Assembly: GCA_018303655.1 (NCBI GenBank)
Contig: JAGVXT010000009.1
Coordinates: 1-46,133 of the forward strand
Direction of reading: 5' to 3'
Source of the DNA: Candidatus Woesearchaeota archaeon
GTDB taxonomy: Archaea > Nanobdellota > Nanobdellia > Woesearchaeales > GW2011-AR4
Length of the DNA stretch: 46,133 bases
Part shown: in pieces, positions 1 through 46,133 of the stretch
How positions within the stretch are numbered: position 1 is the first letter of the stretch
How the letters are laid out: the number at the start of each line of letters is the position of its first letter
The notes under the pieces: model-generated
The model's input: the letters and a program-made list of their open reading frames with translations, nothing else
Told to the model about the DNA's origin: nothing
Databases searched by the model: none
Made by a program: the position numbers and the translations under genes

Positions 1-150
1 TTTGTTTTGCCTCCCATGGTTTGTGCCTCCTTCTTCACAAACCACCCATTACTTAGTTACGTTATTGAGGAATTATATAAGAATTGTGCAACACAGCAGC
101 TTTTGCATAACATAAAGTTTATATATAATTTTGATAATAATAAAAATAAA

Positions 151-600
151 ATGAACAAAAACGAATTAATGAGAATGGAAGAAGAAGAGCACAAGAGATT
201 CCACAGGAGAATAATCTATATTGTTATAATAATAATGATTTTCCTATTCGGAGGAGCAACTTTCTACCATTACTTTGAAGGCTGGCGTTACTTGGACGCG
301 CTTTATTTTTCATCATACACTATGACAACAGTAGGCTATGGCGATATAACACCAAAAACTGATGCTGGAAAGATATTCACAATATTCTATGTATTTACCA
401 GTGTAGGAATTGCATTGTACGGCTTGTCCATTATAGCTTCGCACTTTGTTGAAGTAAGGGAAGAATCCTGGATGGAAAGATTTGCAAAGATAAGGATAAA
501 GCACCACACAAAGACTTTCTGGGAAAAATTAAAGGACATATTTAATTACAAACCGGAGAAATTAACAAAAGAATATGAGAAATCAGTCAGGAGAAAATAA
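151..600 (+). CDS. Two-TM potassium channel-like protein
   Basis: Selectivity filter TTVGYGD between two hydrophobic helices. The internal ATG at 151 (MNKNELMRMEEEE) is a more likely start than the ORF-track start at 7. Confidence 0.85.
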   Translation: MNKNELMRMEEEEHKRFHRRIIYIVIIIMIFLFGGATFYHYFEGWRYLDALYFSSYTMTTVGYGDITPKTDAGKIFTIFYVFTSVGIALYGLSIIASHFVEVREESWMERFAKIRIKHHTKTFWEKLKDIFNYKPEKLTKEYEKSVRRK

Positions 601-3300
601 TCACTCAATTAAAATAGCCGCTTTTCCCGGTAGTGACTGCTTTGCTTTAATTTTGGATGATTTTTCAGCAGCAATTACCTCGACTTTGCACTTGAATTCA
701 TTTTCATAGCTTTCAGAAGCGTCGTTCAAGGCGTGAAACTCAGCTTCCTGGCTTAAAACAACCTTGGGAATCTTAGTTTCATCATTCAATAGCTTTGGGA
801 CAAGCTTTGCAATTTCATGGCTGTAAATTTTAAGGTCAGTTGTCATTAATGACTTAATTATTTCATTGAAATTTCTTGTTTTTTTCATCTCATTTGACAA
901 GTTCTCCATAAAATCATACTTCCATTTGTCAGCAATATACAATATTATTTTCCTTGGTTTTTCTATTTTTGTCAGCTTTAAGATTTCAATTATGTCCCTT
1001 CTTGTATTCTCAGCAAGCAATGCAACTGCCTCTGCCCTTTTGTCAATCTTGTTTTCATCATAGCTTGGCCATTTCTGCAATGAAGCAAACCCTTCGCATT
1101 TTATCATGTGCCAGAGCTCCTCGCTTAAATGGGGGGTGAAAGGCAGCATCATCAGGGCCAAATTCCTGATTGCTTCGCCAAAGACGTCCTTGTTTTTGTC
1201 TTTGTATTTCTGTAGGACATCAAAGTACTCCATGATCTTTCCGATTGCAAGCGAGAACTCGAATTTCTCAATGTGCTCTGTCACATTCCTTATTGTTAAA
1301 TGCATCTTGCTTAAAACATATTTGTCCTTGTCATTTAGTTTATGCTCGTCATAATGGCTCAAGGAAATATTGCCTGCATTATCACTGATTAAATTATAAA
1401 CCTTGTTCAAAAATCTGAATGAGCCATTTACTCCCTTGTCGCTCCAGTCCAATTCCTTTTCAGGCAGTGCAGCAAACAAAATAAACAATCTTGCGGTGTC
1501 AGGCCCGTATTTCTCGCTTATTTCAGCTGGGTCGACAACATTTCCAAGAGACTTTGACATTTTTGCACCATCTTTAATGACCATTCCCTGCGTCAAAAGC
1601 CTTGCAAAAGGCTCGTCAACTGTTGCTAATCCAAGGTCCCTTAATGCTTTTGTAAAGAACCTTGCATAAAGCAGATGCAAGATTGCATGCTCAATGCCCC
1701 CAATGTACTGGTCAACAGGCATCCAGTATTCTGCAACCTCCTTGTCAAAAGGCCCTTTCTCAAATTTAGGCGAGCAATACCTTAAAAAATACCAGGAGCT
1801 GTCAACAAAAGTATCCATTGTGTCCGTTTCCCTTTTTGCCTTTCCACCGCACTTTGGGCATTTTGCTTCGACAAACTCTTTGCATGTTTCCAATGGGTTG
1901 CCTTGGCCTGTGAACTTGAACTTTTCCGGCTTTGGCAGCTTGACAGGCAACTCTTCATAAGGAACCTGCATAATTCCGCATTTTTCGCAGTAGATTATTG
2001 GAATTGGCGTGCCCCAGTACCTTTGACGGGATATGAGCCAGTCCCTTATCTTATAATTCACAGTTCTTTTGCCGATTTTTTTCTTTTCCATCCACTCAGA
2101 AATAGGCTCGATGGCTTCCCTGTTTTTCATTCCCGAGAATTTCCCGGAATTGAACAGTGTTCCGTCTTCTGTGTGGGCAGCTTCTGCTTTATTTGCATCA
2201 ATTGGCTTGCCATCTGGAGAAATTACAAACTTTAAGGGAATTTTGTATTTTTTTGCAAACTCAAAATCTCTTTGATCATGCGCATCAGCCATCACAATCC
2301 CGGTTCCATAGTCCATCAAAACAAAATTAGCAAGATAGATTGGAACTTCTTCGCCATTGACAGGATTAACGGCATGCTTGCCCAAAAAGCACCCTATCTT
2401 GTCCTTGCCTTCGGCAGTTGTTCTTTCCTCCCTTGTCTGCTGCCTGATTTTTTTTATTGTTTCCAATGCCTCTTTTTCATGTTTTGTGCCCTTGACCAAA
2501 TCCAAAACAAGCGGATGCTCCGGAGCTATCACGATAAACGTCACGCTGTATACAGTATCGGGCCTTGTTGTAAATGTTGGTATGGTTTTTCCTGTTTCCT
2601 TTACTTTGAAAAATATTTCAACTCCATGGCTTTTTCCAATCCAGTTTCTCTGCATTGTCTTGACTCTTTCAGGCCAATGCTCGAGCTTTTCAATGTCCTT
2701 AAGAAGCTCTTCAGCATAGTCTGTGATCTTGAAAAACCATTGCTCAAGAAAAGTTTCAGTCACATCATTTTGGCAGCGCCAGCATTTTCCTTCTATGACC
2801 TGCTCGTTTGCAAGCACCGTTGCGCAGCTATTGCACCAGTTAACCGCTGCTTTCTTTTTATATGCTAAACCTTTTTCGTAGAATTTCAAAAATATCCATT
2901 GGTTCCATTTGTAATAGTCTTCATGCAAACTTGCAATTTCCCTGCCCCAGTCATAAGAAAATCCCATGTCTTTCTGCTGCTGTCTTATCGTGTCCATGTT
3001 TGTCAAAGTCCATTTTTCAGGGTCAATTCCGTGCTTTATTGCAGCATTTTCAGCAGGCAGCCCAAAAGCGTCATAACCCATGGGATAGAGAACATTAAAG
3101 CCCTGCATTCTCTTGTATCTTGCCAATGCATCACCGATAGAATAATTTCGCAAATGGCCCATGTGTAATCTCTCACTTGGATATGGATACATCTCCAAGC
3201 AGTAGAATTTTTTCTTTTTTGAATCCTCTTTTATCTTGAAAATTCCTTTCTCTTCCCACTTTTTCTGCCATTTTTTGGCTATTTCGTTGAAATTTGCCAT
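601..3300 (-). CDS. leuS: Leucyl-tRNA synthetase with bacterial-type core
   Basis: [46 protein letters not shown] and [14 protein letters not shown] signatures, plus zinc-ribbon-like CNSC/CWRC and CEKC/CPKC motifs. Confidence 0.97.
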
Positions 3301-3356
3301 GTTAGAGAAGGATTCATATGCAATTTTTAAAGATTGTGCAAATACAAATTGAAAAT

Positions 3357-3764
3357 TTAGCTTATAATTTCAACATCTAATTTCTCAAACATCTTGTCAA
3401 AAGTGGCTATATGTCCTATCTGCGCCAAATTCATTATAGCTTGACTTATGCAATCTGTAAAACTAAAGTTGTACTGGGAAGAATTAAATATCTTAAAAGC
3501 AGATTCAAAAAGATGTTTATCCCCGTGCACTATCAAAATGCTGTTAAGGATTTGCTTTCCAAATACTCTTGCTTTTTCTTTTCCCAATTTTCTCAAAGCA
3601 ACAGAAACCACTTCGTCAAAAACATCATCTGAAGTTAAAGCTTGCCCGTACTCATTAGCATCAATTTTATCTGCCAGTATCCTAGCTCTTTTATGGTGAA
3701 TGTCACTCTCGTTATACAGCGCTAATAGGTAACTGGCGTCTAGAAAAATAACCAATATATTCAC
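3357..3764 (-). CDS. PIN-domain ribonuclease, VapC-like toxin
   Basis: N-terminal [19 protein letters not shown]-terminal [10 protein letters not shown]...[11 protein letters not shown] with acidic PIN residues; overlaps the upstream antitoxin-like ORF. Confidence 0.85.
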
Positions 3765-3994
3765 CCATAGAGAACAGAGTCAATCTGCTCGCTCAGCAGC
3801 CTTGTATTTTGCCCGCCTTTTGTCGTTTTCCATCTAGTTAGGGGCAGCCTAAGCTTTCTCGACTCGGCCAGCCAGTTCTCTATTGCAAGGGACAAAGCTT
3901 TCCCTACTGGTAATTTCTTCCTTACAGCCTCTGCCTTTAGCTCACTAAAAGCATCGGCATCTACATTCTTTATAGTAACTTGTATATTAACCAT
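3761..3994 (-). CDS. VapB-like antitoxin
   Basis: Small ORF (MVNIQVTIKNVDADAFSELKAEAVRKKLPVGKALSLAIENWL) overlapping the PIN ORF by 4 nt. Confidence 0.7.
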   Translation of the reverse strand: MVNIQVTIKNVDADAFSELKAEAVRKKLPVGKALSLAIENWLAESRKLRLPLTRWKTTKGGQNTRLLSEQIDSVLYG

Positions 3995-4124
3995 ATTGGT
4001 AAAACAAGTAAAACTTGTATTTAAATGTTTTGGAATTCTACGAATTCCAAAGCCAGAAAAAACTTTGTTTTTTCGCTGTATCGATTTTGTAAAGTTTTAA
4101 ATAAAATGGTAATTTTGGAGTTTA

Positions 4125-4732
4125 ATGAGAAACAATAAACCTATAATAAATCTTTTAGGTACTGTACATGTATCAAAAAAATCAAAGAATATTATAGAAA
4201 GAGTTTTTAAAGAAAATAAGTTTGATTGTGTATTGACAGAAGGTGTGGTAGGTAATATCTTTAATAAACATTACTGGGTTAGGGAACCTTTTCTTATGAT
4301 TTCAATTAGTATATATTTTTATTTTTTATCTAAATTTGGAAAGGATTTTGCTACAGTAAAAAAGTTATCTAAAAAATATAAAATACCAAATACAATGTCG
4401 ATATTTCTTTAAAAAGATTAATTAAAAATTTTCATAGGTGGTATAATTATTCAATTTATTTTGTAATATTTCTGATAGTTGTCATAATAATTAGAAGGGC
4501 ACCATTATATAAATCTGTATTAATTATCTTTGCAATTATTTTAAGTTTGATATTCTATCTGGGTTATTTTATAATTAAAACTAAAAACATTAGGGATGAA
4601 TCATTCTATAATAATTGTAAAAAAATAATTAAAAGATACTATTATTATAATATTTTACTTGTTTGTGGAAAAGCCCATATAAAATCTGTTCAAAAAAATC
4701 TTAAAGAATTTAGCGTTAATGTAATCAAATAA
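4125..4732 (+). pseudogene. TraB/PrgY-like membrane protein, frameshifted
   Basis: N-terminal part INLLGTVHVSKKSKNIIERVFKENKFDCVLTEG. After about 4394 the reading continues in another frame (VDISLKRLIKNFHRWYNY...LLVCGKAHIKSVQKNL). A single missing base near 'aatacaatgtcgat' explains both halves. Confidence 0.65.
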
Positions 4733-4740
4733 ATTTTAAA

Positions 4741-5316
4741 TTAAAACTCTTTTCTCTTCCTCAAATATTCCACCAATTCTTCATTAATTATTAATTTCTT
4801 ATTATCAACAACATACCTGAAAGGCAAAACAACGCTTTCATTCTCATTTAGCTCAATCTCTAATTCATCAACAAACTTAAAGTCGCTTAATTTTTTCCCT
4901 TCTAATGTTTTCTTTGCGACATAAACAGCTATATCAGCCGGCATCTGCTTGTTTCTTAAGCTTCTGGTTTCAAATTTTACATTGTGTTTTTTCAGGTTTC
5001 TTATCAAAATGTTAGTCCTTTTCTTTGAAGGATTGTCGCCCAAAATGCCGCCAAAAACAAAATACTCAAATCTGCTTTTATCATTGGTTGCTAATGCTTT
5101 TTTTGAGTATTGCGATAAAACACATAAATTATTGAATTTTAATTCAGAAACGCTTTTTTCAAAAACTATGCCGTATTTTTTTAACTTTTTAATGTTTTTT
5201 TTATTGATATTTGTGAATATTGTACTATTTTTTCCAACAATCTCAGAAATGTGCTGATATTCAATCAGGCACCATTCATAAAGTTCTTTTTCTAGATGCT
5301 CAATGATAAATTTCAT
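4741..5316 (-). CDS. SFM1/DUF431-like SPOUT methyltransferase
   Basis: MKFIIEHLEKELYEWCLIEYQHI...FGGILGDNPSKKRTNILIRNL...RSLRNKQMPADIAVYVAKKTLEGK pattern. Confidence 0.7.
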   Translation of the reverse strand: MKFIIEHLEKELYEWCLIEYQHISEIVGKNSTIFTNINKKNIKKLKKYGIVFEKSVSELKFNNLCVLSQYSKKALATNDKSRFEYFVFGGILGDNPSKKRTNILIRNLKKHNVKFETRSLRNKQMPADIAVYVAKKTLEGKKLSDFKFVDELEIELNENESVVLPFRYVVDNKKLIINEELVEYLRKRKEF

Positions 5317-5344
5317 TTGATTAAGAATTTGAAATATAGTTAAA

Positions 5345-5683
5345 TTACTTTCTATATGTTCTAACAATTTTATCTAAATCTTGTGGTTTATAGTAAAATG
5401 GAATCCCATCTTTTTTTGCTTGTGATGCAATGCCAATATTAGCAGAAAAAATAGCAATTGGACCATGAGGCACTTCTTTTACTTCTTCCATTAATCTAAA
5501 ACAAAGACCACCAAGACCATCAATAACTATTAAGTCGTAAAATCTCTTTTTAATTTTTTTAACACCAGAAGCATAATCTGCAGCAACATCTACATTAGAC
5601 GCTAATTTTTTCCTGAAATGTGCTTGTGCTAATCTTCTCCATTGTGCTTCATCATCAACATAAAGAACATTTGTAAGTGGCAT
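5345..5683 (-). CDS. Response-regulator receiver-like domain protein
   Basis: NVLYVDDEAQWRRLAQAHF...YDLIVIDG...IAIFSAN...YYKP resembles the CheY-like fold. Confidence 0.65.
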   Translation of the reverse strand: MPLTNVLYVDDEAQWRRLAQAHFRKKLASNVDVAADYASGVKKIKKRFYDLIVIDGLGGLCFRLMEEVKEVPHGPIAIFSANIGIASQAKKDGIPFYYKPQDLDKIVRTYRK

Positions 5684-5706
5684 CTTATTTATTATAAAAA
5701 ACAAAA

Positions 5707-5904
5707 TCAAAATTTCTTGAATTGCGCTGCCGTGTCTATCAGGTCAACATGACCCAGAAACACTGCCCTGCAGCAATACCTATTTAATCCTATCTCATCC
5801 AAGGCTTTTTTTCTTTCCTCGCCTTTGCCGACTCTTTCAACATACTGCTCCCACAAATGCGCGATTGGCTTGCCGCACGAAAAACACCTTATTGGAATTA
5901 TCAT
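5707..5904 (-). CDS. rpoN: DNA-directed RNA polymerase subunit N (Rpb10)
   Basis: MIIPIRCFSCGKPIAHLWEQY...LDEIGLNRYCCRAVFLGHVDLI, the classic Rpb10 zinc motif. Confidence 0.97.
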   Translation of the reverse strand: MIIPIRCFSCGKPIAHLWEQYVERVGKGEERKKALDEIGLNRYCCRAVFLGHVDLIDTAAQFKKF

Positions 5905-5914
5905 TTTTTCCTCC

Positions 5915-6316
5915 TTATCTATAAGATTTTTGGACTTTTGCCCTTGCCTGCCCGTGCCTGTTCGGCTTTGCAGCTTCCTTCCTTCTTACATCGGCAACAA
6001 GCAAATTTCTGTCATAATTCAAAAAAATATCTTTTAATTTTTCGCCTTTTGCAAAGTTTACAAGCGCTTTTGCAATAGCCAACCTTGACGCCTCTGCCTG
6101 TGAATTTACACCGCCTCCATCAACGCTTACGTCAATATCCACTTTGTTGGCAACATCACCTGCCAATATCAATGGCTCTTTCAATTTAAGCCTCGACATT
6201 TTTGGCTCTATAAAATCAATTAACACGCTGTTAACCCTGATCAATCCATTACCCTGCTTTAATGTGGCTCTTGCAATTGCCCTTTTCCTCTTTCCGGATG
6301 CGTGAATTTTTTTCAT
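5915..6316 (-). CDS. rps9: 30S ribosomal protein S9
   Basis: KRKRAIARATLKQGNG... and C-terminus RRKEAAKPNRHGQARAKVQKSYR. Confidence 0.95.
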   Translation of the reverse strand: MKKIHASGKRKRAIARATLKQGNGLIRVNSVLIDFIEPKMSRLKLKEPLILAGDVANKVDIDVSVDGGGVNSQAEASRLAIAKALVNFAKGEKLKDIFLNYDRNLLVADVRRKEAAKPNRHGQARAKVQKSYR

Positions 6317-6361
6317 TGTTTTAAATTTCTCCAAAATTTAAAGCATAAAAATCTTTGATTT

Positions 6362-6778
6362 TCATTGTTTTCCGCCAGTTGCCCTACATATATCCTTGAT
6401 TTTTAGGTAATCTGCAGAGTGCAGCTTTTCAGCTCCTGCATTTTCAACAGTCAATGCCTTTTCATTCCTCAGGCTTTCAGGAACTCCTATATGGCATTTT
6501 ATATTTTTGTAAGCGTCCCTGCCTCTTGCCCTTTTGAACGGGATCATTCCCCTTATTGTCCTTTTGACAAGCATGTCCGGCCTTCTGTAGAAATAAGGGG
6601 CCTTTGTAGGCGCTTTCCTATGCAGCCTTCTTATGTACTCATTTATTATTGCATGCTTTCTTCCGCTGATAACGCATTCCTCGCAGTTTATGACATCCAC
6701 TTTGCTCCCCAGCAAAAGCTGCTTTGCAACATAGCTGCTCAGCCTTCCCAAAATTGAATCTTTAGCGTCTATTATCAT
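6362..6778 (-). CDS. rpl13: 50S ribosomal protein L13
   Basis: MIIDAKDSILGRLSSYVAKQLLLG...MLVKRTIRGMIPFKRARGRDAYKNIKCHIGVP. Confidence 0.95.
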   Translation of the reverse strand: MIIDAKDSILGRLSSYVAKQLLLGSKVDVINCEECVISGRKHAIINEYIRRLHRKAPTKAPYFYRRPDMLVKRTIRGMIPFKRARGRDAYKNIKCHIGVPESLRNEKALTVENAGAEKLHSADYLKIKDICRATGGKQ

Positions 6779-6782
6779 TTTG

Positions 6783-7103
6783 TTAGTCCATATATTTTTC
6801 TTCAAAAAATCTTCTCGCGTCTTCTGACATAGCAACCAAACTATTTGGTCCTAAAGTCATCGTTTCTGTAGTGCTTACTCCTCTTATACCAATATAACCT
6901 TCCTCAATCAATTTTTCAAATATCCTTATGTAGTCATCATTCCCTACTCCACTAATCACTCCCAAAACTTTGATATCGGGCTGAGCCTCTCTTTTAAGTC
7001 GCACTGCAGTTATAGGTGGTTCAGAATTTATTAAAGTTGCCAATAAACCTTCTGCAACTTTTGCTTCTGTTTCATTTGGAAAAACATCACTTAACATTCT
7101 CAT
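6783..7103 (-). CDS. Hypothetical protein
   Basis: Intact 106-aa ORF inside the L18e-L13 operon interval; no family recognised. Confidence 0.5.
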   Translation of the reverse strand: MRMLSDVFPNETEAKVAEGLLATLINSEPPITAVRLKREAQPDIKVLGVISGVGNDDYIRIFEKLIEEGYIGIRGVSTTETMTLGPNSLVAMSEDARRFFEEKYMD

Positions 7104-7107
7104 TTTC

Positions 7108-7473
7108 TTACCCCATTATCCTTATTCCTTTTCCGCTTGGATTTGATTTGCTTAATTCCAGCAAAGGCACTATTTTTGCACCCACTTTCTCGATTTTTTC
7201 CTTTGCCCCGTCTGAAAACTGGAATGCAGATATTGTAAGCTTGTGCTCCAGGTTGCCGGCTCCAAGGACCTTGCCGGGAACAACAACAATCTCATTTTCT
7301 TTTGTGTACCTGCTCAGGCTTGAGAGGTTTACTACCCTTCTCTGCCTTGTGGACTTCTCTAAGTCAGTCGCAACTCTCTTCCATATATTCACATTCTGCT
7401 TGTTGCTTTCCTTCTTCAGTTCCATTATAAGCCGAAGCAAAATCTGATTGCTTGGCCCTGTTCTTTTTGACAT
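7108..7473 (-). CDS. rpl18e: 50S ribosomal protein L18e
   Basis: WKRVATDLEKSTRQRRVVNLSSLSRYTKENEIVVVPGKVLGAGNL and operon position. Confidence 0.95.
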   Translation of the reverse strand: MSKRTGPSNQILLRLIMELKKESNKQNVNIWKRVATDLEKSTRQRRVVNLSSLSRYTKENEIVVVPGKVLGAGNLEHKLTISAFQFSDGAKEKIEKVGAKIVPLLELSKSNPSGKGIRIMG

Positions 7474-7551
7474 TTTATTATTTGGATTTTTTATTGATTT
7501 TATTATGAATTTTATTTTGTTAAATATTTAATGCATTTTTTTGATTTTAAT

Positions 7552-7660
7552 GCGGGGGAAGGGATTTGAACCCTCGCAACCACTAAGGTATACGGCCCTC
7601 AACCGTATTCATGGGGTCTTCAACTTTTATTTGAAATTGACCAGGCTCTGACACCCCCGC
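7552..7660 (-). tRNA. tRNA-Leu(GAG) with D-loop insertion/possible intron
   Basis: Reverse complement GCGGGGG...CCCCCGC acceptor, anticodon arm TACGG-TTGAGGG-CCGTA, long variable arm, T-arm GAGGG-TTCAAAT-CCCTT. About 25 extra nt after GGTCAA. Located between rpoD and rpl18e, as in many archaea. Confidence 0.9.
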
Positions 7661-7720
7661 GAAACGAAGTTGAGTGGGTTTCCGAACGATAGTGAGGATA
7701 CCAGCGTGATATTCGAGGGA

Positions 7721-8518
7721 TTATTTAGCCTTCTTGAGTTCCTCAACAAACTCGTCAAGCTGCTCGTCAAAAATATCAAGAGCTTTGTTGATGATTTCCC
7801 TGCAGCTTAGCTGGCCGAATGACTCAATATAAAATACAAAATCCGTGTCGCTTGCAGTCACCTTCACATTCTTGTCTATGTCTGAAAAATCCAACGACAA
7901 GTCGCAGTCAAGCACCTTGTCCTTGTTGATCGCAAGCTTTCTGTCTTTTATCTCAAAAATGTTATTGTGGTCAACTTCTATTATGGCTTCTGGGTTTTTT
8001 ACCTCTCCTATAATCTCAACTATTGGCCTGTACTTGTAATAAACATGGCACGAGCTCCATTTTATGTGCTCTTTTCCCCTACCCAGTACAGCAGTGGCTT
8101 CCAGCTCCAAGGTTTGTCCCTTTAGGAGCTTTACAATCGGCATATCCCCGTAAACAGGCTTTACAGCAGGATCCTTGCTCTTGATTTCAGAGGCATAAAC
8201 CATTCCAGAGCCTTTTGTTGCCTTGAGCACCATTTTTAACTGGCACCTGTTGCAGCCCTTGCCTTCACACTTGCACTTGTCCGGCAGATTGTATGATTTC
8301 AAATCAGTTTTTAATGGTATCAATCCAAGCCTGTGGGCAATTATCTCATCATAAAGTATCGAATTGTTTTTTGAGAACGTTACATTCTCAATGGCCATTG
8401 CCGGCACATCATTCATCATGAGCCTTCTTAAGGTGTTTGCGAATACAGGCAGCGAATCCTTTAAAATAAAAGACAGCTTGTTTTGCTCTTTGTTGTTTTC
8501 TAAAACTCTTATTTCCAT
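7721..8518 (-). CDS. rpoD: DNA-directed RNA polymerase subunit D
   Basis: VFANTLRRLMMNDVPAMAIENVTFSKNNSILYDEIIAHRLGLIPL; Cys-rich CKCEGKGCNRC insert. Confidence 0.96.
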   Translation of the reverse strand: MEIRVLENNKEQNKLSFILKDSLPVFANTLRRLMMNDVPAMAIENVTFSKNNSILYDEIIAHRLGLIPLKTDLKSYNLPDKCKCEGKGCNRCQLKMVLKATKGSGMVYASEIKSKDPAVKPVYGDMPIVKLLKGQTLELEATAVLGRGKEHIKWSSCHVYYKYRPIVEIIGEVKNPEAIIEVDHNNIFEIKDRKLAINKDKVLDCDLSLDFSDIDKNVKVTASDTDFVFYIESFGQLSCREIINKALDIFDEQLDEFVEELKKAK

Positions 8519-8527
8519 TTTTATCTC

Positions 8528-8926
8528 TTAAACCCTTCTTCCTCTTTTGCCGCCTTTCTTCCTGCAGCCGTCATGCGGCAAAGGCGTTACTTCCTCTATG
8601 ATGCCAATCTTCAGCCCCATTCTTGACAGTGACCTTATTGCAGCCTGCGCTCCTGGCCCAGGGCTTGTTGGCCCATTATGGCCGCCTGGGGCTTTTATCT
8701 TGACATGAATGCCTGTAATTCCCTTGTCCATTGCAGTTTCTGCTGCTCTTTTTGCAGCTATCATTGCAGCTGTTGGAGAGCCCTCCATCCTGTCGCTCTT
8801 GACAACCATCCCACCGCTTCCAACTGCCAATGTTTCAGTTCCTGTTATATCGGTTATATGTATTATTGTGTTGTTGTACGACGCATAAATATGCGCAATT
8901 CCCCATCTTGACTGGCGCTGCTCCAT
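8528..8926 (-). CDS. rps11: 30S ribosomal protein S11
   Basis: [22 protein letters not shown]...[44 protein letters not shown]. Confidence 0.97.
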
Positions 8927-8927
8927 T

Positions 8928-9452
8928 TTATTGCTGCACCTTCTCCGCTTTTTGCTCTTTTGGATTATTTGTGATTTGAATGGCATGGACTAATTTAATA
9001 TGAGGCTCTTCCTCAATTGAAACAAGGTAAGAAGGATTTGTTATTTTTCTGCTGCCAACCGCTATATGCTCGTGCGTGATGAACTGCCTTGCCTGACGCA
9101 TGGTTTTTGCCATTTGTCTCCTGCACACAAGTGTCTGCAATCTCCTCTCAAGAATATTTTTTAATGTAAGATTTAAGATATCTTCAACCTTTGAGTCTTT
9201 TTTCAGCAACCCCAATAAGTAGAGCCTGTCCAATAATTGTTTCTTTTCCAGCTCTGATTGCTGTGTTCTTTCCCCGATAATTGTTTTTGCCCTGTGCAGG
9301 AATTTTTTAAGCATGGAGTCCATTTTCCATGTCTCATACTTTCTTCTCAAGCCGTACTGCTTTAGTGTCTCTTTTTCCGCTTCTATCCTTTCCTTCTGCC
9401 ACGGATGGCTTGGAGTTGTGAATTTTTTTCTTTGCTTTTTATAGTCGCCCAT
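8928..9452 (-). CDS. rps4: 30S ribosomal protein S4
   Basis: [40 protein letters not shown]...[40 protein letters not shown]. Confidence 0.97.
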
Positions 9453-9453
9453 C

Positions 9454-9939
9454 TTACACTCTTCCTGCCTTTGACCCTTCCTTTTTTCTGACTCCTAAAA
9501 CTTTTCCCTTGTTTTTCCTGAAGTTTGATTTGGTTCTTTGGCCTCTTACCGGCAATCCAAGTGAATGCCTTATTCCCTTATATGATTTTATTTTCTTCAT
9601 CATCTTTATGTCATTGTCTTGTGTGAAGCTCAAAGTTGATCCTGTAAGGTGCTTGTCTGCATTGTCTTCAGGGTCTTTTTTCCTGTTGAAAAGCCATGCT
9701 GGAATCCCGAACTTTGAAGGTTCCTTTATAACATCGTCAATCTTATTTGTTTCATTGTCTGTCAAATAGCCTGCTTTTTTGGTTTTTTCAATATCAGTAA
9801 CATTCAAAATGGCATTAGAAAACATGAAGCTTATTCCTTTTATCTTTATCAAAGCGTGCTGGATAGGCTTGTTGCCATCTAAATCAGTGTTTGCAATCCT
9901 TACAAAATATTTCAGTTCCTGTTTTTGCTCTTCTGCCAT
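9454..9939 (-). CDS. rps13: 30S ribosomal protein S13
   Basis: YFVRIANTDLDGNKPIQHALIKIKGISFMFSNAI...KSYKGIRHSLGLPVRGQRTKSNFRKNKGKVLGVRKK. Confidence 0.96.
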   Translation of the reverse strand: MAEEQKQELKYFVRIANTDLDGNKPIQHALIKIKGISFMFSNAILNVTDIEKTKKAGYLTDNETNKIDDVIKEPSKFGIPAWLFNRKKDPEDNADKHLTGSTLSFTQDNDIKMMKKIKSYKGIRHSLGLPVRGQRTKSNFRKNKGKVLGVRKKEGSKAGRV

Positions 9940-10163
9940 GGATAAATCAGCCGAGAATAAAGCGTATTATATTTATTAACCCTAGAAACGCTCTGGGAGC
10001 TGCTTGCGATTTTCGCAAGCTCGCTAGCTTTTGAACTCGGGCTCTAAAAAGCGGATATTATGGCTATTTAAAAAGGTTACTGATTTTTTTGTGGGCTCTT
10101 AAGTCTTGTGGATATTGGTATACCCAATAGAAAGTATTTTATAGGATATTTTTATTCAATTTT

Positions 10164-10333
10164 ATGGGTGATTATATGGATAAAACTTGGACAACTTATG
10201 GCGGTAGAACCTACTATAAAGAAAAAAAAGATGCTTTAGCAAATAAAAGAGGAAAAGTAAGATTTACTATGACCCTAATGAGAAAGCTTGGTACATAAAA
10301 AGACCAGAAGACAAAAGCGGTTATTTCAAATAA
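10164..10333 (+). pseudogene. Small basic ORF interrupted by a frameshift
   Basis: MGDYMDKTWTTYGGRTYYKEKKDALANKRG in frame 1, then (K)SKIYYDPNEKAWYIKRPEDKSGYFK in the next frame; a missing A in 'ggaaaagtaag' would restore it. Confidence 0.4.
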
Positions 10334-10581
10334 AATCAAATAATTTTGAATAAGGAAAAATTTATTTAATCCTCCCAATCCTCTTTCTATATTTAATCTT
10401 CCTTTTTGCCTAGGCCTGGATTTTTGAATCCGAAGATTCTTGTAAGTAATGCGCACCGAAGCATGCATCACCTCCCAGGTTGCCTCAAAAAGCAAGTTAG
10501 TGATATGCCTTAACATTTATAAATTTTATTCAGATTTAAATCCATAAGTTTTAAAACCCCCCTTTTACTTCTGTTCCTTAT

Positions 10582-10673
10582 GGTGGCAATAGTTTAATGG
10601 CAGAATAGGCGGCTGTGGAACAGCTTTGCTGTGCATAACCCGCCTGGCGGGAGTTCGATTCTCCCTTGCCGCC
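10582..10673 (+). tRNA. tRNA-His(GTG) with canonical anticodon-loop intron
   Basis: G(-1)GTGGCAA/TTGCCGCC 8-bp acceptor, GGCGG/CCGCC anticodon stem, loop CTGTGG interrupted by about 20 nt containing hairpin ACAGC-TTT-GCTGT, T-arm GGGAG-TTCGATT-CTCCC. Confidence 0.92.
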
Positions 10674-10683
10674 CTTTAATAAA

Positions 10684-11079
10684 ATGAAACAAATCCCAAA
10701 ATCCGAACAAGAGTGGAAAAAGAAATTAAATCCAGAGCAATATCATGTTTTGCGGGAAAAAGGCACGGAAATGGCTCTCACCGGCAAGTACCACAACAGC
10801 AAGGAAAAAGGAATGTATGTTTGCGCGGGATGCAGTGCAGAGTTATTCTCCTCGGATACAAAATTTGATTCTGGAACAGGATGGCCAAGCTTTGACAAGC
10901 CAAAAAATACTGAAAATGTAGAATTAAAAAAAGACTTTTCCCATGGCATGATGAGGACAGAGGTTATTTGCAAGAAATGTCATGGGCATCTTGGGCATGT
11001 ATTTAATGACGGGCCAACTCCAACTGGAAAAAGATTCTGTATAAACTCATGCGCTTTGGATTTCAAGAAAGACCAATAA
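10684..11079 (+). CDS. msrB: Peptide methionine-(R)-S-oxide reductase
   Basis: [26 protein letters not shown]...[35 protein letters not shown]. Confidence 0.97.
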
Positions 11080-11125
11080 ATTTTAGAACGAAAAGTTTAT
11101 ATATTTTTATTTAATCTCTTTATCT

Positions 11126-11402
11126 ATGGCATACAAACCACTTCAAAGAGCATATGATGTAGCTAATGAATTTCTTCAATCTCTTTTTAAATGTAAATCT
11201 AAAGATTATACATTGGCTTTGGGCATAGAAGGGCCTGAAACAGTTTTTTTTTTAAAATCCAGGTGTTGCAGCATCATGGTTCCTAAACAAATTTGGATAT
11301 TATAAGAAACACTCTGTGAGGATTACACCTACAAATTTTAATACGTTCTTTCCACCACCAGCGCCTGAACAATTAAAACTTGATTTGGAAAAGAGATTGT
11401 AA
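11126..11402 (+). pseudogene. Hypothetical ORF with frameshift at a T10 tract
   Basis: MAYKPLQRAYDVANEFLQSLFKCKSKDYTLALGIEGPETVFF, then NPGVAASWFLNKFGYYKKHSVRITPTNFNTFFPPPAPEQLKLDLEKRL in another frame; T10 tract at 11244-11253. Confidence 0.5.
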
Positions 11403-11450
11403 TAAACTCTCTAAATTACTTTTAATTTATAAGAATCAACATCAAAACTT

Positions 11451-11966
11451 TCATCCTTTTGCGTAATACTCAATCTTCAAAATAAACCTGTAGACAATAT
11501 AGGGCAGAACAAAAGAGGCAGCATACACTGCTGCAATGCTTATTGGGTTATGGACATTTGCAAAGCCAAGCGTTAAACCTAAATTGTTTGAGATTTTTGA
11601 TATTGCAAATGCATTTGCCAATGCAATCAATGGAATTAAGATTGCCAATAATTGATGATGCTGTTTTTCAAGATGCTCTATGCTTCTTATCACAAGCTCA
11701 AACAGCAAGCCAAAAGCTATACCCAAGGTAATTATCACAAAATACAGGAACATCCCTTTCAAAGCCATCAAAACTGGGATTAATGCAACAGAGATTGCAA
11801 AATTTGCAGCTATGACAACAACCAGCAAAATCCAGTAAACCCGCTTTTCAAGAAATAAATTCTCCTGCGTTTTATTGTGCTTTGCATTTCTTATAAAATT
11901 AACTGTATTGATAATTTCTTTATTTTTCCACCCTTTTTTTTCAAGCCTGTTAACCAAGTTTTCCAT
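11451..11966 (-). CDS. Multi-pass membrane protein
   Basis: 171-aa ORF with at least four hydrophobic segments. Confidence 0.7.
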   Translation of the reverse strand: MENLVNRLEKKGWKNKEIINTVNFIRNAKHNKTQENLFLEKRVYWILLVVVIAANFAISVALIPVLMALKGMFLYFVIITLGIAFGLLFELVIRSIEHLEKQHHQLLAILIPLIALANAFAISKISNNLGLTLGFANVHNPISIAAVYAASFVLPYIVYRFILKIEYYAKG

Positions 11967-11980
11967 ATCAAATAACTCAT

Positions 11981-12451
11981 TTAGCTCTCTTCTTTTTCTT
12001 CATTAATAATCTTTTTGACAAAAGTTAGGAAATTCCTTGTTTTTCCATAATCCTCTTTTAAAGAATCAATGCTCACTTCAACAACCTCTCCTTTGTCGAT
12101 TGTTGCAATCATTGTCACATGCCTTCTGAATTCCTCTCTTCTTGTGTACTCGGCCTTGCTTAGTTTTCTCAGCTTTAAGTAGAAATTGATGTAGTCGATC
12201 AATTCCAAATTGTCTGGAAATGTTTTTTTCAGCAAATCGCACCTTAAGCCCGCATTTTCAGGTACGATTGTTACCAGTTTTTTTTCCTTTGCATACTTGA
12301 GCAGCGCCTCAAGCCCAAAGCCGATGCAGTTTATCAGCCTTTCAATCACGTGCTTTATAACATCAACCGTCCTTGTGTACTTCAGACTTACCCAGAACAA
12401 GTGGTCAACTCTCTTTAATTCCTGGACTGCCCCATCAAATGATTCTTTCAT
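11981..12451 (-). CDS. Hypothetical archaeal protein
   Basis: Intact 156-aa ORF, largely helical; no family recognised. Confidence 0.6.
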   Translation of the reverse strand: MKESFDGAVQELKRVDHLFWVSLKYTRTVDVIKHVIERLINCIGFGLEALLKYAKEKKLVTIVPENAGLRCDLLKKTFPDNLELIDYINFYLKLRKLSKAEYTRREEFRRHVTMIATIDKGEVVEVSIDSLKEDYGKTRNFLTFVKKIINEEKEES

Positions 12452-12572
12452 TTTGAATCTACTTTGATCCCTGCCTTCAAAATGAAGGCTACGAACGTGC
12501 CGAATGCGAAAGCTCGCTTAGCTACCAAAACTCGCTCACAACTGACTGAGTGTGTTTTCATAGCGTCTAGAA

Positions 12573-12914
12573 TTAATTGTTTTGCAATTTTAATATCGCT
12601 TCTGCAAGGTTTCCGCTGCTCTGCTCAAGGGCTTCCAGCGCCTCTTCCTTGCTGCATCCTGTTTGTACCATCACGGTTTCAATGTCGTCTTCGTTTATTT
12701 CTGCTTTTGCATCCTTTTCAACTTCGGTTATATTGCCTACAATCTGGAATGTCTCCTGCCCCATCATGTTTACCTTGCTTACCTGCGGGTTTTTGATTAC
12801 TAAATCCTTGTCTTTAGTTTTTATTATGACTTCTTCTGCATCAATCTCTTCCTGCCTGATGCCAAGCCTTTTCATCGCTTTCTGCATCTCTCTTGGATTC
12901 ATGCCAGGAAACAT
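12573..12914 (-). CDS. nac: Nascent polypeptide-associated complex protein (alpha-NAC)
   Basis: MFPGMNPREMQKAMKRLGIRQEEIDAEEVIIKTKDKDLVIKNPQVSKVNMMGQETFQIVG plus a C-terminal UBA-like segment. Start moved to ATG at 12914. Confidence 0.95.
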   Translation of the reverse strand: MFPGMNPREMQKAMKRLGIRQEEIDAEEVIIKTKDKDLVIKNPQVSKVNMMGQETFQIVGNITEVEKDAKAEINEDDIETVMVQTGCSKEEALEALEQSSGNLAEAILKLQNN

Positions 12915-12922
12915 AATATCAC

Positions 12923-13096
12923 CTATATGCCGAGCAGCCTGTTGCCATATGAGTAAAGAAACAGCATTATCACAATAACAACAACGCAAAGCACAATTAT
13001 ATGCCCGGGCTTAAACTTGATTTTGCTTTTGTACTCGTCAAAATACCTTACCAAGCCACCCATTCCGGAAGGCATTGAAATTTTGTCTTGTGCCAT
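12923..13096 (-). CDS. Sec61-beta/SecG-like preprotein translocase subunit
   Basis: Not in the ORF track (57 aa): MAQDKISMPSGMGGLVRYFDEYKSKIKFKPGHIIVLCVVVIVIMLFLYSYGNRLLGI; short N-terminus followed by one TM helix, typical of archaeal Sec61beta. Confidence 0.88.
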   Translation of the reverse strand: MAQDKISMPSGMGGLVRYFDEYKSKIKFKPGHIIVLCVVVIVIMLFLYSYGNRLLGI

Positions 13097-13097
13097 T

Positions 13098-13434
13098 TTA
13101 TTCCCCTATACCAAATGCATCAATTACATCTTGTCTTTCTAAATATCCATTAGTTACGTATAGTAATTGTAATTCTCTAACGACGGCAGGTGACATCCCC
13201 ACAATCTGAGTCTTGACATCATCTTCATTTCCGATTGGCCCTCCAGTGAAATTTGTGAATCTTGAATATTGATTATTTTCAACTAGCATTTCCCAAAATC
13301 TATCTACTGTAATAGTACCCAAATCTTGGCGCGCTGGTTTCCAATATTCTGAAGTAGGTGTGCCTTCGGCTGCAGCACATGCTTCAAGACAAGATTCTAC
13401 GCCCCGCGATAATCTAATTTTTGATACTTCCATT
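13098..13434 (-). CDS. Hypothetical protein
   Basis: Intact ORF; start placed at MEVSKIRLSRGVES. No family recognised. Confidence 0.5.
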
Positions 13435-13477
13435 TTTCCAATATAAAAATTGGCAGGGCTTGAATAAGCCACCTTTT

Positions 13478-13822
13478 GTCAGGCCCTTGGTGTGATTATT
13501 GCAATCACGATAGCCTGCCTTAGCATTAAACTAAGCGTGCTGGAATGCTGAAGCATTCGCGGACTTGCACCAGTCAGGGCTCACCGTTTCACCCATTATT
13601 GCAAAAACGTCAATTGGTTAGCTCGATGCCCTCGCAGGCATCTTCACAAACATCATCCTTAATGCAATCGGTCTCGTTTCTGAGTGGTTGCCCCCTATTG
13701 CTAGGGCTCACTTCCGTGAGTGGCTCGCGCGTAAGCGCAACAGCTTTGTAGCTGCAGTGGGTGGACTTTCCTCAGCAAAGCATAAAGCAATGCCGGAGCT
13801 AAGTACAAACCCTGCCAGCCAA
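13478..13822 (-). ncRNA. rnpB: RNase P RNA
   Basis: Reverse complement carries GAGGAAAGTCC (CR-I-like) near the 5' end and GGGTGAAACGGTGAGCCC...GGTGCAAGTCCGCG; dense stem-loops; partly complementary ends. Boundaries approximate. Confidence 0.85.
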
Positions 13823-13865
13823 TAGTATGGAAACTAGGTATATAAAATTATCTGTTTCAAATGGC

Positions 13866-14141
13866 TTATTTTTTCCTCTTTAATACTGCTTCCTTGAGCT
13901 TCTTAATCTCGTCAAGCTGCTCAAGCAGAATTCCCTCTTTTATGTCCTCACCAATGGCAAGCAGTATGATGAATATGACCATCAAAAGCCACAGGAAAAC
14001 AGTCTGCAGAAATCCCCAGCTTACCTCAAAGCCTTCTGCGATAAAAACCCTGTTGATGAAGAAGTACCCAATAATCAATACTAAAAATCCCACCACCAGG
14101 AGCAGCTTCTCAAAGATGCTCGTATGCCTCTTTTTTTCCAT
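13866..14141 (-). CDS. Small two-TM membrane protein
   Basis: 91-aa ORF with two hydrophobic helices and a charged C-terminus. Confidence 0.65.
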   Translation of the reverse strand: MEKKRHTSIFEKLLLVVGFLVLIIGYFFINRVFIAEGFEVSWGFLQTVFLWLLMVIFIILLAIGEDIKEGILLEQLDEIKKLKEAVLKRKK

Positions 14142-14269
14142 AACTTATCAGCTAATCTCTTATTTGAATGTTGCTTTATATATTTTTCTGTCAAAAATCG
14201 TGACTAATAGAATGATAAATTCTTGTTATCACAACTTATTCCAACGATTTTTGATCATGATCAAAAATT

Positions 14270-15397
14270 TTATAAATTTTTGACATTTTTAAATACAAGA
14301 ATATTCAGCAATTGCTCGCCGCTCCAGACATCCTTCTCCTTTGCAACAACGAAATTATGCTTTTCAGCATGTTTTTTCGCAAAATCCGGCAGTCTTGAAA
14401 TCAGGGCAATTGCCCCTTTTCTCTTTAGTATGTATGAGATTTGATAGAAAAACTCATTGTATATCTTGTCTAGGTTTGCGCTTTTTGATGCTGGCAAATT
14501 TGTTATTATCCTGTCAACGCTTTCTTTCTTGAACTTTATATCCAGCCATTCAAGCTCTGTCCTGCTGAAATCTATGAATTTGTCAACACCGGCAATTTTT
14601 GCATTTTTTCTTGAATAATCAACATACTTGAACATATGATCAAAGCAGCTTATCTTCGCTTTTGGCTTTTTAATTTGCCTGTCAATGCTGCTGAAAAATT
14701 TCTCATAATCAATGCCCAAATCAAATTTCAGGAACGCAAATTTTTCCTTTTTGTAGTAATTGACAGGAAATCCGGATGCAAACTGCGCAGCCTCTATTGC
14801 AATCACCCCGTCCCTTGAAAAAGGGTCAAGCATCAGTTCTTTCTTTCCGAACCCGCTTTCCCTTACTAAAGCATATGCAATCGTGCCCCTCAGCGAATTT
14901 GAGTGGGTGAAAATCTTGTAATTTCTCTTGTTAAGCTCGAAGCCCGCAAAATCAACTCCAAAGTAGCATTTGTTGCCGATAATATAAATAAAAAAAATGA
15001 TTTCATAATCCTTATTCGCTACGACTTTGCCCTTTGCCTTTTTCAGTATAAATTCAGCAGCTTTTGCCTCAACATCAACACTTTTGAAGTCATGGTTTCC
15101 TGTCCTTATACACTCAATCTTTATTTTTTCATATTTTGCAGTCCAGTCGCCAAAATCCAGTTTTCCGATGAATTCCTCAAACTCATTAAAAAAATCATCA
15201 AAGCCAAAACTGCCCATTAAATACAAAACCCTGTCAGCAGACTGGGATTTGTAGCACAACAGGCATAAATCTTTATAATTATTGAAATCAAAAATTACGC
15301 AGCCTTCATAAATTTTACAGTCAGCACCAATCAATTCCGTGATTTCAGCAGCTGCTGCAGTTTCAACGCCTTTTGAAGTTATAACAAGCCCCTTCAT
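14270..15397 (-). CDS. THUMP-domain RNA (guanine-N2)-methyltransferase-like protein
   Basis: N-terminal MKGLVITSKGVETAAAAEITELIGADC; MTase motifs LMLDPFSRDGVIAIEAA and DRIITNLPASKS. Confidence 0.85.
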   Translation of the reverse strand: MKGLVITSKGVETAAAAEITELIGADCKIYEGCVIFDFNNYKDLCLLCYKSQSADRVLYLMGSFGFDDFFNEFEEFIGKLDFGDWTAKYEKIKIECIRTGNHDFKSVDVEAKAAEFILKKAKGKVVANKDYEIIFFIYIIGNKCYFGVDFAGFELNKRNYKIFTHSNSLRGTIAYALVRESGFGKKELMLDPFSRDGVIAIEAAQFASGFPVNYYKKEKFAFLKFDLGIDYEKFFSSIDRQIKKPKAKISCFDHMFKYVDYSRKNAKIAGVDKFIDFSRTELEWLDIKFKKESVDRIITNLPASKSANLDKIYNEFFYQISYILKRKGAIALISRLPDFAKKHAEKHNFVVAKEKDVWSGEQLLNILVFKNVKNL

Positions 15398-15515
15398 GCA
15401 TGCAAAGCAATCAACTTCATTTAAAAACGTTTTGAGTAAAATAAGCTCCCTTAAATATTCTCAAAGGAAACGGTAAATAGAAATATTTATATTAAAAGTT
15501 TTAATATTAACCTAA

Positions 15516-15908
15516 ATGCAAAAAATAATAATTGACACAAATTTTTTGATGATACCCATCCAGTTCAGGGTAGATATATTCTCTGAAATTGACAGGATAT
15601 GCGATTTTAACTATAAGCTGTTTATTTTTGAGCAGTCAATCAATGAATTAAAAAATATAATTGAGAAGCAAACTGGAAAAAACAAAAAAGCTGCGCAGTT
15701 CGCATTGAAACTGATTAAATTAAAAAATATTGGAATAATCAAGTCTGAAAAAGAAAATGTTGATGCTTTGATATTAAATAATATAAGCAAAGACACCATA
15801 GTGGCAACCCAAGACGCATTGCTTAAAAAAAAGATGATTGAAAAAGGCGCTTCTTTGATCATTCTGAGGCAGAAAAAATACCTGCAGTTAGCGGGGAAAG
15901 CTTTATAA
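15516..15908 (+). CDS. PIN-domain protein (Fcf1/VapC9-like)
   Basis: MQKIIIDTNFLMIPIQFRVDIFSEI...DTIVATQDALLKKKMIEKGASLIILRQKKYLQL. Confidence 0.85.
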   Translation: MQKIIIDTNFLMIPIQFRVDIFSEIDRICDFNYKLFIFEQSINELKNIIEKQTGKNKKAAQFALKLIKLKNIGIIKSEKENVDALILNNISKDTIVATQDALLKKKMIEKGASLIILRQKKYLQLAGKAL

Positions 15909-16039
15909 ATGAAACTCGCCTCCTGTAATCCATTGACTGGTTGAAGTCAGACGAATGCGAGTGAGCAGTGACATAGCGAGCGAAGTGAGCTTCGCAAGTC
16001 ACGCGAGCTCGCTCACATCTCATAAATAAAAGGTTTAAA

Positions 16040-16663
16040 ATGTTCTATAAAGTAGAGTTAAAAGACCACATAAGGGTGCCTCCTAACCTATTCAATCTTC
16101 CCCTGGAAGAGGCTGTAATCAAGAGGATAAAGACAAAGTACAACGGATTTATTTCAAAAGACCTGGGGATTGTTGTTGATGTATCTGGAATGAAGGATAT
16201 TGGGGAAGGGGTCATAATACCGGGTGATGGAGCATCATACTATGATGTGTCATTCGAGCTTTTGACATTCAAGCCGGAAATGCAGGAAGTTGTTGTTGGC
16301 AAGATAAAAGACATCGCGGAGTTTGGAGCGTTTATCAACATAGGCCCTATAGACGGCATGATTCACGTAAGCCAAACCATGGATGATTTTGTGAGCTTCA
16401 GCAAGGACAAGACTCTTGCAGGCAAGGAAACAAAAAGAACATTGAAGGTAAATGACATTTGCAGGGCGCGAATAATAGCTGTTTCATTTAAGGACATCCT
16501 AAATCCAAAGCTCGGGCTTACAATGAGGCAGCAAGGGCTTGGCAAATTGGATTGGATAAAGGAAGAGGCAGAAGAAAAAGCAGCCCCAAAAAAAGAAGAA
16601 AAGGAGTCCAAGGATAAGAAAGAGCACAAGGAGCACAAGGATAAGAAAGAGCATAAAAAATAA
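16040..16663 (+). CDS. rpoE1: DNA-directed RNA polymerase subunit E' (Rpb7)
   Basis: MFYKVELKDHIRVPP...GDGASYYDVSFELLTFKPEMQEVVVGKIKDIAEFGAFINIGPIDGMIHVSQ; S1 domain. Confidence 0.95.
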   Translation: MFYKVELKDHIRVPPNLFNLPLEEAVIKRIKTKYNGFISKDLGIVVDVSGMKDIGEGVIIPGDGASYYDVSFELLTFKPEMQEVVVGKIKDIAEFGAFINIGPIDGMIHVSQTMDDFVSFSKDKTLAGKETKRTLKVNDICRARIIAVSFKDILNPKLGLTMRQQGLGKLDWIKEEAEEKAAPKKEEKESKDKKEHKEHKDKKEHKK

Positions 16664-16758
16664 AAATAATTAAAAGGCAAAAAAAATGAAAAAAAAAGCA
16701 GCGAAAATTTTTGTAAAATTTTCTGGCCTTTTTTTTACATTGGAGAGCAAGCTCTAAG

Positions 16759-16944
16759 ATGAAAAAAAAAGTATGCAAGAGATGCAAGATGCTTGTCGAG
16801 GGAAATGAATGCCCTGTATGCAAGACAAACCAGTTTTCAACAAGCTGGCAGGGGCGATTGTATATTATTGATGCCAGCAAGTCATTAGTTGCTGAAAAGA
16901 TAGGTATTAAGTCAAAAGGAGAGTATGCGATTAAAGTAAGGTGA
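16759..16944 (+). CDS. spt4: Transcription elongation factor Spt4 (RpoE'')
   Basis: KVCKRCKMLVEGNECPVCKTNQFSTSWQGRLYIIDASKS. Confidence 0.95.
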   Translation: MKKKVCKRCKMLVEGNECPVCKTNQFSTSWQGRLYIIDASKSLVAEKIGIKSKGEYAIKVR

Positions 16945-17243
16945 TTTCTTTGGAACTAAAGATTGTCAATATAAAAGATGAACCGTTGCTGTCAAGAAAA
17001 TTAGTCATGGCATCTGTTGAATTTGAAAAATCAACCCCAAGCTATGCAGAAGTTACGTCATCACTTTCGTCTAACTTAAAAACAGACGAAAAGTTGGTTG
17101 TAATAAGGCACATCTATAATTCATTTGGCGCTAAAAAAGCCGAAGTGATAGCTTATGTTTATGCTGATGAAGGCAAGAAGCAGCTTATAGAGCCAAAAAT
17201 AAAGGAAAAGAAAGAGAAAAAGGCAAAAGAGGCCAAGAAGTAA
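16941..17243 (+). CDS. rps24e: 30S ribosomal protein S24e
   Basis: NIKDEPLLSRKLVMASVEFEKSTPSYAEV...VIRHIYNSFGAKKAEVIAYVYAD. Confidence 0.94.
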   Translation: MISLELKIVNIKDEPLLSRKLVMASVEFEKSTPSYAEVTSSLSSNLKTDEKLVVIRHIYNSFGAKKAEVIAYVYADEGKKQLIEPKIKEKKEKKAKEAKK

Positions 17244-17245
17244 AA

Positions 17246-17449
17246 ATGGCAGAAAAACCAAAAGCAGGAGCAGCGCCCAAGAAAGGAGGCGCAAAAAAGG
17301 GACGATGGAACCTTTACGAGAAATCAGGAGATAAAGTCACGCGCAAGAACAAATCGTGCCCAAAATGCGGCTCTGGAACATTCATGGCAAAGCATAGCAA
17401 CAGGTGGACATGCGGAAATTGTCGCTATTGCGAATTTATTACAAAATAA
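17246..17449 (+). CDS. rps27ae: 30S ribosomal protein S27ae
   Basis: RKNKSCPKCGSGTFMAKHSNRWTCGNCRYCEF. Confidence 0.95.
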   Translation: MAEKPKAGAAPKKGGAKKGRWNLYEKSGDKVTRKNKSCPKCGSGTFMAKHSNRWTCGNCRYCEFITK

Positions 17450-17534
17450 ATTAACTTCTTAAGTCTAGTCAATCTTTATTTCTTTTACTGGGCATCTCTT
17501 GACGTGAAATATTTAAATCTGTAATTCTAATAAC

Positions 17535-17879
17535 CTAACCACAAGGATTTACCTCTTTACCTTCATTTGTTAGATTTGTACGAATACATTTATTGTCTTG
17601 ACATCTAATATAGGGGGCCTTACAACAGAATTCACAAACTCCACCACGATAGTTCTTGCATACTTTTCTATATCTTTGAGCGTATTTTTCTTCATAGATT
17701 TTATTTACAGGAACTCCACATTCGCATCCACTGCAGTCTGTTGAAACTCTAACACAATCTTCATCAATTGAACAAATTTGATCTTGCACAGAAATATTTA
17801 AACTTTCTTTTTTCAAAAAAAATAAACTCAATATAATTATAAAAATTATGGTAAGAGCAATTATCAATTTCTTATTCAT
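17535..17879 (-). CDS. Secreted or membrane-anchored Cys-rich protein
   Basis: N-terminal hydrophobic segment then many cysteines (DEDCVRVSTDCSGCECGVPV...CEFCCKAPYIRCQDNKC). Confidence 0.6.
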   Translation of the reverse strand: MNKKLIIALTIIFIIILSLFFLKKESLNISVQDQICSIDEDCVRVSTDCSGCECGVPVNKIYEEKYAQRYRKVCKNYRGGVCEFCCKAPYIRCQDNKCIRTNLTNEGKEVNPCG

Positions 17880-17927
17880 TGACTATACCACCCTAAATCC
17901 ATATATAAATAATTTTTGGTCTAGAAT

Positions 17928-18809
17928 TTATTCTCTCCCAAACTTCTGAAAAACAAGCAAATCCTCTGTTGTTAATTTTTGCCCTTTCCTAATTTTTTCA
18001 TTGACAAGCTCCTCTTTTGACTTAAGGATTGACTCTTCATGCCGCTTTTTCCTTTCCCTTCTGTCAGAATCCACCCTATCCAATTGCCCTTTAATATAAT
18101 TTATTCCCCTTAATTTTTCTTTTAGATTGCTGTTGACATCCGTAAATTGTTTTTTGTATTCAGAGAATTTGTTGAACGAAGCTTCTTCATCTTCTTTCAT
18201 CTTGTCTATTTCAGCGGATATTTTTAAAATTTCATCGTGCAATGCCTGGCTTTGTTTTGCCTTTTCCTGTATTGACCTGTGGATTTCATTGGCTTCTTTC
18301 CTCATTTTCCTGATTTCATCAGAAGAATCCCTCAGTTTTTTGCTGGACTCGTCAAGGACAATTGCATCATTGTAAACTTTTTTCAGCTCTTTTATCTTTT
18401 TCATCAGCTCCTTTTCCTTTTCAAAAGAAACAGTATCAGTCTCTATCTTGAATTCCAGCTTATCCATCTGGTTTTTAATCCTAGAAGGAGAATCTTTTAT
18501 GCCCAATGATCTTGCAAGCGCTGTTTTCTCTTTCTTTAAGCTGTCAAACTCATTTAATTTTGCGCTTATTCCTTTGTTTATGCTGTTCCTTTTGGGTTTG
18601 AGCTCTTTTACTTCATTAGTTAAATAGTCCCTTTTTGACTTGTTCTCTTTTATTTTTTGTATTGACTCCCTTATCCTTTTCGAGCAGTCATCCCTTTTTT
18701 TGAACCAGGACTCCTTTTCCCTGTCAAGCTCATCAAGGGCATTTCTTAATTTAGATGCCTCTGCCTTAAGATTGCTAAGCTCTTCGACTAGTTCTCTCGG
18801 CGATGCCAT
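17928..18809 (-). CDS. Archaeal coiled-coil protein (COG1340-like)
   Basis: 293 aa almost entirely heptad/charged; position between S27ae and L12. Confidence 0.75.
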   Translation of the reverse strand: MASPRELVEELSNLKAEASKLRNALDELDREKESWFKKRDDCSKRIRESIQKIKENKSKRDYLTNEVKELKPKRNSINKGISAKLNEFDSLKKEKTALARSLGIKDSPSRIKNQMDKLEFKIETDTVSFEKEKELMKKIKELKKVYNDAIVLDESSKKLRDSSDEIRKMRKEANEIHRSIQEKAKQSQALHDEILKISAEIDKMKEDEEASFNKFSEYKKQFTDVNSNLKEKLRGINYIKGQLDRVDSDRRERKKRHEESILKSKEELVNEKIRKGQKLTTEDLLVFQKFGRE

Positions 18810-18822
18810 GAATATGATTCAT

Positions 18823-19134
18823 CTAACCGAACAATGCGCCCAATCCAGCTGCTGCTGCTTCCTCTGATTTCTTCTCTTCAGCTGCTTTCTTCTTCTCATC
18901 ATGCGCCTCATGTTTATGCTCATGGGCTGCTGCCGGAGCTGCTGCTACTGCAACTGGCATGGCTGCCTTCTCAATAGCTTCTTCTATGTTGACTCCTTCC
19001 AAGGCTGCTACAAGAGCTTTAGCCCTTGCATCGTCCACTTTCACATGGGCTGCCTCAAGCACTTTCCTTATGCCTGCTTCATCTATCTTCTGCCCTGCCT
19101 TGTGAAGCAACATAGCTGCGTACACATATTCCAT
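18823..19134 (-). CDS. rpl12: 50S ribosomal protein L12/P1
   Basis: [54 protein letters not shown]...GLGALFG. Confidence 0.97.
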
Positions 19135-19183
19135 TTTGTTTACCTCCGAATGTTATTTGATTTTTTAAATGATTTTGAATTTT

Positions 19184-20275
19184 TTATTCCTTTTTCTTAT
19201 CGTGCTCTTCTATTGATTTTTTATGTATCTCGTGATATATTTTCTCGACTTCCTTTACTTCCTGCTGCTTTTCCCTCATCTTTATGTTTGCTTCCAGCTC
19301 TTCCCTTGTCGGAGCTTTTATTTCATGCGATTCAGTTTTTTGATTTTCAGTTTTTGGTTCTGTATGCGTTTTTTCAATTTTTTCTTCTCTTTTTTCATGC
19401 CTTGTTTCAAAAACTTCAATGTTTGCAGTTCCTGCCAGGCTCAGCATTTGCTGCTCTGCCTTGCCCACTAAAATATCAATTATTCCCTTGTCAAATATAT
19501 TTTGTGAAACTCCAAGCGCTTTTGCATCATTGTATGCTTTGCCAAGCAATGCATTGATTGTTTTTTGTGTTGGGTATGAAGTGTAAACTGCAAGATTGAA
19601 CGCCCATCTTGAGGCATTAGTTAGCCTGTTTTTGTACTCATCCTCATTAACAGACAAAACACCCCTTCCGTAAATCAATCCATTTTCATAAACAGCAACC
19701 AAATCCAATCCCACTTCCATTGGCTGTATTCCCAGCCTTGTCAAAATTTCAGCAACCTTCGGTTTGATTTTCTCTCCGGCTTTGACAACAACAGAGTCCT
19801 CTTTTATCGCTACTTTGCCGCCTTCAACTCTTGACTTGATGCCAGCCATCGCAAGTTCTCCTATGATTGGGCCTGGCGCAAATGATGTTGCTCCTTTGTT
19901 GACCATGATGTCTCTCAGCGCTGTCTGCCCCGCCTTTGCAGGCGCTGGGCTTTTGTTTTTCTGCAATGTCTTGCTTAATTTGAATGGATTTTCCTTTGTG
20001 AATATCAAGGCAGGCATTCCTCCCAAATGCGCTTCAAGCTTTTCAATTCCATTTTTCTTTGATTTAGTTTGCTCAATTGCAAGCTTCATAAGCCTTCTCT
20101 TTGTCATTGTTATGAAAAAGCTGCCCCTTAATTGAGCTCTCATGACCTGCAGCTGCGGTGCCGGAAGATTCTCCATGTTGACAACTCCAATTATGGGATA
20201 CTGATTAATCAAATTAACAAGGTTTGATACAAGGTCCTTTTTGTACTGCGCAACGTGAGCTTGGATTTGTTCCAT
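19184..20275 (-). CDS. rplP0: 50S ribosomal protein L10/P0
   Basis: PIIGVVNMENLPAPQLQVMRAQLRGSFFITMTKRRLMKLAIEQ...TSFAPGPIIGELAMAGIKSRVEGGKVAI. Confidence 0.96.
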   Translation of the reverse strand: MEQIQAHVAQYKKDLVSNLVNLINQYPIIGVVNMENLPAPQLQVMRAQLRGSFFITMTKRRLMKLAIEQTKSKKNGIEKLEAHLGGMPALIFTKENPFKLSKTLQKNKSPAPAKAGQTALRDIMVNKGATSFAPGPIIGELAMAGIKSRVEGGKVAIKEDSVVVKAGEKIKPKVAEILTRLGIQPMEVGLDLVAVYENGLIYGRGVLSVNEDEYKNRLTNASRWAFNLAVYTSYPTQKTINALLGKAYNDAKALGVSQNIFDKGIIDILVGKAEQQMLSLAGTANIEVFETRHEKREEKIEKTHTEPKTENQKTESHEIKAPTREELEANIKMREKQQEVKEVEKIYHEIHKKSIEEHDKKKE

Positions 20276-20276
20276 T

Positions 20277-20957
20277 TTACTTTACTTCTTTCTCTACCTC
20301 TAATTTTTCCCCCACTTTTACAGGCTTGCCCATTGTGAGCTTGATGTAAATGTCCTTTATGTTGTGCTTTTCGTTCGGCAAAACTTGCAGTAATGAGCTG
20401 TAAACAGTCAATGCATTTTCAGCAACATCCTTGATGTCCATATCCTCTGTGCCTATAGGGCATTGGATTAAAGGGGCTGTCTTGTTGATTGCCCTTACAG
20501 TTTTCTGGAGCTTTTCATATAAAGGTTTTAGGTTTGCGTTTGGAGGCACTACACTTCCTGACTTGGGGTTTGGCATCTTTCCCCTTGGACCAAACACTCT
20601 TCCAAATGCAGTTGCCACCTTCGGCATTATGTTTGCCTGCGCAATAAAGAAGTCAAACCCGTTTGCAACCTTCTTGATGTCTTTCTTGTCCTTGTATTTC
20701 TGGAAATCATCGGACATTATTGTAAAATCAAAGATTTCCTTTGCATGCTGTTCCAGTTCCGGACCAATCAAAGCGCATACCTTTACCTTCTTTCCCCTTG
20801 AATGCGGCAATGTGACAAATGCATCTATCTGGTGCTCCTGCTTCTTCGGGTCAATCCCTTTTAAATTTATGATTAAGTCATAGCTTTGCCTGAAGTTCCT
20901 TTTCTCAGAAATGTCCTTTGCCTTTGCTAATGCTGATTGTATTTGCTCTTTGTCCAT
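20277..20957 (-). CDS. rpl1: 50S ribosomal protein L1
   Basis: NFRQSYDLIINLKGIDPKKQEHQIDAFVTLPHSRGKKVKVCAL...VFGPRGKMPNPKSGSVVPPNANLKPLYEKLQKTVR. Confidence 0.97.
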   Translation of the reverse strand: MDKEQIQSALAKAKDISEKRNFRQSYDLIINLKGIDPKKQEHQIDAFVTLPHSRGKKVKVCALIGPELEQHAKEIFDFTIMSDDFQKYKDKKDIKKVANGFDFFIAQANIMPKVATAFGRVFGPRGKMPNPKSGSVVPPNANLKPLYEKLQKTVRAINKTAPLIQCPIGTEDMDIKDVAENALTVYSSLLQVLPNEKHNIKDIYIKLTMGKPVKVGEKLEVEKEVK

Positions 20958-21076
20958 TTTAAAAAGCCAGCGTGAAACAAACTTTCACGCAACTCGGCCC
21001 TCCTGTCGAAACAGTAAAGTTAGCGGGTAATACAGGAATGGAATATTGGGTGGTTTTTAAATATATCTTTTATTTT

Positions 21077-21319
21077 TTACCTCTTCATCAAGCTCTTTTT
21101 CTTCAGCCTTTTTTGCAGCTTTGTGCTTCCTTTCAAATGCTTGAAGAATTCAATCTGCTGTAGCCTTTTTACCGCTTCCTTTTTTGTTTTGTAAGTTCCA
21201 AATTTCCTGCCTGTTTTTTCTGACAAAACCACATACTTACCTTTGATTTTCTTAATCATCTTATTGAATAGCCTATTTTTGTATTTATAAAATTTATTGT
21301 TATGCTCCATGTTGCCCAT
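21077..21319 (-). CDS. Small basic hypothetical protein
   Basis: 80-aa Lys-rich ORF (KGKYVVLSEKTGRKFGTYKTKKEAVKRLQQIEFFKHLKG). Confidence 0.55.
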   Translation of the reverse strand: MGNMEHNNKFYKYKNRLFNKMIKKIKGKYVVLSEKTGRKFGTYKTKKEAVKRLQQIEFFKHLKGSTKLQKRLKKKSLMKR

Positions 21320-21327
21320 TCAAAACC

Positions 21328-21335
21328 TTTATAAA
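21328..21335 (+). promoter_or_regulatory. Putative TATA box for dxs
   Basis: tttataaa about 35 nt upstream of the dxs ATG at 21370. Confidence 0.4.
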
Positions 21336-21369
21336 CTTAAAATAACCTTCATCTCAAAAGGGGTGTGTA

Positions 21370-23337
21370 ATGAAGCGCGATAAATCTCTAAGGAAGCTAT
21401 TGTCATCGAAGAAATCACAAAGCTCGTTGTTTGGGCAGCAGATTGCTGATGACACGCAAGTCAAGGAAGAAAAAAGAGTGAATGTTCTTGATACTATTAA
21501 TTCTCCAAAAGAGCTTAAAAAACTGGACAGGCAGCAGCTTAAATTTCTTGCCCAAGACATAAGGGATGAAATTATAGGTGTTGTTTCCAAAAACGGCGGC
21601 CATTTGGGAGGCCCATTGGGAGCTGTTGAGCTGACATTGGCTGTGCATTATGTATTTGACGCGCCTCATGATAAAATTGTGATAGACACAGGGCACCAAA
21701 GCTATCCCCACAAGCTTGTTACAGGGAGAAGAGACAATTTCCACACATTAAGGCAGTACAAAGGAGTATGCGGATTTTGCAACATTGAAGAGTCAGAATA
21801 TGATGTCTTTGGAGCAGGGCATGCTTCAACTGCAGTATCAGCAGCTTTAGGAATTGCAAAGGCAAGAGACTTCAAAAATGAAAACCGTAAAGTTGTTGCC
21901 ATTGTTGGGGATGGAGCAATAACAGCAGGATTGGCATTTGAAGGATTAAATAATGCAGGCTCTTCCAAAACAAACATTTTGGTTATTTTGAATGACAACA
22001 GGATGAGCATCTCCTCAAATGTAGGCGCTATGTCCAATTACCTAAACAAGATAGTTTTGCATCCAGGCTACTTTGGCTTAAGGAAAAAAACCGGCAATTT
22101 TCTGAGAAACATAGGCATTGCAGAAGAAAGCGTTTACAGGCTGAGCAAGGCAGAGGAATTGTTAAGGACATTAGCAACCCAGGGATTGTTTTTTGAAAGC
22201 ATGGGCTTCCAGTATTTTGGCCCTATTGACGGGCACAATATTGATGAATTAATACCGGCTTTGCAGAATGTCAAGGATTTGAAAGGGCCTGTTTTATTGC
22301 ATGTCAAGACAGAAAAGGGGAAAGGCTACAGGTTTGCGGAAAATGACATGGAAAAATTTCATGGAATGTCCAAGTTTGACCCAATCAACGGCCAGAAATA
22401 TGTCACAACAACCAACATAAGCTGGACAGATGCATTTGCAAACGCATTGATAAGGATTGCAAAGGAAGATGAAAGGATTATTGCAATAACCGCAGCAATG
22501 AAAGGAGGCACCGGATTAAATAAGTTTGAGAAGTATTTTCCTGAAAGGACATTTGATGTAGGCATTGCAGAGCAGCATGCAGTCACATTTGCAGGGGGAT
22601 TGGCAATTTCAGGGATGAAGCCTGTGTGCGCAATTTACTCAACCTTTTTACAAAGGGCTTATGACCAGATTATTCATGACATATGTTTGCAAAATCTTGG
22701 AGTTATATTTGCGCTTGACAGGGCTGGATTGGTTGGAGATGACGGCCCAACTCATAACGGTCCATTTGACATAGCTTATTTTAGAGTAATCCCTAATGTG
22801 ACAATAATGGTTCCAAAAGACGAGAATGAGCTGCAGCACATGCTTTACACTGCAACTTTGATTAATGGGCCCTGCACTTTGAGGTATCCAAGAGGAGCAG
22901 CAATCGGAGTTGGCCTCGATCCTGAATTAAAAAAGCTTGAAATTGGAAAAGGAGAATTAATTAAAGAAGGAAATGACTTATTGATTTTGGGAGTAGGGCC
23001 TATTTTGTATGATGCAATGCAGGTTGCTGAAGAGCTGAAATGCAATGCAACAATCATTAATGCAAGATTTGTCAAGCCTTTGGATGAAGAATTGATTTTG
23101 AGCTATGCGGGAAAAATAAAAAACATAATCACGCTTGAGGAAGGAACTGTGAATGGCGGCTTTGGAAGCGCTGTCTTGGAATTATTAAACAAGAATGGAA
23201 TAAAATCCGATATAAAAATTATAGGAGTGCCTGACAAATTCATCGAGCACGGCAAGCCGGATATACAAAAGAAACTGGCTGGAATTGACAAAGAAAGCAT
23301 AAAGAATACAATAATGGAAATCTTAAGCAAGAAGTAA
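21370..23337 (+). CDS. dxs: 1-deoxy-D-xylulose-5-phosphate synthase
   Basis: HLGGPLGAVELTLAVHYVFDAPHDKIVIDTGHQSYPHKLVTGRRDNFHTLRQYKGVCGFCNIEESEYDVFGAGHASTAVSAALG; TPP motif GDGAITAGLAFEGLNNAG...LNDNRMSI; FDVGIAEQHAVTFAGGLA. Confidence 0.98.
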   Translation: MKRDKSLRKLLSSKKSQSSLFGQQIADDTQVKEEKRVNVLDTINSPKELKKLDRQQLKFLAQDIRDEIIGVVSKNGGHLGGPLGAVELTLAVHYVFDAPHDKIVIDTGHQSYPHKLVTGRRDNFHTLRQYKGVCGFCNIEESEYDVFGAGHASTAVSAALGIAKARDFKNENRKVVAIVGDGAITAGLAFEGLNNAGSSKTNILVILNDNRMSISSNVGAMSNYLNKIVLHPGYFGLRKKTGNFLRNIGIAEESVYRLSKAEELLRTLATQGLFFESMGFQYFGPIDGHNIDELIPALQNVKDLKGPVLLHVKTEKGKGYRFAENDMEKFHGMSKFDPINGQKYVTTTNISWTDAFANALIRIAKEDERIIAITAAMKGGTGLNKFEKYFPERTFDVGIAEQHAVTFAGGLAISGMKPVCAIYSTFLQRAYDQIIHDICLQNLGVIFALDRAGLVGDDGPTHNGPFDIAYFRVIPNVTIMVPKDENELQHMLYTATLINGPCTLRYPRGAAIGVGLDPELKKLEIGKGELIKEGNDLLILGVGPILYDAMQVAEELKCNATIINARFVKPLDEELILSYAGKIKNIITLEEGTVNGGFGSAVLELLNKNGIKSDIKIIGVPDKFIEHGKPDIQKKLAGIDKESIKNTIMEILSKK

Positions 23338-23469
23338 CTTTTTGATTTTTTAAAATACTATATTTTGATTAATGCGGTGTGAAAGATAAAAAACAATCAA
23401 TTAACACAGCAAACTCACATTAATAAAAACATTACAAAAACTAAAATTGAAAAATTGTGTTAAAATAAT

Positions 23470-24279
23470 ATGACAATACAAGAAGAAATACAAAGAATAC
23501 TGGAATTGTGGTATAATAATATTAAGCCTGAAGCAAGAGGAGACTTATCTAATCTTTGGGAACATAGGGCAGAATTAGGCGAGTTGGAAGCAATTGTAGA
23601 AAGATTAGAGCCTAAAGTTATCAAGCTTTTAGAAGTAATCCCGACATTAAAAAGGCATTCGCATGAGTATCATGCACGCACAGTTGATTTAGTAAAATTG
23701 CTTCATCATTTTAATAAATATTCCAAGGATGAATGGATACAAAAAGTTACTTCAGATTTAGATTATATGTCTAAAGAAATAACCCAAGCAAGAAATCAAG
23801 CAGAAGGGATTTTAAGAAGTAAAAGGCATGAAGAAAGACAAGGATGGCAAGATCGAAGTTATCTTAAAAAACCGACAATTGATTATAAAGAACTTGAAGA
23901 TGTTGGATATGAAATATTAAAAACAATATACCCACAAGGAAGGGCGCACCCTTTATCACGATTATCCAATTTAAGACAATGGCTCAACCAAAAGTACCAA
24001 TCAGTCAAAGTTCATCCATTGATAGAAGCAGGTGTTGGAGACTTATGGCTACTAGTTGTATTAACACTTGATGAAAAATATGGCATAGCGGTGCCAGCAC
24101 TCGATTCTGTTATAGGATCTGGTGGACTAATCATGGAATATTACGAAGGCGGACGATACAATGGAACACAAATGTTAACAGACGGAAATATTTTGACATT
24201 AGCAAAAGCCGAATATGATAGCTCTAATAGAGAATGGAGAGCTAAAGAGAAAGGAAGAATACAGCTATCAAGCTATTAG
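23470..24279 (+). CDS. Hypothetical protein
   Basis: Intact 269-aa ORF between dxs and ispG; no family recognised. Confidence 0.6.
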   Translation: MTIQEEIQRILELWYNNIKPEARGDLSNLWEHRAELGELEAIVERLEPKVIKLLEVIPTLKRHSHEYHARTVDLVKLLHHFNKYSKDEWIQKVTSDLDYMSKEITQARNQAEGILRSKRHEERQGWQDRSYLKKPTIDYKELEDVGYEILKTIYPQGRAHPLSRLSNLRQWLNQKYQSVKVHPLIEAGVGDLWLLVVLTLDEKYGIAVPALDSVIGSGGLIMEYYEGGRYNGTQMLTDGNILTLAKAEYDSSNREWRAKEKGRIQLSSY

Positions 24280-24294
24280 TTTTCAATCAATAAA

Positions 24295-25353
24295 ATGCTG
24301 CAAAGAAGAAAATCGCGCAAAGTAAAAGTCGGAAAATTGTACATTGGAGGAGATGCGCCTATAAGTTTGCAGTCAATGACAACAACAGACACAACTGATG
24401 TAAATGCAACTGTTGAACAGATTCATGGACTTGAAGAGGTTGGCTGCGAGATAATAAGGGTTTCTGCCCCTACAATGGAGGCAGCAAAGGCATTGAAGGA
24501 AATCAGGGAAAATATCAACATTCCTCTTGTTGTTGACATTCATTTTGACTACAGGATTGCATTGGAGGCTGTGAAGCATGTTGACAAATTAAGAATAAAC
24601 CCCGGCAACATTGGAAATCCTGACAAGGTGCAGCAAGTTGTAAATTCATGCAAGGATTATGGTGTTCCAATGAGAATTGGAGTCAATCTTGGCTCTTTGG
24701 AAAGGGATTTATTTGAAAGGCATGGTTATGCTCCTGAAGCAATGGTTGAGAGCGCAATGCGCCACATCAAAATTCTTGAGGACTTGGATTTTTATGACAC
24801 AATTGTTTCATTGAAAGCATCTGATGTTCCTCGAATGGTGCAGGCATACAGATTGTTTGCCGAAAAAACAGACTATCCATTGCATCTTGGAGTTACAGAA
24901 GCTGGCTCTAAAATTCCAGGCACTGTGAAATCAGCGATGGGCATGGGCATGCTTCTTTCAGAAGGCATTGGCGACACAATAAGGGTTTCTTTAAGCGAGG
25001 AGCCAAAGGAAGAAGTGAAAGTTGGAAAGCATATCTTGAGGGCGCTTGGCTTGAGGAATGAAGGAGTTCAGGTTACATCATGCCCAACTTGCGCAAGGAC
25101 AGAGATTGATGTTATACATCTGGTTGAGCAATTGGAAAATGCGACTGAAAAATTAAAAAAACCAATCAAAGTTGCTGTTATGGGCTGCGCAGTCAATGGG
25201 CCTGGTGAAAGCAAGAAATCAGACATTGGAATTGTAGGAGCGCCTGGAAATCATTTGTTGTATAAGGAAGGCAAGATTGTAAGAAGGGTAAATGACAATG
25301 AAATCATGCAAGTTCTTTTGAAGGAGATAGAGGAGATGGCGAATGGGGATTAG
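24295..25353 (+). CDS. ispG: (E)-4-hydroxy-3-methylbut-2-enyl-diphosphate synthase
   Basis: QSMTTTDTTDVNATVEQI...LVVDIHFDYRIALEAVKHVDKLRINPGNIG; Fe-S ligands TSCPTCART and VMGCAVNGPGES. Confidence 0.98.
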   Translation: MLQRRKSRKVKVGKLYIGGDAPISLQSMTTTDTTDVNATVEQIHGLEEVGCEIIRVSAPTMEAAKALKEIRENINIPLVVDIHFDYRIALEAVKHVDKLRINPGNIGNPDKVQQVVNSCKDYGVPMRIGVNLGSLERDLFERHGYAPEAMVESAMRHIKILEDLDFYDTIVSLKASDVPRMVQAYRLFAEKTDYPLHLGVTEAGSKIPGTVKSAMGMGMLLSEGIGDTIRVSLSEEPKEEVKVGKHILRALGLRNEGVQVTSCPTCARTEIDVIHLVEQLENATEKLKKPIKVAVMGCAVNGPGESKKSDIGIVGAPGNHLLYKEGKIVRRVNDNEIMQVLLKEIEEMANGD

Positions 25354-25361
25354 AGAATGAA

Positions 25362-26021
25362 ATGATAAACATTATCAGACTACTTCTTTTGATTGTAATT
25401 TCACAATTATTATTGAACATTGTTTTAGCATCTTCAGATTGTGCTTTTAATGTTGATGGACAAAAAGCAAAAATAATAGATAATTGTAAAGTTATAGAGA
25501 CTAGAGAAGGTGATAAATTAAAAATAACTTTCAATGATTGTCAAAAAATAAATAATGTTCTATATGAATACACAAAACTTGATGGAGAACCATTGTATAA
25601 TATTAATGTAGGACGTCACATTGAAAAAAACATTTTGGTTTATAATGATAACTTTGTATCATATGATGGCTTTCTCAAAACTATAATCTATATAAATTAT
25701 GTATATTGTGATGAAGAAAACTTAAAATATGTTATCTCAGTAAGAGTATATCCATCAGAACACTTTGCCTCAGAACCAACAATAAGTCATCAGACTAATG
25801 ATAGCATTCAACCACAATCTATCACTAACATAAATACTGATAAGATTCAAATAAATTATGGAGATAAAAATACACAAAACACTCCTAATAATTTAAATCT
25901 TATAAAAGACTTTATTTTTCCTATAGTAACTGGTATAATAGTCATTATCTTTGGAAAAATTGTAATTGATAGATATTCTTTAAAGAAAAATAAAACTAAA
26001 AAACCAAAATCTAAATCCTAA
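25362..26021 (+). CDS. Hypothetical protein with N-terminal signal and C-terminal TM
   Basis: IIRLLLLIVISQLLLNIVLASS at the N-terminus; FIFPIVTGIIVIIFGKIVI then basic tail. Confidence 0.6.
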   Translation: MINIIRLLLLIVISQLLLNIVLASSDCAFNVDGQKAKIIDNCKVIETREGDKLKITFNDCQKINNVLYEYTKLDGEPLYNINVGRHIEKNILVYNDNFVSYDGFLKTIIYINYVYCDEENLKYVISVRVYPSEHFASEPTISHQTNDSIQPQSITNINTDKIQINYGDKNTQNTPNNLNLIKDFIFPIVTGIIVIIFGKIVIDRYSLKKNKTKKPKSKS

Positions 26022-26140
26022 TGCTTAACCTATAGTTTCTTCCTCTTATTCAGCTGCGCTATCACCCAAGTGTCAAACAGCCATTTTTAGGCAATTAAAA
26101 CCGTAACATTTAAATAACAGTTGTATTTTTTATAATACAA

Positions 26141-26713
26141 ATGTCACAAAAAAAAGACAAAGGCAAGATACTATTTTTCAGAGAAAGTGTGTTTAAGGTA
26201 GCCGAGCTTATTTTTAATAATCCAAATAAAACATTCCATATTAGAATGCTCGAAAAGGAAACTGGATTTTCTACTACTGCTGTTATAGATGTTATTGAAG
26301 AACTTAAAAAATATGAGATAATTACAATAGAGGAAACACCATTAACTACAAATGTTAGAGCTAATCTTGAATCTGAAGTTTATCGCTTTTATAAGCTTGT
26401 GTTTAATCTATACAGGCTAAAAAGATACCTATTTGTTGATAACCTAATAGATATTTTCAACAATCCAGAAGCAATTGTTTTGTTTGGCTCATTTGCCAAA
26501 GGCGAGGATATAGAAGAAAGCGATATAGACATACTTGTTATTTCTTCTCAAAAAAATAATGAAAACTTAGAAGATTTTGTGAATCTTTTTGAAAGAGAAC
26601 TAAATCGTAAGATTAATATCCATATCTTGCATTCTCTTGCTAAAAGCTCAAATGAATTTAAAAATGCTGTAGCCAATGGCATTGTTTTACATGGCTATCT
26701 AAAGATTATATGA
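26141..26713 (+). CDS. HTH plus MNT-type nucleotidyltransferase (probable antitoxin)
   Basis: N-terminal wHTH-like region; VLFGSFAKGEDIEESDIDILVIS nucleotidyltransferase motif. Confidence 0.88.
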   Translation: MSQKKDKGKILFFRESVFKVAELIFNNPNKTFHIRMLEKETGFSTTAVIDVIEELKKYEIITIEETPLTTNVRANLESEVYRFYKLVFNLYRLKRYLFVDNLIDIFNNPEAIVLFGSFAKGEDIEESDIDILVISSQKNNENLEDFVNLFERELNRKINIHILHSLAKSSNEFKNAVANGIVLHGYLKII

Positions 26714-27147
26714 TGATAAACTCATTTAAAAATTATCTGAATAACGGGTATGTAAAGAAAAAAACACCCGATTCTGAAGAAGCTAAAGCTCTTTTAGAAA
26801 AGGCAAAAAATAGACTTGAATATACTAAGTCTAGGGAGATAAAAGATAAAACTTCTCAATTTGTATTAGAAGATGCTTATGAATCTATAAGGGAATCTGC
26901 ACAAGCTCTCATGTCTATTAAAGGCTTTAAGCCATATTCTCACGAAGCCACAATCAGTTTTATTAAAGAATTCTACAGCTCTGATTTTGATGAAACAGAA
27001 TTGCACAAGTTTGACCGCTTTAGGCAATTACGGAACAATTCAATTTATATGGCTAGACCAGTAACTAATGAGGATGCAAAAGCATCTGTATTATTCGCCG
27101 TAGAATTTATAAACAAAGTAAGGCTACTATTAACAAAATTAAAATGA
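26710..27147 (+). CDS. HEPN-domain protein (probable toxin partner)
   Basis: Overlaps the MNT ORF by 4 nt; helical, with FDRFRQLRNNSIYMARPVTNEDA resembling the HEPN RNxxx(H/Y) region. Confidence 0.75.
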   Translation: MMINSFKNYLNNGYVKKKTPDSEEAKALLEKAKNRLEYTKSREIKDKTSQFVLEDAYESIRESAQALMSIKGFKPYSHEATISFIKEFYSSDFDETELHKFDRFRQLRNNSIYMARPVTNEDAKASVLFAVEFINKVRLLLTKLK

Positions 27148-28304
27148 AACACCTATCAGTTTTAGGCTCAACAGGCAGCATCGGCACTCAAACATTGGAA
27201 ATAGTCAAGCAATTTCCTGATGAATTCAAGATTGTTGGGCTGACAGCAAACAAGAATTCTGATTTATTGCTTAAACAAATCAAAGAATTCAAGCCAAAGG
27301 CAGTTGCAATAATGGACATCAGCAAGGTTGATGACTTGCTGAACTTTAGTTCTGCTAAAGTTTATTCCGGCATTGAAGGATTGAACAGGATTGCAGCAAT
27401 GCAGGAAGCGGACACTGTTGTTAATGCCCTTGTGGGAAGCATAGGCATCGATCCCACTTATAACGCAATCAAAAATAAAAAAAACATTGCATTGGCAAAC
27501 AAGGAAACTTTGGTTGCAGCAGGTTCTGTAATTATGGAAGAAGTTAAAAAAAATAATGTAAGCATGATGCCAATTGATTCAGAGCACAGCGCCATTTTCC
27601 AGTGCCTTAATGGCGAAAACATAAAAGAAGTCAGCAAAATAACAATAACGTGCTCAGGAGGCCCGTTCAAAAACCATACAATGCAGCAATTGGAGAATGC
27701 AAGTGTTCATGACGCCTTAAACCATCCTACATGGAATATGGGCAATAAAATAACAATTGATTCCGCAACCTTGATGAATAAGGGATTTGAAGTTATAGAA
27801 GCGCACTGGCTTTATGGAATCGACTATGAGAAAATTAAAATTGTGGTCCATCCGCAAAGCATAGTGCATTCTTTAGTCCAGTTTGATGATAAATCAGTTA
27901 TTGCGCAGCTTGGGCTGCCTGACATGAAAATTCCTATCCAGTATGCATTAACTTATCCAAAAAGATTTCAAAACTTCAGCAAATCACTGGATTTGGCAGA
28001 GATAAAAAATCTTGAATTTAGTGAACCAGATTTTGAAAAATTCTCCTGCCTGAAATATGCTTATGAGGCAGGAACTGTTGGAGGAACACTGCCAGCGGTT
28101 ATGAATGCTGCCAATGAAATTGCTGTTCTAGCTTTCCTGGAGAATAAAATAAGATTTTTGGACATACCAAGGCTGATAAGAAAAATGATGGAAGAGCACA
28201 ATTTAATAAAAAATCCAGATTTAAAGGATATTCTTGAAATTGATAAAAAAACCAAGGAAGAAACCAACAAAATCATAGAAGAAAAACTGATTGTTGAAAG
28301 CTAG
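27144..28304 (+). CDS. dxr: 1-deoxy-D-xylulose-5-phosphate reductoisomerase
   Basis: LGSTGSIGTQTLEIVKQFP; ALANKETLVAAGSVI; PIDSEHSAIFQCL; NHPTWNMGNKITIDSATLMNKGFEVIEAHWLYGI. Confidence 0.98.
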   Translation: MKHLSVLGSTGSIGTQTLEIVKQFPDEFKIVGLTANKNSDLLLKQIKEFKPKAVAIMDISKVDDLLNFSSAKVYSGIEGLNRIAAMQEADTVVNALVGSIGIDPTYNAIKNKKNIALANKETLVAAGSVIMEEVKKNNVSMMPIDSEHSAIFQCLNGENIKEVSKITITCSGGPFKNHTMQQLENASVHDALNHPTWNMGNKITIDSATLMNKGFEVIEAHWLYGIDYEKIKIVVHPQSIVHSLVQFDDKSVIAQLGLPDMKIPIQYALTYPKRFQNFSKSLDLAEIKNLEFSEPDFEKFSCLKYAYEAGTVGGTLPAVMNAANEIAVLAFLENKIRFLDIPRLIRKMMEEHNLIKNPDLKDILEIDKKTKEETNKIIEEKLIVES

Positions 28305-28421
28305 ATTATTTTTTAGTTATTTTTAAAATTTTTTTAATAAAAATGCGTTGAGAAAGAAAGTAAAACATTATTTTAACATTAAACATAATAAAAACAAATA
28401 TTGGAATTAAACCCCTCTAAA

Positions 28422-29588
28422 ATGAATTTTGCAATAATTGTCGCTGCCGGCAAAAGCAAAAGAATGAGGAATAATAAAAATAAGATATTTCTTCCGTTAT
28501 TAAGCAAGCCGATGGTTTATTATGCATTAAAAGATTTCCAAAACTGCAAGCTGATAGATGAAATCATTGTTGTAGCGCAAAAAAACGGCATCAAAAAAAT
28601 CAATGAAATAAAACAAAAATATAATTTCGGTAAAATAAGCAATGTTATTGTTGGAGGAGAAGAAAGGCAGGATTCTGTTTATAATGGATTGATGTCAATA
28701 AAGAATGCTAAAAATGAGGATATTGTTATTGTGCATAATGGAAGCAACCCATTGGTAAAGGAAAATGAGATTATAAACTGCATCAATGCTGCAAAAAAGC
28801 ATGGCGCTGCTGTTCTAGGATTTCAATTAAAGGACACAATTAAAAAAATAAGCAATGATTTTATTGAAAAAACAATAGACAGGGCTAATGTATATCAGAT
28901 GCAAACCCCGCAATGTATCAAATATGGCTCGTTTATTGAAGCCTTTAGTAATGCAAACAAAAAAAAGCTGAAATTTACCGATGATATTTCACTTGTTGAA
29001 GCCATTGGCAAAAAAGTAAAAGTTGTTGACTGCTCTTATGATAACATAAAGATAACAACGCAGGATGATATGAAAATTGCAGAAGCAATATTGATGAGAA
29101 GACACAATATAACGGCTTCCAGAACCGGATTCGGGCAGGACAGCCATAAATTCTCTGTTGACAGGGGCAAGAAACTGGCATTAGGGGGCTATACAATCCC
29201 AAATGAAATCGGACTGGAAGCGAATTCCGATGGAGATGTTATTCTGCATGCTTTGTTCAATGCGATAAGCTCAGCAATAGGAGAAAAATCGCTTGGCTTT
29301 TATGCAGATCCAATGTTCAAAAAAGGCATAACAGACAGCAAAGAGTATTTGAAAGTGATTTTGAACAAATTAAGCAAAAAAAACCTTAAAATAAACAATG
29401 CCAGCATCATGATAGAGGCAAAAAAGCCAAAACTGGAAAAATATACCGGCAATATCAAAAATTCGCTGTCAAAAATACTAAACCTGGAAAAAGAAAAAAT
29501 CGGGATTGCCTACACTTCTGGAGATGAATTGACTGCTTTCGGGCAAGGCAAGGGAATGCAGTGCTTTGTGGTTGTTAGCATTGCTTAG
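28422..29588 (+). CDS. ispDF: Bifunctional IspD-IspF fusion (MEP cytidylyltransferase / MEcPP synthase)
   Basis: IspD: FAIIVAAGKSKRM...KIFLPLLSKPMVYYAL, IVHNGSNPLV, QMQTPQCIKY, TDDISLVE. IspF: SRTGFGQDSHKFSVDRGKKLALGGYTIPNEIGLEANSDGDVILHALFNAISSAIG. Confidence 0.97.
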   Translation: MNFAIIVAAGKSKRMRNNKNKIFLPLLSKPMVYYALKDFQNCKLIDEIIVVAQKNGIKKINEIKQKYNFGKISNVIVGGEERQDSVYNGLMSIKNAKNEDIVIVHNGSNPLVKENEIINCINAAKKHGAAVLGFQLKDTIKKISNDFIEKTIDRANVYQMQTPQCIKYGSFIEAFSNANKKKLKFTDDISLVEAIGKKVKVVDCSYDNIKITTQDDMKIAEAILMRRHNITASRTGFGQDSHKFSVDRGKKLALGGYTIPNEIGLEANSDGDVILHALFNAISSAIGEKSLGFYADPMFKKGITDSKEYLKVILNKLSKKNLKINNASIMIEAKKPKLEKYTGNIKNSLSKILNLEKEKIGIAYTSGDELTAFGQGKGMQCFVVVSIA

Positions 29589-30427
29589 CTTTTTACCCCA
29601 ACTAACATGTTGTTAAAGGGAGATACACTATGGGGATAAATTCTAACAACTCTTGCGTCGTAACCAAGATGCCTAAGATTTAGAGCTCTGTGGTAGTCAA
29701 TTATATCCATAGCTTTTCTTGCCACTGCCCGATACCCATCTTCAAGTTGAAGGTATTCTACTGCCCTTCTCAGCAGGTTAAAAATATCACGACTCAAACT
29801 AATTTTAGATGCCAAGTTTGATAATTCAAATTCCATTTTTTCATGGTGGCATGGCAAAATCCCAATGAAATCAGGCATCCTCTGCTGAAGTTCAGCGTAT
29901 CTAACTATTAAATCTGCAAGGCTTCCACAACAATATGTTCCTACATAAGCCACTTTTCCTTTTGGACTCTCTGGGATAGTTGGAACATGTTGCATTGATG
30001 TCAAGGATTTCAAATCAAATGGTATTTTTGTTATGCCGTATTCTTTTGTACAGGGAAAAATTTTTTCTACTAAATTCTTTTTCGAAAATCTCCTATCACT
30101 TCTCACTACTTGAGGGCCAATCAGATGGGCAAGACTATAAGCTAGCTCCCCTCTTCCGGAGCACCAGTCAACATAATCCACATCTGGTCTCAAGAAACCA
30201 TATTTTGCAAGCTGGCTCAAAAAAGCCCTTAATACACTTATTTTTATTTCATGGGCGGTTGTCCTTAGTTCCCTTGTTGCTTTTTCCAAGCCACTCAAAA
30301 CATCATCATCTTTAAGCAACCTATCAACAGCCCCTGAGACTTTCCCATCCACTATTTCTGTATCTAAATTTAATCTTCTGTGAATCCCCCTTATCAAGGT
30401 AACTCTTTCATCCAAAGTGCCTTTCAT
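29585..30427 (-). CDS. Rossmann-fold methyltransferase-like protein
   Basis: FLRPDVDYVDWCSGRGELAYSLAHLIG, and GTYCCGSLADLIVRYAELQQRMPDFIGILPCHHEKMEF reminiscent of TRM13-like CCH motifs; family assignment tentative. Confidence 0.55.
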   Translation of the reverse strand: MKGTLDERVTLIRGIHRRLNLDTEIVDGKVSGAVDRLLKDDDVLSGLEKATRELRTTAHEIKISVLRAFLSQLAKYGFLRPDVDYVDWCSGRGELAYSLAHLIGPQVVRSDRRFSKKNLVEKIFPCTKEYGITKIPFDLKSLTSMQHVPTIPESPKGKVAYVGTYCCGSLADLIVRYAELQQRMPDFIGILPCHHEKMEFELSNLASKISLSRDIFNLLRRAVEYLQLEDGYRAVARKAMDIIDYHRALNLRHLGYDARVVRIYPHSVSPFNNMLVGVKS

Positions 30428-30493
30428 AGTCCTTAGGTTGATACCTTGTTTTTTAAAACTTACTCTTAACCGTCAAATTCGCAAATATTATAT

Positions 30494-31366
30494 ATGAAAA
30501 TAATATCTCAGCCAATTATGCCAGTGCCATCATACGCAAAAATCAACCTTTACCTCAAGATAGGCAAGAAACTAAGCTCCGGCTACCATAACATACAATC
30601 AGTTATGCAGATGATAGAGCTGAGCGACAGCATCTCCATTGAGCCTATAAATGAGGACAAGATCATAGTTGATTCAACAAACATGGAGCTGAGCGGTGAG
30701 GAGAACCTTGCGTACCAGGCAGCTTTGCTTCTCAAAAAGAAATTCAAAGTAAAGCACGGTGTCAAGATATTTGTCGAGAAAAATGTGCCCCTTGAAGCCG
30801 GCTTGGGAGGCGGAAGCAGCAACGCGGCAACCACTCTGCTGAACTTAAACAAATTATGGGGCCTGAAGCTCAAGGAAAAGCAGCTGGTTGAATTAGCCTC
30901 GCAAATCGGCTCGGATGTTCCGTTCTTTATAGGGGAAAATGCAGCCTTGGTTGAGGGAATTGGCGACAAAATAAAGCGCATAAAGAAGTCATTCAGCATA
31001 AACATCGTGCTTATAAACTCAGGGTTCAGAGTATCAACTAAATGGGCGTATGCCGCATTTGACAGGCAAAAGCCTAAAATAAAAACAAAAGCAGACATAA
31101 ATGCGCTTGTCAAGGCCATAGAAAAAAAAGACATAAAGGAAATAGCTAACAACCTTCACAACGACTTTGAGCCCATTGTCACAAAAAAATATAAAATGAT
31201 AAATGATATCAAGAACAATCTGCTGAGAAATGACGCGCTGAATGCGCTGGTTTCCGGCTCTGGCCCTACAGTTTTCGGAGTTTTCAACAGCATTTATGAG
31301 GCAAGGGAGGCATTTTTCAAGATACAGTATGATTATCCTTTTGTTTTCTTGACAAAAACTATTTAA
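30494..31366 (+). CDS. ispE: 4-diphosphocytidyl-2-C-methyl-D-erythritol kinase
   Basis: SYAKINLYLKIGKKLSSGYHNIQSVMQMIELSDSI; PLEAGLGGGSSNAATTLLNLNKLWGL; VSGSGPTVFGVF (GHMP kinase). Confidence 0.96.
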   Translation: MKIISQPIMPVPSYAKINLYLKIGKKLSSGYHNIQSVMQMIELSDSISIEPINEDKIIVDSTNMELSGEENLAYQAALLLKKKFKVKHGVKIFVEKNVPLEAGLGGGSSNAATTLLNLNKLWGLKLKEKQLVELASQIGSDVPFFIGENAALVEGIGDKIKRIKKSFSINIVLINSGFRVSTKWAYAAFDRQKPKIKTKADINALVKAIEKKDIKEIANNLHNDFEPIVTKKYKMINDIKNNLLRNDALNALVSGSGPTVFGVFNSIYEAREAFFKIQYDYPFVFLTKTI

Positions 31367-31416
31367 GTTAGAAGTAAATAATGGTATTAGGGGGACGTGG
31401 TTAAAGCCAAATTAGA

Positions 31417-32373
31417 ATGGAAATCAAGGTAGCAAAGCACGCAGGATTCTGCTTTGGCGTGAAGAAAGCAATTGAAATTGCAGAGGAAGTTGCGCAAAGC
31501 AATGACGGAAATACCTATGTTCTTGGCCAGCTTGTGCATAATGAGAAGGTTATAAAAAATCTCGAAGGCAAGGGCATCGTTTTTGTTGATGACATAAATG
31601 AAATTCCACAAAATGCTGTTACTGTGCTTAGGGCCCATGGCGAGCCTGGAACCACATACGCCACTCTTGGGGAAAAGTCCATTGTAAAAGGCAAAAACCT
31701 CAATGATGCAACATGCCCTTTGGTTACTTTGGTGCATAATGTTGCGATTAAGCTGAAAAACAATGGATATGAGGTTGTTATTTTCGGCAAGCATAATCAT
31801 CCGGAAGCAATCGGCACAAGCTATTATTTGAAAGGCAAAAATACGCTTATTGTGGAGCATGAAGATGATTACCGAAAAGTTATTGATTACATTAATGAAA
31901 ACAACTTCCAGAAGATTGCAGTCATTTCGCAAACAACAATGTCTGTTTTGGGGTATAAAAAACTGATTGAAAACATTAATAATGAAATGAATCATCAGTT
32001 TGAAGAAATTCCCCTGTCGCTGAAAAACCTTGATGTAAAATACGGGTTTGTTGACACAATCTGCAACCCGACAAAACAAAGGCAAAGCGATGTGGATGAA
32101 TTGGCGAAAGACTGCGACATAATTATTGTAATTGGCGGCTTAAACTCAAGCAACTCAAAAGAGCTTTATGCAAAATCGCTGGAATACGGAGTTGAATCTT
32201 ATTTTATCCAGTCAGAAGAGCAATTGCAAAAGGAATGGCTTGAAGGCAAAGAAAAGATTGGAGTTACTGCAGGAGCCTCAACTCCGGATTATCTGATTGA
32301 TGAGGTTGTTGAGAGGATAAAAAATATAAATAATACTAATAACGAATTAATGAAACAAAGACAAAAAAATTAA
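31417..32373 (+). CDS. ispH: 4-hydroxy-3-methylbut-2-enyl diphosphate reductase
   Basis: AKHAGFCFGVKKAIEIAEE; VLRAHGEPG; DATCPLVTLVHN; VDTICNPTKQRQSDV; VTAGASTPDYLIDEV. Confidence 0.97.
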   Translation: MEIKVAKHAGFCFGVKKAIEIAEEVAQSNDGNTYVLGQLVHNEKVIKNLEGKGIVFVDDINEIPQNAVTVLRAHGEPGTTYATLGEKSIVKGKNLNDATCPLVTLVHNVAIKLKNNGYEVVIFGKHNHPEAIGTSYYLKGKNTLIVEHEDDYRKVIDYINENNFQKIAVISQTTMSVLGYKKLIENINNEMNHQFEEIPLSLKNLDVKYGFVDTICNPTKQRQSDVDELAKDCDIIIVIGGLNSSNSKELYAKSLEYGVESYFIQSEEQLQKEWLEGKEKIGVTAGASTPDYLIDEVVERIKNINNTNNELMKQRQKN

Positions 32374-32736
32374 TTCAAACACGTCTTTGTATTAGTTTTT
32401 CCAATATACCACTTTCCTCAACAGCCACCTTAACATCTTTTCCACTTGGATGAGGATGTGGAGATGATGGTTCCAGTTCAAATGTTGCCAAATATTTTCT
32501 TACATTAGTTACATTTACATTTCCAGTCAATAAATAAAGAGATACAGAAGCACGACCATAAATAACTTTTCCGTCCTTGTAATCTATCCCCTACTTTGAT
32601 GAACTTCAATTCTCACTTTGCCGCGTGGCATCGTAGGTTTAAATTTAGGGGGAATTGATAAATGAGGGTGTTTCACATAATTGGCATTTACAAAATCTCT
32701 ATTTCTATCTGTTGGAACAATATTATACTTTGCCAT
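32374..32736 (-). pseudogene. Hypothetical ORF frameshifted at a GGGG tract
   Basis: MAKYNIVPTDRNRDFVNANYVKHPHLSIPPKFKPTMPRGKVRIEVHQSRG(stop); the next frame continues IDYKDGKVIYGRASVSLYLLTGNVNVTNVRKYLATFELEPSSPHPHPSGKDVKVAVEESGILEKLIQRRV. Confidence 0.5.
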
Positions 32737-32751
32737 TTTATTTTTTTCAAC

Positions 32752-33207
32752 TCACTCGCTAAAAAATCCGCTTCTTGTTGCGTCAAACTTCCAGTTCTCC
32801 GGAATCCTGCCGGTTCTCTTGTAGTATTTGGTAAGCCTGTTTATTTTTGACTGTGTCAATAGCAAGCCGCGCTTTGAAGTCTGGTCATGCTTATTGGCTT
32901 CTATATGCTTTCTTAGCGCTGCAACTTTTTTAAATAAAGAAATCATGTCTTCAGGCACTTCCGCGCTTAAATTCTTCTCTTTTAGGACAGCGCTTATTGA
33001 TTTGCCGCATAAGGCCAATGCATTCGGGATTCCGTAAACATCCCTCAATATCATTCCAATTTGGGAAGTTGTCTTGCCGTCCTTTGAAAGCTTTGCTATC
33101 AGCAGTTCGACTTCCTTTGGCTTGTACCTTATCCATGACGGAGCTGTCTTCTTTGCCGGTTTCTTTGAGCCGTGCTTTCCCTTCTTCCTTGAGTGCATTC
33201 TTGCCAT
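32752..33207 (-). CDS. rps15: 30S ribosomal protein S15
   Basis: MARMHSRKKGKHGSKKPAKKTAPSWIRYKPKEVELLIAKLSKDGKTTSQIGMILRDVYGIP...LTKYYKRTGRIPENWKFD. Confidence 0.97.
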   Translation of the reverse strand: MARMHSRKKGKHGSKKPAKKTAPSWIRYKPKEVELLIAKLSKDGKTTSQIGMILRDVYGIPNALALCGKSISAVLKEKNLSAEVPEDMISLFKKVAALRKHIEANKHDQTSKRGLLLTQSKINRLTKYYKRTGRIPENWKFDATRSGFFSE

Positions 33208-33443
33208 TTTTGGTAAATATTTATTCTTTTAACTTTTTAATCTGCTCTGCAATTCTAGTGCTCGGCAAAATTTTTTCTGCCATTAAATTTTGCCTCGCCA
33301 TACATTGAAAACTGGAAGAACAAGTTAGTTGCATCCAGTATAGCTGAGCAGTGAAATGCGAACATTTTGTTCGCTCGCTTTCAAAACCGAGCTACCTTTT
33401 AGTAAAGTGGAATATTAGATGATTTATAAATGTTGTTGAAAAT

Positions 33444-33552
33444 AGCCCCGGGCAGATTCGAACTGCCGCCACAGCCTTTCTATTGCAAAGCAACCAAAGG
33501 GCCGTATCCAAAGTCTTCCCTTTTAGGAATTTGACCGCTAGACTACGGGGCT
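33444..33552 (-). tRNA. tRNA-Gln(TTG) with D-loop insertion and short anticodon-loop intron
   Basis: Reverse complement AGCCCCG...CGGGGCT acceptor; CGGCC/GGCTG anticodon stem; loop CTTTGG...A interrupted by about 16 nt (TTGC-TTT-GCAA hairpin); about 20 extra nt after GGTCAA; T-arm GGCAG-TTCGAAT-CTGCC. Confidence 0.85.
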
Positions 33553-33553
33553 G

Positions 33554-34279
33554 TTATGAGTTAAACACTTTAGTGAATTGTTTTATATTTCTATCGTTGC
33601 TAGACCAAATCTCTTTATAAAATCTTTTGATTTCTTCCTTTCTAGAGATATAAATTTTAGTTCCGAATACTGTCCTTTTTCCACATATCTTGGACGGGTG
33701 ATAACCTAAATTTATCAAAGCTTCTCTGGTGTCTCTTAGCAATGTTATGTTCCTGTTCTCAAAATTAATCTGGAACAAGCCCGGCCAATGAGGCAGCATT
33801 TCATAAATACAGCCATCTGTATCTATTAACCCCCTTATGCACGCTTTTAAATATGCATCATTTTCCTTAATCCAATTCTGTATTGTAACTTGACTTTTTA
33901 TTTTGTTGCCGTGCTTTAATCCAATTTCAATTAAAAAATCTACGATTAATCTACCATCAATTATAAGATAAATACAATTTACATTTGGCTGTTTGTATGT
34001 CCTAGGCTTAACCATAAAAAGGTCTTTACATAAATTTGCTACATAATTCGTAAGATATTCGTAATCTTTTATGTAATTTCCAGCTATTCTTAAAGAGTAA
34101 GTCCCTACATCTTTGCCTTTTTTATAAGCATGTAGATTCCCATCGCCAAGAATTATGCCAACAAGCTCTGCTAATCTTTCACTCTTTTCAGGAAAATTGA
34201 TAATTTTAATGCTTCCCCAATTTTTATGTTCTTTCAAATACTCTTCTTTTGTTTTCTGAATCATCTTCACAACCTCCAA
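33554..34279 (-). CDS. LAGLIDADG homing endonuclease-like protein
   Basis: Two dodecapeptide-like motifs, LAELVGIILGDGNL and LKACIRGLIDTDGCIY, spaced about 100 aa apart. Confidence 0.9.
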   Translation of the reverse strand: MEVVKMIQKTKEEYLKEHKNWGSIKIINFPEKSERLAELVGIILGDGNLHAYKKGKDVGTYSLRIAGNYIKDYEYLTNYVANLCKDLFMVKPRTYKQPNVNCIYLIIDGRLIVDFLIEIGLKHGNKIKSQVTIQNWIKENDAYLKACIRGLIDTDGCIYEMLPHWPGLFQINFENRNITLLRDTREALINLGYHPSKICGKRTVFGTKIYISRKEEIKRFYKEIWSSNDRNIKQFTKVFNS

Positions 34280-34567
34280 ATTTTTTATTTATTTACAAAC
34301 TTTGGAGTACAAAGAAAAAGAGAGCGTTAAGCGAAACTCCGTAAAATATTTTCGTGCTTAAAGCCGAAAAACTTAATTTTGGGGTTTTGCGTGTTCTCTT
34401 TTTTCAATAGGTAAGAACTAGCCCTTTATAAACTTCACACGAGCATGTCCAGTGCTATAATTCCACGGGGCTGTAAGTAAGCATTTTAAACTTTGTATAT
34501 AAAAGTTGTTGTTAAAAAAGAGTTAAATAAGAAAATTTAAATAAAAAAGCCAAAAATCAAGTTAATT

Positions 34568-34888
34568 TTGGTGAGATTTTTGAAAGAAAGAGATTTTCCT
34601 GTGGTTGATGCCAGTCTTGACATTGGCAAATTAGCACAAATACTAAGTGAAATTCTTAAAACCCAGCTAAAAGCAAACGGTCCTATGGAGCCACCAGGTC
34701 ATGGTATAAAAACACCAGTTTATGTTTTAAGGTCAATGAATGGAGATAGTTTAGTTGTTTCTGTAAGAAATTATGCGGCTGATCCTGCATTAAAGAGAAA
34801 GCAAGTTGGAATAGCAGTTCGGGGCGATGCTTCTCACGATGCTCTTTTTGAACAGAATCTTGAACCTCTACTTGAATATTTCATTTAG
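34568..34888 (+). CDS. Hypothetical protein
   Basis: Intact 106-aa ORF; no family recognised. Confidence 0.5.
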   Translation: MVRFLKERDFPVVDASLDIGKLAQILSEILKTQLKANGPMEPPGHGIKTPVYVLRSMNGDSLVVSVRNYAADPALKRKQVGIAVRGDASHDALFEQNLEPLLEYFI

Positions 34889-34902
34889 AATGTTAAAAAA
34901 TA

Positions 34903-35655
34903 TCAAACCCAAATATTCAATCCCTCTTGCTCCATGAAATGCAGCTTTCCTGGCACAATCAGGCAATGAACTGGATTGCCGAAATCAAATTTCAATAATT
35001 CTTTTGCAGCTCCAGCCTTGATAACCTGCTTCTCGCTTCCAATCCTTGCGCACCCGACGCAAATGGTTTTTTCAGAAAATACTTTTTCATTTTTTTTAAT
35101 CTCAATTTTTAACAAATATCTTATTGTGTCATTAACGCTCATAAATTTCCCCTCTTCAGGATTCAGGTCAAGCAAAAACAAGGTATGCAGGCCCAAGCTT
35201 AAGTTGCCTTTCAGGGCATCGTAAGGAGCTTCAACATTATCATTCTGCAAGGGTATGCTTGTTGTTTTGCCGAACTTATACGCTTGCAGCCCTGTAATGC
35301 CAACAGCGCTTATAATTGAAGCATTGTGGATAACATGGCATTTTATTCCTTCTTTTTTTGCCCTTAAAAACAGGTCAATATGGGTTGTTGCAACTAATGG
35401 GTCACCGGCAACAAGAAAGGCAACATTTTTTGCTTTAGCGTTTTCAATAATCTCGTTTTCGTCATCTTCAACAAGATTTCTTCTTGCAAGAATTATCTTT
35501 TTGTTGTAAAATTTCTCCAAATCTTCTTTTTTGCAGTTTAAAACAGAAGTATAGTTTTCCAGGTAAACAACATCGCATTTCTTGACAGCTTCAAGCCCGT
35601 TAATACTTATGTCTTTCTCGTTGTTTAATCCTAAACCTATGAAGTAGAGTGTCAT
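34903..35655 (-). CDS. dph5: Diphthine synthase
   Basis: MTLYFIGLGLNNEKDISINGLEAVKKCDVVYLENYTS...FLVAGDPLVATTHIDLFLRAKKEGIKCHVIHNASI. Confidence 0.97.
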   Translation of the reverse strand: MTLYFIGLGLNNEKDISINGLEAVKKCDVVYLENYTSVLNCKKEDLEKFYNKKIILARRNLVEDDENEIIENAKAKNVAFLVAGDPLVATTHIDLFLRAKKEGIKCHVIHNASIISAVGITGLQAYKFGKTTSIPLQNDNVEAPYDALKGNLSLGLHTLFLLDLNPEEGKFMSVNDTIRYLLKIEIKKNEKVFSEKTICVGCARIGSEKQVIKAGAAKELLKFDFGNPVHCLIVPGKLHFMEQEGLNIWV

Positions 35656-35773
35656 TCCAAATAGGAATATAGTATAAGTTAAAATTATTGCTTTTTTGGC
35701 AGAAATCCATCAAAATCAAAAGCTTTATAAATGTGCTTGTATATAAAGATAAAATTAAAGAAAGATTAAATAT

Positions 35774-35877
35774 GAGTTTTTTTGGCGAAAAACTCACCTA
35801 AAGCAGCTTTTTTGGCGAAAAGCGGCTTAAAATCGTTTCGTTTTGGAAATTCTAGTTTTTTAGTACGGAAAAAACTA
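35774..35877. other. Three successive perfect or near-perfect stem-loops in the dph5-ftsZ intergenic region
   Basis: GAGTTTTT-TTGGCG-AAAAACTC (35774-35795); AAGC(A)GCTTTT-TTGGCG-AAAAGC(G)GCTT (35801-35828); TAGTTTTTT-AGTACGG-AAAAAACTA (35853-35877). Confidence 0.6.
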
Positions 35878-36025
35878 TAAAACGGTATCAAATCAGCTTG
35901 TTGGCACAAACTAATTCTAAAAGGGATACAATAGAAGAGCAATATAAACATTTCGGTATTCGGAAATTTATATTGTAAAATATACATGAACACCATACGG
36001 CTAGGGAAAAGGGGGATGATGAAAA

Positions 36026-37078
36026 ATGGATTTTTCAGTTGAAGGTACAAACACAGATGCAGGACTAGTAGGACAGGCAAACATAAAGGTAATAGGAGTT
36101 GGCGGAGCTGGCAACAACATGGTTGGCTGGCTTTACAAAAAGGGCATCAAAGGCGCTGAGATAATAGCGTGCAACACAGACAAGCAGCATCTTGGCATTA
36201 TTGATGCTGACAGGAAGTTCCTGATCGGAAAAGGAATTACAAGAGGATTAGGGTGCGGAGGATTTCCTGAAAAAGGAGCTGAATCAGCTAAAGAATCAAT
36301 GAATGAGCTTAAAGAAAGCCTGAAAGGGGCTGACATGGTCTTTGTTTGCGCTGGCATGGGCGGAGGAACAGGGACCGGAGCTGCTCCTGTTGTGGCGCAT
36401 CTTGCAAAAGACATAGGCGCTATTGTGATTGGAACTGTTACAATGCCTTTCAAGATTGAAAGGGCAAGGGTTGACAAGGCAGAGTTTGGAATGCATCAGC
36501 TAAGACAGGTTTCTGACACAGTCATTGCAATTGACAATAACAGATTGGTCCAGATAGCAGGCAATTTGCCGATACAGCAGGCATTTGCAGTTGCCAATGA
36601 GCTTGTTTCAACTATGATAAAAGGGATTGTGGAGACAATTGCAGTTCCATCTCTTGTCAATCTGGATTATGCCGATGTAAAGGCAATCATGCAGAATGGA
36701 GGTGTTGCTGTCATCGGAGTCGGCACTAGCGATACAAACAGCAGAGTTGAAGAGGCTGTCAAGGGAGCTCTTTCAAACCCGCTGCTTGAGGTTGACTACA
36801 AAGGAGCAACAGGAGCTTTAATCCATGTTGTAGGGGGCCCAGATATGACGCTTGACGACATCAACAGGATAGGCGAGCTTGTTACTGAATCTCTTGATGA
36901 CGATGCAAATGTCATCTGGGGAGCAAGAGTTGTTGAAGACATGAAAGGAAAAATTACAGTCATGACCATCATAACAGGAGTCAAAAGCCCATGGGTGCTT
37001 GGCAAGGTTGATTACTCAAGGCCATCGCCGGCAGCAGTTGCGGTTTCGCAGGAGCTTGGAATAGAATTAGTTCAATAG
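36026..37078 (+). CDS. ftsZ: Cell division protein FtsZ
   Basis: IKVIGVGGAGNNMVGWLYKKGIKGAEIIACNTDKQHL; FVCAGMGGGTGTGAAPVVAHLAKD tubulin signature. Confidence 0.98.
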   Translation: MDFSVEGTNTDAGLVGQANIKVIGVGGAGNNMVGWLYKKGIKGAEIIACNTDKQHLGIIDADRKFLIGKGITRGLGCGGFPEKGAESAKESMNELKESLKGADMVFVCAGMGGGTGTGAAPVVAHLAKDIGAIVIGTVTMPFKIERARVDKAEFGMHQLRQVSDTVIAIDNNRLVQIAGNLPIQQAFAVANELVSTMIKGIVETIAVPSLVNLDYADVKAIMQNGGVAVIGVGTSDTNSRVEEAVKGALSNPLLEVDYKGATGALIHVVGGPDMTLDDINRIGELVTESLDDDANVIWGARVVEDMKGKITVMTIITGVKSPWVLGKVDYSRPSPAAVAVSQELGIELVQ

Positions 37079-37176
37079 GCAAAACTCACGATCACCCCTT
37101 TAGTCTTTGTGGTGAGATTGTTTCTTTGCCTTCATTTACAAAACCACCCCCAACGTTTTTAATATGAAGGCAAGCG

Positions 37177-37196
37177 GTGGCACAGCAATGTGCCAC
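37177..37196 (+). terminator. Hairpin followed by T-rich tract downstream of ftsZ
   Basis: GTGGCACA-GCAA-TGTGCCAC then ATTTTTTATTT. Confidence 0.5.
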
Positions 37197-37482
37197 ATTT
37201 TTTATTTGATATTAGGTATAACTCTAGAAATTTCAATCCGTCCCTTCGGGACATTAGATTGTGCTCGGCTTTCGCACCCTTTCAATCGCTCCAGCTTCGC
37301 CTAACATTGCAATAAAATAATCAAATGTCGAAAATCAGTCGAATGGTGAGCGAGTTCCTCGCGAACCTCGCATGTTACTGATTTTCGAGCATGATCGAAA
37401 ATCGCTCTGCGATTTATCGACAAGCGGTTTACTTTCTTCTCGCTTTACAGCCAAAAGTCGCTCTCGTTTATTTTTATAGAAA

Positions 37483-38184
37483 TTAACTTTTTTTCTTCTT
37501 AAACTTTTCCTTGACTTTCTCAACTAATTTTTTACCATGCTTCTTGATGTGCTTATGAGTTTCAGTCACAGCATGCTGTATGTAAGGGCTCCAGTATCCT
37601 AATCCCGTTTTTGGGCCTTCAATCCTGCCGTACCATTTCTCGAAGAACATGACATGCTCTATCCTGTGCTTTGGAGGAGCTTGCGGTGTTTCATCAGCAT
37701 AGCCGATTGTGACAATGCCCTGCACATTTACATGTTCAGGCAGGTTGCAAAGCCTTCTTATCTCTTCCTCGTCAAATGCGCCAACCCAGCAGGATCCTAA
37801 TCCAAGAGAAGTGGCTGTCAAAAGCATGTTCTCAATTGCAGCAGCAGCCCCCTGTATTGTGTAAAGCCTTGTGCCTCTTGTTCCATAATACCGCTCTGCT
37901 TTTTCAGGCTCGCCAATGACTAAAATATGAATAGGAGCATCCTGCATCCAGTATTGCTGCACGCTCGCTTCCGCAATTGCCTTTCTTTTGGCTTCATTTT
38001 TAACAACAATGAACTTGACATTGAAAATGTTGCCTGCAAATGGAGCGTACTTTCCGGCCTGCAGAATCTCGACAACATTGTCCCATGGAACTTGCTTGTC
38101 CTTGTATTTTCTTATTGAACGACGAGTTCTTATGCAGTCAAAAATGCTCATGTGCCTATGCTCGTGCTCTGCATTATGTGTCAT
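37483..38184 (-). CDS. Nitroreductase-family protein
   Basis: MSIFDCIRTRRSIRKYKDKQVPWDNVVEILQAGKYAPFAGN...AAIENMLLTATSLGLGSCWVGAF. Confidence 0.93.
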   Translation of the reverse strand: MTHNAEHEHRHMSIFDCIRTRRSIRKYKDKQVPWDNVVEILQAGKYAPFAGNIFNVKFIVVKNEAKRKAIAEASVQQYWMQDAPIHILVIGEPEKAERYYGTRGTRLYTIQGAAAAIENMLLTATSLGLGSCWVGAFDEEEIRRLCNLPEHVNVQGIVTIGYADETPQAPPKHRIEHVMFFEKWYGRIEGPKTGLGYWSPYIQHAVTETHKHIKKHGKKLVEKVKEKFKKKKS

Positions 38185-39153
38185 GAAAATGTTCTGGAAA
38201 AGGGTATTTAAATAATTAACTGAAAAAACCCTTAAACCAACTTAGAATTTTTTGGATAAATCCTGAACTAACGCATTTGCTGTCTATGCAAAGGTTTGAG
38301 GAGCATTCAAAATTGTTGTCGCACTTTTCTTCTTCTTTGATTTGGCTCGTGAATTTATAATTATCGCTGCAGAATTTATTGTCTTTCCTGTAGCCAAACG
38401 GGTAGCATTTGTCATCAAGCTCGCAACCAGCGCAGACATAATCCTTTTCGCTTGGTTCTGGAGGCTCTTTGACTGATTCTGCAGGCCTGTCTTTTCTTTC
38501 TTTTTTTGGTATTTCGATTGGCTTCTCTGTCGGCTTCAGCTCCATTTTTTTGCAGGTACCGTCGGAGCAGCCGTATGGACATTGATAATCTGCGTAAGCG
38601 TATTGTTTTGAATCATAACAATAAGTTTCGTACAATAAGTTGCGGTAATAATCTGCCTTTTCAGGACTAGCTTCATCGGCAGCGCACTTGTCTTTGAAAA
38701 CCTCATTAGGATAAGTCATTGTAACATAACCTTTTTCATAGTAATTTTTTCCACCATCGCTGTCGATGCACTCATTCTTGCCGCAGTATAAGACCTGTCC
38801 ATGCGTGTCACAAGTGCAACCTTCTTTGCATGGGTAAGCTCCAGGTGTGCACTCAACTATTTTACCTTCGTAGCAAGAGCAGCCTTCAGGGCACGATGAC
38901 AAGCAGTCAAATCCAATCTTTTTACTGTAACCGTCAATAGTTGTGTAAGCATATCCTCCGCAAGTGCTTTTCCATGTGAGCTGAGTGCCTTTTTCTCCTG
39001 ATATTGTAACTGTGCATGAATCGTAGCCAGAGCAGCTGCTTCCTTCTTTGTTGTTGGCATAACAGCTCTGAGTTGCCTTGGAATTTGAGAATATGCATGT
39101 GACTTGCTCTTTAAGGGTTGTAGGCTCAGGCATCATCTTGCAAGCGCCTTCAA

Positions 39154-39310
39154 AGCAGCCGTATGTACATTCATATAAGTTTTCTATTGCTTGGCCGTCG
39201 CTTCTGCATGATTTTTCGTTCAGCAGATTCGGATTTTCGCTCGGGTTGTTATTGAAGAATGTTATATAGCCATATTCATAATAATTCATTCCGCCGTCGG
39301 AATCTGTGCA
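39154..39310. repeat. Internal repeat, copy 1
   Basis: Identical to 40021-40158 except for a 19-nt segment absent from copy 2; the first 99 bp (39154-39252 vs 40021-40119) are identical. Confidence 0.9.
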
Positions 39311-40020
39311 TTTTTGCGTTGCGCAATCACTTGGGCAAGTTCCAACTGAGCAAGAACAGGCTATTCCTTCTTCCTTGGAGCAAGGCGGGCAGTAATCAGC
39401 TTCTCCAGACTCGCATATTTTGTTGCCGCAAACCGGTTTTGAAGTCGGTACGCATGCTCCGGATTTGCAGCCTGCCGGACAAATAGACGCCTGACCGGAG
39501 GGAGTTATTGCTTTGCCATTGTTAAAGCAAATCATCTCGTAAACCGCACATTCTTTTTCACACACTTCAGTATAATCATTAGAAAGCACATCATTATCAT
39601 TCCATTCAGGGTCATATGTCCAAGGGAACTGCCCTTCTTTCATCTGGAGGCAGAAATCATTCGCATATCCCACCTGACCTTGCCTACTGGATCCGAAAGC
39701 ATCGAGCGGACCGTAAACCTGGCCTTTTGTATACATATCGAGCCCGTCACTGTCAGTGCAGCTTTTGGTTTGTGTTGTGCAGGCAAATTCAGCATTTTCA
39801 TTATAGCCATCAATTGTTGTATAAACATATCCTCCGCAGGTGCTTTTCCATGTCAAGCTTGTTCCTTTTGTTCCAGAAACAGATACAACGCATGTGTCAA
39901 CTCCAGAACATTTATATTTATTATCAGTTGTGTAACAACTTTGAGTTGAACCAGAATTTGAGAACACACATTTGACTTCTTCTTTGACTGTTGTTGACTC
40001 TGATTTGCAGGCACCGTCAG

Positions 40021-40158
40021 AGCAGCCGTATGTACATTCATATAAGTTTTCTATTGCTTGGCCGTCGCTTCTGCATGATTTTTCGTTCAGCAGATTCGGA
40101 TTTTCGCTCGGGTTGTTATATATTCATAATAATTCATTCCGCCGTCGGAATCTGTGCA
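40021..40158. repeat. Internal repeat, copy 2 (19-nt deletion)
   Basis: See copy 1; offset is 867 before the deletion and 848 after it. Confidence 0.9.
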
Positions 40159-40374
40159 CGTGCTGGTTGTATTCTCAGCGCCCAAGACAGCAAAAGAGCT
40201 AACGATTAAAGCCAATGCAAAAATGATTATAAGTTTGTTCATTCTATAACGATCATTTAATTCATAAAGTTATATATAAATATATCGATAACTTCAATAG
40301 ATATCATAGTAATGGACAAATTCTTGCGTTACAAACCAATAAAATTAATAAACTTTCAAGAATAATTCTTTTTT

Positions 40375-42135
40375 ATGGAGTACTCAAGGCTTGTTGAAGT
40401 TTACGAAGAGCTAAACAAAACCACAAAAAGGCTGGAAAAAACGCACATTATCTCAGAGTTCCTGAAAGATGTCAATGCTGATGAAATGGAGCATGTGATG
40501 CTTCTTCTTGAGGGAAGGGTTTTTCCAGGCTATGACTCAAGGGAAATAGGGGTTGCTTCCCGCTTAATGCTGAAATCATTGAACGTTGCAACAGGCATAA
40601 GCGCTGACAGGATAGAAAAGGAGTGGAAAAAGCAGGGTGATTTGGGGTTGGTTGCAGAGCTGATTGTAAAGACAAAAAAGCAGGCAACTTTGCATTCAAC
40701 AAAACTGACCATTAAGAAAGTTTTTGAAAATATAAGAAGGCTTGCAGAGCTTGAAGGACAGGGAACTGTTGACAGAAAAACCCAGCTGATTGCGGAACTG
40801 CTTACATCAGCAAAGCCTGTTGAGTCAAAATACATTGTAAAGACAATTCTTGGAGAGATGCGCATTGGGGTTGGAGAAGGCTCAATGAGGGATGCAATAA
40901 CATGGGCTTTCTTTGGCCATAAGACTGGAGTAAAATACACTAAAGAAGGAAATGACATTGAGGTTGAAGACAGGGACATATACAACAAATACCTTGATGC
41001 TGTCCAGCACGCTTATGACGTTACAAATGAATTTGCATTGGTTGCAAAAGCTGCAAAGCAAAAAGGATTGGAAGGGCTTGAAAATATAGGAATGAAGGTC
41101 GGCATTCCAATACAGGTGATGCTTGCATTGAAAGTTGATACAATTGAAGAGGCATTTGAAACTGTTGGCAAGCCAGCAGCTATTGAATTTAAGTACGATG
41201 GCTTCAGGATACAGGCTCATAAGGACGAAAAGGGAAATATAAAACTGTTCACCAGAAGACTGGAAGATGTTACAAAGCAGTTTCCTGATGTTGTTGAGTT
41301 TGTGAAGAAAAATGTTAAAGGCAAAAGCTTCATCATAGATTCAGAGGCAGTCGGTTACAGCAGAAAAACAGGAAAGTATCTTCCATTTCAAAGCATTTCC
41401 CAAAGAATCAAAAGAAAATATGACATTGACAAAATGTCCTCGGATTTTCCTGTCGAGCTTAATGTTTTTGATATTATAAATCATGAGGGAAAAAGCATGC
41501 TTAACGAGCCTTTTGAAAAAAGAAGAGCATTGCTCGAGAAAATAATAAGGCAGGAGCAAAAGAAAATTGTGCTTTCAAAAAGCAAAATCGTTTCTGAAAA
41601 AAAGGACGTTGAGAAGTTCTTCAGGGAAGCTGTCAATGCAGGAAATGAAGGCCTGATGTTTAAGGCTCTTGATGCCCCATACAAGCCAGGCGCAAGAGTT
41701 GGCTACATGATAAAGTTCAAGAGCATGATGGAGACTCTGGATTTGGCTATTGTAGGTGCAGAATGGGGGCAGGGAAAAAGGTCAAAATGGCTTTCAAGCT
41801 ATGTTATCGCGTGCATTGATGAAAACGGCAATTTTTTGGAAGTTGGAAGGGCAAGCACCGGATTGAAAGAAAAAGAAAAAGAAGGCTTGAGTTTTGTTGA
41901 GATGACCAGGCTGTTAAAGCCCTTGACTATTTCTGAGAAAGGAAAAGAGGTAAAAGTAAAGCCAAAAATTGTCATTGAGGTTGGATACGATGAGATACAG
42001 AAAAGTCCAACATATGAATCAGGATTTGCACTTAGATTTCCTAGAGTTATTCAGATTAGGGAAGATAAAGGCCCTGATGAAGTAAGCACGCTTGATTATG
42101 TGAAGAAATTGTATAATGGGCAGAAGAAGAGTTAG
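40375..42135 (+). CDS. lig: ATP-dependent DNA ligase
   Basis: FKYDGFRIQAHKDEKGNIKLFTRRLEDVTKQFPDV; NEGLMFKALDAPYKPGARVGYMIKFK; ALRFPRVIQIREDKGPDEVSTLDYV. Confidence 0.98.
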   Translation: MEYSRLVEVYEELNKTTKRLEKTHIISEFLKDVNADEMEHVMLLLEGRVFPGYDSREIGVASRLMLKSLNVATGISADRIEKEWKKQGDLGLVAELIVKTKKQATLHSTKLTIKKVFENIRRLAELEGQGTVDRKTQLIAELLTSAKPVESKYIVKTILGEMRIGVGEGSMRDAITWAFFGHKTGVKYTKEGNDIEVEDRDIYNKYLDAVQHAYDVTNEFALVAKAAKQKGLEGLENIGMKVGIPIQVMLALKVDTIEEAFETVGKPAAIEFKYDGFRIQAHKDEKGNIKLFTRRLEDVTKQFPDVVEFVKKNVKGKSFIIDSEAVGYSRKTGKYLPFQSISQRIKRKYDIDKMSSDFPVELNVFDIINHEGKSMLNEPFEKRRALLEKIIRQEQKKIVLSKSKIVSEKKDVEKFFREAVNAGNEGLMFKALDAPYKPGARVGYMIKFKSMMETLDLAIVGAEWGQGKRSKWLSSYVIACIDENGNFLEVGRASTGLKEKEKEGLSFVEMTRLLKPLTISEKGKEVKVKPKIVIEVGYDEIQKSPTYESGFALRFPRVIQIREDKGPDEVSTLDYVKKLYNGQKKS

Positions 42136-42170
42136 TAAAATTTATAAATAATATTGTACTTCCACATATA

Positions 42171-42485
42171 ATGGGAGATCATTATTCTCAATATGGTAGA
42201 GGAGGAAATTTCCCTCATTCAGAGGTTAGGACCCCCAGCGATCCTAACGAAGCTGCTTATGTAAAAGACTTGCAGGATGAAAGGTTGAAAAGGGATTTGA
42301 GAGGTAGTGTTGTTGCATATCATAGAGGTAGAAGAATAGCTGATGCAACTTCTGAAAAAAAATTGGCAGAAGAACTTTCTGGAAAGCGATTAGATGAAGC
42401 AATTCTTGTTGTAGTGTTTGGAACACAAAACGCAAAACATTTTACTCCAGAACAAGTTAGAGCAATATTGGATAGAAGGAGATAA
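42171..42485 (+). CDS. Small hypothetical protein (possibly DUF5678-like)
   Basis: RGSVVAYHRGRRIADATSEKKLAEEL pattern. Confidence 0.45.
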   Translation: MGDHYSQYGRGGNFPHSEVRTPSDPNEAAYVKDLQDERLKRDLRGSVVAYHRGRRIADATSEKKLAEELSGKRLDEAILVVVFGTQNAKHFTPEQVRAILDRRR

Positions 42486-42577
42486 TTTTTAATTAATTTA
42501 ATAAACCTAAACATTAAGATTTTCGTTAATTATTTTCACCAAACCTTTAAATACCCCTTTTCAATCCTATTTCTAAA

Positions 42578-43009
42578 ATGATAGTAGGCTTTGGATTCAC
42601 AAAACTGAGCGCTGAGAGGAAAGAAGCAGCTAAAGGCAAGATTGACATAAACAACAATGTCACGATAAAGAATGTTGAGGAAGCTGATATCTCCCTTGGC
42701 AAGGACAAGCAGAATGTTGCGAAATTCTTATTTGAATTCACATCAAAATACGAGCCAAATGTCGGCATAATTCTGTTTGAAGGCGAGCTTCTTTACATGG
42801 AAGACCCAAAAAAAATCAAGGAGCTGCTTGCCGGCTGGAAAAAGGACAAGAAAGTGCCAAAAGAGCTTATGGCAGGATTGCTGAACACAATCCTTACAAA
42901 GTGCAACATCCAGGCATTGATCCTAAGCCAGGAAATCAATCTGCCAGCACCGATTCCAATGCCAAAAGTGCAGATACAGGCCCAGCCTGAAAAGAATTAT
43001 ATTGGGTAA
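42578..43009 (+). CDS. Conserved archaeal hypothetical protein
   Basis: Intact 143-aa ORF directly upstream of cdc48; Pro-rich C-terminus. Confidence 0.65.
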   Translation: MIVGFGFTKLSAERKEAAKGKIDINNNVTIKNVEEADISLGKDKQNVAKFLFEFTSKYEPNVGIILFEGELLYMEDPKKIKELLAGWKKDKKVPKELMAGLLNTILTKCNIQALILSQEINLPAPIPMPKVQIQAQPEKNYIG

Positions 43010-43021
43010 TTCTACTTATAA

Positions 43022-46133
<3,112 letters not shown>

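Follow-up and report, generated by a model that had tools for sequence, protein, structure and literature searches.

The MEP gene cluster carried by the window (the whole stretch of 46,133 nucleotides that was analyzed) appears to have replaced the mevalonate pathway in an archaeal genus and probably now supplies a polyprenyl glycan carrier instead of ether lipids, a reading that is given a probability of about 60% and whose downstream steps we infer from gene content. The host genome belongs to the Woesearchaeota (order Woesearchaeales), and the comparison covered 20 genomes of its genus, with sister genera and other relatives alongside. All compared genomes are MAGs and the host's own genome is 88% complete.

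Gene content and flanks of the MEP cluster

The features of the cluster are given below; scores of the MEP proteins refer to NCBIfam equivalog profiles and their curated cut-offs.

20277 to 20957, - strand: archaeal ribosomal protein L1, left flank (PF00687, 154 bits; junction conserved)
21370 to 23337, + strand: dxs, 1-deoxy-D-xylulose-5-phosphate synthase (655 aa; TIGR00204, 838.8 bits, cut-off 465.95)
23470: unnamed ORF interspersed in the cluster, without family match
24295 to 25353, + strand: ispG (gcpE), HMBPP synthase (352 aa; PRK00366, 503.7 bits, cut-off 345)
25362: unnamed ORF interspersed in the cluster, without family match
26141 to 27147, + strand: NTase and HEPN gene pair between ispG and dxr, type VII toxin-antitoxin-like (PF18765/PF01909 and PF05168)
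27144 to 28304, + strand: dxr (ispC), DXP reductoisomerase (386 aa; PRK12464, 542.9 bits, cut-off 461)
28401 to 29588, + strand: ispDF fusion, MEP cytidylyltransferase and MEcPP synthase (395 aa; IspD domain, TIGR00453, 215.4 bits, cut-off 181.3; IspF domain, TIGR00151, 142 bits, cut-off 116.45)
29585 to 30427, - strand (opposite to the MEP genes): TRM13-like ORF interspersed in the cluster
30494 to 31366, + strand: ispE, CDP-ME kinase (290 aa; TIGR00154, 253.7 bits, cut-off 138.7)
31417 to 32373, + strand: ispH (lytB), HMBPP reductase (318 aa; TIGR00216, 267.1 bits, cut-off 187.85)
32374 to 32751, no strand: empty gap between ispH and the S15 gene (holds a GGPP synthase gene in sister genera, and also a UbiA gene in genome L009)
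32752 to 33207, - strand: archaeal/eukaryotic-type ribosomal protein S15 (S13_N and S15), right flank (PF08069, 88.9 bits; PF00312, 51.6 bits; junction conserved)

The original prediction of six intact genes for seven MEP activities on the + strand was borne out by the positions, the profile scores (all above the curated cut-offs) and the motifs. Dxs contains the TPP/catalytic motifs GDGA and IAEQHA; IspG contains CPTC, NGPGE and the 4Fe-4S cysteines 263, 266 and 298; Dxr, which was aligned to PDB 6mh4, contains DSEH and NKGFEVIEA; IspE contains GGGSSNAA; and IspH contains the Fe-S cysteines C12/C100/C216 together with NHPEAIGT. Within the fusion protein, aligned to the bifunctional IspD/IspF of PDB 1w55, AAGKSKRM is found in the IspD part and GQDSH and SDGDVILH in the IspF part; the in-frame ATG at 28422 is a more probable translation start than the TTG at 28401. 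The cluster is thus predicted to encode a bacterial-type MEP pathway that is complete and functional. The genes are co-located as claimed, but they are not contiguous, being separated by the two unnamed ORFs, the NTase/HEPN pair and the TRM13-like ORF. The NTase/HEPN pair, which the synteny comparison also identified in genome L179, is a passenger outside the MEP pathway.

Genes for L1, L10 and L12 lie on one side of the cluster and the S15 gene on the other, all of archaeal/eukaryotic type, and the distances (412 bp between dxs and L1, 378 bp between ispH and S15) agree with the predicted spacing of about 0.4 kb. Bacterial genes in a MAG could reflect an assembly chimera or bacterial contamination. 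However, the L1-dxs junction and the ispH-S15 junction each recur in 10 other woesearchaeotal genomes from separate assemblies, which excludes a chimera in practice and upholds the earlier judgment on this point, and the woesearchaeal Dxs proteins form a single clade (support 99). Presence of the cluster in independent genomes of the lineage was likewise confirmed by these junctions and by Dxr in 17 out of 20 genomes of the genus. Gene order and co-location of the MEP genes are conserved among the compared genomes, and the MEP genes are, on sequence comparison, under strong purifying selection, with dN/dS values (0.063-0.083) similar to those of L1 (0.077) and S15 (0.100). The cluster is bacterial in origin and inherited within a Woesearchaeota genus. 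Of the trees proposed for the Isp proteins, the Dxs tree resolves the woesearchaeal clade but not its sister group; with a sister-group support of 35 and query patterns that skewed the bacterial sampling, no donor of dxs is claimed.

Publications from 2018 to 2024 already describe the MEP route, the co-location of its genes and the ispDF fusion for the Woesearchaeota (Castelle and Banfield 2018, as cited; Castelle et al. 2021, PMC8204110; Huang et al. 2021, subgroups F/J, PMC8421398; PMC10936187), so that an archaeal MEP cluster is not novel as such. According to PMC8204110 and PMC8421398, the woesearchaeotal pathway likewise consists of a complete, co-located bacterial set with an ispD-ispF fusion and without the mevalonate pathway.

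Mevalonate and ether-lipid genes in the genus

Mevalonate synthesis was judged by the marker HMG-CoA reductase. A search that was positive in control archaea found this enzyme in 0/20 genomes of the genus, and it was not detected in the host's own genome either. The original prediction had left open whether the bacterial pathway replaced mevalonate synthesis or acted alongside it. A same-family relative (G020) does carry both Dxr and HMG-CoA reductase, but it is the only one among 42 Dxr-bearing genomes, and the absence of HMG-CoA reductase from the host and its genus makes the operation of both pathways in the same cell very improbable. Replacement of mevalonate by MEP therefore appears to fit the gene content better than coexistence, and the MEP cluster is the only recognizable source of IPP/DMAPP in the genus.

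The ether-lipid genes that were to be searched for alongside HMG-CoA reductase also went undetected. A trans-prenyl synthase (GGPP synthase, PF00348) was found in 0/20 genomes of the genus by a search that identified it in 55 out of 147 relatives and 14 out of 14 controls, and a profile built from the GGPP synthases of sister genera matched none of the 20 genomes at E ≤ 10. Within the window, tblastn revealed no GGPP synthase remnant above noise (best E = 0.16, outside the gap between ispH and S15). GGGP synthase (PF01884) and UbiA/DGGGP synthase (PF01040) yielded only sub-threshold fragments in the genus, with no genuine GGGPS or UbiA among them; the PF01884 matches were partial, mostly below threshold, and were rejected as GGGPS. 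Five PF13685 matches (from the host's own genome, G001, G016 and G019) were inspected as candidates for G1P dehydrogenase and turned out to be Fe-ADH, PurE or AroB, reaching at most 55 of 413 bits with NF002022. The implied role of the cluster in archaeal isoprenoid membrane lipids is contradicted by this gene content, since the genus lacks a detectable trans-prenyl synthase, GGGPS and UbiA. Absence of GGGPS/DGGGPS has been reported for subgroup J by Huang et al. (2021, PMC8421398). Castelle et al. (2021, PMC8204110) place UbiA close to the cluster, whereas neither UbiA nor GGPP synthase is found here in the cluster or the genus; UbiA is present in L009 and is not a strict criterion of the woesearchaeotal MEP clade.

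MEP products might still reach archaeal ether lipids if the cells import host products (e.g., GGPP or archaeol precursors) or use unrecognized non-homologous enzymes. DPANN archaea are often host-dependent and may carry host lipids, as in the Nanoarchaeum/Ignicoccus case (as cited in PMC5059525), and the retained geranylgeranyl-reductase-family gene could act on archaeal lipids. Against this stand the lack of matches to any of the three families in 20 genomes, the retention of GGPP synthase in the MEP cluster of sister genera, and the position of the reductase gene next to AglB and not next to lipid genes. Furthermore, full supply by a host would make a selected MEP pathway superfluous. Ether lipids are therefore an unlikely destination.

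A predicted polyprenyl glycan carrier

A cis-prenyltransferase, the sole prenyl elongase detected, is present in 18 out of 20 genomes of the genus; the host's copy is intact and contains the DGNRR and RTGGE motifs. Its gene (uppS) adjoins neither the MEP nor the AglB genes. A cis-prenyltransferase is also retained in many relatives that lack an IPP pathway altogether, so that its presence alone does not prove flux. Cis-prenyltransferases usually elongate FPP or GGPP supplied by a trans-synthase, and with that enzyme missing, priming by DMAPP or by an imported primer must be assumed. The plant neryl diphosphate synthase, which is primed by DMAPP, is among the PDB relatives of the host's enzyme.

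STT3/AglB is likewise present in 18 out of 20 genomes. The host's AglB (STT3, 117 bits; catalytic motif WWDFG) is encoded beside an AglJ/PpgS-like GT2, a geranylgeranyl reductase family protein (GGR; 179.5 bits against 158.8) and an S-layer-like protein. The GGR-AglB-GT2 order is repeated across the genus as well as in its sister genera, and in several genomes an S-layer-like gene adjoins this block.

These genes suggest a scheme in which IPP would be polymerized by the single cis-prenyltransferase on a DMAPP-derived or scavenged allylic primer, after which the geranylgeranyl-reductase-family enzyme would partially saturate the polyprenyl product to give a dolichyl-type phosphate. The AglJ-like GT2 would load this carrier with sugar, and AglB/STT3 would use the charged carrier to glycosylate surface (S-layer) proteins. 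Alternatively, the MEP pathway may feed a different, unrecognized sink, such as an isoprenoid exported to a partner cell or a small terpenoid. The many ORFs without a family match in these genomes and the unaccounted primer of the cis-prenyltransferase leave room for such a sink, but a sufficient one already exists because the cis-prenyltransferase and the glycosylation block are present and conserved, and a search for MiaA- and UbiA-type users found none in the genus. tRNA prenylation by MiaA (0/20) and UbiA-dependent lipids or quinones (UbiA absent) were thus rejected as sinks, and a different sink altogether is assigned a low probability.

In bacteria with the MEP pathway, a cis-prenyltransferase uses the product for the glycan carrier undecaprenyl phosphate. 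The MEP enzymes are the same here, but in bacteria a trans-synthase (IspA, PF00348), of which none is detectable in the genus, first supplies FPP, and the bacterial acceptor machinery consists of peptidoglycan enzymes instead of the archaeal AglB. Archaeal dolichyl-phosphate N-glycosylation shares AglB/STT3, the AglJ-like GT2 and the GGR-family gene, which are adjacent here; it differs in that the C5 units of the genus come from MEP, not mevalonate, and in the lack of a GGPP synthase.

Bacterial-type phospholipid genes

A PlsC-like acyltransferase was identified in 17 out of 20 genomes of the genus and in 0/4 control archaea. In the loci inspected, the order radA-PlsC-PlsC-GpsA-uS2 is conserved in an archaeal context. 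The host's GpsA scores 406 against 257 bits, and the PlsC matches reach the Pfam cut-off and stay below that of TIGR00530 (87.2 of 102.95). The regions examined also contain FabG, an AMP-binding-ACP-PlsC fusion and a CDP-alcohol phosphatidyltransferase. The locus is predicted to make bacterial-type phospholipids and may build the membrane; in that case a separate bacterial-type route through GpsA and PlsC, fed by de novo and/or scavenged fatty acids, would supply the membrane lipids, and isoprenoids would not. GpsA and PlsC homologues are known from archaeal MAGs as bacterial acquisitions (Coleman et al. 2019, PMC6431249; Castelle et al. 2021; PMC11868695). Coleman et al. found such genes to be patchy and judged a role in membrane synthesis unlikely, whereas here the PlsC-type genes are widespread in the genus and PlsC-PlsC-GpsA lies between the archaeal radA and uS2. 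Descriptions of the trans-prenyl synthase loss, the glycosylation block or the PlsC-PlsC-GpsA locus were not found for the woesearchaeotal MEP lineages in the available text of the cited studies.

A broader proposal, which is tentative and slightly less probable than its negation, is that the lipid divide has been crossed in this archaeal genus. Its membrane would consist of bacterial-type sn-G3P acyl phospholipids made by GpsA and two PlsC-type enzymes whose genes hold a fixed place in an archaeal locus, every ether-lipid gene would have been lost, and the bacterial MEP pathway would be kept only for the polyprenyl carrier of the archaeal AglB, made by a cis-prenyltransferase without a trans-prenyl synthase. 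The genome comparison sets the supply of isoprenoid precursors apart from membrane-lipid synthesis: selection maintains MEP in a genus in which the ether-lipid route is missing. Archaeal life with bacterial-type membranes, and a glycan carrier built by a cis-prenyltransferase without a trans-prenyl synthase, become testable. Such archaea are predicted to be susceptible to fosmidomycin and other MEP inhibitors and would escape archaeal lipid biomarkers.

The MEP cluster and its archaeal flanks

The window corresponds to contig 3 in a genome of 1.26 Mb and 37 contigs (88% complete, 0.9% contaminated). Its MEP genes are flanked on the left by L1, L10 and L12 and on the right by S15, all of archaeal/eukaryotic type, with dph5 and ftsZ further right. 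The following features were identified in the window:

21370-32373, + strand: six MEP ORFs encoding seven activities, above NCBIfam curated cut-offs
23470: non-MEP ORF interspersed within the cluster
25362: non-MEP ORF interspersed within the cluster
26141-27147: NTase/HEPN pair between ispG and dxr, also in locus L179 of the relative G001
29585-30427, strand opposite to the MEP genes: TRM13-like methyltransferase ORF between ispDF and ispE
33554-34279: LAGLIDADG-domain ORF between S15 and dph5

The clustering of all seven activities in an archaeon, as originally noted, was borne out by a family search of the window ORFs: each activity scores above its curated cut-off, with IspD and IspF in a single protein, and catalytic residues are kept in every enzyme. 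The NTase is MntA-like with a score below the curated cut-off. The TRM13-like ORF is found at the ispDF/ispE site in only some relatives (L008, L187) and looks like a movable passenger. The LAGLIDADG ORF is predicted to be a free-standing, homing-endonuclease-like gene, and L181, L184, L187 and L188 have counterparts at a similar position.

Among Woesearchaeota loci taken from independent assemblies, the L1-dxs junction was found in 10 genomes besides the window (L001, L002, L003, L004, L005, L008, L179, L181, L183, L185) and the ispH-S15 junction in 10 genomes (L004, L005, L008, L179, L181, L183, L184, L185, L187, L188). The order dxs-ispG-dxr-ispDF-ispE-ispH is common to the loci sharing the junctions. 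These recurring junctions with archaeal ribosomal genes show that the contig is not chimeric and, together with the gene order, answer both refuting conditions of the original note, on junction continuity and on the presence of the cluster in independent genomes of the lineage.

All woesearchaeal Dxs proteins form one clade (support 99) without a resolved bacterial sister group; Huang et al. 2021 (PMC8421398) place ispDF closest to a CPR bacterium. A contig of 6 kb (L006, LBZW01000026.1), assigned to Candidatus Nomurabacteria GW2011_GWA2_40_9, carries dxs-ispG-dxr-ispDF that match the window at 71-84%, and the Dxs tree places its Dxs inside the archaeal genus. It is probably a mis-binned woesearchaeal contig, and such records could mislead donor inference.

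Mevalonate and ether-lipid genes in the genus

Family searches covered 147 Woesearchaeales relatives, 20 of them from the window's genus. Dxr was found in 17/20 genomes of the genus (42/147 overall) and HMG-CoA reductase in 0/20 (7/147 overall). A single genome among the 147, G020, contains both; its HMG-CoA reductase falls within an open frame of 1036 aa, and the same contig bears two PlsC-type genes. The trans-prenyl synthase family PF00348 was detected in 0/20 genomes of the genus versus 55/147 overall and 14/14 controls, and a profile built from sister-genus trans-prenyl synthases also gave 0/20 at E<=10, with the PF00348 search as positive control. Assuming independence, the completeness values give a chance of ~1e-17 that a universal gene is missed in all 20 by incompleteness alone. 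Overall, PF00348 is lacking in 26 of the 42 Dxr-bearing genomes (17 of the genus, G025, four of genus g11, G038, G078, G095 and G105).

The searches of the 20 genomes found no genuine GGGPS match, no UbiA apart from a stop-riddled fragment in G018, and no MiaA (0/20). The PF13685 matches inspected (own genome, G001, G016 and G019) were rejected as G1P dehydrogenase, being AroB, PurE and an iron alcohol dehydrogenase. Of the proposed replacement or accompaniment of mevalonate synthesis, the gene check fits replacement better, with no HMG-CoA reductase in the genus; GGPP synthase and GGGPS were likewise undetected there, and a cis-prenyltransferase was the sole prenyl chain elongase detected. 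Elsewhere in the window's genome (G000:C32:1039-3298, locus L223), a phosphonopyruvate decarboxylase gene (514 bits versus a cut-off of 312.5) adjoins a PsrA-like iron alcohol dehydrogenase, making phosphonate biosynthesis in a DPANN archaeon possible.

In sister genera and other families a GGPP synthase follows ispH (L009, L190, L191, L192, L193, L195); where the locus reaches S15, this is the next gene recognised, with UbiA preceding S15 in L009; in L197 and L198 a GGPP synthase lies beside the cluster. This position is empty in the window's genus, and the 378 bp ispH-S15 gap of the window holds no recognisable GGPP synthase remnant. Within the genus, dN/dS of the MEP genes is nevertheless 0.063-0.083, comparable to the 0.077 of L1 and the 0.100 of S15. 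The MEP genes are predicted to be kept for some role other than GGPP supply to ether lipids.

A likely polyprenyl sink

The cis-prenyltransferase and STT3/AglB were each found in 18/20 genomes of the genus. In the window's genome they are:

G000:C4:12625-13275: cis-prenyltransferase, intact
C32:58953-62111, - strand: AglB, beside an AglJ/PpgS-like GT2, a geranylgeranyl reductase (GGR) family gene and a putative S-layer protein

The GGR family gene scores above its curated cut-off. The GGR-AglB-GT2 order is kept in all genus loci not cut by a contig end except L234, where GGR was not recognised; it also occurs in sister genera, and many loci carry an S-layer-like gene beside it. Archaeal enzymes of the AglB/AglJ/GGR kind make and use dolichyl phosphate. 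From this role, the sole cis-elongase and the GGR-AglB-GT2 block, we infer that MEP products likely go to a polyprenyl carrier and AglB glycosylation. The MEP pathway would supply cis-polyprenyl diphosphate synthesis, GGR would saturate the product, GT2 would load a sugar and AglB would glycosylate with the loaded carrier; gene content, order and selection are the observed part of this route, each enzymatic step being putative. Its weakest point is the primer: cis-prenyltransferases usually extend FPP or GGPP, and the specificity of the enzyme is not readable from its sequence. The DMAPP-primed neryl diphosphate synthase of plants is among its PDB matches. Most of the 147 relatives have neither Dxr nor HMG-CoA reductase, yet a cis-prenyltransferase exceeds the cut-off in 122 of them all. 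Because many relatives without an IPP pathway keep this enzyme, import of prenyl precursors by them is plausible.

The acyl-lipid locus and earlier reports

PlsC-type acyltransferases were found in 17/20 genomes of the genus, 10/10 bacterial controls and 0/4 archaeal controls. Contig 15 of the window's genome carries two in tandem with GpsA (406 bits versus a cut-off of 257), beside archaeal uS2. The order radA-PlsC-PlsC-GpsA-uS2 is kept in G001, G008, G010, G016 and G019, with related arrangements in G025 and G064. The genome also encodes a CDP-alcohol phosphatidyltransferase and an AMP-binding-ACP-PlsC fusion that looks like an acyl-ACP synthetase/acyltransferase. Coleman et al. 2019 (PMC6431249) regard archaeal PlsC/PlsY as too patchy for a membrane role, whereas the genes of this genus are frequent and occupy a fixed archaeal locus, which argues for a vertically kept function. 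PMC11868695 suggests that Woesearchaeia may modify bacterial lipids of the host.

An archaeal MEP pathway as such is no novelty: it is already reported by Castelle et al. 2021 (PMC8204110; co-located, near UbiA, for a woesearchaeotal clade with 52 genomes), by Huang et al. 2021 (MEP as the sole route found in Woesearchaeota, an ispD-ispF fusion in subgroup J, and neither GGGPS nor DGGGPS) and again by Zhang et al. 2024 (PMC10936187); it is credited elsewhere to Castelle and Banfield 2018. No earlier report of the uncoupling was found in the passages of open-access papers covered, and a prior description may exist. What appears new and worth following is an MEP pathway uncoupled from trans-prenyl and ether-lipid synthesis and combined with a glycosylation block and an acyl-lipid locus.
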